DNA of 62,678 nt from Acidimicrobiaceae bacterium (GTDB lineage Bacteria > Actinomycetota > Acidimicrobiia > Acidimicrobiales > RAAP-2). Made by a program: the position numbers and the translations under genes. The DNA is taken from positions 1 to 62,678 of the forward strand of contig PMTF01000028.1 in assembly GCA_003167415.1 (NCBI GenBank), in the 5' to 3' direction. Below the pieces are notes generated by a model that was given only the letters and a program-made list of their open reading frames with translations, did not search any database and was not told where the DNA came from. Each line of letters starts with the position of its first letter. Within the stretch, counting starts at the first letter, position 1. Positions 1-62,678 of this stretch are shown piece after piece.

Positions 1-1
1 A

Positions 2-943
2 GTTTCCTACACATTGTTTGTTACCGTGTTTCCGCTCCTCCTCCTTCTGGTGACGATATTGGGCATCGTGCTGGCCGGTATCCCTTCGGATCGCGCGCGA
101 GTTCTGCATTCGGCCCTCGGACAGTTTCCCATTATTGGCCAACAACTCGGTCATAACCTTCACGCCATAAAACGAAGTTCGGTGTTCGGTCTCGTATTTG
201 GGATCGTCGGTCTGGTCTACGGCTCAACGGGACTTGCACAAGCTGGGCTCTATTCTATGGAGCAGATCTGGAATATTCCGGCGGCGGTGCGGCCCAATTA
301 CTTCACTCGAATGATTCGCGCTGGCATTTTCCTCGTCGTGCTGGCAGTCGGCCTGATCGTCACTACCGCGCTCACTGGATTTGGCACATTCGGAAAGCAC
401 AACTTCTGGCTTGGGGCTTTAGGAGAGGTACTCGCCGTCATCGTTAACGTGGCGCTCTACCTCGCCGCATTTCGTACGCTCACTCCGCGGCAGGTGGCCA
501 CGCGTTCCCTGATTCCGGGCGTGATCATTGGGGGTGTGGTTTGGACGATCCTTCAAGCCGCAGGCGGTTACGTGGTGGGACATGACCTCAAGGGAGCGAG
601 CGCTCTTTACGGGCTCTTCGGCCTCGTGCTGGGGTTGGTCGCCTGGATCTTTCTTGGTGCAGAGATCACGCTCTATGCAGCGGAGATCAACACTGTCCTT
701 CATCATCGATTGTGGCCAAGGGGTTTGGTGCAACCCCCGCTAACCGATGCCGATCAACGTTCGCTCGCTTTCCAAGTCACCCAGAATCAGCGGCGTCCCG
801 AACAAGAGGTCATTACCCGCTTTAAGGGAAGACCGATGACTCAAGACGAATACCGCGAGCGCGGCTACGAAGGCGACGATGCGGCTCCGGGGATCGAACG
901 TCGGGCTCCTGCGAATTCTGACGAGCCTCAGACTGATTCGTAA
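2..943 (+). CDS. YihY/BrkB-family inner-membrane protein, 5' truncated by the window edge
   Basis: The reading frame is open from base 2, and its first visible residues (VSYT before LFVTVFPLL) match the end of the usual BrkB opening (AxxLTYYxxLSLFPLL), so the true start lies upstream of the window. Several hydrophobic helices follow, including residues with GTFGKHNFWLG and a GVVWTILQAAGGYVV helix. A charged cytosolic tail follows, ending in TQDEYRERGYEGDD. The family (UPF0761) is an integral membrane protein of uncertain transport function, once annotated as ribonuclease BN in error. A TTG at 14 is in frame but is unlikely to be the start. Family call is firm; function is not known. Confidence 0.85.
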   Translation, partial: VSYTLFVTVFPLLLLLVTILGIVLAGIPSDRARVLHSALGQFPIIGQQLGHNLHAIKRSSVFGLVFGIVGLVYGSTGLAQAGLYSMEQIWNIPAAVRPNYFTRMIRAGIFLVVLAVGLIVTTALTGFGTFGKHNFWLGALGEVLAVIVNVALYLAAFRTLTPRQVATRSLIPGVIIGGVVWTILQAAGGYVVGHDLKGASALYGLFGLVLGLVAWIFLGAEITLYAAEINTVLHHRLWPRGLVQPPLTDADQRSLAFQVTQNQRRPEQEVITRFKGRPMTQDEYRERGYEGDDAAPGIERRAPANSDEPQTDS

Positions 944-1068
944 CGGAATATCTCGTCGATGGCCATGGAAGGTGATCCTGATGGTAGGGGGTGGGCAGGC
1001 CAATCGCATTGCATGTCGAGAGACGAAGTGCTCTCGAGCTGGTGCCACGTACAAGCTCGCTCACCAAC

Positions 1069-1848
1069 TCAACTCGTCGTGCGCACGCGCATCGCGGTGT
1101 TGATGACGTCCAACGCGTACGCGTAGCCGAAGGGTGCTCTCGCTCGGCGTCGGGCGCTCGTCACGACTCGAATCGCCGAGTCGTAGTGGGTGCGCGCACC
1201 GTGCGCCACGAGAGCGCGATTCAACGCACGATCTTCTCCCGTTTTCAACGGCGCGAATCCTCCCGCCGCAAGATAGGCCGCACCGTTAAAGCCGAGGCTC
1301 GTCCCGTGTATCGGATGGATCTCCTCCTCGTACTCGTTTTGCCACCACGCGCGAGTGTCGCTCCGATGTTCCGACCAGTCAGCTACCGCGACGCGACCTG
1401 ACCAGTGGTCCACTCCGACTTCGTGCTGGATCACCTGGGTCGAGAGCCAGTCCCTCGGTACGCGCGAATCAGCGTCGGTCGTAGCGAGCCAGACCTCCGA
1501 GGGACTGAATCGCGACCACTGAGTCAGCAGTGTCGAACAACCCAGACCGCGGGCGTACCCGACGTTTGTCGCGTGACAGATGACGATGGACACGTCGATG
1601 AAACTTCGGTCTCGAGCGAGATTGTGCTGCCATTCGCGAGCGATCTCCTCACTGTCGTCGGTGCACGCGTCAAGGACGATCGCCGCCTTCAGGCTTACGT
1701 CCCACTGGCTCAACTCATCGAACGCGTCGACCAACGACCTAAGAGCCTCGGCGAGTAACGATTGCTCGTTGTGCGCCGGGACGACGACGCCGACAGCCGA
1801 GGTTCGAACAAGCGGCGTCGATCGGAACTTCACGTCACGCGCTCCCAC
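1069..1848 (-). CDS. Family 2 glycosyltransferase
   Basis: This 259-aa GT-A enzyme has a nucleotide-binding start VVVPAHNEQS (21-30), an acidic ACTDD segment near 61-65 and the metal-binding DAD triplet at 125-127. It has no membrane helices, so it is probably a soluble sugar transferase. It is the last gene of a four-gene minus-strand operon and overlaps the end of the methyltransferase gene by 19 bp. In this context it may glycosylate a small molecule or surface component that the upstream deacetylase, dehydrogenase-like and methyltransferase proteins also modify. Donor and acceptor cannot be read from the sequence. Confidence 0.85.
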   Translation of the reverse strand: MGARDVKFRSTPLVRTSAVGVVVPAHNEQSLLAEALRSLVDAFDELSQWDVSLKAAIVLDACTDDSEEIAREWQHNLARDRSFIDVSIVICHATNVGYARGLGCSTLLTQWSRFSPSEVWLATTDADSRVPRDWLSTQVIQHEVGVDHWSGRVAVADWSEHRSDTRAWWQNEYEEEIHPIHGTSLGFNGAAYLAAGGFAPLKTGEDRALNRALVAHGARTHYDSAIRVVTSARRRARAPFGYAYALDVINTAMRVRTTS

Positions 1849-2399
1849 AGATCAAGCGTGAACTCCTCCTCGAGGTGGTGGACGATTCTTCGCAACTGGT
1901 CGTTGGCGTTTATTAGTTCGTGTGCACGATCGCCCGTGAGTGGATAGTCCGTTTCGCCGCGCCAATGAACACCGATGACGTGCGCCCCCGGGAGTGTCGA
2001 GCGAACGATCAGTGCGAGGATATCTCGAAGCGATCCAGCGTCAAAATAGTACGCGACCTCACTCAACACGACGAGGTCGAATACTTCGTCGGGCCACGAC
2101 CCGGGGATGGCACGCGACTCCACCACCACGTTCTCGTACTTTCTCAATCGCTGCTTGGCTTGTTCCAGGGCACTTGAAACGATGTCCGTAGCGAGTAGAC
2201 GCTCGCAACGCGACGCCAGAAGTTCACTCAGGACGCCAATGGAGCAACCGGGCTCGAACGCGTTGTGGTAGCGCTCTCTCGGCAGCGAGTTGATCGTCAA
2301 CGCGTACTTGCGCTGTTCGTACGAACTCGTCGCAAAGTTCCACGGGTCAGTACTTTCGTCGTACATGTTTTGGAAGTATTCGCGATCGGTCGAAGTCAT
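1830..2399 (-). CDS. NodS-like SAM-dependent methyltransferase
   Basis: The 189-aa product starts MTSTDREYF. This start is chosen because its ATG overlaps the stop of the PIG-L gene in an ATGA junction; the frame is open for 46 more codons upstream but those lie inside the PIG-L gene. The N-terminal NMYDESTDPWNF segment is typical of NodS-type methyltransferases, followed by the SAM-binding loop EPGCSIGVL (49-57) and an acidic ATDIV strand. NodS-like proteins N-methylate amino sugars after deacetylation. That fits the adjacent PIG-L deacetylase and suggests an amino-sugar-containing product, which is inference. Confidence 0.85.
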   Translation of the reverse strand: MTSTDREYFQNMYDESTDPWNFATSSYEQRKYALTINSLPRERYHNAFEPGCSIGVLSELLASRCERLLATDIVSSALEQAKQRLRKYENVVVESRAIPGSWPDEVFDLVVLSEVAYYFDAGSLRDILALIVRSTLPGAHVIGVHWRGETDYPLTGDRAHELINANDQLRRIVHHLEEEFTLDLWERVT

Positions 2400-3160
2400 C
2401 ACGTCCACGTCACCTGGTCGACGTACACCTCGTAGGGTCGCCAGAATCGGCGCATCAGTGGCGCCGGGAGCACCGGCGCGTCGGCGAGGTCGGGCCCGAT
2501 GGGATGAGTCTGGGACAGAAACGCCTCCGTCGACCACCGCTTGCGCGCGCGCGCCCTTCGATTCAGGTCCAGACGGCGACAGTGGCGCCAGGGGATGTCC
2601 GATCCCTGCGGGTCAGCCCAGTGCCAGGCCCAGACGAAGTAGCCGAAGACGCCGACGTCCACGCGACGACTCGCTCCAAGAGCTGCCTCGCCACAAGCGT
2701 CGTGATCGGGATGCCCGTCGAGGCGCCACGGCGCGACGCATAGATCTCCAGGCTCCAGGATGTTCGCCAGGGCTTCGTCCAAGTGCGTTCGATGCTGTGC
2801 CACTTCGCCGTCGGGGAGATGAAGTCGCAGGATGTCAGGTTTCTCCCAACCCAACCGACGAAGCGCTATCCGCGATTCATGGAAGCGCACGGTGGCGAGA
2901 TCAAGCCCCTTGGCCACGCCGGAGTCAGGATGAGAACCCTCACCGTCAGTGACCGCGACAACCTTGAGGGGAACGCGCCGAGCCAGGGCAACTTGGATGA
3001 GACCCCCGGCGCCGAGTACTTCGTCGTCGGGGTGCGGCGCCACGACAATCACACGTTGAGCGCGGGGCAACACCAGGGGTTCGAGTCCTACATGGCGCCC
3101 AGACGCCTTCCACTGCGCTTCAGGCCGCCCGAGGTGCTCGTCGTCCACGGTCAGTTCCAC
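2399..3160 (-). CDS. PIG-L (LmbE-like) family deacetylase
   Basis: The 253-aa protein has the zinc-binding motif APHPDDE at 41-47 and the second metal site HPDH at 150-153, both hallmarks of the PIG-L/MshB/LmbE N-acetyl-sugar deacetylases. It is cytosolic, with no signal peptide. Its start overlaps the acyl-CoA dehydrogenase-like gene by 10 bp and its stop overlaps the methyltransferase start, so translation is coupled. The natural substrate is probably an N-acylated amino sugar or glycoconjugate. MshB in mycothiol synthesis is a family member, but this protein sits in a different conserved cluster and is unlikely to be MshB. Confidence 0.9.
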   Translation of the reverse strand: MELTVDDEHLGRPEAQWKASGRHVGLEPLVLPRAQRVIVVAPHPDDEVLGAGGLIQVALARRVPLKVVAVTDGEGSHPDSGVAKGLDLATVRFHESRIALRRLGWEKPDILRLHLPDGEVAQHRTHLDEALANILEPGDLCVAPWRLDGHPDHDACGEAALGASRRVDVGVFGYFVWAWHWADPQGSDIPWRHCRRLDLNRRARARKRWSTEAFLSQTHPIGPDLADAPVLPAPLMRRFWRPYEVYVDQVTWT

Positions 3161-4116
3161 GGACCGCGCCCTTTCGCGAGTCGACCAAGTTCGGCTGCGT
3201 CGACGCCGCCGTGGTGTTGCGACAAGTAGACGAAGAGATCCGCCGCCCGGCGTGATTGTTCCGCGTCGTGACAGAGGGGTCGAGCGCCTCCCGCGGACCC
3301 CACGAGGGCGAGTACTTCCGTTGCCGCGTCGTGGACGACTTGTCGCGTGACGAATGCTCGATAGCGAGCCTGTCCGCTTTCGTCGGTGGGATCGGCGTCG
3401 ATGGCGTCGGCGGTTCCTTTCAACACGTCGCGCATTGCCTCAAGTGCGGCCACGGCCAATCCCAGATCGGCGAGCGCGTGTTCGTTGGCTTCGGCGCCCA
3501 ACGAGTTGGCAAGATTGTTCACCAGACCAACGGCCCCGCCGTACCAACATGCGGCGACGCCTGACGCACCGAACCAAAACCCTGGACGCGCGGTATAGAA
3601 GTCCGGCGGCCCGACGACGTGAGTATCGGGAATGACGGGACCGGCGAACTCAAGCGTTTCACTCACCGAGTCCCCCATACCGACGGCGGGCCACGAGTCA
3701 TGTTTGACGGCCGCGACGTATTCATCGAGCGCCACGTCAAACAGTCGATAACCGTCTTCGGTCTCCGCCGAGACGAGGGCCCGATCGATGACCCCACTAC
3801 CGGAGCAGAACTCCTTACTTCCGGTCAGACGCCAACCATCCTCCACTCGCTCGGCCGACGTACCGCCGTGTCGCGACCTCGCCGCCCACACGCCGTACGA
3901 GGATCGTTCGTCAATGGGCTTGGAGCCAGCCTCGGACAGAATCGCCAACGCGTCAACATGCCCTTCGGACAACCTTCCAACGGAAAGGTCCCGAGACGAC
4001 CACGCCGCGAGCACTTCGAAGCGACGCCAGGTGTTGCCCGAACCGGGCAGCGGAAGTTCTGCCGCGTCGGTCCGAACGAACTCCTTGAATATTGGCTGAA
4101 CACGCGACATCATCAC
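3151..4116 (-). CDS. Acyl-CoA dehydrogenase-like flavoprotein
   Basis: This 321-aa protein is shorter than typical acyl-CoA dehydrogenases (about 380 aa). It keeps the middle beta domain (GWRLTGSKEFCSGSGVIDRALVSA) and the C-terminal helical bundle (RQVVHDAATEVLALVGSAGGARP), but the N-terminal helical domain is reduced. It is the first gene of the operon with PIG-L, NodS-like methyltransferase and GT2. Its role there is unknown; it could oxidise an acyl or amino-sugar-linked intermediate. The start MMMSRV has two further in-frame ATGs, so the exact start is uncertain by 2-3 codons. Confidence 0.8.
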   Translation of the reverse strand: MMMSRVQPIFKEFVRTDAAELPLPGSGNTWRRFEVLAAWSSRDLSVGRLSEGHVDALAILSEAGSKPIDERSSYGVWAARSRHGGTSAERVEDGWRLTGSKEFCSGSGVIDRALVSAETEDGYRLFDVALDEYVAAVKHDSWPAVGMGDSVSETLEFAGPVIPDTHVVGPPDFYTARPGFWFGASGVAACWYGGAVGLVNNLANSLGAEANEHALADLGLAVAALEAMRDVLKGTADAIDADPTDESGQARYRAFVTRQVVHDAATEVLALVGSAGGARPLCHDAEQSRRAADLFVYLSQHHGGVDAAELGRLAKGRGPWN

Positions 4117-4232
4117 CTACTTGAGTTCCTATATTAAGCGCGACGACGAGTGTTACACTTCGCCTTAGGACGTCAAGACCCCGCATCCCTCTCACCTGAC
4201 ACCTGGTCAGGGACGCGAGAAGGAGGTATGAC

Positions 4233-4496
4233 GTGGGTCTTCCCGGAATGGTGCTCAGCGCCATCGCAGCTGCCGCAGGGGCGATTATGTACTGGGCCGT
4301 TACCTATCAAGGAACGGGCTTTCGTCTTTCAACCGTCGGTCTCATCCTCATGATTGCCGGGGCGTTTGGATTCGTCGTTTCGGCGATTGTCTTTGCCACG
4401 TCGCGACGCCAGGTAGGCACCGGCACTCACTCCATGGACCGCGAGGTCACCGACTCGGAAGGGCGCTCAAGTTCAGTGCACGAAGAGCGCACGTAA
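4233..4496 (+). CDS. Small two-helix membrane protein (DUF6458-like)
   Basis: The 87-aa product is read from a GTG preceded by a strong AGGAGG at 4221-4226 with 6-nt spacing. An overlapping ATG at 4228 is in another frame. There are two predicted membrane helices, AIAAAAGAIMYWAV and VGLILMIAGAFGFVVSAIVFA, followed by a polar acidic tail. The pattern resembles actinobacterial DUF6458 proteins of unknown function. It lies just upstream of a CsbD-like gene and another small membrane gene, suggesting a stress-response group. Confidence 0.7.
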   Translation: MGLPGMVLSAIAAAAGAIMYWAVTYQGTGFRLSTVGLILMIAGAFGFVVSAIVFATSRRQVGTGTHSMDREVTDSEGRSSSVHEERT

Positions 4497-4622
4497 CGGA
4501 TACTGGTGCAAGTGGAGTCCACGTTGTTAACGATCCAGGTTGCTTCGAAAAGGACCTGGTTGACGCGCAGCCGAAGTTGACAGGCTGTTTTTGATTATCA
4601 CAACCAAGAAGGATGGCGCATA

Positions 4623-4847
4623 ATGGCAGGAAAAATTGAGAAGTCGAAGGGCAAGGTCAAGGTAGCAGTCGGAAGCCTTACTGGTAACAAAGAGTTGGAA
4701 TCCGAGGGCAAGATCGACCGTCGGACTGGGGAGGCGAAGGAGAAGATTGGCCGTGTGAAGAGGAAGGTCGAGGGGACGGCCGAAAAGGCTGAGCGCAAAG
4801 CCACAAAGGCGATTGACAAGGCCGGGGACGCCGCGCGCCGCAAGTAG
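4623..4847 (+). CDS. CsbD-family stress-response protein
   Basis: This 74-aa protein is highly charged and helical, rich in Lys, Glu, Ala and Gly (MAGKIEKSKGKVKVAVG, ending DKAGDAARRK). The pattern KxKGxxKxxxGxLTGxxxLxxEGKxD is characteristic of the CsbD family, which is induced by general stress or osmotic shock in other bacteria and has no known biochemical activity. An AAGAAGG element lies about 9 nt before the ATG. It sits between two small membrane-protein genes on the same strand. Confidence 0.9.
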   Translation: MAGKIEKSKGKVKVAVGSLTGNKELESEGKIDRRTGEAKEKIGRVKRKVEGTAEKAERKATKAIDKAGDAARRK

Positions 4848-4941
4848 TTTTTGATCTCCGCGCTCATCGCCGTGCCCTTTGAAGCGGCGAAATCGCGGCG
4901 GTCGGCATTATGAAAATTTAGGTTCTAGCACTGGAGGCATT

Positions 4942-5097
4942 GTGATTATTTTCGGTTTGATTCTTCTCCTCATTGGGTTCGTCACGGGGATTGCGATTGT
5001 GTGGACAATCGGAGTGATTGTGCTCGTAGTTGGATTGGTTCTCTGGCTCCTTGGAGCACTGGGTCACGCAGTTGGCGGCCGACGCCACTACTACTAG
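4942..5097 (+). CDS. DUF6131-like two-helix membrane protein
   Basis: The frame is open from a TTG at 4879, but GTG at 4942 is preferred. It has GGAGG at 4933-4937 and gives the family's usual opening (VIIFGLILLLIGF). The 51-aa product has two hydrophobic helices and ends GHAVGGRRHYY, the typical basic/aromatic tail of DUF6131 proteins in Actinobacteria. Function is unknown. Together with the two preceding genes it forms a small cluster of stress-type membrane and hydrophilin-like proteins. Confidence 0.75.
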   Translation: MIIFGLILLLIGFVTGIAIVWTIGVIVLVVGLVLWLLGALGHAVGGRRHYY

Positions 5098-5319
5098 GTC
5101 ATGATTCGTCGTTTCCCTCGACGGAGGCGAACGGCATTACTGGAGACACACGAGGCCCATCCAACGTTGAAGCAGAAGACTTGCGCTGAAGTGATGCTGT
5201 TAGAAACGCGTGACAACGCATTCGTCAACAATTCTTCTGCTCAATGCATGCAATCGTCCGCAAACCCCGCTCACTCACCCTGTCGAAATGATTCGATGGT
5301 CTTCGTGGCAGCACATACT

Positions 5320-6009
5320 TCATGAATCTCGAATCTGAGGCGATTTTGGTGATTCACTCTCCGGTTCAGCGTTTCGGGCATTAACCAGATCCTCGATGAC
5401 CTCCTGGTCCGAAGTTTGTCCGAAGTCCTCGTACCACTGCCCAACAGAAAACGGTCCCTCAGCTCGTACCAACGACACAAACTGGTCGGTGACTCGTTCC
5501 ATGCGAATCGCGGCGGCGACACTAGTGACGGGAACGGCCACGATGACTCGCGTCGCACCTCGAGCTCGTGCGACATTGCACGCCGCGCGGGCTGTGGCGC
5601 CGGTCGCCAGACCATCATCGACGATCACGACCGCCTCGTTCTCGAGAGTGATGGCGGGAACACTCTCTCGATACAAACGAACTCGCTCCTCGAGTGCGGC
5701 GCGCTCTTCGGCGACTACGCGCTCAAACTGCGCGTCCGTCACGCTGAACCGCTTCGCCGTGGCGGGCTCGACGTCCAGCACTCCGCCCTCGCCTATCGCT
5801 CCCATCGCCAATTCGGGCTGCAACGGAACGCCGACTTTGCGAACGACCAGCACATCCAAGCGACACAGCAAAATTCGAGCGACTTCGTAGGCCACGGGCA
5901 CGCCACCTCGTGGAAGGCCGACGACCACCACGTCCTTGTCGCTCAGCACTTCGGCGAGTCGCGTCCCCAAGCGACGTCCCGCGTCTCTTCGGTTAATGAA
6001 CGGTTTCAC
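5320..6009 (-). CDS. Phosphoribosyltransferase-family protein
   Basis: The 229-aa protein carries the PRPP-binding motif VVIVDDGLATGATA at 127-140 and an upstream VVGLPRGGVPVAYEVA segment, both typical of type-I phosphoribosyltransferases. The family with this GLPRGGVPVA start is widespread next to hydrolase or heat-shock genes and has no settled substrate. It is monocistronic here, flanked by intergenic DNA on both sides (5098-5319 holds no recognisable gene). Confidence 0.85.
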   Translation of the reverse strand: MKPFINRRDAGRRLGTRLAEVLSDKDVVVVGLPRGGVPVAYEVARILLCRLDVLVVRKVGVPLQPELAMGAIGEGGVLDVEPATAKRFSVTDAQFERVVAEERAALEERVRLYRESVPAITLENEAVVIVDDGLATGATARAACNVARARGATRVIVAVPVTSVAAAIRMERVTDQFVSLVRAEGPFSVGQWYEDFGQTSDQEVIEDLVNARNAEPESESPKSPQIRDS

Positions 6010-6162
6010 CTCTCACACCCCCTGCCCATTGCCGGTGGGGTAATCGAGACCGTCGCGACGTCGTTCATGGTTCAACGGTCCTCACCCATGCGGAGTATTT
6101 CCTTATGATGTCACTTTCTCAACAATCGAACAATCGCCAGAGTCGAGGTCTAGGTTCAGGTC

Positions 6163-6675
6163 GTGAAGGCCCTCGCGAAGTCTCTGATTGCGATTGTTCT
6201 GGTGTTTCTTGCCTTTGTCGTGGTTGTGGGACCGGGCGGAGTCGTGGCGGGCGCAGAGTATCCCTTCGGTATTGGCCCCTGGAGTTCCACCGGGCGCTAC
6301 TGCCACGACATCTACGAAATGACGCACTTCGCCGACGAGTGGCATCACTCTGATCAATCCATTCCTACGGCGAGTCAGAAAGCGACGTGGCTCGCGTTCG
6401 AGAAGACCTTGACCAAGACCGGCCCCCCGGTACCGCGCGCTGACTTCTCGGTGTGGTATCGAAACACGGGCAACGTGGCGAAGACGATGGAGAGCGAGAC
6501 CCCACCAATCAACAAGTGGTGGAATCAGAACTGCACCGATCCGATGATGGAGGCACCGGCAACTGTCAGCCACGTATGGTCGGGCATCAGGTCGCACGCC
6601 ACGTTCGCGCACTACCCCAAGAACGTCATCCGACTCGAGAACTTCGGCAAGAGGATCCCAACGAACGGTCTATGA
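6163..6675 (+). CDS. Secreted or membrane-anchored hypothetical protein
   Basis: A GTG start gives MKALAKSLIAIVLVFLAFVVVVGPGG, a basic N-terminus followed by a long hydrophobic helix, so the 170-aa product is exported or anchored. The rest contains many Trp and His residues (GRYCHDIYEMTHFADEWHHSDQS; NKWWNQNCTD) and two Cys that could form a disulfide. I recognise no family. It resembles in general style the other short secreted proteins at 6757 and 30424. Confidence 0.6.
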   Translation: MKALAKSLIAIVLVFLAFVVVVGPGGVVAGAEYPFGIGPWSSTGRYCHDIYEMTHFADEWHHSDQSIPTASQKATWLAFEKTLTKTGPPVPRADFSVWYRNTGNVAKTMESETPPINKWWNQNCTDPMMEAPATVSHVWSGIRSHATFAHYPKNVIRLENFGKRIPTNGL

Positions 6676-6756
6676 GATTTCTCCCCGGATAATATGGGGC
6701 CGGCTCATGCGAATTCAGAACTGCGTCATACGTTGCGAGCGCGCCAACCGTAATGT

Positions 6757-7479
6757 TCAGCCAATGACCGTGGCGTAAGGAATCGTGTTCGCGACCGCGG
6801 GCGCGTACCTGTGGACGTGTTCGCCCCACTTCGAGAAAGCGGTGGTCCCACCGCCCGTGGTGCCGGTGATCACCTCTTTTATCGGGAGGGTCCTCGACCC
6901 CGAGGAAATAGTCAAGACGCTCTTCGTCGCGGCGGCGGTGCTGGAGGCCGCCGTCTTCCAGGAGAGCTGGTAGTCCTTGGCCCTATCACCACTGACTTTG
7001 TACTTCGTTCCCTTAGCGAGGGGAAGGATTCCCGAGAGAACCGAGGTCGTGAGATTCGTGTGGAAGCTGGTGTAAGGCGACGTTCCGGCCTTCATCACGA
7101 CCGAGAGAGTACCGACCTTCTTCTGCTCGGCCGCGGTGAGGCCCATGATCTTCGTGAGACCGGTCGAGCTGCCGCTCAAATACGCGTCGGTCGGGGTGAC
7201 GATAATTTTCACCCTGTCTTTGCCCGACGTGATCGTCTCTTCGCCGAAGGTGGCGCCGATGTCGACAACCACCACGCTCTTAACGGTCCCGGTTTTTGAG
7301 GTGACGTAGATGTGCACGCCGGATTCTTTGGCCATGGCCTTTTGCGCGGCCTTCAGCACCGTTTTGGTCGTCGGATTCTTCACCGAGGCCTGGGCCGCAA
7401 TCGGCGTGACGGCGAGAACCAGGGTGACGCCGAGGGCGAGGGTGATGAGTTGGAGGGGGCGGCGAGGTGAAAAGGACAT
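6757..7479 (-). CDS. Secreted LppX/LprG-like protein
   Basis: Read from MSFSPRRP (residue 25 of the longest open frame), the product has a Sec signal peptide (PLQLITLALGVTLVLAVTPIAAQA) and about 210 exported residues. The body has the pattern of the LppX_LprAFG lipoprotein family: TVLKAAQKAMAKESGVHI, then VVVVDIGATFGEETI, a long central beta sheet and a C-terminal strand. There is no lipobox Cys, so it is probably released or loosely associated. Family members bind lipids or probe-like ligands at the cell envelope. The assignment rests on pattern only. Confidence 0.6.
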   Translation of the reverse strand: MSFSPRRPLQLITLALGVTLVLAVTPIAAQASVKNPTTKTVLKAAQKAMAKESGVHIYVTSKTGTVKSVVVVDIGATFGEETITSGKDRVKIIVTPTDAYLSGSSTGLTKIMGLTAAEQKKVGTLSVVMKAGTSPYTSFHTNLTTSVLSGILPLAKGTKYKVSGDRAKDYQLSWKTAASSTAAATKSVLTISSGSRTLPIKEVITGTTGGGTTAFSKWGEHVHRYAPAVANTIPYATVIG

Positions 7480-7611
7480 GGTCTCCAGCCTACGGTGAAT
7501 TGCCGCATCGATTCGTTCAGTGAACCAGCGGCGCGCTAGGACGGCCGCCAACGTGCCCCAAATGCGCGCAACCTATGCTGACGCCAGGACAGAATGTCCG
7601 GAGGTGATGAG

Positions 7612-9249
7612 ATGACCCCGTCGGCCTACGACCAGTGGCTTGCACTCTATGAAGCGTCCGCTAAGCGCGACGCTGCCTTCGCGACGATGTCCGGGGTCGA
7701 CCTCGATCCGGTCTACGGACCGGCCGACGGAGAGTTCCCCGGCCTATTTCCGTACACCCGTGGCGTCCACGCCAGCATGTACCGGTCTCGCCTCTGGACG
7801 ATGCGCATGTTCGCCGGTTTCGGCACGGCGATCGACACCAATCTGCGCTTCAAGGAGATCATCGCCGCCGGTGGTCAGGGTCTCTCGACGGCCTTTGACA
7901 TGCCGACGTTGCTCGGACTCGATTCCGATGATCCGATGGCGCTGGGTGAAGTCGGACGCTGCGGCGTGGCGATCGACAGCCTTAGCGACATGCGTGACCT
8001 CTTCGCCGACATCGACCTCGCCACGATCACCACCTCGATGACCATCAACTCCCCGGCCGCGGTCATGCTCGCCCTCTTCGTCGCCCAGGCCGAAGAAAAA
8101 GGCGTCGCGCGCGAGCAACTCGGCGGCACGTTGCAGAACGACATCTTGAAGGAGTACCAGGCCCAGAAGGAGTTCGTCTTCCCGCCGCGCCCATCGATGC
8201 GACTGGTGCGCGACACCATCGCCTTCACCGCGGCCGAGATGCCCAAGTGGAACTCCATCTCGGTCTCCGGGTATCACATTCGAGAGGCCGGATCGACGGC
8301 TGCCGAAGAGTTGGCCTTCACCCTCGCTAACGGCTTCGCCTACGTCGAACTGGCCCAACAAGCCGGACTCGACGTCGATGAGGTGGCGCCTCGGCTCTCG
8401 TTCTTCTTCAACGCCCACATCGACTTCTTCGAAGAGATCGCCAAGTACCGCGCGGCGCGTCGTCTGTGGGCTACGTGGATGAAGGAACACTACGGCGCCA
8501 CCAACGAACTCAGTTGGAAGCTGCGCTTCCACACGCAAACGGCCGGGGTGTCGCTGACCGCCCAACAGCCCGAGGTCAACGTTGCCCGCACCGCCATCGA
8601 AGCCCTCGCCGGCGTCCTGGGCGGCACCCAGTCGCTCCACACCAATTCGATGGACGAGGCCTTGGCCCTACCGTCGGAGAAGGCGGCGCGCATCGCCCTG
8701 CGGACCCAACAGGTCATCGCCTACGAGACGAACGTCGTGAACGTGGCCGACCCCCTGGGCGGTTCGTGGTTCGTCGAGGAGCTGACCGATGAGATGGCGC
8801 GACAGGCCGAAGCGATTTTCGCCGAGATCGAGGCCATGGGCGAAGGCTCGATGCTCGAGGGCTGCATCAGGGGCATCGAGGAGAACTGGTTCCAGGGTCG
8901 CATCGCCGAGTCGGCCTACAACCTCGAACGCTCCTTCAACCGGGGCACGCGCGTCGTCGTGGGCGTGAACGACTTCACCGAGGGCAACGACGACGCGGAC
9001 TTAGAGATTCTTCGGATCACCAACGCCGACGAGCGCAAGCAAGTCGGCCGGTTGAACGACGTTCGCCGCGACCGCGATGAATCGAAAGTGCTCCTCGCGC
9101 TCGAAGAGCTGACCCGAGACGCCCTCGATCCCGAAGTGAACCTCATGCCGGCACTGATCAACGCGAGTCGCGCCTACGTCACGGTCGGCGAGATGATGGG
9201 CGCCATGGAGAAGGTCTTCGGTCGTCACGTCGAGGTGCCGACGCTGTGA
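7612..9249 (+). CDS. icmA: Isobutyryl-CoA-mutase-like acyl-CoA mutase, large subunit
   Basis: This is a 545-aa TIM-barrel acyl-CoA mutase (FPYTRGVHASMY, SGYHIREAGSTA, FHTQTAGVSLTAQQP). ATG 7612 is chosen over ATG 7594 because GGAGGT at 7600-7605 is correctly spaced. Residues that separate family members point to isobutyryl-CoA mutase: Phe67 in RMFAGFG where methylmalonyl-CoA mutase has Tyr89, and Gln185 in KEYQAQKEF where it has Arg207. The enzyme would interconvert isobutyryl- and n-butyryl-CoA with adenosylcobalamin bound by the adjacent small subunit. A close relative with another branched acyl-CoA substrate cannot be excluded. Confidence 0.8.
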   Translation: MTPSAYDQWLALYEASAKRDAAFATMSGVDLDPVYGPADGEFPGLFPYTRGVHASMYRSRLWTMRMFAGFGTAIDTNLRFKEIIAAGGQGLSTAFDMPTLLGLDSDDPMALGEVGRCGVAIDSLSDMRDLFADIDLATITTSMTINSPAAVMLALFVAQAEEKGVAREQLGGTLQNDILKEYQAQKEFVFPPRPSMRLVRDTIAFTAAEMPKWNSISVSGYHIREAGSTAAEELAFTLANGFAYVELAQQAGLDVDEVAPRLSFFFNAHIDFFEEIAKYRAARRLWATWMKEHYGATNELSWKLRFHTQTAGVSLTAQQPEVNVARTAIEALAGVLGGTQSLHTNSMDEALALPSEKAARIALRTQQVIAYETNVVNVADPLGGSWFVEELTDEMARQAEAIFAEIEAMGEGSMLEGCIRGIEENWFQGRIAESAYNLERSFNRGTRVVVGVNDFTEGNDDADLEILRITNADERKQVGRLNDVRRDRDESKVLLALEELTRDALDPEVNLMPALINASRAYVTVGEMMGAMEKVFGRHVEVPTL

Positions 9250-9641
9250 CCGTTCGGGTCCTCGTCGCCAAGGTCGGTCTCGACGGACACGACCGCGGCA
9301 TCAAGGTCGTCGCGCGACTGTTGCGTGACGCCCGCATGGAGGTCGTCTACACCGGTCTCTTCCAAACGCCCGAGACGGTGGCGATCGCGGCTATTCAAGA
9401 AGACGTCGACGTCGTCGGACTGTCCATGCTGTCGGGCGCACATTTGACCCTGGCTCCGCTGGTGGTCGAAGCGCTTCGGGCCCGAGGATCAGACATTCCG
9501 GTCGTGGTGGGCGGCATCGTGCCGAACAACGATCTCGATGACATGCGCGCCGCCGGCGTGGCCGCGGTATTCGGGCCCGGCGCCAGTGCCGACGAGATGG
9601 TCGCCGCCATCAATCAAGTAGTGAGTCAATCCCGGGCCTAG
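9246..9641 (+). CDS. icmB: Acyl-CoA mutase B12-binding small subunit
   Basis: The 131-aa protein is a stand-alone cobalamin-binding domain. The base-off/His-on motif DGHDRG (D13, H15, G18) is present, followed by the SMLSGAHL loop and the VVGGIVP strand. It starts at GTG in a GTGA junction with the stop of the large-subunit gene, so the two subunits are made in equal ratio. The size matches IcmB-type subunits (about 136 aa) rather than a fused methylmalonyl-CoA mutase. No G-protein chaperone gene is adjacent. Confidence 0.85.
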   Translation: MTVRVLVAKVGLDGHDRGIKVVARLLRDARMEVVYTGLFQTPETVAIAAIQEDVDVVGLSMLSGAHLTLAPLVVEALRARGSDIPVVVGGIVPNNDLDDMRAAGVAAVFGPGASADEMVAAINQVVSQSRA

Positions 9642-9681
9642 CCCCGTCGACCTATTGCGCCAAAGCTCGGAGCTCGCGTCG

Positions 9682-10890
9682 CTACGCCGCCGGCGTGATG
9701 AGATTATCCACCTTCGTCTTCCAGTTGTTGAGGATCTTGCCGGCGTCGGTATCCAGCACGTCTTCGAGCATCGAGGCGTAGACGTCACGGAAGTCCACGA
9801 CCACGGCCAGGTCCCCTTGCACCAACTGCGTGAGCGAGGGCTGCTCCCCGTAGAAACCACCGGCCACCCGGTTACCGGCCACGAAGACCGGCGCGGACGT
9901 CCCGTGGTCGGTGCCCTCCCCGCCGTTGGCTTGCACGCGGCGACCGAACTCCGAATAAACCATCACGACCACGTCGTCGGCTCGCGGCGTCGTCCCGACC
10001 CGTGTGAGGAAGGCCGTGATCGCGTCGGAGAGCTGACCTACCAGCACGTTCTGTTGGCTCAGTTCGTCGGCGTGGGTGTCGAAGCCAGTGAGCGACACGG
10101 AGTACACGCGCGTCGGTACGTTGCCCGTGATCATGGTGGCGACGACGCCGAGCTGTTGGGCCAGCGGTGACGCCGAGGTCGGTGGCGCATTCTTCAAGAC
10201 CGGCGTGAGAATGGACGAGAGGGCGAAGAGGTCCGCAATGGAGCCGGCAGCGTCGGCGACCAACTTCGTGTCCTGCCGGGAGGTTCGCGCCAGTAACTCA
10301 AACTGGGCGGCGAGCGATCCCCAGGGCACCTGGAGGCCGCTGACCGGCACCATTGAGCCCACGCGGTTATTGCCGGCCAGCAGCGGCGTGAGGGTGGAGT
10401 CGATTCCGATGGCGCGGTAAGGGTCGTGCGGGAGTCCGTCGAGGTAGCGACCGATCCAGCCACTCGAGATCTCCTCAACGGGCGACGCGGTCTGCCAGAT
10501 GGCCATGGACGAGAAGTGCGAGAGGTTCGGATTCGGGTAACTCGTTCCGAGCACGATGGCCAGTTTTTTGGCCGCCCACAGCGATTGAAACCCGGTCATG
10601 GTGCCGTTGAGTGACAAACCGTCACTGAGGGGAAGCACCTGGGAGGCGTCGAGGGATATGTCGGGACGGTTCGACCGGTAGGCCGGGTCGAGGTACGGCA
10701 CGACGGTATTGAGTCCGTCGTTGCCTCCGTAGAGCGTGACGATCACGAGGATCGGGGTGCCAACCGGCAGCGGCGTCACGCTCGCCGCCTGGGCCACGTC
10801 GTCTATGGAGAACGTCGCGGCCATCGTGGCTGCGCCGGCGGCCCCGGTGTACTTAAGGAACTGACGGCGATTGAAGTCGCAGGGACTCAT
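9682..10890 (-). CDS. DUF1501 protein with Tat signal
   Basis: Read from MSPCDFNRRQFLKYTGAAGA, chosen because this ATG forms an ATGA junction with the DUF1800 gene, the 402-aa protein carries a twin-arginine signal (NRRQFLK) and an alkaline-phosphatase-like sulfatase-type fold pattern: LYGGNDGLNTVVPY, YSEFGRRVQANGGEGTDHGTSAPVFVAG. DUF1501 proteins are exported, usually encoded beside DUF1800, and have no proven activity. The conserved GTDHG may bind metal. Confidence 0.9.
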   Translation of the reverse strand: MSPCDFNRRQFLKYTGAAGAATMAATFSIDDVAQAASVTPLPVGTPILVIVTLYGGNDGLNTVVPYLDPAYRSNRPDISLDASQVLPLSDGLSLNGTMTGFQSLWAAKKLAIVLGTSYPNPNLSHFSSMAIWQTASPVEEISSGWIGRYLDGLPHDPYRAIGIDSTLTPLLAGNNRVGSMVPVSGLQVPWGSLAAQFELLARTSRQDTKLVADAAGSIADLFALSSILTPVLKNAPPTSASPLAQQLGVVATMITGNVPTRVYSVSLTGFDTHADELSQQNVLVGQLSDAITAFLTRVGTTPRADDVVVMVYSEFGRRVQANGGEGTDHGTSAPVFVAGNRVAGGFYGEQPSLTQLVQGDLAVVVDFRDVYASMLEDVLDTDAGKILNNWKTKVDNLITPAA

Positions 10891-12179
10891 GCGTTCACCA
10901 CGTACTCGGGAGCGTTGATCGCGAGGAGCGCCAGGCGGGCGGGATCCGAGACGGCTTGATTGAGCGCGCGTTCGGTACGGATGCTCCACTGCGCGACGCC
11001 CAGCCAGTCGGCGGCGGCCTGCACCATCTTGGCTTTCGGCACCGACGTCAGTGGCGCGAGGTCACCGTACTGCACGAGGTTGGTCGCGAGGTCGACGCGG
11101 TTCGGAATCGCCGCGGCGGTCAGCCACGCTTCGTCGTAGGGCCAGCCGCCGACGCTCGGGGGATTGAAGGGGTACTGACCCATCGAAACGAGTAACCACG
11201 CCAGCCCCGTCGACTCCGGCAATTTTGACGGCGTGACGCGAAGCGCTCGACTGGCCGAGACGAACCACTCGACCGGTGACTTTGCCTGCGAGTACTGGGG
11301 CCGGCGCATAGCTGGGTTGCGGGCGATCGTGTTGATGAGCAGCGAGATGTCGCGATGCTCAAAGACCTTGGCCAACGACGCGGGCGGTTCGACGGTCGTG
11401 GAGATGAAGCGGAACCAGAGGCGGCGCGCGATGAAATTCGCGTTCTCCGGGCGTGACACGATCCAGTCACTCAATGAGACGGCGTCGAAGACCTGTCGCT
11501 TGCCGAGAACGCGGACCGGGGTGTTGTCGTGATTCTTGGGGTCGAAGGTGACGGCGCCGCTCGTCAAATCAACGTCGTAACCGGTGAAGCCGAGCGCCGC
11601 CTGGTGGACGTCAGTTTGGGAGTAGTTGCCCACGCCGAGGGTGAAGAGCTCCATGAATTCGCGACCCAGGTTCTCATTCGGTGAATAGGCGAAGTTTTCC
11701 TCACCGTCGAGCCAATAAATCAGCGCTCCGTCTTGCACCATCGCCCGGGACATGTCCACGAAGTTGCCCAGTGCGTGCGAGCGCAGCGTCTCGTTTTGAA
11801 TCTTCATCGGCCGGGCGAATTGGACCTTGTTGATCGCCGTCGCCCAGTGCCCGTGCCAGAACCACGTCATACGCTCGATGAACGGATAGTCGGCGAGCAC
11901 CATGCGGTCCATCCACCAGATCGCCAAGGTGACCGACTGGTCGTCGACCTCTGTCCAGTACGCCGCACTCGCGGTCGGGTCCGAAGGCGCCGGTCCCATG
12001 TCCGGGAAGGGTGGCGTCACCAGCGCCTTGAGGCCGGGATCGAAGCGGCGCGCCATGACCTGGGCGCGCGCTCGGGGGATGCCGGCGGCGAGGAGTTGGA
12101 GGTACTCCCCGGGTTTGGGTCCGAGTCCGAAGCGGTGGACCAGACGCGACAACTCGAGTCGATCCGAGGCCGCCGTCAT
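10887..12179 (-). CDS. DUF1800 protein
   Basis: The 430-aa protein starts at ATG (MTAASDRLELSRLVHRFG) and shows the DUF1800 pattern: RMTWFWHGHWATA, NENLGREFMELFTLGVGNYSQTDV and KSPVEWFVSASRAL. No Tat or Sec signal is visible, unlike its partner. The partners are coupled by a 4-bp overlap and probably work as a complex, with DUF1501 carrying the export signal. Function of the pair is unknown across bacteria. Confidence 0.9.
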   Translation of the reverse strand: MTAASDRLELSRLVHRFGLGPKPGEYLQLLAAGIPRARAQVMARRFDPGLKALVTPPFPDMGPAPSDPTASAAYWTEVDDQSVTLAIWWMDRMVLADYPFIERMTWFWHGHWATAINKVQFARPMKIQNETLRSHALGNFVDMSRAMVQDGALIYWLDGEENFAYSPNENLGREFMELFTLGVGNYSQTDVHQAALGFTGYDVDLTSGAVTFDPKNHDNTPVRVLGKRQVFDAVSLSDWIVSRPENANFIARRLWFRFISTTVEPPASLAKVFEHRDISLLINTIARNPAMRRPQYSQAKSPVEWFVSASRALRVTPSKLPESTGLAWLLVSMGQYPFNPPSVGGWPYDEAWLTAAAIPNRVDLATNLVQYGDLAPLTSVPKAKMVQAAADWLGVAQWSIRTERALNQAVSDPARLALLAINAPEYVVNA

Positions 12180-12256
12180 GTTTTGAGATTAGAACAGGTT
12201 CTCGGTACCACCCCGGCATGGAACGAAATTGTCACAGAGTTGATGTTAAATCAGGT

Positions 12257-12691
12257 TCAAAAACAGGCCGCCAAATCGAAGAGCAGCGACTGCAGGGTCC
12301 GCACGTAACTAAGCATTTCGTCATCCGCGGCGGCCAATTGCTCATCATTGTGCAGACCGTGAGTTTGGGCCGTGGATCGAAGGGCCACCTGCAACGTCGT
12401 GAGCCACACCCACGCTTCGGCGTCGTTCAGGAACTGCTCGTCGACCGTGAGGCTGGCCAATTCGGCGTTGGTCGAGGTCTCGGTTTGACGAGCGAGCATG
12501 GACACGGGATTATCTTGATCGAGGCTGGGATCGATGGGGCCCGAGAGCGAGACGTGCCACTCGTGGTCGGGGTCGCGCTCGGCCGCCAAGACGTTGGCGA
12601 AGGCACTGCGAACCACCGAGCGACCGTACTCGTTCATGCGCACTTCGACCCGGCCGTCGCGACGACGGGTGAAGACCTTGCTTCCCGCCAC
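12257..12691 (-). CDS. DUF2017 protein
   Basis: The 144-aa alpha-helical protein begins at GTG in a TAGTG junction with the clpS stop. It contains the DUF2017 features MNEYGRSVVRSAFANVLA near the start and VWLTTLQVALRSTAQTHG near the end. In Actinobacteria this family is almost always encoded immediately after clpS, hinting at a role in the ClpS/Clp protease pathway, but no activity is established. Confidence 0.85.
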   Translation of the reverse strand: MAGSKVFTRRRDGRVEVRMNEYGRSVVRSAFANVLAAERDPDHEWHVSLSGPIDPSLDQDNPVSMLARQTETSTNAELASLTVDEQFLNDAEAWVWLTTLQVALRSTAQTHGLHNDEQLAAADDEMLSYVRTLQSLLFDLAACF

Positions 12692-12996
12692 TACGTATCC
12701 TGTTCGATCGTGCTCTGCAAACCGGCAACCTGCAGCTTGACGCAGTAGCTTTCGGCGCGTTCACGGTGACCGGACCAGACGAGCGCGCGACCCTCGTGGT
12801 GCACGGCCAACATCAACTGCGTGCACTTGTTGTTCGAGTAGCCGAAGATCTTGCGGAAAATCACTACGACGACCGTCATGGACGTCACCGGATCGTTCCA
12901 CACGATCACGTTCCACGGCTTCTTGGTCTCGACAGCGTCATCGGTTTGGACGTCCCCTTCGGTCGTCGTACGCCGAAGCGGTTGCGTAGAGGCCAT
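12691..12996 (-). CDS. clpS: ClpS, N-end-rule adaptor of the Clp protease
   Basis: Read from MASTQPLRR, this 101-aa protein has the ClpS core: WNVIVWNDPVTSMTVVVVIF for substrate recognition, CTQLMLAVHHEGRALVWSG, and a C-terminal ERAESYCVKLQVAGL helix. ClpS delivers proteins with destabilising N-terminal residues to ClpAP or ClpCP. A longer open frame of 19 residues upstream lacks the usual features. Coupled to the DUF2017 gene downstream. Confidence 0.95.
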   Translation of the reverse strand: MASTQPLRRTTTEGDVQTDDAVETKKPWNVIVWNDPVTSMTVVVVIFRKIFGYSNNKCTQLMLAVHHEGRALVWSGHRERAESYCVKLQVAGLQSTIEQDT

Positions 12997-13068
12997 TCCT
13001 CTAGTGTCCCAGAACGCTGCTTGAATTGAAAGTGATGAACGTAGTCTGTCCAAAAGAAAGCGAGGACC

Positions 13069-13935
13069 GTGTCAGCCACGTTGGCCACTGAAACCCTGAC
13101 TCGACTTCGGCGGCGCGTCAACCGCGACATCCGAAAGTCCGTCGGACTGTCCAAGGAACCGCCGCCTCGTTGCAACGATCCCGACGAGGCCTACTTCGCG
13201 CTCGACGGTGTGGCGCGAACCATCCACGGTGACCTGCCGCCCATGCTGGTCGGTGGACTCGGATCACTATTCATTCAGATGCTCCATCCGCACACGATGG
13301 CCGGCGTGGCCCAACATTCGCGGTACCGCGAGGATCCCCTCGGGCGACTCCTCCAGACCGCCAACTTCATTGGCTTCACCACTTACGGCACGAGGGCCCA
13401 GGCCTACGCGTCGATCGAACGCGTCCTCGCCGTGCACCAGGTCGTTCGCGGGGTCGCCGACGATGGTGCCCCGTACTTCGCGAACGATCCCCACCTGCTG
13501 GCGTGGGTGCACGCCGCCGAGACGTCGATGTTCCTCGCCGCCTATCGAAGGTTCGGTGCGGTGCACCTCAGCGACGATGACGCCGACCGGTACGTTCGCG
13601 AGATGGCGGCCTTGGCGCTCGACCTCGGCATGGTGAACCCGCCGACGTCGGTCGCGGAGTTGGACGCCGCCATCCAACGATTCCGCCCGGAGTTGCGCCT
13701 TAGTGCGGACGGCGCTACCGCGCGGGACTTCATCGTGCGCGGCGTCCAACGTGGCGTGATGAATCGTTCGGCGAATTGGTTGCTCGTGCGCAGCGCCTTC
13801 GCCCTGATGGCGCCGTGGCAACTGGAACTCCTCGGCGTGCCATACCATCCCGTTCGCAATCGTTGGTTCCTTCAGCCGACCACGGCAGTATTCTGTCGGC
13901 TGCTGCGATTCTTCGTGCCGCCACCTAAGCGTTGA
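13069..13935 (+). CDS. Oxygenase MpaB-like (DUF2236) protein
   Basis: The 288-aa helical protein starts at GTG and has the family's heme-coordination-type segments LFIQMLHPHTMAGVAQHSRYREDPLGRL and VHAAETSMFLAAYRRF, with the conserved DPHLLAWVHAAE pattern. The family includes latex-clearing protein and MpaB oxygenases that use a b-type heme; many actinobacterial members are uncharacterised. Divergent from clpS with a 72-bp shared promoter region. Confidence 0.85.
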   Translation: MSATLATETLTRLRRRVNRDIRKSVGLSKEPPPRCNDPDEAYFALDGVARTIHGDLPPMLVGGLGSLFIQMLHPHTMAGVAQHSRYREDPLGRLLQTANFIGFTTYGTRAQAYASIERVLAVHQVVRGVADDGAPYFANDPHLLAWVHAAETSMFLAAYRRFGAVHLSDDDADRYVREMAALALDLGMVNPPTSVAELDAAIQRFRPELRLSADGATARDFIVRGVQRGVMNRSANWLLVRSAFALMAPWQLELLGVPYHPVRNRWFLQPTTAVFCRLLRFFVPPPKR

Positions 13936-14165
13936 GTCGTAAGTCCATCAAAGACGCCTTCCTACCCGACAGACACCCCGCCATTTTCAGCCAGGCGCAG
14001 TGTTCATGGTCTCTCCACCATTTCGCCAAAGTGCGCACCCATCAACCCGGACAGTTCAAAGATCTCGCACGAACGTAGGTGTCGGCAACGGCGTTTCATC
14101 AACACAACGGTGTCATGGTTCCTAACCCACGTGCGATGTCACAACGTTCCTGCATTGTTTGAGGA
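13936..14165 (+). other. Intergenic region 5' of the TnpB-like gene, possible transposon left end
   Basis: No gene is visible in these 230 bp. A short hairpin (ATGGT at 14006-14010, ACCAT at 14017-14021, 6-nt loop) could be a subterminal left-end hairpin of an IS605/IS1341-type element, but a 5-bp stem is weak. Apart from GAGGAG directly against the GTG start at 14166, no clear ribosome binding site is seen. Confidence 0.3.
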
Positions 14166-16193
14166 GTGACTTCGACGTTTAACGCCAGCCCGCGCCGAAG
14201 GGGCAAGAACAAGCGCCCCGCGTGGCGCATGCCCGAGGGTCAGGCGGTCTCGACCTTCGTGGTGTCCCTCGACACCTCCGACGCCCACGCGAGAAAACGC
14301 CTTCAATCTCTCTACTTCACGATGTTCAACCTGCGCCGAGCCCTGCAACGCGACGCGCAGCGACTCTGTCGCACCTACTGGGCTCGAAAGGAGGAACGCC
14401 ATGCTCTGGGCTGGAAATTCGTGGCGGAGGAACTCGGTCTCACCCGCCAGGGCTTCGAGCAACTCGCGAGAGAACACGCCCGAAACTCACGCTGGGCACT
14501 GGATCACGTCTCGATGGCGCTCGTCTCTCACATGGCAGCCGCCGTCTTCGAGGACACCGTGCGCCATCTCTGGTCGGACAACGCTGGAAAGCGCCACGGT
14601 GCGCTGCATGTAACTGCGCCACACCAATTTGCCACCATCCACGGACGCGCCAGGTCCCACACCAGCGTGAACAAGTGGGAGACCTTCCGCCTCTACGGCA
14701 CCCTCGAGGGTCACTTCGACGCGTACGGCCACGGCGCTCTGGGAAAGCCGACACTGGCCGACGTGGCGAAGCTTTCTCCGGGATCGGCGGTACTACGCCA
14801 GCACACGATGACGACTCCTGGTCCCACCAAGTGGTCGACCTACACCGGTCCTCTGGTGATGGTCTTCGCCGGAGGCTCACATTCCAACCAGACAGAGCTG
14901 CAACTCCCGGTCCGTCTGCCGCAGGGAAGAGGCCAGTGGGACCGAGTGGTGCACTTCCTTGCTCAACCCGAGCTCTGGCACAAGATCGACCTGGTGCGCC
15001 GCGCGGACTCCTCCCAGCCCGGTGGCTGGCGCTACGAGATGCACCTGTTGGTGTTGAGCGCTGGCTACACCTCGGCGAAGAACCACGCGCTACTCGAGGC
15101 CGCACCGACCGATCGCCGAGCCTGCGTGGACGTGAACGTCTCCAACCTCGCAGTCGTCTCCGTGGACGCCAGTCACCATGACCCCCGCAGCACCCTCGTG
15201 CGCGTCGACGTCGGAGAGCGCGACCGACTCGTTCGCGCGGCCGCGAAGCAACGTCGAGGTGAGCGCCGAGTCGATAGGTCCCGAAGGGCATCGGACGCGC
15301 AACAGTACGCCAAGTCCCAGGCTCAAGTGAAGCGCGACGAACGTCGCTGCGCTCGGGGACTTCGCGGCGTCACGGACTCGACACCCCGCGGAGGACGACT
15401 GACCACGGCAGCTGGCGTGCCGAGCCGGGCCTATCGTCATGACCAACTCTCAGCCACCTATCGCGATCTACGACAACGCCGGGGCGAGCGTGCGCGCGCA
15501 CAGAGTCTCACCAAGCACACGCACGCCCACGACGTAGCAGTGCAACTGGTCGCCACCCACGGCACCCACTGGTTGATAGAGGACTGCAACCTCACGACCT
15601 GGGCGAAGCTCTGGGGCAAGTCTCTGCACGCCTTCGCCCCGGGCATGGTCACGGCTGAACTGACGGCATTGGTTGACCGACGCGGTGGCTGCTTCGTCAA
15701 GGTGGCGACGGGCCCCACGGCGCTCTCGAGTCACTGCCTCTGTGGGCAGCGAGTCAAGAAGGATCTGTCGACCCGCACGCACCGCTGTGGTACGTGTGGG
15801 TTCCGTGGCGATCGCGACCTGGTCGCAAGTGCGTTGGGCACCTGCGTCGTATGCACCGACCCCAGCGATCCCTTCAGCGCGCGAGTTGACTACACCCGCG
15901 CTGCGGCGTTGCTGGCTGAGATCACCACCACTTCGACTAGCCGAAGATTTATCAACCCAGGGCGCCAAGACGCCCTGACGAGTCAAACGCACCCTCTGGT
16001 GTCGCAGCGCCGAAGTGACGCGCTGCACCACGGCGCCAGGTCAACGAGATCTTCTCGTCGGACTGCTCGTCTTAACGCCAGACGTACGGTGCAATCGACC
16101 AACGGACCAGGCTCTGCTAGTCCCGCGAAGGTTGTGCACGGCTCGGTACTGAGTTGCATCTCCCCGCCAGGGGACTTTCGACTCAGCTCTTAG
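14166..16193 (+). CDS. TnpB/Cas12-like RuvC nuclease, solitary
   Basis: The 675-aa frame has all elements of a TnpB-type RNA-guided nuclease: a helical N-terminal half; RuvC-I Asp322 in VDVNVSNLAVVSVD; RuvC-II Glu472 in LIEDCNL; a zinc ribbon with C524, C526, C541 and C544; and RuvC-III Asp551 in GDRDLVASAL. It is longer than usual TnpB (about 400 aa). No tnpA transposase or CRISPR array is visible in the window. The last ~100 residues after RuvC-III are Ser/Arg/Thr-rich and low in complexity, where the DNA instead shows hairpins. The start is GTG 14166; ATG 14230 is an alternative. The stop overlaps the SDR gene stop. Nuclease identity is likely; guide use is inferred. Confidence 0.8.
   Translation: MTSTFNASPRRRGKNKRPAWRMPEGQAVSTFVVSLDTSDAHARKRLQSLYFTMFNLRRALQRDAQRLCRTYWARKEERHALGWKFVAEELGLTRQGFEQLAREHARNSRWALDHVSMALVSHMAAAVFEDTVRHLWSDNAGKRHGALHVTAPHQFATIHGRARSHTSVNKWETFRLYGTLEGHFDAYGHGALGKPTLADVAKLSPGSAVLRQHTMTTPGPTKWSTYTGPLVMVFAGGSHSNQTELQLPVRLPQGRGQWDRVVHFLAQPELWHKIDLVRRADSSQPGGWRYEMHLLVLSAGYTSAKNHALLEAAPTDRRACVDVNVSNLAVVSVDASHHDPRSTLVRVDVGERDRLVRAAAKQRRGERRVDRSRRASDAQQYAKSQAQVKRDERRCARGLRGVTDSTPRGGRLTTAAGVPSRAYRHDQLSATYRDLRQRRGERARAQSLTKHTHAHDVAVQLVATHGTHWLIEDCNLTTWAKLWGKSLHAFAPGMVTAELTALVDRRGGCFVKVATGPTALSSHCLCGQRVKKDLSTRTHRCGTCGFRGDRDLVASALGTCVVCTDPSDPFSARVDYTRAAALLAEITTTSTSRRFINPGRQDALTSQTHPLVSQRRSDALHHGARSTRSSRRTARLNARRTVQSTNGPGSASPAKVVHGSVLSCISPPGDFRLSS
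15959..16186 (+). ncRNA. Candidate omegaRNA/guide scaffold overlapping the TnpB-like 3' end
   Basis: Four local stem-loops lie in a row: AGGGCG/CGCCCT (15959-15964 with 15971-15976), GCAGCGC/GCGCTGC (16004-16010 with 16020-16026), ACGAG/CTCGT (16044-16048 with 16054-16058), and a two-tier hairpin at the end with outer CTGAGT/ACTCAG (16149-16154 with 16181-16186) and inner CCCC/GGGG (16162-16165 with 16170-16173). In known TnpB loci the guide scaffold overlaps the tnpB 3' end and ends at the transposon right end. Position and structure fit; expression is unproven. Confidence 0.5.
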
Positions 16194-16915
16194 GTCGCGA
16201 GACTGAGACCGCCGTCAATGACCACGACCTGGCCGGTCACGTACGTCGATGTCGCCAGCGCCACGATCACCTCGGCGACGTCCTCGGGCGAGCCGCTGCG
16301 CTTGAGGGGAGCGACGGCGTGGACGAAACCGCGCACGGTATCCCAGTTCGCGGTCCACGGCGTGTCGACGAGGCCCGGCGCCACGGCGTTCACCCGGACC
16401 TCTGGCCCTACGACTTTCGCGAGCAGCGCGGTCATGTGATTGACCGCCGCCTTCGAGGCGGCGTAGGGAATCGACGAGCCGAGCGGTCGCACGCCCGCCA
16501 TCGACGATACGTTCACGATCGCACCGTGGCTCGCCCGCAGCGCGTCCATCGCCGCGACACAGAGACTCCACGTGCCAAAGACGTTCACCTCGAAGATCTC
16601 GCGCCACACGTCGAGCGACGCGGCCTCTAGGTCGGCGTGGGGAATCACCTTGGTCGTACCGGCGTTATTGACCAACACGTCGAGACAGCCGTAGTGCTCG
16701 AGGACTTCGGCGACGAGTCTCGTGCAGTCCTCGCTCTGCGCGATATCGGCTTGAACGTACAGTGAGTCCGGCGTCGCGGCGGCGAGTCGTTCGCCGGCTT
16801 CTACGCTGCGCACCGAATTGAAGACCACCCGGTCGCCGGCATTGGCGAATCGAAGTGCCGTCGCCTCGCCAATGCCGCTCGTCGAACCGGTCACCAGCAC
16901 GACTTTGTCGCTCAT
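16190..16915 (-). CDS. SDR-family NAD(P)-dependent oxidoreductase
   Basis: The 241-aa Rossmann-fold enzyme has the cofactor motif VTGSTSGIGEA at the N-terminus, the NNAG strand, and the catalytic Ser and YAASK (Tyr-x3-Lys) motif. The start at MSDKVVLVTG is chosen for the GGAGGTAGAG just upstream; the longer frame overlaps the aldose-epimerase gene. Substrate is unknown; the operon partner suggests a sugar or sugar acid. Its stop codon overlaps that of the convergent TnpB-like gene. Confidence 0.9.
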   Translation of the reverse strand: MSDKVVLVTGSTSGIGEATALRFANAGDRVVFNSVRSVEAGERLAAATPDSLYVQADIAQSEDCTRLVAEVLEHYGCLDVLVNNAGTTKVIPHADLEAASLDVWREIFEVNVFGTWSLCVAAMDALRASHGAIVNVSSMAGVRPLGSSIPYAASKAAVNHMTALLAKVVGPEVRVNAVAPGLVDTPWTANWDTVRGFVHAVAPLKRSGSPEDVAEVIVALATSTYVTGQVVVIDGGLSLAT

Positions 16916-16917
16916 CT

Positions 16918-17826
16918 CTACCTCCGTCGCAGTCGCCACGATCCGGCCCAGTGTTGGCCGGGCTCGAGCACCACGATGTCCTTGCCACTGCGCAGCGCGT
17001 CGGGCGGACAGGTCATCGGCTCTACGGCCACCGCGGTACGCCGTCGACCTTTTTCGAGGTGGTCACCCGTGAAGACCTGCAAATACGGAAAGTTACGATC
17101 GACGCTCAGCTCGATCTCGCCCCCGGCCGAGTCGACGAGCACGACCGTGGCCAGCCCCGAATCGTCGCGCACCAGTTCGGTGAAGGTGGTGTCGAGCGTG
17201 TGGCCATTCACCGACTTGCGTTTGGTGAAGTCGAAACTGTTCCCCGCCACCGGCAAGATCTCTCCTGTCGGCAGCTGGCGATCGTTCACCGCGACGTACG
17301 CGTTCGCCGGGATCTCCAATTCCGCTCCCTCGATCGTTGGCGTGGTGACGGCGAGGTAGGGGTGAAAACCCACGCCGAAGGGTATGGGCACGTCATCGCG
17401 ATTGGTCACGGTCGTGGTGACGGTGAGACCCAGTCGACCCAAGTGGTAAGCCACGTTGATGTCGCTGAGGAAGGGGTAGTCGGGCGACGGATGCAACAAC
17501 ATCGTGAGCGAGCAGCGATTCTGGTTGACCGAGTCGATGCGGAACGGCCGCCAGCGCACGAGCCCGTGGATGGCCGTCGCGTGGGCGACGTCATCGATCG
17601 TCGGTCGGGCGACGCGATCGGAGAACGTCCACTCGCCGTCGGCCATCCGGTTGGGCCACGGGTACAGCACCTGTCCCCGGGCCCCGGTCGGCACCTCTTC
17701 ACCGGCGAAGCCCTCGACGACGCTGAGCCCGCCCTTCACAAAGGTTCGCAGCGTCGCTCCGACTTCGGTGATTACGGCCCGTTCGTCACCGTGGGCAATG
17801 GCAATCTGTTCACCGGATGGCAGCAT
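16918..17826 (-). CDS. Aldose 1-epimerase-like protein
   Basis: This 302-aa beta-sandwich protein has the galactose mutarotase pattern: LYPWPNRMADGEW for sugar binding, ATAIHGLVRWRPF with the catalytic-type His, and PFGVGFHPYLAV with the second His. It would catalyse anomer interconversion of aldoses or a related hexose-6-phosphate. Three bases separate it from the SDR gene, so both are probably co-transcribed. Confidence 0.9.
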   Translation of the reverse strand: MLPSGEQIAIAHGDERAVITEVGATLRTFVKGGLSVVEGFAGEEVPTGARGQVLYPWPNRMADGEWTFSDRVARPTIDDVAHATAIHGLVRWRPFRIDSVNQNRCSLTMLLHPSPDYPFLSDINVAYHLGRLGLTVTTTVTNRDDVPIPFGVGFHPYLAVTTPTIEGAELEIPANAYVAVNDRQLPTGEILPVAGNSFDFTKRKSVNGHTLDTTFTELVRDDSGLATVVLVDSAGGEIELSVDRNFPYLQVFTGDHLEKGRRRTAVAVEPMTCPPDALRSGKDIVVLEPGQHWAGSWRLRRR

Positions 17827-17883
17827 CGGTCGCTTTTCCCTCTAATCACTGACGTGTAATCTACGCCAGTTATCGTACGCTGT

Positions 17884-18735
17884 ATGAGAATCCTCATAAC
17901 CAACGACGACGGAATCACCGCCCCGGGACTCGAGGTGTTGGCGCGAAACGTGGCGCGCTGGATCGACGAAGCCCCCGCGCACGAGGTGCGCGAAGCCATC
18001 GTGGTGGCGCCGAGTGTCAACCACTCCGGTATGTCCTCCGCCGTCGGCGACGTCTTTTCTCACCCCAGCGTCAAGTACCAACGCCACACCATCCCCGGCG
18101 CCGAGTCGCTGGTGGCCTACTCCCTCGAGGCTCCCCCCGCGCTGTGCGCGATCCTCGGAGCCGTCGGCAGCTTCGAATTCCAGCCCGACCTCATTCTCTC
18201 GGGCATCAACGCCGGCGCGAACGTGGGGCGAAGTGTCTTGCACTCCGGCACGGTCGGCGCCATACTGACCGGCGCCCAACTCGGCCTCTCGGGTCTGGCC
18301 GTCTCGGTGCAGTGGGGCGAGAACGTCCATTACGACACCGCCGGCGAGGTAGCGATCGAGGTCTTGCAAGAACTCATGAACGCGCCCTCGCGCACGCTCT
18401 TCAATCTGAACGTTCCGAATCTTTCGGCCGCCGACATGAAAGGGGTGCGCCGCGGACGAATTTCGCGCGCCGGCGTCGTCAAGTCCGCCCGACCGTCGAT
18501 CAAAGGCGAGTCTTTGGGTGACCAGGGCGAACTGACGTTGCGGCTGGGCGCGGCGACGCCCGACATCGGCGACGTCAGTGACGAGGACGCCGACGAGGAC
18601 GGCGCGCTGCTCGTCGCCGGCTACGCGTCACTCACTCCTATTCGTGGCCCCCACGAAGACGCCGATCCGGGATTGGACGGACTGGTTCATTCGGCCCTCG
18701 AAGCGATCGCGCGACACCTGAACAAAGTTCGCTAG
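17884..18735 (+). CDS. surE: SurE 5'/3'-nucleotidase
   Basis: The 283-aa protein begins MRILITNDDGITAPG with the metal-binding Asp pair and carries VVAPSVNHSGMSSAVG and SGINAGANVG loops, all SurE hallmarks. SurE is a divalent-metal phosphatase acting on nucleoside monophosphates and polyphosphate, linked to stationary-phase survival. It is somewhat longer than the E. coli protein (253 aa) because of an acidic insert (DVSDEDADEDG) near the C-terminus. Confidence 0.95.
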   Translation: MRILITNDDGITAPGLEVLARNVARWIDEAPAHEVREAIVVAPSVNHSGMSSAVGDVFSHPSVKYQRHTIPGAESLVAYSLEAPPALCAILGAVGSFEFQPDLILSGINAGANVGRSVLHSGTVGAILTGAQLGLSGLAVSVQWGENVHYDTAGEVAIEVLQELMNAPSRTLFNLNVPNLSAADMKGVRRGRISRAGVVKSARPSIKGESLGDQGELTLRLGAATPDIGDVSDEDADEDGALLVAGYASLTPIRGPHEDADPGLDGLVHSALEAIARHLNKVR

Positions 18736-19163
18736 TCGTCCATTGGCCGACGGCGCTGCTCCTTCACGCGACCGCGAGCCTTTTTGTCGTCCACGCGACG
18801 GACCTTCGAGCCCTTGGTCGGTTTGGTGGCGCGTCGCGGGGGCTGACGGGTCAAGGCCACGGCAATCTTGTCCGCCAACTGTTGGAGGACGGCACTGCGA
18901 TTCTGCCCTTGCGATCGAAACCTTCCGGCGCTCGAACGAACGACCGGACCGATCTTCTCTACTAACAAATCTTGGTCGGCATTCGAGAGAACACTTGAAT
19001 CGTTGACGTCAAAAGACGCCACGACGCGCGTCAGGGATCGATTCGCGTGCTGGCCCCCCGGTCCACCCGACGTCGTGACGCGAAGCACAATTTCGTCAGC
19101 CGGGATCGTGAGTCGAGCACGAATGAAGAGCGAGCCGTCTTCGAGCGCGTGGGGCGCGCTCAT
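18732..19163 (-). CDS. arfB: ArfB-type peptidyl-tRNA hydrolase / ribosome rescue factor
   Basis: The 143-aa protein has the GGQ motif in SGGPGGQHANRSLTRVV and a basic C-terminal tail (RATKPTKGSKVRRVDDKKARGRVKEQRRRP) that would enter the mRNA channel of stalled ribosomes. This is the ArfB/YaeJ layout, short compared with full release factors. Start MSAPHALEDG is fixed by an ATGA junction with the upstream thioesterase gene. Confidence 0.9.
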   Translation of the reverse strand: MSAPHALEDGSLFIRARLTIPADEIVLRVTTSGGPGGQHANRSLTRVVASFDVNDSSVLSNADQDLLVEKIGPVVRSSAGRFRSQGQNRSAVLQQLADKIAVALTRQPPRRATKPTKGSKVRRVDDKKARGRVKEQRRRPMDD

Positions 19164-19993
19164 CGCTCTGCGGACTTTGGGAATCGAACCATCGCCAACT
19201 GAGTCGACGTGGCCACCAACTGATCTCGCGTGTCGAATAACTCGCAGCGCTCTTCGACGACGCCGTCGGTGATGACCACGCACCACTGGCGAGCCCGCAA
19301 CCATTCGCCGACCGGCTGTTGGTGCACGTACGAAGTCAACTGCAGCGTCGGCACCCACCCCGACGAACCCAGCGGAAAGGTGGCGGGCGGCAGCCCGTCA
19401 CTCGCGAAGAGCAACGTCCACGCGTCCCACGCTCCGGCGCCGTCATTGAGCCGCAACCACCCCTTCACCTCCGCGAGGTCACTGCGCTCCCCGTCCAACC
19501 ACCTCACGCACGAGGGGTCCAAGCGAAAATCGACCACGCTCATGAGCTTGATCTCCTCGACCACGGTGCGACGAAGACAGTCCTCGAGCGGCGCCAGGTC
19601 CGGCACGGCGGGTTGAAGGTAGCGCACCGTGGCGTCGTCGGAGAGGGCGCCCAGGGTGACCAAGGATTCGGTCGTAACGACCGCGTCCTGAATGAGTTCA
19701 ACGTGGACGAAGGACACGCTTCGTCCCACTCGACGCACCGTCGTGCGAAGTTCCACCGCACCAACCTCCGGAGCGGCAACGTAACTCGTCGTGATCGCCG
19801 TGGTGTGAACATGGGCCGAACCTTCGTTGCTCGCGGCGGCCAGCGCCGCGTTCGCTAAGAGACACTGCAAGTAGCCGCCATTGGGGTGGCCGACCACCGT
19901 GTAATCGTCCGAAATCTCCGCGGCGAAGTGGCCCGGACCGAGTGAGTCGACGGCCGCGGCGTCGCGCAACGACCGACTTTCGTGCGCGTTCAT
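19160..19993 (-). CDS. Double-hotdog acyl-CoA thioesterase-family protein
   Basis: The 277-aa product has two hotdog halves. The first contains VVGHPNGGYLQCLLANAALAA and the RVGRSVSFVHVELIQ strand; the second contains SSGWVPTLQLTSYVHQQP and REC-type CELFDTRDQLVATSTQLAMVRF. This matches the TesB-like / acyl-CoA thioesterase type II family in Actinobacteria. It would hydrolyse acyl-CoA; chain preference is unknown. Coupled to arfB by a 4-bp overlap. Confidence 0.85.
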   Translation of the reverse strand: MNAHESRSLRDAAAVDSLGPGHFAAEISDDYTVVGHPNGGYLQCLLANAALAAASNEGSAHVHTTAITTSYVAAPEVGAVELRTTVRRVGRSVSFVHVELIQDAVVTTESLVTLGALSDDATVRYLQPAVPDLAPLEDCLRRTVVEEIKLMSVVDFRLDPSCVRWLDGERSDLAEVKGWLRLNDGAGAWDAWTLLFASDGLPPATFPLGSSGWVPTLQLTSYVHQQPVGEWLRARQWCVVITDGVVEERCELFDTRDQLVATSTQLAMVRFPKSAER

Positions 19994-20056
19994 TGGTAAA
20001 CCCTAACGGTGGTTTTGATATCCACCGTTAGATTGGCCAGTGAGAAAGAGGTGTCA

Positions 20057-21535
20057 ATGCGGACCGTTCCCTACTTCATCAACGACGAGCGCGTCGAGGG
20101 AGCCGGCGACCTCCTCGTCTACAACCCGGCCACCGGCGACGTGAACGCGCACGTTCCCGTCGCCGACGCAAAGCTCGTCGACGACGTCGTGGCCATCGCG
20201 CGCACCGCCGCCGACACGTGGCGCAACTCGACCCTCTCCCAGCGCACCAACGTCCTCTTCACGTTACGCCAGCTCCTCGTGGATCACGCCGACGAGCTCG
20301 CGGCGTTGATCACGCAAGAACACGGCAAGACCCTCGCCGACGCGAAGGGCGAACTGGCCCGGGGACTCGAAAACGTCGAATACGCCTGCGGACTCACCGA
20401 GCACATGAAGGGCGACTTCTCCAGCCAGGTCGCCGACGGCGTCGACGTGCACTCGGTGCGCGAGCCGGTCGGTGTCGTCGCGGCGATTACGCCGTTCAAC
20501 TTCCCCATCATGGTTCCTTTGTGGATGACCGCGAACGCGATCGCCACGGGCAACGCCGTGATCCTGAAGCCGTCCGAACGCGATCCGTCCGTGTCGGTAC
20601 GCCTCGGCGAGCTCCTCCGTGAGGCCGGACTGCCGAGCGGCGTCTTCAACGTGATCCACGGCAACGCCGACACGGTCAATCGGCTGCTGGAGCACCCGGG
20701 CATCGACGCGGTCAGCTTCGTCGGCTCGACGCCGGTAGCGCGTCACGTGTACCTCACGGGCACCGCGCACGGCAAGCGCGTGCAGGCGCTCGGCGGCGCG
20801 AAGAATCATATGGTCGTCTTGCCCGACGCCGATCTCGATATTGCGGCCGACGCCGCGATCAACGCCGGATTCGGCTCGGCCGGCGAACGATGCATGGCGA
20901 TCAGCGTCGTCGTCGCGGTCGGGGACATCGCCGACGGATTGATCGGGCGCATCACCGACCGACTCGATCGCTTGACGGTCGGACCCGGCGACGATCCGAG
21001 CAGTGACTTCGGTCCGCTCATCACCAAAGAACACCGTGACCGCGTGGTGGGTTACGTCACCTCGGCGCCGAGCGACGGCATCACCGTCGTGCGCGACGGC
21101 ACGTCCTGGGCCGACAAGCCGGGCTTCTTCGTGGGGCCGTGCCTGCTCGACGGGGTCGAGCCGGGAATGAAGGCCTACGACGACGAGATCTTCGGGCCGG
21201 TGCTCGGTGTGTCGCGCGTCGCCACCTACGCCGACGCCGTCGCCATGGTGAACGCCAACCAGTACGGCAACGGCGTCGCGATCTTCACGCGCGACGGCAA
21301 CGCGGCGCGACTCTTCTCGCGCGAGGTGAGCGTCGGGATGATCGGGGTCAACGTGCCGATCCCGGTACCGATTGCCGCCTATTCCTTCGGCGGGTGGAAG
21401 AACTCGCTCTTCGGCCACAGTCACATCTACGGCCCCGAGGGCTTCTCCTTTTACACCCGGGCCAAAGTGGTGACGACGCGCTGGCCCCAACCGTCGGAGT
21501 CTCAGATCGACCTCGGCTTCCCCACCACCCGCTAG
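20057..21535 (+). CDS. mmsA: Methylmalonate-semialdehyde dehydrogenase (acylating)
   Basis: The 492-aa aldehyde dehydrogenase has the MMSDH signature: ITPFNFPIMVPLW, the catalytic Cys in GSAGERCMAI, and the EIFGPVLGVSR and YGNGVAIFTRDG segments. It converts malonate or methylmalonate semialdehyde plus CoA to acetyl- or propionyl-CoA in valine and inositol breakdown. ATG 20057 is favoured over an upstream frame extension because GAAAGAGG precedes it. Confidence 0.9.
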   Translation: MRTVPYFINDERVEGAGDLLVYNPATGDVNAHVPVADAKLVDDVVAIARTAADTWRNSTLSQRTNVLFTLRQLLVDHADELAALITQEHGKTLADAKGELARGLENVEYACGLTEHMKGDFSSQVADGVDVHSVREPVGVVAAITPFNFPIMVPLWMTANAIATGNAVILKPSERDPSVSVRLGELLREAGLPSGVFNVIHGNADTVNRLLEHPGIDAVSFVGSTPVARHVYLTGTAHGKRVQALGGAKNHMVVLPDADLDIAADAAINAGFGSAGERCMAISVVVAVGDIADGLIGRITDRLDRLTVGPGDDPSSDFGPLITKEHRDRVVGYVTSAPSDGITVVRDGTSWADKPGFFVGPCLLDGVEPGMKAYDDEIFGPVLGVSRVATYADAVAMVNANQYGNGVAIFTRDGNAARLFSREVSVGMIGVNVPIPVPIAAYSFGGWKNSLFGHSHIYGPEGFSFYTRAKVVTTRWPQPSESQIDLGFPTTR

Positions 21536-21538
21536 TTC

Positions 21539-22813
21539 GTGATCGCCTCGCTGCACCCCTTCTTCCACGGACTAGGCGACGGGCTGAAAGAGTCCGGCGC
21601 GATGCTCTGGATCACGTGGTGGCCGCTGGTCTTCGGCTTCACCTTGTCCGGCTTGGTGCAGAGTCTCTTGCCACGCGATGCGTTGCGCGCGCAGCTCGGA
21701 GTGACCACCGCCAAGAGCGTGGCGAAGGCTTCGGTGCTCGGCGTCATCTCGTCGTCGTGCAGTTACGCCGCCAGTGCGATGGCCCGAGCCCTCTTCGCGC
21801 GTGGGGCGTCGTGGACCAATTCGATGGTCTTCATGATCGCCTCGACGAATCTCGTGGTCGAACTAGGAATCGTGCTCTACCTTCTGCTCGGATGGCAGTT
21901 CGTCGTCGCTCAGTTCGTCGGCGGCGCACTCATGATCGCGCTACTGTCCTTCACCACGCACTACGTCTTCTCGCGGCGCTACCAGGATCAAATCAGGATA
22001 CGCGTCGAGCACGATTCGCCTCCTTCGACGAGGATTTCGACGCAGCGTTGGCACGAACGCGCTCGTGACAAGGAGAACTACCGGATCGCCGCACGATTCA
22101 CCATTGGTGATCTCACGATGTTGCGCAAGGAACTGCTCGCCGGGTTCGTGGTGGCCGGCTTCATCATGGTCGAAGTGCCGAATCGTTGGTGGTCGCACTT
22201 CTTCGTGAGTGGTCACGGCGTCTGGACCGTACTCGAGAACGTCGCGGTCGCTCCGCTGCTCGCCGTCATCTCCTTCGTCTGTTCGGTGGGCAACATTCCT
22301 CTCGCCGCCGTGCTCTGGGCCCACGGTGTCGCCTTTGGGGGCGTCATCAGCTTTATTTTCGCCGACCTGGTGACTATGCCGCTGCTTTTCATCTACCGAC
22401 GTTTCTACGGCACGCGGGCCGCCCTTCGACTCTTCGCGCTGTTGTGGTTCGTGATGAGCGCCGGCGGACTCGTGGTCGACCGACTCTTTCATGTCGCGTC
22501 GTTGGTGCCGAGCACACACCACACCCGATTCGCGAGCGGGAACTTCGAGCTGGGTTGGACCCTGGCGCTCAACATCATCGCCGCGGTGGTGCTCGTAACG
22601 CTCTGGTTCGTCGCGCGTTCCGCTCAAACCTCGTCGTCGGTGGCCACCGACCCGATCTGTGGCATGACCGTCGATACCTCGGCGCCGGGCGCCACACGCC
22701 GGGTGGGCAAGGTCGTCTACTACTTCTGTTCGCCTCGGTGTGCCGAACGCTTCGACGAGCGTCAGAAGACCGGGACCGTTGACCCCACCGACAACTCGAT
22801 GGATCCGGTGTGA
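21539..22813 (+). CDS. UPF0718-type permease with C-terminal YHS metal domain
   Basis: The 424-aa protein is read from GTG 21539. About eight hydrophobic helices match the SO_0444/UPF0718 permease family (WWPLVFGFTLSGLVQSLLPR, ISSSCSYAASAMARALFARG with the Ser-Cys motif, FVCSVGNIPLAAVLWAHG). A soluble YHS domain follows (DPICGMTVDTS to YYFCSPRCAERF), with the CxxC-type Cys pair that binds Cu or Zn. It is probably a heavy-metal efflux permease. The frame ends at TGA 22811-22813 within a second YHS-like motif (see next feature). Confidence 0.85.
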   Translation: MIASLHPFFHGLGDGLKESGAMLWITWWPLVFGFTLSGLVQSLLPRDALRAQLGVTTAKSVAKASVLGVISSSCSYAASAMARALFARGASWTNSMVFMIASTNLVVELGIVLYLLLGWQFVVAQFVGGALMIALLSFTTHYVFSRRYQDQIRIRVEHDSPPSTRISTQRWHERARDKENYRIAARFTIGDLTMLRKELLAGFVVAGFIMVEVPNRWWSHFFVSGHGVWTVLENVAVAPLLAVISFVCSVGNIPLAAVLWAHGVAFGGVISFIFADLVTMPLLFIYRRFYGTRAALRLFALLWFVMSAGGLVVDRLFHVASLVPSTHHTRFASGNFELGWTLALNIIAAVVLVTLWFVARSAQTSSSVATDPICGMTVDTSAPGATRRVGKVVYYFCSPRCAERFDERQKTGTVDPTDNSMDPV

Positions 22814-22972
22814 TCGCAGAAGGTCACCACCCGGCACCCGCTGCGGAGCCTCGACGCGGACAGCGTCGCCTACTATTTCTGCAGCGATGGCCGTCGCACC
22901 ACGTTCCTCTCGGGGTCGAGTTCCGCGACGCCGGCCATCCATCAGTCAGGACGTCAGCCATTTCATGAGTAA
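22814..22972 (+). pseudogene. Remnant of a second YHS domain, in frame after the permease stop
   Basis: Directly after the permease TGA the same frame stays open for 52 codons to TAA 22970. It reads KVTTRHPLRSLDADSVAYYFCSDGRRTTF, a YHS/TRASH-like sequence. The TGA stands exactly where the first Cys of the DPVC motif would be (NSMDPV then stop), and the second Cys of the CxxC pair is Arg in SDGRR. It looks like a decayed tandem YHS copy. It overlaps the Nudix gene start. Confidence 0.6.
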
Positions 22973-23384
22973 GCAGCACACCAGTGTCCGGTCCTACGGC
23001 GTCCTCATTGACGTCGGCCGCGTGGCGCTCGTTCGCTCGTCCAATCCCCGCCACACCCCGCCGTTGTGGTGGCTGCCCGGCGGCGGCATCGACTTCGGCG
23101 AGGCGCCCGAAGACACGTTGATCCGCGAATTCCGCGAAGAGACGGGCCTCGTCGTCCACCATCCCGTCCTGCTCGGCGTCACCAGCGACGTGCGCCGTCG
23201 CGACAACGGCGACAAGATCCACACGGTGCGCATTCTCTTCACCATCGAATTGGCCGGTGGCGAACTACACCACGAAGTACACGGCACCACCGATCACGCG
23301 GCCTGGTTCGAACTGGGCGAGCTCGAAACGATGAACATCGCCGAATACGCGCGAGCGGCGATCGCCTCAGCTCAAGAGAAGTAG
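22965..23384 (+). CDS. Nudix hydrolase
   Basis: The 139-aa protein starts MSKQHTSVRSYG and has a complete Nudix box (GGGIDFGEAPEDTLIREF then REETGLVV), with the REEx(T/S)G glutamates needed for metal binding. It hydrolyses a nucleoside diphosphate linked to another group; substrate is not predictable. Its 3' end overlaps the convergent acyl-CoA ligase gene by 13 bp. Confidence 0.9.
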   Translation: MSKQHTSVRSYGVLIDVGRVALVRSSNPRHTPPLWWLPGGGIDFGEAPEDTLIREFREETGLVVHHPVLLGVTSDVRRRDNGDKIHTVRILFTIELAGGELHHEVHGTTDHAAWFELGELETMNIAEYARAAIASAQEK

Positions 23385-25045
23385 AACCCCGGCATCTCGC
23401 GCTTCAGAAACTTGCCGGCGGCGTTGCGCGGCAGCGGTTGGTTGGTGAAGGCGACTCGAGTCGGGATTTTGAAGTTAGCCAGTCGAGTTCGAAGATGGAG
23501 CCGCAACCCGTCTTCGCTGAGGTACTCGCCCCCTTTGAGCATGACGGCGCAGGCGACGATCTCGCCGAGACGCTCGTCCGGTAGTCCGAAGACCGCAGCC
23601 TCGTAGACCGCGGGGTGCTCGTAAATCGCCGCCTCGACCTCCGCGGAGTAAATGTTCTCTCCGGCGCGGATGATCATGTCCTTCACGCGGTCTTCTACGT
23701 ACAGGTAGCCGTCGTCGTCGATACGACCGAGGTCGCCCGAACGAAGCCACCCGTCCACGAGGGTCTCCGCGGTCGCTTCGGGCTTTCGCCAAAAGCCGCG
23801 GATGAGCGTCGGCGACTTCATCCATATCTCACCGCTCTCATTCGCGGCGAGCGCGCGCTTCGTTTCGTCGCGGATTTCGACCTCCATGACCAGCGTGGGA
23901 ACCGATCCCGTCGAATTGGGATGAGTGAGGGAGTCGTCGCCTTCGATCCGCGGACCGTAGGCGTTGGTCTCGGTCATGCCGTAGCCCAGGCCCGGACGCC
24001 CGTTCTGGAACGAATCATTGAGCCGACTCATAAGGGTCGGAGGTGCGGGAGCACCGCCGCCGCCTACCGAGGCCAACGACGAGGTGTCGTACTCGGCGAA
24101 GTGCGGTGATTCGATGAGGTCCCAGGACTGCGTCGGCACACCCACGAAGTTCGTCACCTGGTGACGCTCGATCAGCTGCAACGCGCGCTCCGGCTCCCAG
24201 CGGTACATCATCACCAATTTCACGTGAAAACTGAAGCACGTCATCATGACCGGGATGCATCCCGTCACGTGAAAGAGCGGGACGATCAAGATGAAACACG
24301 GCGTCAGATCGCTTCCCGCTTCGTCGGTGCTGCGCCGCGCTTGCACGGCGGCCCCGGACGAGAACGCCATGACCGTTTGGCAGATCGCCCCGTGGGTCGA
24401 GACGGCGCCCTTGGGAAAGCCCTCCGTGCCCGAGGTGTAAAGGATGGTGGCGTCCATGTCCGAGTCGAGAGCGACCTCGGGCATGGCCTGACCGCGCACA
24501 ACGACGTCGTGCCAATGCTCGACGTGCGGCGCGAGCGGTGCGAGTTCGTCCAGGCGCACGCCAATCATCCGCACGTTCGCTCGTTGACACGCTCCGTTGC
24601 CGCGTTCGATCCGCTCCGAGTCACCGATCAGTACCGACAGTTCGGCGTCATTGACGGCGTAGTCCAACTCCTGCTCGGTCCACCACGCATTCATCGAGAC
24701 CGAAATCGCCCCGATCGAAAGAATGGCGGCGAAGGAGATGATCCACTCCGGGTAGTTGCGCATCGCGATGCCCACGCGGTCCCCGGGCGCCACACCAAAG
24801 TGGTTGACCAGGGCGTAGCCCAGGGCGTCGACGTCCTCCATCACTTCAGCGAAGGTCCACTCCTCGTCCTCGTAGACAATGAATGTCTCGTCGAGCCCCC
24901 GGGCCGTGTCGAAGAGCTGTCGCAGGTTCGACGGTGCGTTCTTGAACCTTCGAGAGGTGACGCCATCGCTTTCGACGTTGATTACCTGGAACGGGCTACC
25001 GGGTCCGCCGACGTCGGCGTTCGCCTCCTGAAAGCTCAGCCCCAC
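23372..25045 (-). CDS. AMP-forming acyl-CoA synthetase
   Basis: The 557-aa ANL-superfamily enzyme has the phosphate-binding loop ATILYTSGTEGFPKGAVSTH, the GYGMTETNAYG motif, the WLRSGDLGRIDDDGYLYVEDR core and the C-terminal catalytic Lys (NAAGKFLKRE). Fatty-acid-type members have this overall layout. A substrate such as a medium- or long-chain fatty acid is likely. It is one of two such ligases in the window (other at 32718) and sits next to the acyl-ACP desaturase gene. Confidence 0.9.
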   Translation of the reverse strand: MGLSFQEANADVGGPGSPFQVINVESDGVTSRRFKNAPSNLRQLFDTARGLDETFIVYEDEEWTFAEVMEDVDALGYALVNHFGVAPGDRVGIAMRNYPEWIISFAAILSIGAISVSMNAWWTEQELDYAVNDAELSVLIGDSERIERGNGACQRANVRMIGVRLDELAPLAPHVEHWHDVVVRGQAMPEVALDSDMDATILYTSGTEGFPKGAVSTHGAICQTVMAFSSGAAVQARRSTDEAGSDLTPCFILIVPLFHVTGCIPVMMTCFSFHVKLVMMYRWEPERALQLIERHQVTNFVGVPTQSWDLIESPHFAEYDTSSLASVGGGGAPAPPTLMSRLNDSFQNGRPGLGYGMTETNAYGPRIEGDDSLTHPNSTGSVPTLVMEVEIRDETKRALAANESGEIWMKSPTLIRGFWRKPEATAETLVDGWLRSGDLGRIDDDGYLYVEDRVKDMIIRAGENIYSAEVEAAIYEHPAVYEAAVFGLPDERLGEIVACAVMLKGGEYLSEDGLRLHLRTRLANFKIPTRVAFTNQPLPRNAAGKFLKREMPGFYFS

Positions 25046-25149
25046 GGGACCCTCCTTAACGTTGACAAATACTAGGCAAGAGGGCCAAGAGCGAAGGTCG
25101 TTATTTCGATCTCGAGACCGGCTAATTCATCGCTACGAGCGACGAAGAA

Positions 25150-26088
25150 TTAGGCGAGCGCCGCGGAGGCGGCGGCGGCGTTGGCAGCCTTTTGCGCCAT
25201 GCGCTCAACGCCCTCGCCCAGCTTCGCCACGAACTCACTGAGGTCTTGACGGGCCTTTTCGGCCTCGGCGCTGAGTCCGGCCAGGTGTTCCACGTCCCAG
25301 AGTCCGAGTACGGGATCAAGCACGTCGCGCAAGAACTCCGGCAGTCCGTAAATGCCCTCGCGCGAGATGCGCACCGCGTGTCGAGTGAAATTCGGGATTC
25401 CGGTGCCGGGCATCGCGAATTCACGCACTTGCTTGGCGACCGCGATCATCATGGTGGAGGGGTCGATGGCGAAGGCCGCCAGCGTGAGGTCGCGGTAGAA
25501 GAGATAGTGCTTGGTTTCGTCACCGGCGATGAGACCGAGCACGTTGCGCCCGATCTTGTCGTCCTTGGGCAGTTTCGCACCGGTATTGCGGTGCGCGATC
25601 TGGGTGGCGCGCTCCTGGAACGAGACGTAGGCGATCAGTTCGGCCATGTCCCCGGGCTGAGGCACCTCGCCCTTTTTCATCTGAACCCGACGACCGTCCT
25701 CGAGCAAGGTGGGATCGATGCAGCGGCTGACGTGGACCCAGTCGCGCATGACCATGGCGTGGCGGTTCTCCTCCATCGTCCACTGGTGGTTCCAGTCCAG
25801 AATCGGGTGACCCTTGGGGGCGTGGGAGAGCAGGGTGTGCGTGTAGTACGGCAGGTTGTCCTCGGTGAGCAGGTTGACGTAGATCGCGCTGCGAACCCCG
25901 TCATTGAGCGGATACTGCGACGGTTCCCACGGCACCTCGGCGAAGTTCTCGCCGTCGCCCCAGTTGATCTGCTCGTGCGGATACCAGAGGCGAGGAGCCT
26001 CGAGGTGTCGGTTGTAAAGGCGCTCGACGTCGGGCGCAATTTCACAGACGAGATCGGTTCGGCTCTTCGGGGAACTCTTAAGGACCAT
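25150..26088 (-). CDS. Acyl-ACP desaturase (ferritin-like di-iron)
   Basis: The 312-aa protein has both di-iron motifs of stearoyl-ACP desaturases: EENRH at about 106-110 (WTMEENRHAM) and DETKH (LIAGDETKHYLFY). It is shorter than plant enzymes and resembles mycobacterial DesA1/DesA2. It would introduce a double bond into an acyl chain on ACP. ATG 26088 is taken as start with AAAGGTAG upstream. The Ala-rich end (AANAAAASAALA) is probably a flexible tail. Confidence 0.85.
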   Translation of the reverse strand: MVLKSSPKSRTDLVCEIAPDVERLYNRHLEAPRLWYPHEQINWGDGENFAEVPWEPSQYPLNDGVRSAIYVNLLTEDNLPYYTHTLLSHAPKGHPILDWNHQWTMEENRHAMVMRDWVHVSRCIDPTLLEDGRRVQMKKGEVPQPGDMAELIAYVSFQERATQIAHRNTGAKLPKDDKIGRNVLGLIAGDETKHYLFYRDLTLAAFAIDPSTMMIAVAKQVREFAMPGTGIPNFTRHAVRISREGIYGLPEFLRDVLDPVLGLWDVEHLAGLSAEAEKARQDLSEFVAKLGEGVERMAQKAANAAAASAALA

Positions 26089-26207
26089 CAACTACCTTTC
26101 GCCCACTCAAAAGGTGAGTTACGACTTAAGCGTAATACTCCACGAGATATGACAATTAGTTAACTTGTGATTCGCTGCACAAGGTCCCGAAGTATTCTCG
26201 GTGTCTC

Positions 26208-27494
26208 GTGAAACTGATTTCGACACTCGTTCCCGCCAATTTTCGTAGCGGTATCGCCGGACCCCTGCGCCGGTTCTACGTCGCCACGTTCGTGGCGGCC
26301 ATGGGCAGTGGACTGACCTACTCGCTCTTCGTGATTTACCTCCACAACGTGCGCGGTTTCTCGACCGACTTCGCCACGCTCCTGCTGTCGGCGTCGGCGA
26401 TCGTCGGAATCTGCACCAGTCCGATATGGGGAACGTTCACCGACCGGTTCGGACCTATTCGCGTCATCCTGGTCACCGTCGTCGCCGACGCCGCGTCACT
26501 GATCCTCTGGGCGCACGCCACCTCCGAGACGCAAGCGACGCTGGCAGCTCTCTTGCTCGCGCTCTTTGGTGGCGCTGGATGGGGAGCGGGTAGCACGTTG
26601 CTCTCTCGCATCGTCCCGTCCGAACACCGCCAACGGGCCTTCGGATTTAACTTCATGCTCTTGAATCTTGGTATTGGCTTCGGCCTTCTCGTGTCGGCGA
26701 GCATCGTCGACCTGCACGATCCGGAGTCCTTCGTCATCCTCTACATGTTCAACGCGGGTGTGACCTTGTTGGGCGGCTTGATCGTGCTCACCCTGCGCCG
26801 CTACGGCGGACCGATCAAAGAACTCCGGGACGACGCGAAGTTGAAGGCGGAGGGTTGGCGCGAGGTTATTCGAGATCGTCGACTACGACACTACGTGTTG
26901 GCTGCCGTCGTCTTGATGATCGGCGGCTACGGCTCCCAAGAGGCGGGCTACAGCCTCTTCGTGGTGAACGACCTGAAACTGCCGGTCCACGTCATCGGCG
27001 TCATCTTCTTCTTCAATACCACCACCATCGTGTGCTCGCAACTGTGGATTCTCAACCGGATCGAAGGCAAGAGTCGCACCAAAGTGATGGCGACGGTCGC
27101 CCTCGTGTGGTTCTTCTTCTGGGTGATCTTGGACAGCGCCCTCGCCCTGCCCAAGGTGCTCGCCATCGTGTCGCTGTGCGTCGCCATGGTCGTCTTCGCC
27201 GTCGGCGAGACGATGCTCTCCCCCGTGGGTCCGGCGTTGGTGAACGACATCGCTCCGGAGCATTTACGCGGCCGCTACAACGCGGCCGCCGGTCTGGCCT
27301 GGGGCCTGTCGGGCACGCTCGCGCCAGCGATCACGGCGTTCTACTTCAACGAACACCTGGGCAACTGGTGGCCGCTCGGCACGGGGCTCACTGCACTCGT
27401 AGGAGGCGGGCTGATGCTCCGGCTACGCCACCTCCTCAGCGCGAGCGAAGACGGTCGCGAGCCGCCATCGGCGACGTCAGCGATCGAGCCGTGA
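26208..27494 (+). CDS. MFS transporter
   Basis: The 428-aa protein starts at GTG and has about 12 membrane helices. The MFS signature GTFTDRFGPIRVILV after helix 2 and a similar loop KSRTKVMATVALV between the domains are visible. It resembles drug/efflux-type MFS members. It is followed without a gap by a two-domain acetyltransferase gene whose ATG overlaps its stop (TGATG). Confidence 0.85.
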   Translation: MKLISTLVPANFRSGIAGPLRRFYVATFVAAMGSGLTYSLFVIYLHNVRGFSTDFATLLLSASAIVGICTSPIWGTFTDRFGPIRVILVTVVADAASLILWAHATSETQATLAALLLALFGGAGWGAGSTLLSRIVPSEHRQRAFGFNFMLLNLGIGFGLLVSASIVDLHDPESFVILYMFNAGVTLLGGLIVLTLRRYGGPIKELRDDAKLKAEGWREVIRDRRLRHYVLAAVVLMIGGYGSQEAGYSLFVVNDLKLPVHVIGVIFFFNTTTIVCSQLWILNRIEGKSRTKVMATVALVWFFFWVILDSALALPKVLAIVSLCVAMVVFAVGETMLSPVGPALVNDIAPEHLRGRYNAAAGLAWGLSGTLAPAITAFYFNEHLGNWWPLGTGLTALVGGGLMLRLRHLLSASEDGREPPSATSAIEP

Positions 27495-28504
27495 TGAAGT
27501 TCGCGCGCATCGACGCGAATGACGACGCGCAATTCGAGGCGTGGTTCGGCGTCTTGCAACGCTCCGAACGAAACCGAGAGGGTGCGCCCGGCCAGGGTTG
27601 GCACCCCGATGAGTGGCGCGCTCGCTCCATTGACGAGACCGCGCCGAAGGTCTTTCGCCTGTACTCCTACGGTCCCTCGTTAGACCATCCGGTCGCGGTG
27701 GGGGCGCTCGAGGTCACGCGTGACGACAATCTGGCCTTCATCGAAGGAAGCCTCTTCGTCGATCCGACGGAGCGGCGACGAGGCTACGGCTCGGCGACGC
27801 TCGCCGAGCTCGAAGCGTGCGCGCGAGAGTTGCGGCGCCCGACCCTCGTCGTCTTCGTGATCGAAGGTTCGGGTGAGATCGGCGTCGGACCGAATCGATC
27901 CTTCGCCGCTCACCACGGCTATCGCGTCGCCGAAGAGAACGTCCGTCGCGACCTGGCCTGGCCCCGGCCGAAGGGCGAACTCGACCGGCTCTGGGATGAG
28001 TGGGTGGCCTGCGCCTCGGACTACGAGATCATCTGGTGGACCAACGCCACGCCCGAGGAACTCGTGGACGCCAGGGCGCATCTCTCGGCCATCATGCCGG
28101 CCGAAACACCGCACGTCGATATCGACGTCGAGGCCGAACACTGGAACGCCGAGCGGGTGCGACGCCACGAGGCGACGACCGATCAGATGGGTCGCGACCT
28201 TCTGGTGTCGGCGGCGCGACACCGCGCGAGCGGCGAACTCGTCGCCTACAGCGAACTGACCGTGTCGCGCGACCAGCCCCAGACGGCCTATCAGTGGGAC
28301 ACGTTGGTCGTCCGTCAACACCGAGGCCACCGCCTGGGCGGTCTCTTGAAGATCGCGACCATGCGCCTGCTCGAGGCCGGTCAGTACCCCACGGAGAAGA
28401 TCACCACGATCAACTCGACGTTGAACACTCCGATGATCGCGGTGAACGAGGCCCTCGGTGCGCGCGTGGCCGGTGCCATGGTGGCCTGGCGAAAAGACCT
28501 CTAA
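27494..28504 (+). CDS. Two-domain GNAT acetyltransferase
   Basis: Read from ATG 27494 (MKFARIDANDD), the 336-aa protein has two GNAT folds: the first with VDPTERRRGYGSATLAELEACA and the second with VVRQHRGHRLGGLLKIATMRLL, each having the R/Q-x-x-G-x-G/A acetyl-CoA loop. Tandem GNAT proteins include mycothiol synthase and antibiotic acetyltransferases; the sequence does not decide. Coupling to the MFS gene suggests that the two could act on one compound. Confidence 0.85.
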   Translation: MKFARIDANDDAQFEAWFGVLQRSERNREGAPGQGWHPDEWRARSIDETAPKVFRLYSYGPSLDHPVAVGALEVTRDDNLAFIEGSLFVDPTERRRGYGSATLAELEACARELRRPTLVVFVIEGSGEIGVGPNRSFAAHHGYRVAEENVRRDLAWPRPKGELDRLWDEWVACASDYEIIWWTNATPEELVDARAHLSAIMPAETPHVDIDVEAEHWNAERVRRHEATTDQMGRDLLVSAARHRASGELVAYSELTVSRDQPQTAYQWDTLVVRQHRGHRLGGLLKIATMRLLEAGQYPTEKITTINSTLNTPMIAVNEALGARVAGAMVAWRKDL

Positions 28505-29310
28505 AGAGTGATCGCCCTGGGGCCTTCGACAATCATCTCGTGCACCTCGTCGTAGTCCATGTGAAACGGACCGATCCAGCTTAAGAACCAGTCGACCCCG
28601 GCCATGGCCCACGGTGAAGGGTCATCGCCGATGGCGCCACTGACCACCACGTCGAAATGCTCCAAGTCGGCCCCTTCAACGGTCAGTCGTTGACGCAACT
28701 CCGCGACGTCATTGGGGTCCTTCATCTGAATCACGAAGACGCCACCGAAGTGCGCGGCGCGGCGAATGGGTACGGGATTCGGCCAGCGCGCGGCGAGCCA
28801 TATCGGTATGCCCCCGTCGCGCGCGGGCGTTGGTTGAAAGGTGACGTCGTCGGCTCGGTAGTGTTCGCCCAGGTGGTGCACGGACTGGCCCGAAAGAAGT
28901 CCGCTGAGCACGTCGAGTCCTTCACTCAGCGCGCGACCGCGCTCTTTCGCGTCGGTCATCTCGCCGAACTTGGACAGCTCACCGACGTCCCCGTCATCGC
29001 CAAGGCCGAATCCCAAGATCAGACGACCGCGCGAGAGGAGATCGAGGGTCACCGCTTGACGAGCTATGACCTGGGGCCGACGGCGTATGAGCGGCGTGAC
29101 CATCGCGCCTAGTTGAATCGTGGTCGTTCCCGACGCGATCGCCGCCAGAGCGATGTACGGATCGAGGATCTTGGTGACGCCCCCGTAGAGGAGGTGGTCC
29201 CAGAGGAATAGGCCGTCCCAGCCCGACGCCTCGGCGGCCCTGGCCAGGTCGACCAGTCGATGGGGATCGGCGACACCGTCAAAGGGCGGGAAGAAAAGGC
29301 CCTGACGCAC
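28501..29310 (-). CDS. LLM-class F420-dependent oxidoreductase
   Basis: The 269-aa protein has the luciferase-like monooxygenase barrel pattern: FFPPFDGVADPHRLVDLARAAEASGWDGLFLWDHLLYGG, then IQLGAMVTPLIRRRPQVIARQAVTLDLLSRGRLILGFG. F420-using actinobacterial members have this start. The substrate is unknown. Its end overlaps the stop of the GNAT gene. Confidence 0.85.
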   Translation of the reverse strand: MRQGLFFPPFDGVADPHRLVDLARAAEASGWDGLFLWDHLLYGGVTKILDPYIALAAIASGTTTIQLGAMVTPLIRRRPQVIARQAVTLDLLSRGRLILGFGLGDDGDVGELSKFGEMTDAKERGRALSEGLDVLSGLLSGQSVHHLGEHYRADDVTFQPTPARDGGIPIWLAARWPNPVPIRRAAHFGGVFVIQMKDPNDVAELRQRLTVEGADLEHFDVVVSGAIGDDPSPWAMAGVDWFLSWIGPFHMDYDEVHEMIVEGPRAITL

Positions 29311-29366
29311 GTCGAGTCACGGCTCCATTTCTATTCGTCGGAGCAGCGTTTCGGCGGGGCCGAAAA

Positions 29367-29822
29367 CTAGGACTTCTTGTTCTCCCACGGCACCTTTTCT
29401 CCGGACGCCTTGAAGAGTCGAAAAGCCAGGACCACTTGAACGACGCCGGCCAGAATCGTGAGGTACATCCCGAATTCCGGGCCGTAGCTGTAGCCGGCGA
29501 ATCCACCCTTGGGAATGGTGATCCAGCGAAGGATCACGATGATCGTCCCGAGCGCCGAAAGTCCGAGCACCGTGACGCCGGGACCGTAGGAGATCTTGGG
29601 CACGTTCGACCCCATGCGCAGCGCCGCCAGATAGCCCGCGGCGACGATGATGAGAATCGCCCCGATCCATCCGTAACCCGTGCTAAATCCACTGACCGAC
29701 GCGCTGTACGGTCCGCTGGACACGCCGTACCACGGTAAGAACAGGCAAATCAGTGTCAGAACGCCCATACCAACCACGATTCGGTCGGACGTGTCAAGTT
29801 TCTTGATATCGAATTGGGCCAT
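29367..29822 (-). CDS. Four-helix membrane protein, unknown
   Basis: Read from MAQFDIKKLDTSD, with a good AGGGGGAG upstream, the 151-aa product has about four hydrophobic helices (VVGMGVLTLICLFLPWYG, YGWIGAILIIVAAGYLAAL, GVTVLGLSALGTIIVILRW, YLTILAGVVQVVLAFRLF). The pattern FLPWYGVS near helix 1 is common in small actinobacterial membrane proteins. No function can be assigned. Confidence 0.65.
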   Translation of the reverse strand: MAQFDIKKLDTSDRIVVGMGVLTLICLFLPWYGVSSGPYSASVSGFSTGYGWIGAILIIVAAGYLAALRMGSNVPKISYGPGVTVLGLSALGTIIVILRWITIPKGGFAGYSYGPEFGMYLTILAGVVQVVLAFRLFKASGEKVPWENKKS

Positions 29823-29997
29823 TGGCTCCCCCTGGGTTTGAGTGCTCTTATAAATATCACATGGGGGGCGTCTCTGCACGGTTTTCCCACGCGTCTTGGT
29901 CGCGCGCTCTCTCGGCGTGACGCGAGCGTGAAAAAGTGAACAATATTGTCGACGATTACGGCATCTGCCGCGCTGGTCGGTCGTTACACTCAGCGTC

Positions 29998-30414
29998 GTG
30001 ACGGCCGGCTACTCGGGAACGCCCTTAGCGGGAAAGATCGGCATCAAAGAAGGCCATCGCGTGAGGTTGATCGGCGCGCCCCGGGAATGGTCCATCGACG
30101 ATCTGCCTTCGAACGTGAAGGTCTTTCGTCGACGGACGGCTTCGCCGGTGGAGGTCGCCATCGCGTTCTATGAAGACGCAGCGTCATTGATTCGAGCGAC
30201 GGGCACTCTTGCCGAAGTCATTACGCCCGACGGATCGCTGTGGATCGCGTGGCCCCGCCGAGCCGCGGGTCACCGATCTGACATCACGGACCACGTTGTG
30301 CGAAGCGCGGTCCTGCCCCTCGGCCTGGTGGACGTGAAGGTCGCCGCCCTCGACGAGAACTGGTCGGCGCTCAAGATGGTGTGGCGCAAGGAACTTCGCG
30401 CGAAGCTTCGGTGA
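29998..30414 (+). CDS. DUF3052-family protein
   Basis: The 138-aa product starts at GTG (MTAGYSGTPLAGKIGIKEGHRVRLIGAP) and matches the DUF3052 pattern: LPSNVKVFRR, ATGTLAEVITPDGSLWIAWPRRA, DHVVRSAVLPLGLVDVKVAALDENWSALKMVWRK. The family is small and cytosolic and its role is unknown. Confidence 0.85.
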   Translation: MTAGYSGTPLAGKIGIKEGHRVRLIGAPREWSIDDLPSNVKVFRRRTASPVEVAIAFYEDAASLIRATGTLAEVITPDGSLWIAWPRRAAGHRSDITDHVVRSAVLPLGLVDVKVAALDENWSALKMVWRKELRAKLR

Positions 30415-30423
30415 GCCAACGCG

Positions 30424-30915
30424 CTAGTTGCAGGCCGGATAGTTCTTGAGACCCCAGAAGTGGGCGACCGTGGAAGGAACGTCCTTCGCGCAGAGCGGGA
30501 ACCCCGGTGACCCGGTCATGACCCATTGGCCGGAGCCGACCTTGTTGAAGATTCCCATGTTGCCACCGTCTTGGAAGGAGACTTCGGCCTTGTAACTGGC
30601 CGGGAGGACGAGATTGAATGAGGCGATGGCCCAGTCGCGGTGATCGACGGCGTCGTAAGCGATGAGTGGCAGTTTCGGGCCGTGGAGCTGAATGACCTGG
30701 CCCCAGGTAATCCGATCGGTGCTGGTCATGTTCTTGTAGTGCAGCTTGAACTTCAAGAACGCCGCCTTCAACTGCGCCATGTTGGCCGGCGTCGCCTTAA
30801 TCGTGTGGGAGACCAACGGCGCCGCGCTGGGCGTCGACGGGTTGTTGTCGGTCACGACGAGAGCGACCACCACGATGAGCGCGGCCACCACGATACCCAG
30901 CAGAACTCGCTTCAT
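30424..30915 (-). CDS. Secreted hypothetical protein
   Basis: The 163-aa protein has an N-terminal signal/anchor helix (RVLLGIVVAALIVVVALVV), then a soluble domain with two Cys near the C-terminus (GFPLCAKD and NYPACN) that may form a disulfide. No family is recognised. The pattern GSGQWVMTGSPGFPLC resembles small secreted proteins of this lineage. Confidence 0.6.
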   Translation of the reverse strand: MKRVLLGIVVAALIVVVALVVTDNNPSTPSAAPLVSHTIKATPANMAQLKAAFLKFKLHYKNMTSTDRITWGQVIQLHGPKLPLIAYDAVDHRDWAIASFNLVLPASYKAEVSFQDGGNMGIFNKVGSGQWVMTGSPGFPLCAKDVPSTVAHFWGLKNYPACN

Positions 30916-30978
30916 ACGACGGAATGTAGTGCAATCGACGCCGCCAGAACGGACAGCTAGGAATTACTCGCCGCTCCC

Positions 30979-32640
30979 CTACGGGCCCTCGGTGCCGTTG
31001 GGACCGCACGAGCGCGGGTCCCACGGCTGCAACGCTTGGGTCACGTCGGTCGGTGCCGACAAGGAGTTGTCGTGCTTGACGGCCGACGGGTCGACCACCG
31101 TGATCTGCGTCACCGGCCTCGTCGTGGTGGTCGTCGCCGGGTGGTGGTGCTTACCCTTCAGCGTGGTGGTCGTCGCCGGTACTCGGCGCGGGGGGGCAAT
31201 GACGCTGACGTCCGAACCGGTTAGGACGGTAACGGTCGCGCCGGCGGTCATGTGACCGAGCGCCATCACGGCCGGTCCTTCGATGGTGTGCAGCACGGCT
31301 TGGGCCGCGGCGAGCGAGGCCTCGGAGTTGTTCGCGTGATACACCACGGTCTCTTCGCGCACGCCGAAGGGGGTGGCCGAAGCAATGCCGTGGATCACGA
31401 AACCGCGTCGACGGAGACCGGCCGCGACGACGTGGCCCTCATTCGCGACCCCTGATCCGTCCACCACCGAGACGGTGAAGGACGAAGCCTTAGGCAGGGG
31501 TTTGCCGTCCATCGTGTCGATGCCCGGTCCGACCTCCAAGAATCGATCGATCGTCTGGGTGACGCCGGGATCGATCGGGAACTCGACGTCGCCGTAGTAG
31601 TAGCCCTGGTAGAGGTACCCGCCGGCCGCCTGAACGAGCACGACCGGCACCGTCAATTCGGGCACTGACGACACCGAGATCCCGTGGAAATGTTCGGCGA
31701 GACTGAGCAGAGCACTGGTGGTAAGTCCCTGGTCAACGGTCAGATATCGCGCGACCGAGGTCGCTAGCCGCTGGTCGGTCAGAGGATTAGCGATCCCCTT
31801 GGCCTTGACGGCGTCGGCCAAGACCTTCAAGAACTCGTGGTCGCGTCGGATGCGCGCGAGATCCGACAACGCCTCCTGGGGCCAGGTGCGATAGTCCGTG
31901 CCTTGGCCGGGGAACCGGATTTGCAGGTGGCGAGCGCGCACCACTTGGAGCGCCCGTTTGCCGTTCAATTGAATGCAACCGGGAGTGCGCACGTACAGCT
32001 GAGAGTACGCGTCGAAGACGGACATCGGGAAGTACATCTTGATGCCGCCGAGTACGTTGACGACCTCGGCGAACGTGTCGAAGTTCAGTTCGACGTAGTG
32101 ATTGATCGGAATGCCGAAGTCCTCTTGGATCGCGGCCACGAGTTGCGACGGTCCGTTGTAGAGCGCGGCGTCGATCTTGTTCGCGCCGTCGATGCGCGCG
32201 TTGGGCACGAAGAGGTCGCGGGGTAGCGAGAGGATCGAAACCTGATTGGTCGACAAATTGAGGTGCAGGATCATGACCACGTCACTGTTGACGCCGGTCA
32301 CCCCCTGGGAGCAGAGTCCGTAGGCCTTGTTCTGCACCTTCAGTCCGCAGCGCGTCGTGGACCCGACCAACAAGATGTTCTCGGTGTTGTTGTAGGTCTG
32401 GGTCTCGGTCGAGACGTTGACGCGATGAATCAAGTGGTTGATGTACCAGTAGTCGCCGGCGACCGCGGCGACGATCACCACCACGACCGTGGCCAGAGTG
32501 ATGAGGATGATCCTCCCGCGCGAGCGCTTCACCCGCTGGCGATGGCGCGGACCGCCTTGACCGGCGTCCACGGCTTGACCGAGCGCTTCGAGTCGGGCCC
32601 CATTCGGGACGTGCGACGACGGAGGACCGGAATTGGACAT
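30979..32640 (-). CDS. LytR-CpsA-Psr family cell-wall glycopolymer ligase
   Basis: The 553-aa protein has an N-terminal cytosolic basic segment and one membrane helix (IILITLATVVVVIVAAVAG), then an extracellular LCP domain: NILLVGS, DVVMILHLN, SILSLPRDLFVPNARIDGANKIDAALYNG, ELNFDTFAEVVNVLGGI and RALQVVRARH. A LytR_C-type domain follows (SFTVSVVDGSGVANEGHVVAAGLRRRGF). The C-terminus has a TTTT-rich linker. LCP enzymes transfer undecaprenyl-linked polymers to peptidoglycan. Confidence 0.9.
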   Translation of the reverse strand: MSNSGPPSSHVPNGARLEALGQAVDAGQGGPRHRQRVKRSRGRIILITLATVVVVIVAAVAGDYWYINHLIHRVNVSTETQTYNNTENILLVGSTTRCGLKVQNKAYGLCSQGVTGVNSDVVMILHLNLSTNQVSILSLPRDLFVPNARIDGANKIDAALYNGPSQLVAAIQEDFGIPINHYVELNFDTFAEVVNVLGGIKMYFPMSVFDAYSQLYVRTPGCIQLNGKRALQVVRARHLQIRFPGQGTDYRTWPQEALSDLARIRRDHEFLKVLADAVKAKGIANPLTDQRLATSVARYLTVDQGLTTSALLSLAEHFHGISVSSVPELTVPVVLVQAAGGYLYQGYYYGDVEFPIDPGVTQTIDRFLEVGPGIDTMDGKPLPKASSFTVSVVDGSGVANEGHVVAAGLRRRGFVIHGIASATPFGVREETVVYHANNSEASLAAAQAVLHTIEGPAVMALGHMTAGATVTVLTGSDVSVIAPPRRVPATTTTLKGKHHHPATTTTTRPVTQITVVDPSAVKHDNSLSAPTDVTQALQPWDPRSCGPNGTEGP

Positions 32641-32717
32641 AGGTCGATTTTACCGATGCGACACCAAAAGTCGCGGAGATTGAACGAATCCTTAACGAAT
32701 CGAGTGCCTCTCGACGG

Positions 32718-34298
32718 TTAGATGGAGCGACCAGCGTTTTCCCAGTAGGGCTGTCGGAGTTTGCGCTTGAACATCTTGCCGGAATCCTCGCGCGGCAACG
32801 ATTCGTGGAACGTGACGACCTTGGGCACCTTGAATCCGGCGAGGTGACTTCGAACGTGCGCACGAATCTCGTCAGCGCTCAAGGTCGCTCCCTCATCGAT
32901 TTTGACGGCGGCCGCGATGGATTCGCCGTACTCGTCATCGGGAATGCCGAAGACCGCGCAGTCCGCGATGCCGCCGAGCTTCAAGAGGCAGGCCTCAATC
33001 TCGATCGGGTAGATATTGACGCCGCCCGAGATGATCATGTCGCGCGCCCGGTCACAGAGATACAAGAAGCCGTCGGCGTCGAGGAAGCCGATATCTCCGC
33101 AGGTGATGAGTCCGTCACGTTCGACTTCGGCACGCGCTTCGGATTGGCCGAAGTACGTGAAGTCCATATTGGCGCGCGCGCGAACGAAAACCTCGCCGGA
33201 CTCGCCCACCGGCACGGGTCCGTTTTCGTCGATCACGCGCACGTCACTCGACGGCAAGGGCCTTCCAACCGTGCCCGGGTGCGCGAGCCACTCCTCACTG
33301 GTGCAACCGGTGATGAATCCGACCTCGGTACTGCCGTAGAACTCGTCCACGATCGGTCCCAACCATTCGATCATCGCGCGCTTCACGTCCGGTGGACACG
33401 GCGCGGCGGTGTGTGAGATGTGGCGAAGCGACGACAGGTCGTAGCGGTTGCGTACCTCGAGTGGCAGTCGCAACAGCCGGACGAACATGGTCGGCACCAT
33501 ATACATCGACGAAATCCGGTGCCGCTCAATCATTGCGAGGAACTCCTCCGGGTCGAAGCGGTCCTCCAGCACGAGATACGCGCCGTACGCGCGCGCCGCC
33601 ACCAGTGCGTAGGCGTAGGGCGCCGAGTGATACATCGGTCCGGCGATGATCGAGCGCATGCCGGGCCACGCGCCGAAAAGCTTCGTCACTTCGGTCATGT
33701 AGTCAATCGCCTGGGACCCGTCGTTCGTGCCCGGGAGTCGGCGCACGCCCTTGGGGAAACCCGTCGTCCCGGAGGTATAGATCATCGCCAAGGGATCGCC
33801 CACGGTGGCGTCGTGAATCTCTTCGAATCCCTCGCGCCACGTCGACCATTCCGTGACGTCGCTCGGCAGCGTGGTGAGCGTGACGTCGATTTCGAACCGC
33901 TCGGCGATGCTCGCCGGCGTCGTAACGCCCAAAATCGTGACCGACGACGGCAACGCATGGCGAACGTGGTGCAGAAGGTCGGCGTGCGCCACGACGACGG
34001 CCGCTTTTGAGTCGCTTACGACGTAGGCGACCTCTTCGGCGCTGCTGTGCCAGTTGATCGGCACCGTGGCCGCGCCGAGCGCCGACGCCGCGAACGCCGC
34101 CTCGAAGAATTCGTGGTCGTTTCGCAGCAACAGCGCGACCGAACCACCGGATTCGACGCCGAGGGTACGAAGACCGGTAGCGGCTCGACGAGCGCGAGCC
34201 ATCAACTCGTCCAAGGATACGAAGACGTCGTCGCGTAAGACACCGGCAACCGTGTCCGCGTCGCTCTCGTAATCGATCGACTCTTCCGCCTGACTCAT
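32718..34298 (-). CDS. AMP-forming acyl-CoA synthetase
   Basis: Read from MSQAEESIDY, preceded by CGGGGGTAACG, the 526-aa enzyme has the ANL core MIYTSGTTGFPKGVRRL, EFYGSTEVGFITG, CGDIGFLDADGFLYLCDR and the catalytic Lys in EDSGKMFKRKLRQ. It belongs to the fatty-acid or bile-acid/steroid-type acyl-CoA ligase subfamily. Not obviously in an operon with other genes here. Confidence 0.9.
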   Translation of the reverse strand: MSQAEESIDYESDADTVAGVLRDDVFVSLDELMARARRAATGLRTLGVESGGSVALLLRNDHEFFEAAFAASALGAATVPINWHSSAEEVAYVVSDSKAAVVVAHADLLHHVRHALPSSVTILGVTTPASIAERFEIDVTLTTLPSDVTEWSTWREGFEEIHDATVGDPLAMIYTSGTTGFPKGVRRLPGTNDGSQAIDYMTEVTKLFGAWPGMRSIIAGPMYHSAPYAYALVAARAYGAYLVLEDRFDPEEFLAMIERHRISSMYMVPTMFVRLLRLPLEVRNRYDLSSLRHISHTAAPCPPDVKRAMIEWLGPIVDEFYGSTEVGFITGCTSEEWLAHPGTVGRPLPSSDVRVIDENGPVPVGESGEVFVRARANMDFTYFGQSEARAEVERDGLITCGDIGFLDADGFLYLCDRARDMIISGGVNIYPIEIEACLLKLGGIADCAVFGIPDDEYGESIAAAVKIDEGATLSADEIRAHVRSHLAGFKVPKVVTFHESLPREDSGKMFKRKLRQPYWENAGRSI

Positions 34299-34347
34299 CG
34301 TTACCCCCGCCGACGTCAACTGCCTCCACGGACGATAACGCAGTCCG

Positions 34348-34785
34348 ATGCCCTACGACCCACGAATCCCACGTCGACCGTTGCGTCGGCTCGTCGGAGT
34401 TCACCCGATTCGAGAAAGGTACATTGAGTTAATGGACGACAATTACCGGGACAAGGGAATCATCTGCAGAAACGACAATGTGGAGATTCGCCACTACTAC
34501 CTGTGGGGATCCAAGAGAGTGCCCTACAGCTCAATTGTCGCCGTCCAACGGGTGGCACTGACGGCGCTCAAAGGTCGATTGCGAATATGGGGAACCGCCA
34601 ATATGGATTACTGGGCCAACCTCGACACGAAGCGGTCGTCGAAGAATGAAGGCCTGGTCCTCGACCTTGGCAAGCGCGTCAAGCCGTTTATTACTCCTGA
34701 CGATCCCGACCGCGTCGAAACAATTCTTCGCGAACGCGCGGGACTCGGACCATCAGGACCAACGATTGCCGGCCCGTTCATTTAA
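34348..34785 (+). CDS. PH-domain-like hypothetical protein
   Basis: The 145-aa frame begins MPYDPRIP, but ATG 34432 (MDDNYRDKGIICRNDNVEIRHYYLWG) is a good alternative start of 117 aa and removes a basic, atypical leader. The core (KRVPYSSIVAVQRVALTALKGRLRIWG) resembles small bacterial PH-like folds. Function unknown. Confidence 0.55.
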   Translation: MPYDPRIPRRPLRRLVGVHPIRERYIELMDDNYRDKGIICRNDNVEIRHYYLWGSKRVPYSSIVAVQRVALTALKGRLRIWGTANMDYWANLDTKRSSKNEGLVLDLGKRVKPFITPDDPDRVETILRERAGLGPSGPTIAGPFI

Positions 34786-34878
34786 TCGACCGCGTTCCGG
34801 ACGTACCAGTGGGCAGAACGGTGCGCGGTTGACGGGCATCCATCGCCCGATCCAAGGGGCGCCGCTAGGGTGACCGCC

Positions 34879-35436
34879 ATGGCGAAGTTGGTGTACTCGG
34901 CGATCACTTCACTTGACGGGTACACCAACGACGAAAAGGGCAACTTCGATTGGAGTACCCCCGACGCCGAGTTGTTCCAGTTCATCAACGAACAGGAGCG
35001 CGGATTCGGTACCTACCTGTATGGGCGCCGGATGTACGACACCATGGTCTACTGGGAGACCTTCGAAGGCTCCGATGACGAGTCGTACCTCAGAGACTTC
35101 TCGGAGATCTGGCGGGCCGCCTCCAAGATCGTGTTCTCGAGAACCTTGGGAACAGCTTCCAGCGCCCGAACGCGGATCGAGCCAGCGTTCGACACGGCGG
35201 TGGTGCGACAGTTGAAACAGACGTCTGCTCATGACATATCCGTCGGCGGAGCGAACCTCGCCGGTCAGGCGATCGAAGCCGGGTTGGTCGATGAGATGCA
35301 TTTGTTCATCACGCCGGTTGCCGTCGGAGGCGGCACGCCCGCGCATCCCGCGCACCTGCACTCCCGGCTCGAACTATTGGGCGACGACCGCCTTGCCAGC
35401 GGTGTCATCCATCTCCACTACCGCATCATCAGTTGA
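34879..35436 (+). CDS. Dihydrofolate reductase-family (RibD C-terminal-like) protein
   Basis: Read from MAKLVYSAITSLDGY, the family's usual start, the 185-aa protein has the RibD_C fold pattern GTYLYGRRMYDTM, KIVFSRTL and DISVGGANLAGQAIEAGLVDEMHLFITPVAVGGG. Members use NADPH; the substrate varies and is not folate in many cases. A GTG at 34870 could also serve as start. Confidence 0.85.
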   Translation: MAKLVYSAITSLDGYTNDEKGNFDWSTPDAELFQFINEQERGFGTYLYGRRMYDTMVYWETFEGSDDESYLRDFSEIWRAASKIVFSRTLGTASSARTRIEPAFDTAVVRQLKQTSAHDISVGGANLAGQAIEAGLVDEMHLFITPVAVGGGTPAHPAHLHSRLELLGDDRLASGVIHLHYRIIS

Positions 35437-35541
35437 TCTCGCTCGAGTCAGGTGTCAAATTTAATCCGAGATGCAGTCCGGGTTGCGTCCAAGATTCAGC
35501 AGACACGTTTCCAGATTGTGAACCCAGGTCAATTCGCTAGA

Positions 35542-36504
35542 TCATGATCCAGAACTCAAAGTGGACAGTTCCACTGATGCCGGAGGTCGCGGACGGTAAC
35601 GGCTGGTCGTCACAATGAGCGCCATGCCCACGGCCCACGCAACCAAAGCGATCACATTCAGAGTGTTCACTCGCAAATGCTGGAGTGACATTGGATACGC
35701 GACGCCCACGATTATCCACGGACTGCTGAGAATCAGCGCGGCACTAGCAACTTCGCGTCGCTTGGTAAGCCACAGCACTGCGAACAGTGCCAGGAGAAGT
35801 ACGTCAACGTAGGGCTGGCGACGAGCGATCTCGTACGTCCCGGACCAATAAAAGGAATTGAAGAATCCGGGATTGACCGGCGAATTGGTAGCGAAGAACA
35901 AGGTCGCGAACGTGGCGAGCCCAACGCTCACACTGGGTATCACCGCGCGTCGCGTGACATACACGTCCGGGGCCAGGAGGCTGGGAAGGCCGAGACTCAC
36001 CAGGATGGCAATCTCCCAAATGTTGGGATTGCGATGAGCGAGTTTGGCGAGCACGTCGCCCGCGATCGTCAGTGACATGCACACGCCGGCAATTCGTCGC
36101 CGGTACTGCGGCCACTCAAAGACCACGAGAACGCCCAGAATCCAGACCAGATAGAGCAGAGGTCCTACCGTGAGGAACGGTCCGAAGTGGGGATAAAAGA
36201 ATCGTGAACTGACCACAGGTAAGTCGCCCGAGATTAAGAGATACAGGCCAAAAAATGCTCCCATCACGAGGCCCGGGATCGCGGCAACATCCAATGCCTT
36301 GCCAAACATGGTTTCACTGGTTAGACCCAACCGAACGCGCACTCCATACAGCGCCACGCTGATCTGGTCGCTGAGCGAGACACGAGGAACACGAGCTTCG
36401 GCAGCTTCTTGCAGAGTGGCGACGATCTCTTCTCCGCGTTCTTCGCGGTACGCCTTGGGATAGAACCTCAAGAGTTTCCGGGAGCGAGCTGGTTGTGGAG
36501 TCAC
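35542..36504 (-). CDS. Membrane protein coupled to a PadR regulator
   Basis: The 320-aa protein has a short soluble N-terminus (LLRFYPKAYREERGEEIVATLQEA, a pattern common in PadR-linked membrane proteins) followed by about seven hydrophobic helices. ATG overlaps the PadR stop in an ATGA junction, so the regulator controls its own operon. Likely a membrane protein of the DUF1700-like class; function is unknown. Confidence 0.75.
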   Translation of the reverse strand: MTPQPARSRKLLRFYPKAYREERGEEIVATLQEAAEARVPRVSLSDQISVALYGVRVRLGLTSETMFGKALDVAAIPGLVMGAFFGLYLLISGDLPVVSSRFFYPHFGPFLTVGPLLYLVWILGVLVVFEWPQYRRRIAGVCMSLTIAGDVLAKLAHRNPNIWEIAILVSLGLPSLLAPDVYVTRRAVIPSVSVGLATFATLFFATNSPVNPGFFNSFYWSGTYEIARRQPYVDVLLLALFAVLWLTKRREVASAALILSSPWIIVGVAYPMSLQHLRVNTLNVIALVAWAVGMALIVTTSRYRPRPPASVELSTLSSGS

Positions 36505-36830
36505 GCGACTCCTCCCACGAATCGAAGTCGACGTAACGCGATGTTGGAAACTTTGACGCGACGTTTGGACTCTTCGGCGAGCAGCGTGGTCCCTTCGGAC
36601 GTCAGTTCGTAGTAACGGCGAAGTCGTCCGTCGACGATCTCCTCCCCCACTGATGCAATGACGCCGTCGAACGTCAAGCGGTCCAACATGGCGTAGAGCG
36701 TTCCCGCTTTGAGATCCACTTCGCCCTCGGACAGCGACGCCACCCCTTGAATGATCGCGTACCCGTGTTTCTTGCCCTCGGCCAAAGTCGCTAGCACAAG
36801 AAATGTTGGCTCTCTCATCTCTTTAGTCAT
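36501..36830 (-). CDS. PadR-family transcriptional regulator
   Basis: The 109-aa protein has the winged-helix PadR pattern: REPTFLVLATLAEGKKHGYAIIQGV, LKAGTLYAMLDRLTFDGVIASV, RRYYELTSEGTTLLAEE. PadR proteins bind palindromic operators and are often released by small hydrophobic molecules. The operator-like palindrome just upstream (36839-36861) indicates autoregulation. Confidence 0.9.
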   Translation of the reverse strand: MTKEMREPTFLVLATLAEGKKHGYAIIQGVASLSEGEVDLKAGTLYAMLDRLTFDGVIASVGEEIVDGRLRRYYELTSEGTTLLAEESKRRVKVSNIALRRLRFVGGVA

Positions 36831-36838
36831 GTCAGCAG

Positions 36839-36861
36839 TATATACAGTTCACATGTATATA
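36839..36861. promoter_or_regulatory. Probable PadR operator
   Basis: TATATAC (36839-36845) and GTATATA (36855-36861) are perfect reverse complements around a 9-nt spacer, starting 9 bp upstream of the padR ATG. Size and position fit a PadR dimer site (ATAC-N9-GTAT core). Confidence 0.65.
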
Positions 36862-36913
36862 ACAAGCATCGACAAGTCCTCAGTGACCACTGAATTTAGA
36901 GTGCGACTTGACT

Positions 36914-38942
36914 TTACGAACAGCCGCTCGTCGCTCCACAGCTCGAGCACACGTAGCACGAACCGGCGCGCTGCATGGCGTTGCCACACTGGTAACACAT
37001 CGGCGCGTCTCGCTGTTGGCCGCGATTGAGCAGTTTCGGCTGCTCGGCTGGCTTCTCGCTGACATCGACCAACGTCGGCTGCACGCTGGCGTTCACCGTG
37101 GGCGTCGCCTGTTCCGCGACCTCGGGCAGGGTGGGTTGGATGCGCTCACTGGTCGAGAGCACGCCCAACTCTTCACGATCGCTCGGGCTTAAATAATCCA
37201 GCGCTAGGCGACGGAAAATGTAGTCGACCAGTGACGTCGCGATGCGCAGATCAGCGTCATCGGTCATGCCCGAAGGCTCGAACTTCATGTTCACGTACTT
37301 GCGCACGTAAGTCGCCAACGGCACGCCGTGTTGCAGACCGAGGCTGATGGAGATGGAGAACGCGTCCATAATGCCGGCCAACGTCGAACCCTGCTTGGAG
37401 ACCTTGATGAACACTTCTCCCGGTCGACCATCCTCGTACTCACCGACCGTGACGTAACCCTCGCAGTCCGCGACGCGGAAGGCAAAGGTCGTCGATACGC
37501 GACGGCGCGGCATGCGCTCGCGAAGCGCCCCGACCACGACGTGCTGACCCTCGGACTTGGCGACTTCCAACGCCGACTCGAGTTGCTCGATGCGGGTGAA
37601 GAGCTCGGCCGCGACCGAGTCCGTCGCGGTGACCGACGACGAGGACTCCTCGCCGCCTTTCTTCGCCGTCGAGAGCGGCTGGCCGACCTTGCAGTTGTCG
37701 CGGTAGATCGCGACGGCCTTCACGCCCAGCTTCCAGGCGTCCATGTGCAGATTGGCGACGTCTTCGATGGTGGCGTCTTCGGGCATGTTCACGGTCTTGG
37801 AGATCGCGCCGGAGATGAACGGCTGGACCGCACCCATCATCTTCACGTGACCGAGATAGTGGATGGTGTTGTCGCCCATGGAGCACGCGAAGACCGGCAG
37901 ATGTTCGGGGTGAAGGCCTGGCGCGCCCACGATCGACTTGTTCTCGTCGATGTAGGCCTCGATGGCCATGGACTCCATCTCGGAGTAGCCGAGTTTGCGC
38001 AGGGCGCGCGGCACGGTCTGATTGACGATGGCCATGTTGCCGCCACCGACCAACTTCTTGAACTTCACCAGTCCGAGGTCGGGCTCGATGCCGGTGGTGT
38101 CACAGTCCATCAACAGTCCGATGGTGCCGGTCGGGGCGAGCACCGAGGCCTGGGCGTTGCGCACGCCGTGGCGCGCGCCGAGGTCGACCGCTTCCTCCCA
38201 CGAGCGCTGGGCCGCTTCGAGGATCTCGGCCGGCGCCAACGCCTCGTCGATTCGGTACGAAGCGTCGCGGTGCATGCGCAACACGTCGAGCATCGGCGTG
38301 GCGTTCTCCTCGTAGCCCTCGTGAGGTCCCATCCGTCCGGCGGTGCGCGCGCTGACGGCGTAGGCGTGGCCGGTCATCAGCGCGGTGATCGCCGCGGCCC
38401 AGGCCCGACCCTCGTCGGAGTCATAGGCCAGACCCGAAGCCATGAGCAGGGCCCCCAAGTTGGCGTAGCCCAGTCCGAGCTGGCGGAACTTGCGCGAGTT
38501 CTCGGCGATCTTTTCGGTCGGGTAGTCGGCCGCGCCCACGATGATCTCCTGGGCGCTGAAGAGCACCTCGATGGCGTGCTTGAAGGCGTCGACGTCGAAG
38601 GTGCCGTCGTCTTGCAGGAACTTCATCAGGTTGAGGCTGGCGAGGTTGCACGCCGAGTTGTCGATGTGCATGTACTCCGAGCACGGGTTCGATCCGTTGA
38701 TGCGATCAGTGTTGGGCGACGTGTGCCACATGTTGATCGTGGTGTCGAACTGGAGACCAGGGTCGGCGCACTCCCACGCGGCGCGCGCGATCTGACGCCA
38801 CAGTTCACGGGCCTTCACGGATTGCACGACGCGGCCGCCGTGACGGGCCGTCAGGTCCCAATCGGCATCGGCCAGGACCGCGTCCATGAACTCATCGGAG
38901 ACCCGCACGGAGTTGTTGGCGTTTTGGTACTGAATCGAGTTG
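36914..38942 (-). CDS. nrdJ: B12-dependent (class II) ribonucleotide reductase NrdJ, C-terminal part after a frameshift
   Basis: This frame holds the larger C-terminal part of NrdJ. It resumes the consensus SIQYQNANNSVRVSDEFM right after the break and has the active-site region (NPCSEYMHIDNSACNLASLNLMKFL), GNMAIVNQTVPRALR and the Cys-rich redox tail CYQCGNAMQ...CSSCGATSGCS. It is in a different frame from the N-terminal part because of one extra base in the AA pair at 38943-38944 (TT on the coding strand). The first in-frame ATG (38908) is not a biological start. With the base removed the two parts form one protein of about 945 aa. Confidence 0.9.
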
Positions 38943-39749
38943 AATGTCCTTGCCGTCTAAGTCCATGTCGAAACCGGCGTCGCGCAGCACGCGCGCCTTG
39001 TCCTCTTCGTTGGCCTTGCACCAGATGAACTCTTCAATGTCCGGGTGATCGGCGTCGAGGATGACCATCTTGGCGGCGCGGCGCGTCTTGCCGCCGGACT
39101 TGATGGTGCCGGCCGAGGCGTCGGCCCCGCGCATGAACGAGACCGGACCGCTGGCGGTGCCCCCGCCTTCGAGCATCTCGGCGCTGGAGCGAATCTTGGA
39201 GAGGTTCACGCCGGCGCCCGAACCGCCCTTGAAGATGATGCCCTCTTCGGTGTACCAGTTGAGGATCGAACGCATCGAGTCCTCGACCGAGAGGATGAAG
39301 CAGGCGCTGCCCTGCTGGGGCACGCCCTTCACGCCGATGTTGAACCAGACCGGTGAGTTGAAGGCCGCCTTCTGGGTGATCAAGAGGTGCTTGAGTTCGG
39401 CGCGGAAGGCCTCGGCCTCTTCGTCGTCCACGAAGTAGTCGCGCTCGACGCCCCAGGCGGTGATGGTGTCGACGATGCGGTCGGCCACCTGCTTGAGGCT
39501 GGTCTCGCGCTCGTCGGTGCCCAGGGTGCCGCGGAAGTACTTCTGGGCGAGGATGTTGGTGGCGTTGAACGACCAGCTGGAGGGCACTTCGACGTTCAGT
39601 TGCTCGAAGGCGACCGACCCGTCTCGGAAGTTCGATATCCGCGCGTCGCGTCGGTCCCAGGTCACTTCGTCGTACGGGTGACGGTCGTCGGTCGTGAAGT
39701 AGCGGCGGATGCCAATTCCCAGTCGCTGAGGTGCGATAGCCATTTCCAT
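38892..39749 (-). CDS. nrdJ: NrdJ N-terminal part, ends early after the frameshift
   Basis: The N-terminal part starts at ATG 39749 (MEMAIAPQRLGIGIRRYFTTDD), preceded by AAAAGAGAG. It has NrdJ segments KAAFNSPVWFNIGV, GSACFILSVEDSM, TEEGIIFKGGSGAGVNLSKIRSS and KTRRAAKMVILDADHPDIEEFIWCK. After GKDI the frame runs into unrelated residues (QLDSVPKRQQLRAGLR) and stops at 38892. NrdJ reduces NTPs or NDPs to deoxynucleotides with adenosylcobalamin. An intact gene would be expected, so this may be a sequencing indel. Confidence 0.9.
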   Translation of the reverse strand: MEMAIAPQRLGIGIRRYFTTDDRHPYDEVTWDRRDARISNFRDGSVAFEQLNVEVPSSWSFNATNILAQKYFRGTLGTDERETSLKQVADRIVDTITAWGVERDYFVDDEEAEAFRAELKHLLITQKAAFNSPVWFNIGVKGVPQQGSACFILSVEDSMRSILNWYTEEGIIFKGGSGAGVNLSKIRSSAEMLEGGGTASGPVSFMRGADASAGTIKSGGKTRRAAKMVILDADHPDIEEFIWCKANEEDKARVLRDAGFDMDLDGKDIQLDSVPKRQQLRAGLR

Positions 39750-39839
39750 CTCTCTTTTCTTGCCGAAACCGACACTAAGAACATGCCCCTTGCGACGCCG
39801 GAGTCGGGAGGACCAGTTTACTACCCATTTCCCCCTCGG

Positions 39840-39886
39840 CCACAAGATGTAGTGGTCAAACCACTTCTCGTCGCAAGATGCTGTGT
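39840..39886 (-). promoter_or_regulatory. Tandem NrdR boxes upstream of nrdJ
   Basis: CCACAAGATGTAGTGG (39840-39855) and TCGCAAGATGCTGTGT (39871-39886) both resemble the 16-bp NrdR box, and the shared CAAGATG is 31 bp apart, the usual three-turn spacing of a NrdR pair. They lie 91-137 bp upstream of the nrdJ start. NrdR would repress nrdJ when dATP is high, as described for streptomycete nrd genes. The first box also overlaps a small hairpin (AGTGG/CCACT, 39851-39865). Confidence 0.7.
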
Positions 39887-39994
39887 TATTACATCACTGT
39901 AATTACACCGCGTCAACTCAATTTTGATTGTTTTTGAAACAATTATTTTCAGCCCAATGATCTCCCCGAAAACCACCCGGTAAGCCTCACTAGC

Positions 39995-41479
39995 GTGACC
40001 CCGATGGAACTGGTTCTCGCCCTCGATGCCGGTACCTCGGGGGTGCGCGCCGTCGCCCTCGACGCCCAGGCGCAGGTCCGGGACTCCTCCTACCTCGAAC
40101 TGACCCAGCACTTCCCCCGTCCCGGCGAGGTCGAACACGACGCCCGAGAGATCGCCGCTCTCTGTGTCGCGACCCTGCGCGACGTCGCCGCGCGAGCGCG
40201 CGCGAACGGCGACGACATCGTCGCGCTGGGCATCACCAACCAACGAGAGACAACGGTCGCCTTCGACCGCGCGACGGGACAACTCCCCCACCGCGCCATC
40301 GTCTGGCAGGACCGACGCACGGCCGGCTACTGCGACGAACTCGACGCGCGCGGCGAGACGCCGAAGGTCCGTTCGACCACGGGACTCGTCCTGGACGCCT
40401 ATTTCTCGGCGAGCAAGATGCGTTGGTACCTCGACCACGGTCACATGGACAACCTGCGCGCACCGAGTTTTGCCACCGTCGATACCTGGTTGGTGTGGTG
40501 GCTCACCGGCGGCGTCGACGACGGCGTCTTCGCGACCGAACCTTCGAACGCCTCACGAACGATGTTGATGGACCTAGATACCTTGCGCTGGTCCGAACCG
40601 ATGACCACGTTGTTCGATGTCGATCCCACGATGTTGGCCGCAATCCAACCGTCGCTCTCCACGTTCGGCACGGTCAGTGCCGACGTGATCCCGGAACTGG
40701 CCGGCGTGCCGATCACCGGGATCCTCGGCGACCAGCAGTCGGCGTTGTTTGGTCAGGCGTGCTTTCGTCCGGGCGTGGTCAAGGCGACCTACGGCACCGG
40801 GTCCTTCATCCTCGCCAACGTCGGTGAGAGGAATCCTGGCGTCTTCGACGGTCTGATCACCACGCTCGCCTGGGACCTCGGCGACGGGGCGCCCCCGACC
40901 TACGCCGTCGAGGGTTCGGCCTTCGTCGCCGGCGCGGCGGTGCAGTGGCTGCGCGACGAGGTGGGGTTCGTCGACGATTCGTCGCAGCTCGAGGCGCTCG
41001 CCACCAGCGTGAATGACAGCGCCGGCGTGCAGTTCGTACCGGCCTTCACGGGACTCGGTTCACCGTTCTGGCGCAGTGACGCGCGCGGATCGATCACCGG
41101 ACTGAGCCGCGGGGTCGGTCGCGGACAAATTGCGCGCGCGCTGATCGAGTCGCTCGCCTATCAGGTACGCGCGATGACCGACGCCTTTCGTGACGGCGGC
41201 ATCGCCTTGCACGAGCTGCGCGCCGACGGTGGCGCGGCGGCCATGGACCACTTGATGCAACTCCAGGCCAGTAATTCGAAACTGACGGTACTTCGAAGCA
41301 CGTCGTTAGAGGCGACCGCGCGCGGCGCGGCGACGATCGCCGGTCTCGGCGCCGGTCTGTGGTCCTCGCTCGATGAACTGAACGAACTCTGGACGTACGA
41401 CCGAAGGTTCGAGCCGGAGGACCCGCTCTTCGTGGACCTGGGTTACGCGCAGTGGCGCCGCGCGCTCGAGCACGCTTGA
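39995..41479 (+). CDS. glpK: Glycerol kinase
   Basis: The 494-aa FGGY kinase starts at GTG (ATG 40004 is an alternative). The catalytic features are LDAGTSGVRAVALDAQ for ATP phosphate binding, ITNQRETTVAFD, GDQQSALFGQACFRPGVVKATYGTGSF (FGGY signature 1) and GGAAAMDHLMQLQAS (signature 2). It phosphorylates glycerol to glycerol-3-phosphate. A close FGGY relative with another polyol substrate remains possible. It is transcribed divergently from nrdJ. Confidence 0.85.
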   Translation: MTPMELVLALDAGTSGVRAVALDAQAQVRDSSYLELTQHFPRPGEVEHDAREIAALCVATLRDVAARARANGDDIVALGITNQRETTVAFDRATGQLPHRAIVWQDRRTAGYCDELDARGETPKVRSTTGLVLDAYFSASKMRWYLDHGHMDNLRAPSFATVDTWLVWWLTGGVDDGVFATEPSNASRTMLMDLDTLRWSEPMTTLFDVDPTMLAAIQPSLSTFGTVSADVIPELAGVPITGILGDQQSALFGQACFRPGVVKATYGTGSFILANVGERNPGVFDGLITTLAWDLGDGAPPTYAVEGSAFVAGAAVQWLRDEVGFVDDSSQLEALATSVNDSAGVQFVPAFTGLGSPFWRSDARGSITGLSRGVGRGQIARALIESLAYQVRAMTDAFRDGGIALHELRADGGAAAMDHLMQLQASNSKLTVLRSTSLEATARGAATIAGLGAGLWSSLDELNELWTYDRRFEPEDPLFVDLGYAQWRRALEHA

Positions 41480-41510
41480 GTAGGTTGCAGGGAACGTCGA
41501 ACGGGGGACC

Positions 41511-42395
41511 ATGAAGGAGTACACCGCAACGATGGTGCGCGAAGGGCTCGGCTTCGGCGAGGCCCCGCGCTGGCACGAGGGCCGTCTGTGGTTCTCCGAC
41601 TTCTATCGACACGGGATCTATTCCATGGCCGAAGACGGGTCGGACGAAGTCCTCGAACACGAGGTCCCGACCCAGCCGTCGGGCCTCGGTTGGCTGCCCA
41701 ACGGTGATCTGCTCAGCGTCTCGATGACCGATCAGAAGGTGCTTCGCTTTCACGACGGCCAGGTGAGCACCTTCGCGGACATCAGCGAACACTGCGTGTT
41801 CTGGGCCAACGACATGATCGTGTCGCCCACCGGTTATTGCTACGTCGGCAACTTCGGCTTCGACCTCGATGCTCGTTTGGCCGAATTGGGCGTCGAGCGT
41901 TTCTTCGCCGAGCCGCCGCCGCCGACGAACCTGGTGGTGCTCAACGCCGAAGGCGACGTCGTCCAAGTCGTGCCCGACATCGCCTTTCCCAACGGCACGG
42001 TGATAACGCCCGACGGCGCGACGCTGATCATCGGAGAAACATTCGGCTCGAAGCACACCGCCTTCGACGTCAACGCCGACGGGACGCTCGCTAACCGGCG
42101 CGTGTGGGCGCAACTTGAGAATGCCGCCACCGACGGAATGTGCCTGGACGCCGAGGGACAGATCTGGTTCGCCAACGCGCTCACCCGACGTTGCGTGCGC
42201 GTGCGAGAAGGTGGCGAGGTCACCGCCACGGCCGAATGCTTGCAGCGTGCGTACGCGTGCGTGCTCGGCGGTGAGGACCGACGGACCCTCTTCATCATGA
42301 CCTCGGGCTCGAGCAATCGATTCGAGATTGCCGACAAGACCCAAGGTTCCATTGAAATCGTTCGCGTCGACGTCGCGGGCGCGGGTACTCCGTAA
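41511..42395 (+). CDS. SMP-30/gluconolactonase-like six-bladed propeller
   Basis: The 294-aa beta-propeller protein starts MKEYTATMVREGLGFGEAPRWHEGRLWFSD, the standard SMP-30 opening with the metal-binding Glu (GFGEAPRW). FWANDMIVSPTGYCYVGNFGFD carries the second metal-site Asn and ATDGMCLDAEGQIWFAN the third Asp. Such enzymes hydrolyse lactones with divalent metal. It is read in the same direction as glpK, 31 bp away. Confidence 0.85.
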   Translation: MKEYTATMVREGLGFGEAPRWHEGRLWFSDFYRHGIYSMAEDGSDEVLEHEVPTQPSGLGWLPNGDLLSVSMTDQKVLRFHDGQVSTFADISEHCVFWANDMIVSPTGYCYVGNFGFDLDARLAELGVERFFAEPPPPTNLVVLNAEGDVVQVVPDIAFPNGTVITPDGATLIIGETFGSKHTAFDVNADGTLANRRVWAQLENAATDGMCLDAEGQIWFANALTRRCVRVREGGEVTATAECLQRAYACVLGGEDRRTLFIMTSGSSNRFEIADKTQGSIEIVRVDVAGAGTP

Positions 42396-42424
42396 GAGGA
42401 ACTCTTCGAAGTCGAAGATTTGAT

Positions 42425-43624
42425 TCAGCCGAGTTTGGTCAGGGCCTTGCGCAGGTTTCGAATCGCCTGGGCCGTTCGAAGTTCATTCTCGATCAAGGCG
42501 AAGCGCACGTGCGCGTCACCGCCCTCGCCAAAACCGACGCCCGGACTCGTCGCGACGTCGGCCGACTCGATGAGGAACCTAGCGAACTCCAGTGATCCCA
42601 TCTCGTGGTACGGCTCGGGCATCGGCGCCCAGATAAACATCGAGCCGCGCGGCGCGGTCACCTCCCAGCCGATTCGATTCAATCCTTCGACCAACGTGTC
42701 GCGACGCGACTGGTAGATCATGCGCAGGTGCTCGGGGTAGTCCGTCGCTTCGTTCATAGCGACGATGGCCGCGATCTGAACCGGCTGAAATGTGCCGTAG
42801 TCGAGGTAACTCTTCAACTTCGTCAGCGCGGCGACGATCTCGGCGTTGCCGACGAGGAAGCCGACGCGCCACCCGGCCATCGAGAAGGACTTGGTGAGCG
42901 TGTAGAGCTCGACGCAGCACTCTTTCGCGCGCGGCACCTGAAGGATCGACGGCGGTTTGTAGCCGTCGAAGCCCAGGTCGGCGTAGGCGAAGTCGTGACA
43001 GACGATCAACTCGTGCTCGAGGGCGAAGTCAACCAATCGCGTCATGAAGGCGAGGTCCACACACGCGCTCGTCGGGTTGTGCGGAAACGAGCAGATCAAC
43101 ACTCTCGGCTTCACCTCGGCGCTCTCCCAGGCGAGGATCAGTCCCGCGACGAAGTCGTCACCGGGGTCGTTGGTGGTGGCGCCGGGGTCGAGCATCGGCA
43201 CCGTGATCACGGTGGCACCGGCGAAGCCCGGCCCCGCCAAGTGGATCGGATAGCTCGGACTCGGAACTAGCGCGCTGTCGCCGGGACCGAGCAACACCCA
43301 CATGAGGTGCGTGAGACCCTCCTTGGCGCCGATGGTCGTGACTACTTCGGTGTCGGGGTCGAGGTCGACGTTAAAGAGCGCCTTGTAACGCGTGGCCATT
43401 GCCAGACGCAGATTGGGAATGCCGCGCGAGGCGCTGTAGCGATGATTGCGCGGGTTGTTCGCCGCCTCGGCCAGCTTGGCGACGGCCACGTCGGGACTTG
43501 GCAGGTCGGGGTTGCCGAAGCCGAAGTCGATAACGTCGCGTCCGTGGGCGCGCGCGTCAGCCTTCAGGCCGTTGATCTGCGCGAAGACGTAGGGCGGCAG
43601 TCCAGTGACGCGACGGAATTCCAT
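42425..43624 (-). CDS. PLP-dependent class I/II aminotransferase (AlaC-like)
   Basis: The 399-aa fold-type I aminotransferase has VIDFGFGNPDLPSPDVAVAKLAEA near the start, CHDFAYADLGFDGYKPPS for PLP and pyridine-N contacts, the catalytic Lys in LYTLTKSFSMAGWRVGF, and the substrate-binding Arg in HVRFALIEN. The sequence pattern (LPPYVFAQINGLKADARAHGRDVIDFG) matches AlaC-like glutamate-pyruvate aminotransferases. Exact substrate is inference. Confidence 0.85.
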   Translation of the reverse strand: MEFRRVTGLPPYVFAQINGLKADARAHGRDVIDFGFGNPDLPSPDVAVAKLAEAANNPRNHRYSASRGIPNLRLAMATRYKALFNVDLDPDTEVVTTIGAKEGLTHLMWVLLGPGDSALVPSPSYPIHLAGPGFAGATVITVPMLDPGATTNDPGDDFVAGLILAWESAEVKPRVLICSFPHNPTSACVDLAFMTRLVDFALEHELIVCHDFAYADLGFDGYKPPSILQVPRAKECCVELYTLTKSFSMAGWRVGFLVGNAEIVAALTKLKSYLDYGTFQPVQIAAIVAMNEATDYPEHLRMIYQSRRDTLVEGLNRIGWEVTAPRGSMFIWAPMPEPYHEMGSLEFARFLIESADVATSPGVGFGEGGDAHVRFALIENELRTAQAIRNLRKALTKLG

Positions 43625-43633
43625 CTACGAACG

Positions 43634-44314
43634 TTACTCGTCGTGTTCCTCGCGCCACTGTCGCAACGCGTCGACGTCGACGTCGGGCGCGAATATCGCC
43701 CACGTCGCGCCGGCGTCGCGCACCGCGCTCAACGTCGTCGCGAAATCCTTCGGCACCGATCCAGCCCAACTCACCTCGCCCGAGGTCGTCATTTCGCGAA
43801 CCCGTTCGGGGGACGCGTCCCAGAGGTTGATGGTCGCGCCGACCTCACGAGCCACGCGATTTGTCTCGTCGCTCCCGGCGCCGAACCAGACCGGCATCCG
43901 ATCTTGCAGTTCACGCACGGTCTCGGCCATTAACGCTCGGCGCTCGTTGGCGCTTCGCATCGGTATGTCGTAGGCCTCGTTCTCGGCGGCCGAGAGTTTG
44001 TCACCCGATCCCAGAGCGCAGATCACCCGACCCGGAGCCACGCGCTCGAGCGTCAAGAACTCCTCGACCAGGTGCGGCGTCCCAACCAGTCCCACGCGCG
44101 CGACGAGGGGGCCGACGATCACCTCGTTGTGACGACGCGCCACGGCCGCGAGCAGTGAGAAGGGCGCCAGGGACGGTCGCGTCGGCGAGCCCATCGGCCA
44201 GAGGTGGTCGTAGGCGAAGAGGCCGTCGACGCCCGCGTCGACGGCTTGGGCGGCGAAGCTGAACGCGTCCGCGGCGCCGTTTCGAAACGTCGGCAAGAGG
44301 ACGCCGAGCTTCAC
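43634..44314 (-). CDS. LLM-class F420-dependent oxidoreductase, short
   Basis: Read from GTG 44314, in a GTGA junction with the ROK kinase gene, the 226-aa protein starts MKLGVLLPTFRNGAADAFSFAAQAVDAGVDGLFAYDHLWPMG. It keeps EEFLTLERVAPGRVICALGSGDK but is shorter than most LLM proteins (about 280-350 aa), missing part of the C-terminal segment. The open frame upstream of the GTG overlaps the ROK gene and is not coding. Confidence 0.8.
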   Translation of the reverse strand: MKLGVLLPTFRNGAADAFSFAAQAVDAGVDGLFAYDHLWPMGSPTRPSLAPFSLLAAVARRHNEVIVGPLVARVGLVGTPHLVEEFLTLERVAPGRVICALGSGDKLSAAENEAYDIPMRSANERRALMAETVRELQDRMPVWFGAGSDETNRVAREVGATINLWDASPERVREMTTSGEVSWAGSVPKDFATTLSAVRDAGATWAIFAPDVDVDALRQWREEHDE

Positions 44315-45282
44315 GTGGTGCGCTCGAAGGCGACGAGGGCGGCGCCCATCGCGCCCGAACGGGGCCCGAACATCGAGGGCGTGACGGTGATCGCCGGACG
44401 CGCGCGGTACCCCTCGACGAGGTCGGCGAGGTACTCCCGCGCCGACGGCAACACGAGCTCTGAGGCGATGGACAGTCCCCCGCCGATGACGAATTGGCCG
44501 CAGTCGAGAATCGCCGCCAGGTTCGCCAGCCCGAGCGCGAGCCACCACCCGATCTCTCTCATCAAGACCACGGCTTCGTCCAGGTCCTGCGCGGCGGCGG
44601 CCGTCACGTCCTCGGCCCGTACCGCGGCGGCGTTACCGCGTTGGGCGACGAGCGTCGGGAGCCGACCGGCGATCGCCGCTTCGCGCGTCAGGCGATTGAG
44701 TCCCCCGCCCGAGGCGTAGCGTTCCCAACAGCCGTGTCCCCCGCAGAGACAGGCCGCGCCGCGCGCGACGACGACCATGTGGCCGATCTCTCCGGCGAAG
44801 CCGCTACGGCCCCGAATCAGCTGACCGTCGGCGACGACGCCGCCTCCGATGCCCGTACCCAGGGTCACCATGACGAAGTCATCGATGCCGCGCGCGGCGC
44901 CCCATTCGTGTTCACACAGGGCGGCGCAGTTGGCGTCGTTCTCACAGAACACCGTCGAGCTGGCCATCGACGCGCCGAGTAACGCGCCCAAGTCCGCGCC
45001 CGAAGCCGATCGGAGGTTCGGCGCGTAGACCAAGCGCCCGTCGCGGCGCATCATGCCCGGGAGGCCGATGCAGACGGGCAACGACGACTCATCGAGTCCT
45101 TGTCGCGCGCTCAGGTCCTTGATCAACTCCGTCACGACCTGCGCGGTCGGCGCGCCGACGTTGTCGCTGAGCAGGTGCGGCGTCGGGGCTTGGGCCTCGC
45201 CCAGCACGCGTCCGTCGCGCGCCACCAGGAGCGCCAACGCTTTGGTTCCCCCGACGTCAACGCCGATCGCGACGTCGATCAT
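44311..45282 (-). CDS. ROK-family sugar kinase (glucokinase-like)
   Basis: The 323-aa kinase begins AIGVDVGGTKALALLV (ATP phosphate motif) and has VFCENDANCAALCEHEWGAARG, FVMVTLGTGIGGGVVADG, the sugar-binding EIGHMVV and the zinc motif CLCGGHGCWERYAS. These are ROK glucokinase hallmarks. It sits between an SRPBCC protein (ATGA junction upstream) and an LLM protein (GTGA downstream). Confidence 0.9.
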   Translation of the reverse strand: MIDVAIGVDVGGTKALALLVARDGRVLGEAQAPTPHLLSDNVGAPTAQVVTELIKDLSARQGLDESSLPVCIGLPGMMRRDGRLVYAPNLRSASGADLGALLGASMASSTVFCENDANCAALCEHEWGAARGIDDFVMVTLGTGIGGGVVADGQLIRGRSGFAGEIGHMVVVARGAACLCGGHGCWERYASGGGLNRLTREAAIAGRLPTLVAQRGNAAAVRAEDVTAAAAQDLDEAVVLMREIGWWLALGLANLAAILDCGQFVIGGGLSIASELVLPSAREYLADLVEGYRARPAITVTPSMFGPRSGAMGAALVAFERTT

Positions 45283-45719
45283 CGCTGTTGCTCGGCCTGC
45301 GCCTTCAGCTCGCGCAGCGCTTGGGTCTGAATGCGATACGCGGCCCGGGATTTGATGAACGTCGGGATCGGCACGAGCAACTCGACTTCGAGGTCGTAGG
45401 TGACCTTGGTCTCGTCCCCGTCGGATTCGAATCGGTAGCGCCCGTTCAAGGTCTCGGTGAGGTCGCCCTGGACTTGGCGCCAGGACAGTTCGCCGGGTGC
45501 TTTGGCGTAGTCGTAGTGCAGGGTGTAGATGGTCGAGCGACCAAAGGCCGCGGCGCGGAATTCGACCTCCAGCGCTCGTCCCTGGTCGTCTCGGGTCACG
45601 ACCTCAATGCGCTTAAGGTCCGAAACCCAGTCGGCGTAGTGCTCGAAGTCCGTGACCACTCCGTAGATGGTCTCCGGTGCGGCGTTGACCGTGATCGATT
45701 CCGTGGCTCGTGGTGTCAC
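45279..45719 (-). CDS. SRPBCC (START-like) family protein
   Basis: The 146-aa protein is read from GTG 45719 with GAGGAGG upstream. It has the Bet v1-like fold pattern ITVNAAPETIYGVVTDFEHYADWVSDLKRIEVV and the long C-terminal helix (SRAAYRIQTQALRELKAQAEQQR). Members bind hydrophobic ligands or act in polyketide or lipid chemistry; a role is not predictable. Encoded just after the GT4 mannosyltransferase. Confidence 0.85.
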   Translation of the reverse strand: MTPRATESITVNAAPETIYGVVTDFEHYADWVSDLKRIEVVTRDDQGRALEVEFRAAAFGRSTIYTLHYDYAKAPGELSWRQVQGDLTETLNGRYRFESDGDETKVTYDLEVELLVPIPTFIKSRAAYRIQTQALRELKAQAEQQR

Positions 45720-45739
45720 CGCACCTCCTCGCCCCAACC

Positions 45740-46900
45740 CTAGGGCAGACGATGTGCGTCACCAAAGTGGTCGAAGGGCGCGAGTTCGCGCGAAAGACGC
45801 GCGGCCAGGGTGTCCCATTCGAATCGCTTGATGGCCAACGCCCGAGAGGCCCGTGCGAATTCGCGGCGACGATCGTCGTCCACCATCAACGATCGAATGG
45901 CTTGGGCCAGCAGATCGACGCTGCGCGAATCGCCGACGACGTAGCCGGTCACGCCGTTTTTCACGGCCTCGTGACTGCCGCCCGAGCGACCGGCGATCTG
46001 CGCCACGCCCGTCGCCGCGGCCTCGACGAATACGATGCCGAAGCCTTCTTGTTCGAGTCCGAACCATCGGCTTCGACAGTCCATCACCATGAGGTCACTG
46101 GCGCCTAGCCAATCACTCAAATCCTCATCCGGCACCCGACCGAGGAACGTGACGGGCGACCCCAGTCGCGTCGCGAGCGTGCGCAGTCGTTTCTCGTCCC
46201 GGCCGGATCCGCCAATCGCGACGCGCAGGTCCGGGAACTGCGGCTGCAATCGGGCGGCCGCGCGAATGAGTGTGTCCGTGCCCTTGCGGGGTACGAGTCG
46301 CGAGTACGAACTGACCAGGAACGCACCCTCGGCGAATCCGAGGGCTTGACGCACTGGGGCGCGGCGCGAGGGATCGAGCGGCGCGAAGCGGCGTGTGTCG
46401 ACACCGGGCGTCACCTGGATGATCGGCGGCGCGTGCTCCGCGGTGATTCGTCGAACCTCGGACTCCGGGTACGAACCGGCGCAGATCACGACGGCGGCGT
46501 TTCTCAACACGTAGCGAAGGGACGAGGCCACGACGGGAATGCGCCCGGGCGCCGTCACCTCGGCCCCGTGCACCACCACGCCGTAGGGAACCGAAAGGCG
46601 CGGCCCCAGCAACCCGAGCGGCCACGCCGGGTCGAGCAGGACGAGTTCGGGCCGATGGCGCGCGATCGCCGATTCGATGGCCCGCATCGCGCGCCAGGTG
46701 GGAAAGAAAAGGGTCTTCGCCGGGATCCGTTCGACGACAATCTCGGAACTCGCGTCAAATGTTTCAGCGTCTGGATGCGACGTCGCGGTCAGCACGACCG
46801 CGCGGTCGGGCTCGAGTCGACGCCACAGTTCGTGAAGGTAGACCTGGATTCCGCCAGTTTTCGGTGGATAGTCGTTGGTCACCAGCAAGTGACGAGCCAT
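45740..46900 (-). CDS. GT4 glycosyltransferase, PimB-like mannosyltransferase
   Basis: The 386-aa GT-B enzyme starts HLLVTNDYPPKTGGIQVYLHELWRRL, the PimB-type opening, and has RLVPRKGTDTLIRAAARL, VAIGGSGRDEKRLRTLA and the nucleotide-sugar motif EGFGIVFVEAAATGVAQIAGRSGGSHEAV. PimB-like enzymes transfer mannose from GDP-mannose to phosphatidyl-myo-inositol mannosides. The match is to the family; acceptor is inferred. Confidence 0.85.
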   Translation of the reverse strand: MARHLLVTNDYPPKTGGIQVYLHELWRRLEPDRAVVLTATSHPDAETFDASSEIVVERIPAKTLFFPTWRAMRAIESAIARHRPELVLLDPAWPLGLLGPRLSVPYGVVVHGAEVTAPGRIPVVASSLRYVLRNAAVVICAGSYPESEVRRITAEHAPPIIQVTPGVDTRRFAPLDPSRRAPVRQALGFAEGAFLVSSYSRLVPRKGTDTLIRAAARLQPQFPDLRVAIGGSGRDEKRLRTLATRLGSPVTFLGRVPDEDLSDWLGASDLMVMDCRSRWFGLEQEGFGIVFVEAAATGVAQIAGRSGGSHEAVKNGVTGYVVGDSRSVDLLAQAIRSLMVDDDRRREFARASRALAIKRFEWDTLAARLSRELAPFDHFGDAHRLP

Positions 46901-46934
46901 CGGTCCAACTTAGTCAACGCCTAATCGCTCAGGG

Positions 46935-47147
46935 CTACTCCGAGGTCGCGGATCGGTGTTGAAATTTCAGTCGCGGCATCATGCCCTGGGACGTGAAGAG
47001 TTGGACGACGTCGGCTTCCTCGGTGGTCATCACCAGTTCGTCGAGTTCTTCACCGAGCACGAAGCTGACCAGACAGTCGGCGCAGTCCGGTGTGCCGCGA
47101 CGTACACAATCGTGGCAGCTAATTGACAGTTCGATCTCGTGGCTCAT
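46935..47147 (-). CDS. Small Cys-rich protein
   Basis: Read from MSHEIELSISCHDCVRRGTPDCADCLVSFVLGEE, the 70-aa protein has two CxxC-like pairs suited to zinc binding. It lies at the end of a plus-strand-free gap between the GT4 gene and the thioredoxin-like gene. GGGGGCC lies upstream of the ATG. Function unknown; small zinc proteins of this type are widespread in Actinobacteria. Confidence 0.6.
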   Translation of the reverse strand: MSHEIELSISCHDCVRRGTPDCADCLVSFVLGEELDELVMTTEEADVVQLFTSQGMMPRLKFQHRSATSE

Positions 47148-47194
47148 GGTGGCCCCCTTCACTTGCCACCACTCTGCACCGCGCCTGTGACACG

Positions 47195-47647
47195 TCAGGC
47201 GTGCAAATATCGCGCGATCTCGGCGGCGACCTGTTCGGGACCGAAGAGAACACCTTCCGTCAGGACTCGATGAACGAACGGATCAATCAACACGTAGAAC
47301 GGGGGGCATCGGACGTCCAGAAGCCGAAAAGCCTCCGGCGAGACGAATACCGACTGACGGGCACCTTGCCACTCCGACGATTCGTCGTCGCCCGCGCTGA
47401 TAACGACGATCGGAAGACGAAGTTCGTCAAGATCCGCGTTGATGAACTCGCGACAGCCGTCGCAGTCGGACTTGATCGCCACGACGAGGGTGACTTCGGT
47501 CAGATCGAGTGCTACCTCGGCACCGTCGGACCAATGGCCGCGCAGTGAATCGGGGGCGACCCGATCACGTGGTCGATCAAAGGATCGAGCGTTGAACTCA
47601 GACGTCACTGGATTCGACGATGGGTTCGACGGCGCGTCCGTGGCCAC
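47195..47647 (-). CDS. Thioredoxin-like redox protein
   Basis: The 150-aa product contains LVVAIKSDCDGCREFINADLDELRLPIVVISAGDD, with a CxxC-type SDCDGC motif in a thioredoxin-like beta-alpha-beta context, then PPFYVLIDPFVHRVLTEGVLFGPEQVAAEIARYL as the cis-Pro region. The start is GTG 47647, or possibly GTG 47608, which overlaps the upstream zinc-ribbon gene by only 11 bp. Probably cytosolic. Confidence 0.65.
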   Translation of the reverse strand: MATDAPSNPSSNPVTSEFNARSFDRPRDRVAPDSLRGHWSDGAEVALDLTEVTLVVAIKSDCDGCREFINADLDELRLPIVVISAGDDESSEWQGARQSVFVSPEAFRLLDVRCPPFYVLIDPFVHRVLTEGVLFGPEQVAAEIARYLHA

Positions 47648-47846
47648 ACCATCGACAGGTCACCGATTCAACGTTCTTCGCAATGATCTCTGGTTCTTCG
47701 ACCGTCAGATCGCCGCCGACGGTGAAGTGGTGGAAGGACCGTATGGACGTTGTCTCCACCACATCGAATCTCGTGAGGTTCCCGCATGCGGTGCATCGAT
47801 AGCGAGTAGTCACAGAATCACGGTACTTGGAGATTTGTGAACTCAT
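47598..47846 (-). CDS. Zinc-ribbon protein
   Basis: The 82-aa protein has two CxxC pairs (YRCTACGNLTRFD and VTCRWCGHGRAV) separated by 45 residues, consistent with one zinc ribbon. Its ATG is coupled to the upstream PH-like gene by an ATGA junction, and its end overlaps the thioredoxin-like gene. This three-gene run suggests related roles. No function is assigned. Confidence 0.75.
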   Translation of the reverse strand: MSSQISKYRDSVTTRYRCTACGNLTRFDVVETTSIRSFHHFTVGGDLTVEEPEIIAKNVESVTCRWCGHGRAVEPIVESSDV

Positions 47847-48415
47847 TCAATGGACGGATAGTGGCCCCGACGTCGGGGTCGTACTTCGTAATCGAAGGGC
47901 TCCGGATCTTCGTAACCGAAGACGGTGTCGAACGGCACCGGGTCGATCTGATTGTGGGACCGCTCGGCGTCGATGAGTCGAACCAGCGCACCGGGGTGGC
48001 GCAGTTTGCCGATCATGATGGAGCCGCCGTTCGTCTCCAGAACGACGAGGCCGCGTCTCGTGAGTCGCTCGGAGACTCGCTGATCGACGCGCAGCGCGAC
48101 GACGTCGCGCAGGTCCACCGAGCTTCGCTGGTGGTGCAACACTCCGCCTTCGACCACGATTCGTTCGCTGGTGACGTGCACTTTGTGCGAGCGCCAACGC
48201 CACGTGCGTGTCAACGCCACCAACGCGAAGGGACCGGCGAAGATCAACCCCAGTACCGTTTCTTGTTCGTGGATCAGGTGCACGTGCTGCCCACCGAAGA
48301 TCACCAGAGCGAGCAGGACGATGCCGGCGAGACACGGACGCGCTATGCCCCGGGCGACGGGCGTCACCGAGATGATCCCCACCTCGCCCTCGCGCATAAT
48401 CATTCGTGGTGCCAC
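47843..48415 (-). CDS. Membrane protein with bacterial PH-like domain
   Basis: The 190-aa protein has two hydrophobic helices (GIARPCLAGIVLLALVIFGG and ETVLGLIFAGPFALVAL) then a PH-like domain (WRSHKVHVTSERIVVEGGVLHHQRSSVDLRDVVALRVDQ). This bPH_2-type layout is common in Actinobacteria. It starts at GTG. A membrane-proximal structural role is likely. Confidence 0.75.
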   Translation of the reverse strand: MAPRMIMREGEVGIISVTPVARGIARPCLAGIVLLALVIFGGQHVHLIHEQETVLGLIFAGPFALVALTRTWRWRSHKVHVTSERIVVEGGVLHHQRSSVDLRDVVALRVDQRVSERLTRRGLVVLETNGGSIMIGKLRHPGALVRLIDAERSHNQIDPVPFDTVFGYEDPEPFDYEVRPRRRGHYPSIE

Positions 48416-48484
48416 ACCTCAATCGTAAAGACTCTTTGAAGGAAAATCAGAGCATCGGCCGTGAAAGTCGTGTGAATTCTCTCA

Positions 48485-48859
48485 TCAAACGTTGCGCATT
48501 TGGTGCGCCGCCATATCGAAGTAGGCGTGAAGTTCATTGAACTGGTCCTCGCTCAGAGTCGAGCGTTCACTCTCTAGTGCCGTCGACATCGCTTCGAGCC
48601 AGGCGTCGCGCGCGACCCGGTTGATGCGAAAAGGAGCGTGGCGCATTCGAAGACGTGGGTGTCCGCGTACTTCGGAATACGTCTTCGGTCCGCCCCAGTA
48701 CTGCTCTAAGAACATCTCGAAATGTCGCTTCGATTCGCTAAGGTCTTCGGGGTACATCGGTCGCAGCAGATCATTTTGCTCGACTTCGGCGTAGAAGTTC
48801 GAGACCAGACGGTGAAAAAACTCGTGACCACCGACCTGGTCATAGAACGTCGCCTCCAC
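48485..48859 (-). CDS. glbO: Group II truncated hemoglobin
   Basis: The 124-aa protein has the GlbO pattern: FYDQVGGHEFFHRLVSNFYAEVEQNDLLRPMYP, the proximal His/FEMFLEQYWGGPKTYSEVRGHPRLRMRHAPF helix region, and the conserved Trp in ARDAWLEAMSTAL. Length and motifs fit group II globins. It handles O2 or reactive species such as NO or peroxide. Confidence 0.9.
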   Translation of the reverse strand: MEATFYDQVGGHEFFHRLVSNFYAEVEQNDLLRPMYPEDLSESKRHFEMFLEQYWGGPKTYSEVRGHPRLRMRHAPFRINRVARDAWLEAMSTALESERSTLSEDQFNELHAYFDMAAHQMRNV

Positions 48860-48911
48860 CTCTCTACGTTAATGGCGTGTTCTAGACTGCTTCGGGTCTC
48901 TTAGGAGACGT

Positions 48912-48982
<71 letters not shown>

Positions 48983-49026
48983 CTCACGTTTTTCGTTGAG
49001 AGTGCAATGGTTTCATGCACTTTCGA

Positions 49027-49066
49027 GTGACCACGAGCGACCACGAGTAACCAAGAGAGACCACTG
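49027..49066 (+). repeat. Tandem 10-bp repeats, GTGACCACGA type
   Basis: Four adjacent 10-bp units: GTGACCACGA, GCGACCACGA, GTAACCAAGA and GAGACCACTG (49027-49066), each about one helical turn. They lie between the attL core and the arm repeats. Ten-bp phasing suggests cooperative protein binding, perhaps an excisionase or integration host factor. This is inference. Confidence 0.6.
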
Positions 49067-49070
49067 TGAA

Positions 49071-49121
49071 GTGCCCATAGGTGCCCAAACTGATTCACGA
49101 GGTGCCCATAGGTGCCCAAAC
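49071..49121 (+). repeat. Left arm-type repeats of the integrase
   Basis: GTGCCCATAGGTGCCCAAAC occurs twice and identically (49071-49090 and 49102-49121), 31 bp apart. Each unit itself contains two GTGCCCAWA half-sites. Related copies sit at the right end (62477-62538). Their distance from the att core (88-138 bp) suggests arm-type binding sites for the integrase N-terminal domain. Confidence 0.7.
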
Positions 49122-49200
49122 GTGCGTTCCAGTCGAACAAATTCAGAATCCAAAAACGACGAGATCGAGCGTTCAGACGTGAAAAACTTTGAGACCGGAC

Positions 49201-50223
49201 TTACGCCGGGGGTTCTTCGTCGATTGGCTTGGCGATTGCACCGAGGGCGTCAGCGATGATGCGATCGCGATCCATGGTGGCGTGCTGATAGCGCATCGCA
49301 GCGACTGACGACGAGTGCCCCGCGCGATGCATCAGCTCGACTGTCGTCGCACCTGTCGCTGCTGCCAGGGTCAGGCCCGTGTGTCGTAGGTCGTGCAGGC
49401 GCAGGTCTGGTCGACCGACTATGGTGCGCGCACGCTGCCAGGCGACCTGCAAAACGTTTCCCGTCAATGGCACGCCGGTAATGCCCATGAAAACGAGGGC
49501 ACCGGCCTCGGGACCAGTGAAACGGTCGAGGTGATCACGGAGTCTCACATTCAGGAATCCTGGAAGGGCAATCGTACGGCGCCCGGCATCTGTCTTAGGC
49601 TCTTTGACGAGGGATTTTCCTCGCATCGTAATGGTCCGACTCTGTTCAACTCTGAGCGAACCGTTGGCGAGGTCGATGTCCTTTCGTCGGAGCCCGAGCA
49701 GCTCCGCGCGACGAAGCTGACACCACGTCGCGAGCAACACGATGAGACGAAGGTGTTCTGGCATTGCAGCTTCCAGAGCTTCAACCTCCTGAACGGTCGC
49801 CACAGGCCGCTCCGCGGGCCGCTCCACTCCCCCTCCGGCGACTTTGCACGGAGACGATACGAGGAACCCATCGGTTACTGCGGTTCTCAAGATTGCAGAA
49901 AGTAGTCGATACGCCTTGGCTGCGGTCGAAGGATGTTCCCGAGCGAGACTCGCATGCCAACTACGAATCTTCGACGGCGCGAGACCGATCAGGGTTGCAT
50001 TGCCCAGAGAGGGAATGATGTGGCTCTCGAGAAGATAGGTGTAGAGCTCCTTCGTTCGAAAGGCGAGGTCGTTGCGTTGGTCGAGCCACACTTCGGCGTA
50101 CACGCGAAGAGTCATCTTGCCGGCGCGAGGATCGATCCACACACCACGGCGAAGATCGGATTCAATCGTTGCGAGGCAAGCCAGTGCGTCGGCCTTGAAT
50201 GTGTACGCGCCCGCCGAGTACAT
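49201..50223 (-). CDS. int: Tyrosine-family integrase (N-terminus interrupted)
   Basis: The 340-aa frame from ATG 50223 has the core-binding domain (VYAEVWLDQRNDL, ILRTAVTDGFLVSSPC) and all catalytic residues: Arg171 (QLRRAELLGL), Lys210 (EPKTDAGRRTI), His277 and Arg280 (LHDLRHTGL), His303 (AGHSS) and Tyr312 (MRYQH). Upstream in the same frame, across a TAG at 50248-50250, the DNA reads RHFGTVRKRSSGRW then stop then VVYRVEGR, which is the missing arm-binding N-terminus with a likely Gln codon turned into a stop. Translation may restart at the ATG (weak GAAGG), giving an integrase without its arm-binding domain. Confidence 0.85.
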   Translation of the reverse strand: MYSAGAYTFKADALACLATIESDLRRGVWIDPRAGKMTLRVYAEVWLDQRNDLAFRTKELYTYLLESHIIPSLGNATLIGLAPSKIRSWHASLAREHPSTAAKAYRLLSAILRTAVTDGFLVSSPCKVAGGGVERPAERPVATVQEVEALEAAMPEHLRLIVLLATWCQLRRAELLGLRRKDIDLANGSLRVEQSRTITMRGKSLVKEPKTDAGRRTIALPGFLNVRLRDHLDRFTGPEAGALVFMGITGVPLTGNVLQVAWQRARTIVGRPDLRLHDLRHTGLTLAAATGATTVELMHRAGHSSSVAAMRYQHATMDRDRIIADALGAIAKPIDEEPPA

Positions 50224-50406
50224 GCGACCTTCGACGCGATAGACGACCTACCAACGTCCTGACGACCGTTTGCGCACCGTTCCGAAATGTCGCCTCGACG
50301 TAATCGCAGCGTCACCGACTGTTGATCTCTTTTTTGCACCACACTCCAACGGTCGTGGTGCATCGCCGCGATCTCTCCTTTCGGGCCGATTTGAGCGCGA
50401 GACCCT

Positions 50407-51684
50407 TCAGCTTGGAGAGTCTTCGGACTTCGCGCGTTCCCGCGCACGGGCCTCTGCCTTGAGTTCCCGCTCGAAAGTGAAGAAGAGCTCTGCCAACTGG
50501 GTTCCCCGAGGATCGTCGTAGCCACGACCCTCGAAGTGAAATGTGCCCTCGACCGGATCGCCGTCCCTTTCGCCGGCCATGTACTCAGTTCGAGCGTTTC
50601 GGAGGGCCGCGAAAGTCGTTGAGAACGCCCTCGACTTCGTGATCAGTTGGCCCGTGAATCCGAAGGTGTGGGCGTGTTCCTTCAGCCGCAACGATTTGTA
50701 CTTCGTATTTCCGCCAATGTCCCAAGCAGTGAGGGCAAGGCGCTGCAAGTGGGGATCATCGACGAGTGTCACGATTTGGCGTCGCGAACGGAACTGTCTA
50801 GCCAGTTCCTTTGAGCCATCTGTGGTTTTCGCCGCGTACTTGGCAACGTAGGCGGCCACTTTGACGGCCTCCTCCTCGCGGCGCGCCAGGTCCTGGATGT
50901 CGTAGACGCGACCCCACCGAATCGGCCGTCCTTCAACATCGGGCGCCTGCGCTCTCTCAATCGAGGTTCGCATAACCCGTTGAAGGAGTTCAACTGTCGC
51001 CCAGGCTGGCGGTTCAACATCAATCGATTCGGGGCCGTCCAGGCGCAGCACGCAATGGAAGTGCGCCAGGCCACGACGCTGCACCTCGGCCACCTTCAAG
51101 TAGTGCAGTTGGGCGACCGTGCCCAGATTCGGTTGCCCAACACCTCCCTCCGCGGCCAACAACCGACGAATGAGTTGGATGGTGTTGTTCCACAACTTTG
51201 AAGCGTGCGCATTCCACAAGACGGCACCGCGATAGTTGAAACTCTGCTCGCACAGTGGTCGACCTAGATCGATGTCTTGTTCCGTGTGCCGCCGTGAACA
51301 TGATGTGGGTCGACCGTGGACACATAGAGATCCTGTGGATCGAAATCGAGCGACACAACTTCCGTTGTCTCGTATCGTGTGAACGGCGCCGAATGACGGA
51401 GCCGTCAACGTGATGAAGAGTCGCGGATGCGTGCCAACGACGACGGGTGTGCCTTTGCCACCCACGAGTCCGGTGGATACGAGAATCCAGGTGTCAGCTC
51501 TGTAAAGGTACGAGCACGCCGGACAGACAACTTCGCGCCTGTCTTTGCATGCGACTCGTAGATCACGTTCTGAAACTTCGCCAGTTGCAAAATTGATGAT
51601 CTCACCACGAAGGCGAATGGGGTGCGAACAGTTGCTCGAGCCTTGGAGTTCTCGAACTAACTTCGCAGCTTCCTCGGCGTTCAC
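50407..51684 (-). CDS. repSA: RepSA-like replication initiator (pSAM2 family)
   Basis: The 425-aa protein starts at GTG. It matches the actinomycete RepSA pattern: CKDRREVVCPACSYLYRADTWILVSTGLVGGKG, HPRLFITLTAPSFGAVH, CVHGRPTSCSRRHTEQDIDLGRPLCEQSFNYRGAVLWNAHASKLWN, LRVACK... and a C-terminal region with HVHC-type HFHCVLRLDGPESIDV. These proteins start rolling-circle replication of integrative plasmids such as pSAM2. No partition gene is present. A weak ribosome binding site precedes it. Confidence 0.9.
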   Translation of the reverse strand: MNAEEAAKLVRELQGSSNCSHPIRLRGEIINFATGEVSERDLRVACKDRREVVCPACSYLYRADTWILVSTGLVGGKGTPVVVGTHPRLFITLTAPSFGAVHTIRDNGSCVARFRSTGSLCVHGRPTSCSRRHTEQDIDLGRPLCEQSFNYRGAVLWNAHASKLWNNTIQLIRRLLAAEGGVGQPNLGTVAQLHYLKVAEVQRRGLAHFHCVLRLDGPESIDVEPPAWATVELLQRVMRTSIERAQAPDVEGRPIRWGRVYDIQDLARREEEAVKVAAYVAKYAAKTTDGSKELARQFRSRRQIVTLVDDPHLQRLALTAWDIGGNTKYKSLRLKEHAHTFGFTGQLITKSRAFSTTFAALRNARTEYMAGERDGDPVEGTFHFEGRGYDDPRGTQLAELFFTFERELKAEARARERAKSEDSPS

Positions 51685-52279
51685 GATCGATGCGATGCAT
51701 CATCGATAAGGACATCGTGCCATCGATCACAATTAATTGAATCGAATTCCAACCACTCGGTTGCCGCATGACTTTCTACTGCATTGTCTGAACGTCTGAT
51801 CATCGAGTCCCCATTTCGAAGCGAACGATTCGCGCCCCACTCAAAGGTTCCTCAAACCTGGACAATTGAACTCGGAAATTGAGATTCCAATAACTGTTTT
51901 CCTGCCCCTATATTTCAACGATTTTGATGGTCGCCTATCCCGCCCGCTTGGCCGGCTTGGCGCTTCGCGCCCGCCGGCCGCGGGAGATGGGATTTCAGTA
52001 GAAGCAGGACCCTGAGGGACGATTTGAGGAACTCTTCTTTACGTTGTCAAGGGTGGTCGCAGGTTGTTGTTCGAGCCGGTTTCCCATTGAGCTCTAGATG
52101 AGGACTTGTCTCTTCTATGATTCTCCGACTCTCATATTTTGGTATGGAGAACAGAGGTTCAGTCCATCGGTCCGGTTTGATCGGTATTAGTTCACACCGT
52201 GTGATTGAAGGCTGAGCGAATGTCTCCCAATCGAATCAGTTCTAGACGTCCATCTTGGTGAGGCTGGTCGCAGCTGTTT
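51685..52279. other. Non-coding region between rep and the RHS operon, candidate origin
   Basis: These 595 bp carry no convincing gene and are AT-richer than the chromosome, apart from one GC-rich block. A large hairpin lies at 51939-51984: outer CCCGC/GCGGG (51939-51943 with 51980-51984), middle GGCCGGC/GCCGGCC (51950-51956 with 51973-51979) and inner GGCGC/GCGCC around a TTC loop (51959-51971). About 255 bp upstream of rep, it could be a double-strand origin or a terminator. It is not proven to be either. Confidence 0.5.
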
Positions 52280-53698
52280 TCATTCAACCGCAACAATTCT
52301 CCATCGCCACTTTGAGTGGAACAAAAGCGCTCTCAAACTCACGCGAGTATTTGCCCGTCCGTATTCTGAGAGCAACTGCAATCCCATTTCATTTCCTGGG
52401 TCCCGTCTAAGCAGATTTCTCAGGAAGGAGTTCCTAATCTTGATAAGGCGCGCCGCGGAACGTCGTGCACCCCGGCTACCGTCTCCGAAATCGAGATACG
52501 TGTACGACATCAGATTCGTCAATCGAATCCACACCAGAGCATCTGCCTGAGTCATTGCCGACACTATTTTTCTACTCTCCATCATGCGAAATGCATCAAA
52601 TTCTCGGTCTATTGCAAACTGGAAGAATCTCAATGATTGTTCTTTCTCTGGCAATCTTCTGGAAATCACAATCGCACTTAGCGTGCATAATCGAGAAGCC
52701 ATATTGCGGGGAAGTGCGGCATACTCGGATATGTCGACTACGAGTTCAAGGTATTTTTTCTCGACAATTGACCAAGATTCATAGAGCTGCAAATCCTTGA
52801 GCAACTCAGCCTCCATGCCTGACTTCCGAATCAACATCTCTAACTCGTAACGTCTTACTCTCGCGGACCGTGGCACCAATTTGAGCCATTGCGAAACTAC
52901 GTTCAAGATGTCCTTCAGTCGTTCAAGATCTACTTCTACAGACGATTGTGCGTCGTTTTGCAGCTCGTACACGAGTCCGCTGAAATCAAGGTCGTACCTT
53001 TCGTATTCTTCTCCAAGCAATGCAAATGGTTCGATCCATATGACACCACATTCAGGGGGATTCTCGGACTGACGATTGAAATTAGGAACCTGGCGATACC
53101 TATTTGACAAATTGCTATAACCCAACTCGGCACCCCAAAAGTCAATGTCGGCTAGTAATTCCTCAAAGCCTTCAATTCGCTCAATGAGATGCGTCCGAGA
53201 AACTTCTCGGACCACTGCCTTCAGAGTCTCAATGGCTTCGGCGGGTCGATCGGACCATCCTTGAACATTCGACAAACCAAGTCCGGCAACAATTAGTTGA
53301 TTGATGAAGCACGCTGTACGCGGACCGCTTCGACCCATTTCGTATTCACGTGCAAGGGAAAGAGCAAGGGAGTACTGAGTTTCCGACTGTATCAACATGC
53401 CGTGATCACTGAGCATTTCTCCCATTACACATTTCACCCAAATCATTAGGTGCAATAGTTCACTCGACGTGGAATCGAGGTCCTCCTCGATAACGCCCTC
53501 CAAGCGCGCAACAACCAAATGTAAGTGCTGCAGCGCAACATCCACTTGATCGAGGGCATAGAGACGTTGCGCTTCTGACACCGCCTCAATTACACCATTC
53601 TCATCCACGCGACCATCAATTCTCTTAGCCACAGGGATAGGTCTACTATCCCGCAGCAAAGACCGGGAGCGGGATTGGAAGCGGGAATGGACCGACAT
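52280..53698 (-). CDS. Unrecognised helical protein encoded after the RHS gene
   Basis: The frame gives 472 aa from ATG 53698, overlapping the RHS gene end by 53 bp; GTG 53632, just after the RHS stop, gives 450 aa. There is no signal peptide. Alternating amphipathic helices (AQRLYALDQVDVALQHLHLVVARL, SETQYSLALSLAREYEM, ADALVWIRLTNLMSYTYLDFGDGS) look TPR-like. AT-rich codons set it apart from the chromosome. I do not recognise a family. In RHS loci the gene following the toxin is often its immunity protein, but those are usually short; a TPR-type regulator or effector is equally possible. Confidence 0.6.
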   Translation of the reverse strand: MSVHSRFQSRSRSLLRDSRPIPVAKRIDGRVDENGVIEAVSEAQRLYALDQVDVALQHLHLVVARLEGVIEEDLDSTSSELLHLMIWVKCVMGEMLSDHGMLIQSETQYSLALSLAREYEMGRSGPRTACFINQLIVAGLGLSNVQGWSDRPAEAIETLKAVVREVSRTHLIERIEGFEELLADIDFWGAELGYSNLSNRYRQVPNFNRQSENPPECGVIWIEPFALLGEEYERYDLDFSGLVYELQNDAQSSVEVDLERLKDILNVVSQWLKLVPRSARVRRYELEMLIRKSGMEAELLKDLQLYESWSIVEKKYLELVVDISEYAALPRNMASRLCTLSAIVISRRLPEKEQSLRFFQFAIDREFDAFRMMESRKIVSAMTQADALVWIRLTNLMSYTYLDFGDGSRGARRSAARLIKIRNSFLRNLLRRDPGNEMGLQLLSEYGRANTRVSLRALLFHSKWRWRIVAVE

Positions 53699-56600
53699 GG
53701 GGGAAACGCAATTGCGGTGGCGCTGGAATGCGACTCACGACCCAGTGCAAGGCGCGTGATGGCGCGAGGAACACGCCGCCAACGTCTCCCCAGAACGAGG
53801 ATTTACCGGGCTCGTGTCGTTTGGCGAGCTTTGGATTCTTTACCTTCGTATCGTCAAAGGTTTTGGCCGAGATTTCCCCGGGCCCAGGCCCACCTCCCGG
53901 TTCGTTTGCCCTGAATAGCGACAAGCAATTTATCGTCGCAGCCAATACGAGACATGCGACCCATCTACCGCTCCCCGCCACGTCACCGAGAGGGTCCGTG
54001 CTGTTCAGTGGGTCGTCGCCCAAAAAGACGTACGGTTGGTTTGTTGCGTCGAACAATGGATCAACACTCATGAATTGATCCGTCGACGGGTCGTAATAGC
54101 GGTCAATGAGGTAGATCAGGCCGGTTGAATCCGTGTAGGAACCCTGAAAGCCGAAGGGTGTGACATCACTTCCCGATTTGATCGTCTGCTTGCCGTACGG
54201 CGAATAAACCGCCAGCTCATCGGTCGCGCCCGATGAGCTGAAGACGCCTTGTACACCAGTCTGATTCGCAACGAGGAACACCGCCGTTGAGCCACTGGCA
54301 GTGGTGGTGATCTGTTCGATCGGCGCGGTGCCACCGAAGAGTAGGTCGCCGTATATGTAGCTGACGTTCGTCGTCGAACCTGGTGTCAGTGAACTCGTGG
54401 CCGCGTCGTTGATGTTCAGCGGTAGTGAACCGCCCGACACGGTGTCCCAGGTCGAGTCGGTCGTCAGAGTAGTTGGAGTTGCCGAAGCAATCACTAGTGC
54501 TCCGACCGACACTGAGGTTCCCGTAGGCGACTGCGACGCGGTTGGACTACTCACGCTCGAAACGTTTGGGTTGAACGCAACCACCTTGTTGCCCGACGCT
54601 GTGACGACGTACGTGAAGCCACTCGTTGAGCCAGCCGCTCCAGAGATTGGCACGTGCGCGTAGCCAACGTAGGCTTCACCAGAGTGAGTCGGACTTAACA
54701 TCGGGTACGCCACCGTCGTGGACGAGGTGTCGTTGTGCGAATTTCCTACTACGTCATCGGACCACACGGTTGACGCTCCCGTGCCATTCGTGTACTCCTG
54801 AGCGTCCAGTTCAACGCCAGTTGAACCAATAGTTCCCGAGTAGGTAACGGTGATCGTCGAACTGCCGGTCGTGGTCACCGTTCCGAGCCACATCTCAATA
54901 TCTTCTCCGTCAAAGGTGCTCGTCGACTTTTGCCACGTCGCCCCGCCACCGCTCACGGAGGCGATGGTGATCGACGACGAATTGATTGACGCCATCAGAA
55001 CAAGGGCGTCGCCCACGTTCTGGGGATTCACCGACAAGGTCGTCCTCCCCGGCGTGCCGGAGCCCTGCTGCAATGTACCGACCGCGGAAATCGTGCCTGC
55101 GGCCGTACTGGCGGTCGACGTGGTCGTGCGTAGTCCGTCACCGTTGTAGGTGTAGCTAGTACCGTTAGCGGGTGTTGAGCCGCAGTTCGTCGCTGCCGTG
55201 CTCGCGTCGCAGAGTTCGCCGTAAGGGTTCCACGCGTAGTCGGTTGTCGTCGTGCCTGACCCAGTTGTGGTCGCAGCGCTCGCCCGCTCTCCGTTAGCCG
55301 AATAGGTGTAGTTGGTCTCCACTGAGGCCGATGGCGGCGAAGAACACGAGTTCGTCGAGGAGACGTTGACCGACCAACACAGCTCGTCGCCCACGTTGTA
55401 GGCGAATGACGTGGTTGAACTGGACGGGGGCACGTCCTGGGTGATCTCTCCGTTCGCCGCCACCGTATACGTGTCGTTGCTCGTCGATGAGCCAAGGTTC
55501 GTGGCCGAAGTAATTTGATTGTTCTGGTTGTAGGCCGTCGAGGCCGAGGTCGAGCCGTTTATGTCCGTCGTGGCCACTCGCTGGTCATTGTCGTAGGTCC
55601 AACTGTCGCTGATGGCCGAACCGGCGCTGAGGCTTGTGAGCTCGCCGTTGTTGTCATAGCCGTAGTTGGCGGTTACACCCGTTAACGACGGATACGCAAT
55701 GGTGGAGGGAGCGTTTGGCGTCGAACTATTGCTGTAGGTGTAACCGGTCGTATTAGCCAACCAGTCCGCCACGCTCGAGACACGTCCCAGCGCGTCATAA
55801 CTCCTCGTCACGATGGTATTCGTGGCTGACGCCGGCGAATTGCAGTTCGTTGACGTGCTGACCGGATAGGCGGTACATGAGACCTCGCCGTCATGGTTGT
55901 AGGCGTAGTTCAATGTCTTGCCATCGCCGTCGGTCGTGCTCGTGAGTTGACCTTGGGTGTAGGTGTAAGTGGTCGTTTGACTCCACGCGGTCGGCGTCGC
56001 CGGATTGCCTGTGTTGTCGCTCATAGAAGTGCGCTCATCGGCGTTGTTGTACCCGTATTGCGTGACCCCGGCCGCGCTCGGTCCCTGGCCGCACGAAAAT
56101 TGAACGAGCGAGGGCATTTTGTTGCAGACCTCACCATTGGGGTTGTAGTTCTCCGTCACCCCTGTGCCGTCGGGATTGACGGTCGTCACGAGGTCGCCAG
56201 CCGCGTCGAAGACGAACTTGGTGGTGGCGCCCATCGAGTTGACGGATCTGGTTACGAGCGTCGGATATGACGCGTCCTCGTACGAGTTCGTTGTCGTGTT
56301 CCCGCTGGGATCAGTGATCGTTAACTTGTTGCCCAACGCGTCGTAGGTCGCGGCGCTGTCACCGCTCGGCGTTGTCGAACACTGCGTACTGCCCGGTGTT
56401 GGAGCCGCATCACCGTAGACGCAAGCTTCACCGTAGTCGTTGTACGCGCTGTACTGGACTGCGGTAATGCCCGCGTCTTGTACCTCGGTGGGCGAGTTCG
56501 GATACGCGAGATCGGCGTAGTAGTTGGAGGTGACATTACCCTTCGAGTCCGCCGTCTGGAATACATTCGTTGTTCCTGGCTCATAGGTCCAGCTCGTCGA

Positions 56601-59345
56601 ACCTCGCGTGCTGCTCGCCACACAACTAGCTCCAAAGCTCCCAGAGGCAAGTAGTTGATAACAGGGCCGATTGTCCCCGTCGTAGAGGGTGGTAGTGAAG
56701 ACCGACGGGGTAACGCTGTTGTTGCCGGAACTAGCGAGGTTTCCCGCCGCGTCGTACGCGTATTGCGTGGTGATGCTGCCAGGCTGATAGCGATAGGACG
56801 GCACTGAGGTGTGTGACACGTACGCGTAGGAGGTCGCGTAGGAGTTCGACGAGGACTGCGAACCCGACTGGCCGGCAGGTGGAATCTGCCAGAGGATGTC
56901 GCCCATCAAGTTGTACGACGCCGTCGTCGTCTGCGGATCGGCGCTCGCGCCAGTATCGCCGGCGTCAATCGTCTGGCCCGCGACGTCGCCCTGTTCGTCG
57001 TAGTTATACGTGGTCGCACCCGTCGGCGCCCCGACGGCGCCGGAATCGTAGGTCGTGTAACTGCTGGTACACGACGGAGGCGCCGTGGAAGAGGTCCATC
57101 CCAGCCTTTGTGCCAGAGCCGGCGATACCTCATAGCAGAGCAGTGAGTAGTTGGCGTAGTAGCCGTAGTAGGTGATATTGCCTAAGGGGTCGATCGCCGT
57201 CACCGCCTGTCCAAACGAGTCATACGTGTACCGCGACGATCCGCTCGGAGGACTACTCGACGGGTTCGACGACGGACCGGGATAACTCCAGGCCAACTCC
57301 GGGATATTGAGCGAGGTCGACTCGTTGAAAGACGACGTCGCCACGTCCCCCAGCGGGTCGGTGGTCGAAATGATGTTGCCCGCGGGGTCCGTGATGATGG
57401 TCTCGGATTGCAAGTTCGGGCTCGAACCCTGAAGCGTGTTGGGGTAGGTGATCTGCTCGGAGGTGTTTGCGGCTCCGTTGCCGAGGTTCCAGTTGTAGAG
57501 CCAGGTCTCCACTTCGCTCGGGTTGCTCTGAGAACCGAGTTGCGTGGAGGTCTCGAGGCCACTGGTGTATTGGTCGACCTCTTTGGGGATGTCCGCAGCC
57601 ACCGTCGTGGGCCAGGACGTTGCGGTACAGGTCGTGGTCGAATTCGGGCACTCGGCGGGATAGAGAATGGTCGTCGTCTGGGTGTCGCCCGATCCAGTGC
57701 ATTGACCCGTCGAACAGGCACTGGTGTACGAGTATGAGGTGGTTGCCGGATTCGTCGGCATGCCGTCTTCTAGTGAGGCGACCATGCCGGGTTGCGAGCC
57801 CGTCGACGACGTATAGGTGATCGTAGTTGAATGCAACGCCCCTGCCACCACGCCCGAGGGCGACGTCGCGTCGGGGTCGTAGATCTCCACCATGTTGCTG
57901 CTGTAAGGGCTGGAAGACGCGGAGTACTCATAGGTCCACGTCGAGGTGCCCGTGCCCGTCGGACTCGGCTCGGTAACGCTCGTCAGGTTGTTCGGCCGCG
58001 ACGACGAACTGTACGTCAAGGAATAGGTGCTTCCCGAAGGATCGATGACCTCAGTAACCTCACTCACGCTGTTGAGCACCTCAACGATGTCCCGGCCGTC
58101 GTGGGCGTCGACAATAGTGCAGCCGTAAGTCGCCGTTCCCGGGCACGCGTTACTTAAGGTAACTCCGCCCTCGCTGGTCGTTCCCGCGCTCACCGAGTAG
58201 TACTCAAGGCCCTGCGCTGGCGAGCCACCAGAAACCGACAGGGCCGCGTTGGACGTCACTCCTTCTAACTGACCGTTCCATGCGTAATTCTGAATTGAAT
58301 CACCGCCGCTCACTTGAAACGTGAATCCGGTACCGGGAGTCTCACTCAGTTGACCCTGAACGCTGCCGAGCGCACAGAAGTTATACGTTGAACCGGAGAT
58401 CGTGTACTTGGCGGTGAAGGGATAGTCGCCGGAGAACTTGGTGGGGTCACCAGACAACTGGCATGAAGTCGAAGCACCACTGTTAGAAGATTCGTTAAAG
58501 GTGACTTGAGACCCGTTTCCTTGATTGACGATCACGCTTTGGCCCGACGTCGTCACGGAGGAACTGAAGTTGGAACTCCAGCCCTCGCCAAAGGCGAGCC
58601 CACTGGTGCTGTTCGCCAAGTCCGACTGAGCTAGTTGCGCGTCATATCCGAGTGACAACGAGAGATCACCGCCAATCGCGGGAGCGTCGAAGAGCGTATT
58701 GGATGTCGAGAAGTCTCCCGTCATCACGTCCACGTTGCTGCCGGAATCCAGGGTGTTCGAGGGCGGGGCGCTACCCGTCACGTCCGATGCGGCGCACGTG
58801 TAGCAGGTGACTGAAGGGTTGGTGTCACCGTAGAAAGCACCGGCCGTATAGGGCGCCTCCGACAAGCCGCTCACCCTCGCGCGAAGTCCTCCGTGCCACA
58901 TTGGTACGCCCGACTTGGTTACGAGTGCTACGTCGCCGTCATTGTCAATCTTGAGATAAGACGGAGTAGTCGCCTCGGATCCGTGACTGACGTGATTGGC
59001 CGCGCGACGTGTCGAGTTCGCCGGAAGCAGGGCGCGCGCGATTTCCGTGACCGCTCCACTTCGCCACGCCACACGACCGTTTTTGAGAATCTCGATCCGG
59101 CCGCCGGTGAACACGTCGACTCGGAAGACGCCGGACGAAGATTCTGCCCGCGCGCCCGGACGAAGCGTCGTTCCTACGTAGAGTCTGGAGGGACCAGAAG
59201 GTGTGCGCGGCGCAGCAGCTCCGGCGGTGAGCGGCACCGCCATCGAGATAACCAATGTGGCCGCCACCGAGGTCACGAGCAGTGAACCGCTTAGCCTCAC
59301 CCAGCCGGGTCGCGAGATCTTTGTGGGCGTCGAGATGGACATCAT
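53646..59345 (-). CDS. Secreted RHS/YD-repeat protein
   Basis: The 1,899-aa protein starts at ATG 59345 (MMSISTPTKISR), fixed by an ATGA junction with the BNR gene; the frame extends 42 codons further upstream but that part lies inside the BNR gene. A Sec signal (LLVTSVAATLVISMAVPLTAGAAA) is followed by many YD-type strands (YTYDSFGQAVTAIDPLGNITYYGY, YDAAGNLASSG), and the RHS core closing motif FGFQGSYTDSTGLIYLIDRY...DPLFDATNQPYVFLGDDPLNSTDPLG near 53985-54165. A ~200-aa non-YD insert lies at about 54480-55105. The C-terminal ~113 aa tip (WVACLVLAATINC ... PLPVFAAG) would be the variable toxin or effector end; I recognise no fold in it. Confidence 0.9.
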   Translation of the reverse strand: MMSISTPTKISRPGWVRLSGSLLVTSVAATLVISMAVPLTAGAAAPRTPSGPSRLYVGTTLRPGARAESSSGVFRVDVFTGGRIEILKNGRVAWRSGAVTEIARALLPANSTRRAANHVSHGSEATTPSYLKIDNDGDVALVTKSGVPMWHGGLRARVSGLSEAPYTAGAFYGDTNPSVTCYTCAASDVTGSAPPSNTLDSGSNVDVMTGDFSTSNTLFDAPAIGGDLSLSLGYDAQLAQSDLANSTSGLAFGEGWSSNFSSSVTTSGQSVIVNQGNGSQVTFNESSNSGASTSCQLSGDPTKFSGDYPFTAKYTISGSTYNFCALGSVQGQLSETPGTGFTFQVSGGDSIQNYAWNGQLEGVTSNAALSVSGGSPAQGLEYYSVSAGTTSEGGVTLSNACPGTATYGCTIVDAHDGRDIVEVLNSVSEVTEVIDPSGSTYSLTYSSSSRPNNLTSVTEPSPTGTGTSTWTYEYSASSSPYSSNMVEIYDPDATSPSGVVAGALHSTTITYTSSTGSQPGMVASLEDGMPTNPATTSYSYTSACSTGQCTGSGDTQTTTILYPAECPNSTTTCTATSWPTTVAADIPKEVDQYTSGLETSTQLGSQSNPSEVETWLYNWNLGNGAANTSEQITYPNTLQGSSPNLQSETIITDPAGNIISTTDPLGDVATSSFNESTSLNIPELAWSYPGPSSNPSSSPPSGSSRYTYDSFGQAVTAIDPLGNITYYGYYANYSLLCYEVSPALAQRLGWTSSTAPPSCTSSYTTYDSGAVGAPTGATTYNYDEQGDVAGQTIDAGDTGASADPQTTTASYNLMGDILWQIPPAGQSGSQSSSNSYATSYAYVSHTSVPSYRYQPGSITTQYAYDAAGNLASSGNNSVTPSVFTTTLYDGDNRPCYQLLASGSFGASCVASSTRGSTSWTYEPGTTNVFQTADSKGNVTSNYYADLAYPNSPTEVQDAGITAVQYSAYNDYGEACVYGDAAPTPGSTQCSTTPSGDSAATYDALGNKLTITDPSGNTTTNSYEDASYPTLVTRSVNSMGATTKFVFDAAGDLVTTVNPDGTGVTENYNPNGEVCNKMPSLVQFSCGQGPSAAGVTQYGYNNADERTSMSDNTGNPATPTAWSQTTTYTYTQGQLTSTTDGDGKTLNYAYNHDGEVSCTAYPVSTSTNCNSPASATNTIVTRSYDALGRVSSVADWLANTTGYTYSNSSTPNAPSTIAYPSLTGVTANYGYDNNGELTSLSAGSAISDSWTYDNDQRVATTDINGSTSASTAYNQNNQITSATNLGSSTSNDTYTVAANGEITQDVPPSSSTTSFAYNVGDELCWSVNVSSTNSCSSPPSASVETNYTYSANGERASAATTTGSGTTTTDYAWNPYGELCDASTAATNCGSTPANGTSYTYNGDGLRTTTSTASTAAGTISAVGTLQQGSGTPGRTTLSVNPQNVGDALVLMASINSSSITIASVSGGGATWQKSTSTFDGEDIEMWLGTVTTTGSSTITVTYSGTIGSTGVELDAQEYTNGTGASTVWSDDVVGNSHNDTSSTTVAYPMLSPTHSGEAYVGYAHVPISGAAGSTSGFTYVVTASGNKVVAFNPNVSSVSSPTASQSPTGTSVSVGALVIASATPTTLTTDSTWDTVSGGSLPLNINDAATSSLTPGSTTNVSYIYGDLLFGGTAPIEQITTTASGSTAVFLVANQTGVQGVFSSSGATDELAVYSPYGKQTIKSGSDVTPFGFQGSYTDSTGLIYLIDRYYDPSTDQFMSVDPLFDATNQPYVFLGDDPLNSTDPLGDVAGSGRWVACLVLAATINCLSLFRANEPGGGPGPGEISAKTFDDTKVKNPKLAKRHEPGKSSFWGDVGGVFLAPSRALHWVVSRIPAPPQLRFPHVGPFPLPIPLPVFAAG

Positions 59346-60601
59346 CGCACCTGGTCCTTCTGCGTACGCACTTGAGGGGTCACTGGGACAGCAACCCCGC
59401 CCACCGTTGACACCGACACCGATTGGTTGCCATCCTGTCCCACGAACACGCAACTGGTGGACGAGTAACAACTGAGTGCGCTAAAGGCTGTTGCCGGGGA
59501 GCCAAAGGAGGAATCAGGACTCCACGTGGAAGCCGAGGTCGTCGTAAGAACCCGAAGCGCATATCCATCTTCGGCCGAGCCCACGGCGACGCACGCCGTA
59601 CTGGAACAAGAGACCGTGTTCACCGTTCCTGAACCGCTCGGCATCGAGGTTGGCTCCCAGCGAGCCCCTCCATCGGTGGTGACGACCTCGTAGCCGGTGG
59701 CACCGGGACCCTGGGAGACGGCCGGGTTGCCACCGACCGCGACGCATGTCGTCGCTGACTCGCACGAGACCGAACGCAACACGCCAGTTCCACCGCTCAC
59801 CGTGCGCGCAGCCCAGGTCTTTCCGCCGTCGTTACTGACGACGATTGACGCACCCACCGCCACGCAAAATGACGAGGTCGGACAGTCGACCGAACCTAAG
59901 GCCCCGAAGTTGGTGGGCAGGATCGGCACGCTCCAGGCGATTCCACCATCCGATGAGAGCAAAAGCTGGCCGGAGAAGGGTCCGTTTTGACTCGGCGACA
60001 CTCCGACACTCACACAGGTCGCCGAACTCGGACAACTAACGCCGAGCAAGGTGGTGTTCGCGGTGGGAATTGATGACGAAGTCCATGTCTTGCCGCCGTC
60101 GCTCGATTGCACCGTCGCACCCTGTCCGACGGCCACGCAGATCGACGCGCTCTCGCAGTCGACGGCGTTGAGTTCGGGTTCGTTCTGATCGAGTACGCCT
60201 TGAGTCCAAGTGCCACCATCATCTTGAGAGGTGGAAGCGACCGCGTTGAGATCGCCGTCGCCGCCGACTGCCACGCACTCATTCGACGTGGGGCACGATA
60301 CGCCGTTGAAACTGCCCAGACCGTCGAAGGCTCCGCCTGACGTCGCAACAATCGGTGCGCCTGATTCGTCGCGGGGAGTAATCCACCGACCAAGGAGGTG
60401 GTCAGCACCAGTCGGCACAGTGTGCTCTACCTTGGTCGATGAGGTCGGACCCGAAAATCCGCCACTCGAGCCAACGGCGGCGACGGACACCGAGGCCAAA
60501 ACCACTATCGCTCCGGCGACAACTGCCGACACCACGAGGGACGGGTGCGAACTTCGGCGACCTTGCGCGCGATGAACGACTCGGTGTGATCGCTTGATCA
60601 T
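59342..60601 (-). CDS. Secreted seven-repeat BNR-like beta-propeller
   Basis: Read from MIKRSHRVVH at ATG 60601, with AGGAGG 5 nt upstream and an ATGA junction with the previous gene, the 419-aa protein has a signal peptide (LVVSAVVAGAIVVLASVSVAAVG) and seven similar repeats. Each repeat carries V-S-C-x5-C-V-A-V-G (for example GVSCPTSNECVAVGG, AVDCESASICVAVGQ, ALSCYSSTSCVFVGQ), and most end in an SxDGGxTW Asp-box. The Cys pairs suggest a disulfide in each blade. Likely a surface-bound adhesin or carbohydrate binder. The 135 codons upstream of ATG 60601 overlap the FN3 gene and are not coding. Confidence 0.9.
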   Translation of the reverse strand: MIKRSHRVVHRAQGRRSSHPSLVVSAVVAGAIVVLASVSVAAVGSSGGFSGPTSSTKVEHTVPTGADHLLGRWITPRDESGAPIVATSGGAFDGLGSFNGVSCPTSNECVAVGGDGDLNAVASTSQDDGGTWTQGVLDQNEPELNAVDCESASICVAVGQGATVQSSDGGKTWTSSSIPTANTTLLGVSCPSSATCVSVGVSPSQNGPFSGQLLLSSDGGIAWSVPILPTNFGALGSVDCPTSSFCVAVGASIVVSNDGGKTWAARTVSGGTGVLRSVSCESATTCVAVGGNPAVSQGPGATGYEVVTTDGGARWEPTSMPSGSGTVNTVSCSSTACVAVGSAEDGYALRVLTTTSASTWSPDSSFGSPATAFSALSCYSSTSCVFVGQDGNQSVSVSTVGGVAVPVTPQVRTQKDQVR

Positions 60602-62085
60602 GATGCCTCCTGAGACGAACGAGATGCGTAGGACGAACTTCGGAGTGACGGCGAGCGAAGTGTTCTTGGCGGGGCTATCTCGCCTCCGATCGAACTTCGA
60701 CGAGGTAGGCGAAGATTCGGACCGGAGCCGCCCGATATTGAACAGATCGAACCGCTTAGAGTGCCGCCGTAGGGACAGGAGTAGGCAACGCCGATATAGG
60801 CGCCATAGGTGGTTACGGAGTAGCAACCAGTTCCGATGAGCTGACCAGAAGCGCACCAGTAGCCGAAGGCTCCCCCATCGGTGCCGTAATTGGCGGCCGT
60901 ATAAATGATGCAATAGCTGCCCCCCCACGTGTCGCCGTTTGCGATGCACGAGGCTTGCGATATGTATGCGATGCGCCAGCACTCGGAGCCACTTGGTCCA
61001 GACCATCCCGAGCTGCAGTAGTACCCGGAGTATTCGTTCGCGGGACCCAAAGGCGACTCGTGAGTGCAGGTGCTTCCACTCAATGTGTCGCCGCTTGAGC
61101 AGTAGTAGTAGCTATTTGGATATGTCGCGTAATTCCAGAAGAAGTTCTCAATCGCGACGTTGGACACGTCACCCAGATAGGTCCCACTGCTCGCTTGAGT
61201 TGCCGTAATGAGGCAAGTGCCGGATACATTGCTCGGAACTGAGAGCGTCGTTCCGCTGATCGAGCAGCCCGTCGCATTTCCGTTTGCGACACTAAAAGTA
61301 ACCGCCGCCGAACCGTTACCCCCGGTCACCACGAGTGAGATCGTGGTGTTGATTGCCGCTCCCGTAGAGCTCACCAGCAAGGGCGCGGTGGCTGTCGTCA
61401 ACGGTGAACCAGAAATTGTGTAGCTCAGCGCCGACGATGTTGACGTCGCGAAGTTCGCATCACCGGAATAGATCGCGGTGATGGAGTGGGTTGCCGCAGT
61501 CAGAGACGACGTCGTACACGTCGCGTATCCCGAATTGACGACCCGGTATTGGCATCCCGATATCAGCGTCCCGCCGTTCTCAAATTCGACCGTGCCCGTC
61601 GCACTCGTCGTCACCACCGCCGTAAATGTGATCGTTGTGTTGAGATTCTCGGGTGACAAGGGAGCGGCGCTTAATGAGATCGTTGGAATTGTCAACGCGG
61701 GTGAGGTGGCGGCAATACTCGTGCCTGCCGGTCCCGAACCACCACTGCTCGAGGCGAAAACCGAAAACGTGTATGACGTTGACGGCGACAGGCCTGGCAC
61801 CGTGCACGAGACTCCCGGGTACGCCACGGTGCACGTTAACGAGCCGGGACTAGATGTCACCGTGTAACCCGTTATCGTCACTCCACTCACCGGAGTGGGA
61901 GCCGTCCACGTGACCTTCGCACCGCCACCGCTATACGAAACCGCTACGGATGTTGGCGGATTTGGAACGGCCGCTTCTGCGGTACTGGCTACAAATGTCG
62001 TGAGACCGAAAATAAGTCCGAAGATGGAAACAGATTCGATGGCAAACCTTGAAATTCTTACATGGCCTGCACCTCGATGCATCAT
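60598..62085 (-). CDS. Secreted FN3/Ig-like protein with Cys-pair repeats
   Basis: First gene of the RHS operon: ATG 62085 follows GGGGGGAAG. The 495-aa protein has a signal peptide (SIFGLIFGLTTFVASTAEAA), an FN3 domain (PPTSVAVSYSGGGAKVTWTAP, about 40-130) and Ig-like domains (PTISLSAAPLSPENLNTTITFTAV; GTVEFENGG; AIYSGDANFATSTS, about 130-290). Four Cys-pair repeats follow (YYYCSSGDTLSGSTC, YYCSSGWSGPSGSEC, YWCASGQLIGTGC, YSCPYGGTLSGSIC). The tail is basic. The repeats suggest stacked disulfide loops. Likely an adhesin or scaffold for the exported proteins of the operon. Confidence 0.9.
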   Translation of the reverse strand: MMHRGAGHVRISRFAIESVSIFGLIFGLTTFVASTAEAAVPNPPTSVAVSYSGGGAKVTWTAPTPVSGVTITGYTVTSSPGSLTCTVAYPGVSCTVPGLSPSTSYTFSVFASSSGGSGPAGTSIAATSPALTIPTISLSAAPLSPENLNTTITFTAVVTTSATGTVEFENGGTLISGCQYRVVNSGYATCTTSSLTAATHSITAIYSGDANFATSTSSALSYTISGSPLTTATAPLLVSSTGAAINTTISLVVTGGNGSAAVTFSVANGNATGCSISGTTLSVPSNVSGTCLITATQASSGTYLGDVSNVAIENFFWNYATYPNSYYYCSSGDTLSGSTCTHESPLGPANEYSGYYCSSGWSGPSGSECWRIAYISQASCIANGDTWGGSYCIIYTAANYGTDGGAFGYWCASGQLIGTGCYSVTTYGAYIGVAYSCPYGGTLSGSICSISGGSGPNLRLPRRSSIGGEIAPPRTLRSPSLRSSSYASRSSQEAS

Positions 62086-62476
62086 GACTTCCCCCCAACC
62101 CGGAAGCCCTTGCGGTTCGCCTTTTCTAACTCGCTAAAAGCAAAGCGACGACAACGCCGCCAAAACTCTGGTGCGCAACAAAAGTCTGCAATCTGTTTGC
62201 TATTCGACGACACATCGTTCTTGAAATCAGCACGATGGCCCCCTAAAGAGGCGATGTGGAGTTTTGAGTGATGAAGCACACAACGTGGCGCGGGAGTTGC
62301 GCGGTTGGAGTTGGCTTCCAGCAGACGGATTCCTGCGACCCATGTTCAATAAACATCTTTCTCGTTGGTCGGGTGCCACGAAGTGGGACAGGTTTCACGC
62401 CTCAAGTGCGAACCGCTGCTGATGCACGCTGAACGTTGAGCGGGTTCGCCGTCCGTCTTGCGAATCAACTCAGAAC
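62086..62476. other. Upstream region of the RHS operon
   Basis: About 390 bp with no convincing gene. It probably contains the operon promoter on the minus strand; candidate -35/-10 pairs are not clear enough to call. Short open frames here have no recognisable features. Confidence 0.5.
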
Positions 62477-62538
62477 GTGCCCATGGGGTGCCAGTCAACA
62501 GAACGCCGCGTTGAGATAGTGCCCATAGAGTGCCCAAG
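62477..62538 (+). repeat. Right arm-type repeats of the integrase
   Basis: GTGCCCATGGGGTGCCAGTC (62477-62496) and GTGCCCATAGAGTGCCCAAG (62519-62538) match the 20-bp left arm repeat with a few substitutions and in the same orientation. Their distance from the right core at 62641 (about 100-165 bp) mirrors the left end. This is strong support for one element between the two att sites. Confidence 0.7.
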
Positions 62539-62615
62539 AGAAAATGATGCGCTTAACAATTCGATTGAAGTAAGACTTGATCAGGGTTTTTGCTCAGACA
62601 TTCTTGGAGCGCCGT

Positions 62616-62664
62616 TCAGCTTCCCAAGCTGAGAACGCGAGTTCGATTCTCGTCACCCGCTCCA
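62616..62664 (+). other. Right attachment site: 3' half of a tRNA-Gly(CCC)
   Basis: A complete anticodon arm (TCAGC-TTCCCAA-GCTGA, anticodon CCC at 62623-62625), variable loop, T arm (GCGAG/CTCGT), acceptor strand CACCCGC and encoded CCA (62662-62664) are present, but no D arm or 5' acceptor strand (GCGGGTG) lies upstream. This is therefore a 3' half gene, not a tRNA. It differs from the left tRNA-Gly(UCC) outside the 22-bp core. It marks the right end of the element or the start of another one beyond the window. Confidence 0.65.
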
Positions 62665-62678
62665 AGTGGGCTGGTTCC

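What the first reader, a model, noticed from the sequence alone, without database searches (positions are those of the whole stretch)
52280..62085. Coupled RHS-centred surface operon on a mobile element
Four consecutive minus-strand genes (FN3/Ig/Cys-repeat protein, seven-blade BNR-like propeller, 1,899-aa RHS protein, 450-472-aa helical protein) are linked by two exact 4-bp ATGA overlaps and one longer overlap. The first three have signal peptides. The unit lies inside the integrative element and has no homologue among ordinary housekeeping operons. I infer a secreted RHS machine with dedicated surface partners, perhaps for contact-dependent competition or adhesion, transferred as cargo.
Basis: partly seen in the sequence, partly recalled or inferred. 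Interest (0 to 1): 0.82.

Follow-up and report, generated by a model that had tools for sequence, protein, structure and literature searches.

The report
Secreted toxin operon on mobile element
A mobile DNA element in a soil bacterium carries what looks like a secreted, cage-shaped toxin against other bacteria, whose close relatives come with a separate propeller-shaped protein that may act as its lid, while the toxin end and its neighbouring gene change like cartridges.

Summary
The four-gene operon is real, with both exact 4-bp ATGA overlaps. Best reading: a secreted RHS polymorphic-toxin locus of the WapA kind. Its core is a propeller gene directly before the RHS gene, in 7 of 7 genus loci and 5 of 5 testable loci of other families (9 of 12 with a 4-bp overlap), against 0 of 9 testable loci of generic BNR proteins; other RHS subfamilies of the genus lack it. 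The FN3/Ig gene precedes the pair in 4 of 7. The RHS protein has a signal-peptide-like start, lectin-like N-terminus, DUF6531 plug, autoprotease aspartates and a 112-aa tip unlike its relatives' tips. Gene 4 is more likely the immunity gene than a surface partner: no export signal, low GC, family in 3 of 99 genus genomes, always beside RHS. The unit is accessory load of an AICE-like element (tRNA-Gly, integrase, RepSA, att repeat near the contig end) without an FtsK-type gene and with an interrupted integrase start. A sister element holds orphan core-plus-tip cassettes in the same slot. New variant of a known kind; untested: the detached propeller gates the cage.

The parts
48912..48983 (+). 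tRNA-Gly(TCC); its 3' half (48938-48983) is the left attachment site
   Evidence: ARAGORN and Rfam; repeat alignment
49201..50223 (-). tyrosine integrase; the frame upstream of this start, which relatives translate, holds an in-frame stop
   Evidence: Pfam Phage_integrase 3.3e-14; comparison of the start with a relative
50407..51684 (-). RepSA-type rolling-circle replication initiator
   Evidence: Pfam RepSA 4e-113
52280..53698 (-). gene 4: 472-aa helical protein, proposed immunity gene; GC 48.4%, GC3 0.50
53646..59345 (-). RHS protein, 1,899 aa
   Evidence: RHS_repeat 8e-22, DUF6531 1.5e-7; Rhs_assc_core 7.3e-15; solved Rhs proteins matched, best 4.8e-12
58890..59198 (-). RHS: bulb (MMBL) lectin-like domain, about residues 50-152
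   Evidence: profile A5 against PDB sequences: Pyocin L1 1.4e-8
58497..58742 (-). RHS: DUF6531, the N-terminal plug of known Rhs cages (residues 202-283)
   Evidence: role from PMC10684867 (passage)
54483..55103 (-). RHS: inserted stretch (residues about 1415-1621) skipped by the matches of close relatives and matched by other frames of the genus
   Evidence: match ranges; no Pfam family
53985..54206 (-). RHS: associated core / C-terminal plug (residues 1714-1787) with D1762 and D1784, 22 apart
53646..53984 (-). RHS: variable C-terminal tip, 112 aa plus stop
59342..60601 (-). exported seven-repeat beta-propeller (YCF48/BNR-like), 419 aa
59342..59345 (-). ATGA overlap, propeller stop / RHS start
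60598..62085 (-). exported FN3 / Big_3_5 / Cys-repeat protein, 495 aa
60598..60601 (-). ATGA overlap, FN3 gene stop / propeller start
62617..62662 (+). right attachment repeat: 38 of 46 bases match the tRNA-Gly 3' half; CCC-type anticodon loop by eye
   Evidence: score 52 against a maximum of 33 in 1000 first-order Markov shuffles

Best explanation
The unit is a secreted RHS polymorphic toxin system of the Gram-positive WapA type, carried as accessory load by an AICE-like integrative element at tRNA-Gly. Proposed mechanism: (1) the FN3/Ig protein, the propeller and the RHS protein are made from one coupled message and exported by Sec; (2) the RHS protein folds into a cage closed by the DUF6531 plug and by the aspartyl-protease plug; (3) the N-terminal lectin-like domain, perhaps with the FN3/Ig protein, holds it to an envelope; (4) the propeller is a dedicated partner of the cage, possibly its lid; (5) cleavage near DPLG frees the tip, which harms cells lacking the partner gene; (6) gene 4 protects the producer; (7) tip plus partner gene are exchanged between loci as cassettes and spread with such elements. 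Shown by sequence: gene order and coupling, domain make-up, tip variability, one case of tip and partner moving together, and the element's outline. Inferred: export, caging, cleavage, toxicity, immunity, and the propeller's role.
For: Propeller-RHS adjacency 7 of 7 in the genus, 5 of 5 testable outside it, 0 of 9 testable control loci. RHS plug and core domains; both aspartates at the canonical spacing in 22 of 22 readable cores. Core identity to the window 67.7-78.4% in five close relatives, while tips match no better than shuffled ones, 0.25 against 0.24. One tip pair is 70% identical over 115 aa on different RHS backbones, and its partner genes are 54% identical over 145 aa. An Ntox33-like tip (sub-threshold) is followed by a DUF4279 gene. 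Orphan core-plus-tip cassettes occur, two of them in the same slot of a sister element with Int 93% and RepSA 92%. Gene 4 family in 3 of 99 genus genomes, all beside RHS sequence; GC 48.4% and GC3 0.50 against 59.7% and 0.73 for the shell. Lectin-like N-terminus. Propeller-like repeats inside the RHS chain of two relatives.
Against: The window's tip matches no known toxin family. Gene 4 is large for an immunity protein and matches no family; its model is poor (pLDDT 51). Window and G039 tips show no clear homology although their partners do. An ORF directly behind the tip is weak evidence by itself: 22 of 23 complete tips have one, but so do 1703 of 2300 random positions. RHS genes of other subfamilies in the genus have no such propeller, so it is not needed by every RHS cage. 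Neither an FtsK-type gene on the element nor an uninterrupted integrase start was found. The att repeat is only 83% identical. The six named genus loci are MAG contigs, three of the seven with an RHS gene cut by the contig end.
Confidence: 0.66

Rival explanations
1. A non-toxic surface adhesin or signalling RHS protein (teneurin-like) with surface partners; the varying tips reflect antigenic or receptor variation.
For: Lectin-like, FN3, Ig-like and propeller domains; the tip matches no toxin family.
Against: Tip and partner gene moving together, orphan core-plus-tip cassettes, Ntox33-like tip with DUF4279 neighbour, conserved autoprotease aspartates.
Confidence: 0.15
2. The RHS gene is a toxin, but gene 4 is not its immunity: it is a chaperone, a regulator, or an unrelated gene that landed there.
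For: 472 aa, helical, no family; window and G039 tips are not detectably alike; another RHS (G219) is followed by a TPR protein; an ORF behind the tip is not rare by chance.
Against: The family was seen only beside RHS (3 of 99 genus genomes; none but the window's own in a sample of 298 genomes of the order). Its GC and GC3 stand apart from the rest of the operon, as stated for Rhs toxin cassettes against shells (PMC8636562, passage on Rhs-CT).
Confidence: 0.32
3. The propeller is an independent secreted factor (ligand binding, or shielding from proteases like the Streptomyces DAIP propeller) that does not touch the RHS cage.
For: Its best fold matches include YCF48 and the protease-binding DAIP; BNR-type repeat proteins are common in the order (47 of 397 genomes at E 1e-20); other RHS subfamilies do without it; Pfam lists no BNR family in the RHS chains with propeller-like repeats.
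Against: Strict adjacency and 4-bp coupling; propeller-like repeats lie inside the RHS chain of two relatives; Tc cocoons carry a gating propeller (PMC8765631, passages).
Confidence: 0.4
4. A decaying element whose operon is no longer used.
For: Interrupted integrase start, no FtsK-type gene on the element, an RHS/gene 4 remnant in G010.
Against: All four operon frames are open, and the overlaps and catalytic aspartates are intact.
Confidence: 0.15

Closest known systems
WapA / Gram-positive YD-repeat polymorphic toxins
   Same: Export-signal-like start, RHS cage domains, DPxG-bounded variable tip, gene downstream of the tip
   Different: Lectin-like instead of LysM-type wall-binding N-terminus; a separate coupled propeller gene and in 4 of 7 genus loci an FN3/Ig gene upstream; carried by a RepSA/Int element
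Tc toxin BC cocoons and teneurins
   Same: RHS cage together with a beta-propeller (that the teneurin NHL domain is a propeller is recalled)
   Different: Here the propeller is a separate exported protein; no TcA or SpvB domain in the four proteins (the rest of the genome was not searched for them). Only the layout is compared
T6SS Rhs effectors (Tse5, RhsA, Rhs1)
   Same: DUF6531 plug, C-terminal aspartyl plug, tip
   Different: No PAAR domain; Sec-type N-terminus
AICEs (pSAM2 type)
   Same: Tyrosine integrase, RepSA, tRNA 3'-end att, rep-int order
   Different: The place of the tra module holds the RHS operon; no FtsK-type Tra on the element
Lectin-like bacteriocins (pyocin L1, putidacin L1)
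   Same: N-terminal domain matches the MMBL lectins by profile
   Different: One lectin-like domain on an RHS cage; sugar-binding motif looks degenerate by eye

Membership tests
WapA-type RHS polymorphic toxin | RHS/YD repeats with associated core ending in DPxG | tested here: met
WapA-type RHS polymorphic toxin | Variable C-terminal tip behind a conserved core | tested here: met
WapA-type RHS polymorphic toxin | Sec signal peptide | tested here: inconclusive
   charged plus hydrophobic N-terminus by hydropathy only; no predictor run
WapA-type RHS polymorphic toxin | Cell-wall-binding N-terminal domain | tested here: inconclusive
   lectin-like domain found, no LysM listed by Pfam
WapA-type RHS polymorphic toxin | Cognate immunity gene directly downstream | tested here: inconclusive
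   linkage and composition fit; position alone is weak; protection not testable here
WapA-type RHS polymorphic toxin | Tip is toxic | not testable with these tools
   no known toxin domain in the tip
AICE | Tyrosine integrase at a tRNA 3' end with att repeats | tested here: met
   repeat 38 of 46 bases, integrase start interrupted
AICE | RepSA-type replication initiator | tested here: met
AICE | FtsK-like Tra protein | tested here: not met
   the only FtsK_SpoIIIE match in the genome is on contig C1; so AICE-like, not called an AICE
Tc toxin | TcA translocator / SpvB domain | tested here: not met
   no such domain in the four proteins; rest of the genome not searched; not filed as a member
T6SS Rhs effector | N-terminal PAAR domain | tested here: not met
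MMBL lectin | Profile match to known members | tested here: met
   but no Pfam match for the window's own domain alone
MMBL lectin | Intact QxDxNxVxY sugar site (motif recalled) | tested here: inconclusive
   degenerate by eye in alignment A5

The most novel reading that the evidence does not exclude
The exported propeller is a lid made in trans for a secreted RHS cage: a split version of the cage-plus-propeller plan that Tc cocoons carry in one chain. It would be a lectin-bearing, Sec-exported toxin machine conserved across several families of an actinobacterial order, with cartridge-like tips spread by small AICE-like elements.
Probability: 0.33. Interest if true: 0.82.

Novelty: new variant of a known kind. 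Interest (0 to 1): 0.62.

Why it matters
How very large RHS toxins of single-membrane bacteria stay closed, cross the wall and open is unsettled (for WapA the passage through the wall is said to be unidentified: PMC12704120, passage). A consistently adjacent, translationally coupled propeller partner gives a concrete candidate part to test. The locus also shows toxin cartridges riding on AICE-like elements in a group that an earlier survey (PMC3218068, passage) reported as free of AICEs, and gives a series of tip and partner pairs from uncultured actinobacteria.

Tried and rejected
Gene 4 as a known family: no Pfam match; in NCBIfam only an acylphosphatase hit at E 0.027, 14.9 bits against a cut-off of 98; no solved relative with the profile, and only weak superoxide-dismutase hits (E 0.12 and worse) for its G039 homologue; AlphaFold model too poor to fold-search (pLDDT 51). 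Gene 4 related to the TPR protein behind the G219 RHS: not supported (phmmer 0.08 in a two-sequence search).

The window's tip as a known toxin: nothing in Pfam or NCBIfam. Window and G039 tips as homologues: 0.20 identity, at chance; their shared layout (two hydrophobic patches around a Pro/Gly-rich middle) is only a resemblance.

Gene 1 as a specific marker: matches at E up to 1e-8 were in 61 of 99 genomes, mostly partial, generic-looking repeats, so only neighbouring copies were counted.

Control for adjacency: 15 loci of BNR-repeat proteins that matched more weakly were fetched. None held an RHS match, but in 6 of the 15 (L129, L133, L134, L136, L138, L139) the frame runs off the contig on its downstream side, so only 9 are a real test.

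Corrected on checking: the GC3 of 0.38 for gene 4 and 0.59 for the propeller (and in notebook entry 3) were read in the wrong frame; one search gives 0.50 and 0.67. The contrast for gene 4 remains but is smaller. The mechanical scan for an ORF behind each tip turned out to have a high chance rate. Confidence was lowered from 0.68 to 0.66 and the novel reading from 0.35 to 0.33 for these. In one search, and for L022 also, the core/tip cut was placed too early in some rows; core values are therefore quoted.

Autonomous AICE: rejected for the window because no FtsK-type Tra is on the element; other kinds of transfer gene were not searched for. A first genome-contig scan with the RHS protein found nothing. 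The second, with the propeller profile, found six loci, five titled Acidimicrobiaceae and one Actinomycetes, all MAGs; their contig lengths equal those of the six genus loci already found, so they are not counted again.
Full report
What is there. The window is contig C7 of a draft genome (2.66 Mb, 29 contigs, 96.6% complete, 3.2% contamination), and the contig ends at base 62678. Both 4-bp ATGA overlaps are exact (60598-60601 and 59342-59345), and gene 4's first ATG lies 53 bp inside the end of the RHS gene. Gene 1 carries fn3 and Big_3_5 domains; gene 2 sub-threshold BNR and Ycf48 matches; gene 3 RHS repeats, DUF6531 and the Rhs-associated core; gene 4 no family above a cut-off. Gene 2 has seven C-x(4,5)-C units, and its model (pLDDT 71 overall; the first 93 residues below 50) matches YCF48 propellers best. 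Genes 1-3 begin with a charged stretch and a hydrophobic segment, gene 4 does not; this is hydropathy, not a signal-peptide prediction. The RHS protein has no second match in its own genome.

The element. A tRNA-Gly(TCC) at 48912-48983 is followed by a tyrosine integrase and a RepSA initiator. A direct repeat of the tRNA 3' half (38 of 46 bases alike) sits at 62617-62662, 16 bp before the contig end; its score of 52 compares with a maximum of 33 in 1000 first-order Markov shuffles. By eye it is of the CCC type. Of the 21 fetched loci of related integrases (21 of the 55 other places listed), 14 hold a tRNA-Gly(TCC) or (CCC), not always close to the integrase. Genes 1-4 take up about 9.8 kb of the roughly 13.7 kb between the repeats. 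The only FtsK_SpoIIIE match in the genome is on contig C1, so the element lacks the usual AICE Tra; a fuller relative on G051 contig C3 has integrase, a probable excisionase (by eye), RepSA and an FtsK-type gene together. The window's integrase has an in-frame stop in the N-terminal part that relatives translate; a downstream start could still give 340 aa. AICEs typically read att-tra-rep-int-att (PMC3218068, passages); here the RHS operon stands where tra would be.

Conservation of the operon. In the genus, 99 genomes were searched with the propeller. Seven places in six genomes match at E 5.5e-92 or better, and the next matches are 1.7e-24 and weaker. All seven lie directly upstream of an RHS gene, and in all seven the RHS frame can start on a codon that overlaps the propeller stop by 4 bp, ATG in five and GTG in two; in the window and L017 an ATG one codon later is an alternative. 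The FN3/Ig gene precedes in four of the seven (window, L015, L017, L018), each time with a 4-bp overlap; in L016 about 6 kb upstream lack it, while in L019 and L020 only about 1 kb upstream can be seen. In the order, 397 genomes were searched with the propeller profile (47 match at 1e-20), and the six best places outside the genus were fetched. Five lie directly upstream of an RHS gene (gaps -4, -4, 2, 23 and 25 bp); the sixth runs off its contig 101 bp after the propeller frame and could not be tested. As controls, 15 loci of more weakly matching, mostly longer BNR-repeat proteins were fetched: none holds an RHS match, but in 6 of them the downstream side is off the contig, leaving 0 of 9. 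Against a general rule, RHS genes of other subfamilies in the genus (L023, L025, L026, L027, L029) and the RHS fragments of G056 and G014 have no such propeller in the stretches fetched. Two of the outside RHS genes (L127, and L128, which is split into two frames) carry propeller-like repeats inside the RHS chain by the profile made here; 20 shuffles of each of nine RHS sequences gave no match at E 1, but Pfam lists no BNR family in them at E 0.01. A partner that is elsewhere part of the chain hints at physical association.

The RHS protein. A profile of six N-termini matches bulb lectins of the PDB (pyocin L1 1.4e-8, putidacin L1 1.1e-7), although single sequences match Pfam weakly (L016, 6e-4, below the cut-off) or not at all, the window's own among the latter. 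DUF6531 is the N-terminal plug of Tse5 (PMC10684867, passage), and solved Rhs proteins are matched directly (best 4.8e-12). The core carries two aspartates 22 residues apart, the spacing of the DPxG-x18-DPxG autoprotease motif (PMC12704120 and PMC10684867, passages); both are present in 22 of 22 readable cores, 2 of 24 being cut too short to read. In the window the first motif reads DPLF, not DPxG. About residues 1415-1621 are an insertion that the matches of close relatives skip.

Tips and partners. Five close relatives share 67.7-78.4% of about the last 100 core residues with the window. Behind DPLG they differ: mean pairwise tip identity of six is 0.25 against 0.24 for shuffled tips (one of the six rows was cut too early there). 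In 22 of 23 loci with a complete tip an ORF of 60 aa or more begins within about 55 bases of the tip's end, and in 13 of 23 the one shown has a hydrophobic segment; but 1703 of 2300 random positions (74%) have such an ORF too, so this alone is weak. Stronger: the tips of two RHS backbones of different subfamilies are 70% identical over 115 aa and their partner genes 54% identical over 145 aa. One cassette pairs an Ntox33-like tip (sub-threshold) with a DUF4279 gene. Several contigs hold orphan core-plus-tip cassettes, a layout known as orphan Rhs/CDI tips in enterobacteria (PMC3150448 and PMC3967940, seen only in the listing).

Gene 4. A distant homologue (19% identity; bit score 37.7 against at most 27.7 for 200 shuffles) stands directly behind the RHS gene of G039. 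A profile of the two finds a third, partial copy in G010, next to an RHS remnant. That is 3 of 99 genus genomes, all beside RHS, and none but the window's own in a sample of 298 genomes of the order. Gene 4 has 48.4% GC and GC3 0.50; the other genes of the element have 57-63% and 0.62-0.73. Linkage and composition fit an immunity gene; its size and lack of family are unusual, and the two tips concerned are not detectably alike.

Cassettes on sister elements. G070 has the same element core (Int 93%, RepSA 92%, tRNA-Gly) with two orphan RHS cassettes in the slot behind RepSA and a right att repeat. G048 has a related integrase (67%), a full RHS gene of another subfamily with a small partner gene that has two hydrophobic segments, and a 46-of-46 att match beyond it; its left end is off the contig. 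RHS cores were thus found in 2 of the 21 other integrase loci fetched. In another family of the order (L128) a related integrase (43%) also lies beside a propeller-RHS pair.

Interpretation and novelty. The kind is known: WapA-like secreted RHS toxins with exchangeable tips (PMC12704120, passages). What differs is the detached propeller, the lectin-like N-terminus and the AICE-like carrier. Tc cocoons are sealed by a gating propeller domain (PMC8765631, passages); by that analogy the detached propeller may be a lid, which is inference. Ten searches of the held library were made. They found no paper with Rhs, bulb-type lectin and toxin; for Acidimicrobi- with AICE only the 2011 survey, which reported none in Acidimicrobidae; for Acidimicrobi- with polymorphic toxin one paper, seen only in the listing. 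The library is partial, so absence from print is not shown.

Limits. No functional data; the six other genus loci come from MAGs, and in three of the seven (L017, L018, L019) the RHS gene is cut by the contig end; the gene 4 model is poor; contact of propeller and cage was not modelled.

Noticed in passing
L101 (G051 contig C3) 545-7325: A fuller AICE-like element (integrase, probable excisionase, RepSA, FtsK-type gene) in a group that a 2011 survey reported as lacking AICEs.
   Followed up: partly
window 50224-50310: In-frame stop in the N-terminal part of the element's integrase that relatives translate.
   Followed up: partly
L030, L032, L033, L015 12778-13347 (G051): Orphan RHS core-plus-tip cassettes, four on one 4.7-kb contig.
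   Followed up: partly
L110 3889-9293 and L015 14602-18996: A shared set near RHS cassettes: proteins that look like an MNT/HEPN pair, an XerD-like recombinase and an 818-853-aa protein without clear family; names by eye.
   Followed up: no
L127 8985-15926 and L128 8363-15378: RHS chains with internal propeller-like repeats, beside a separate propeller gene.
   Followed up: partly
window 54483-55103: Stretch of about 207 aa inserted in the RHS chain, with similar stretches in other frames of the genus and no Pfam family.
   Followed up: no
G000 contig C4:141050-141147 (L035): Another tRNA-Gly 3'-half copy followed by DNA like the element's left end; ARAGORN finds no whole tRNA there.
   Followed up: no
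L124 3629-4315: RHS gene of another family followed by a TPR protein (TPR_12 1.4e-7).
   Followed up: partly
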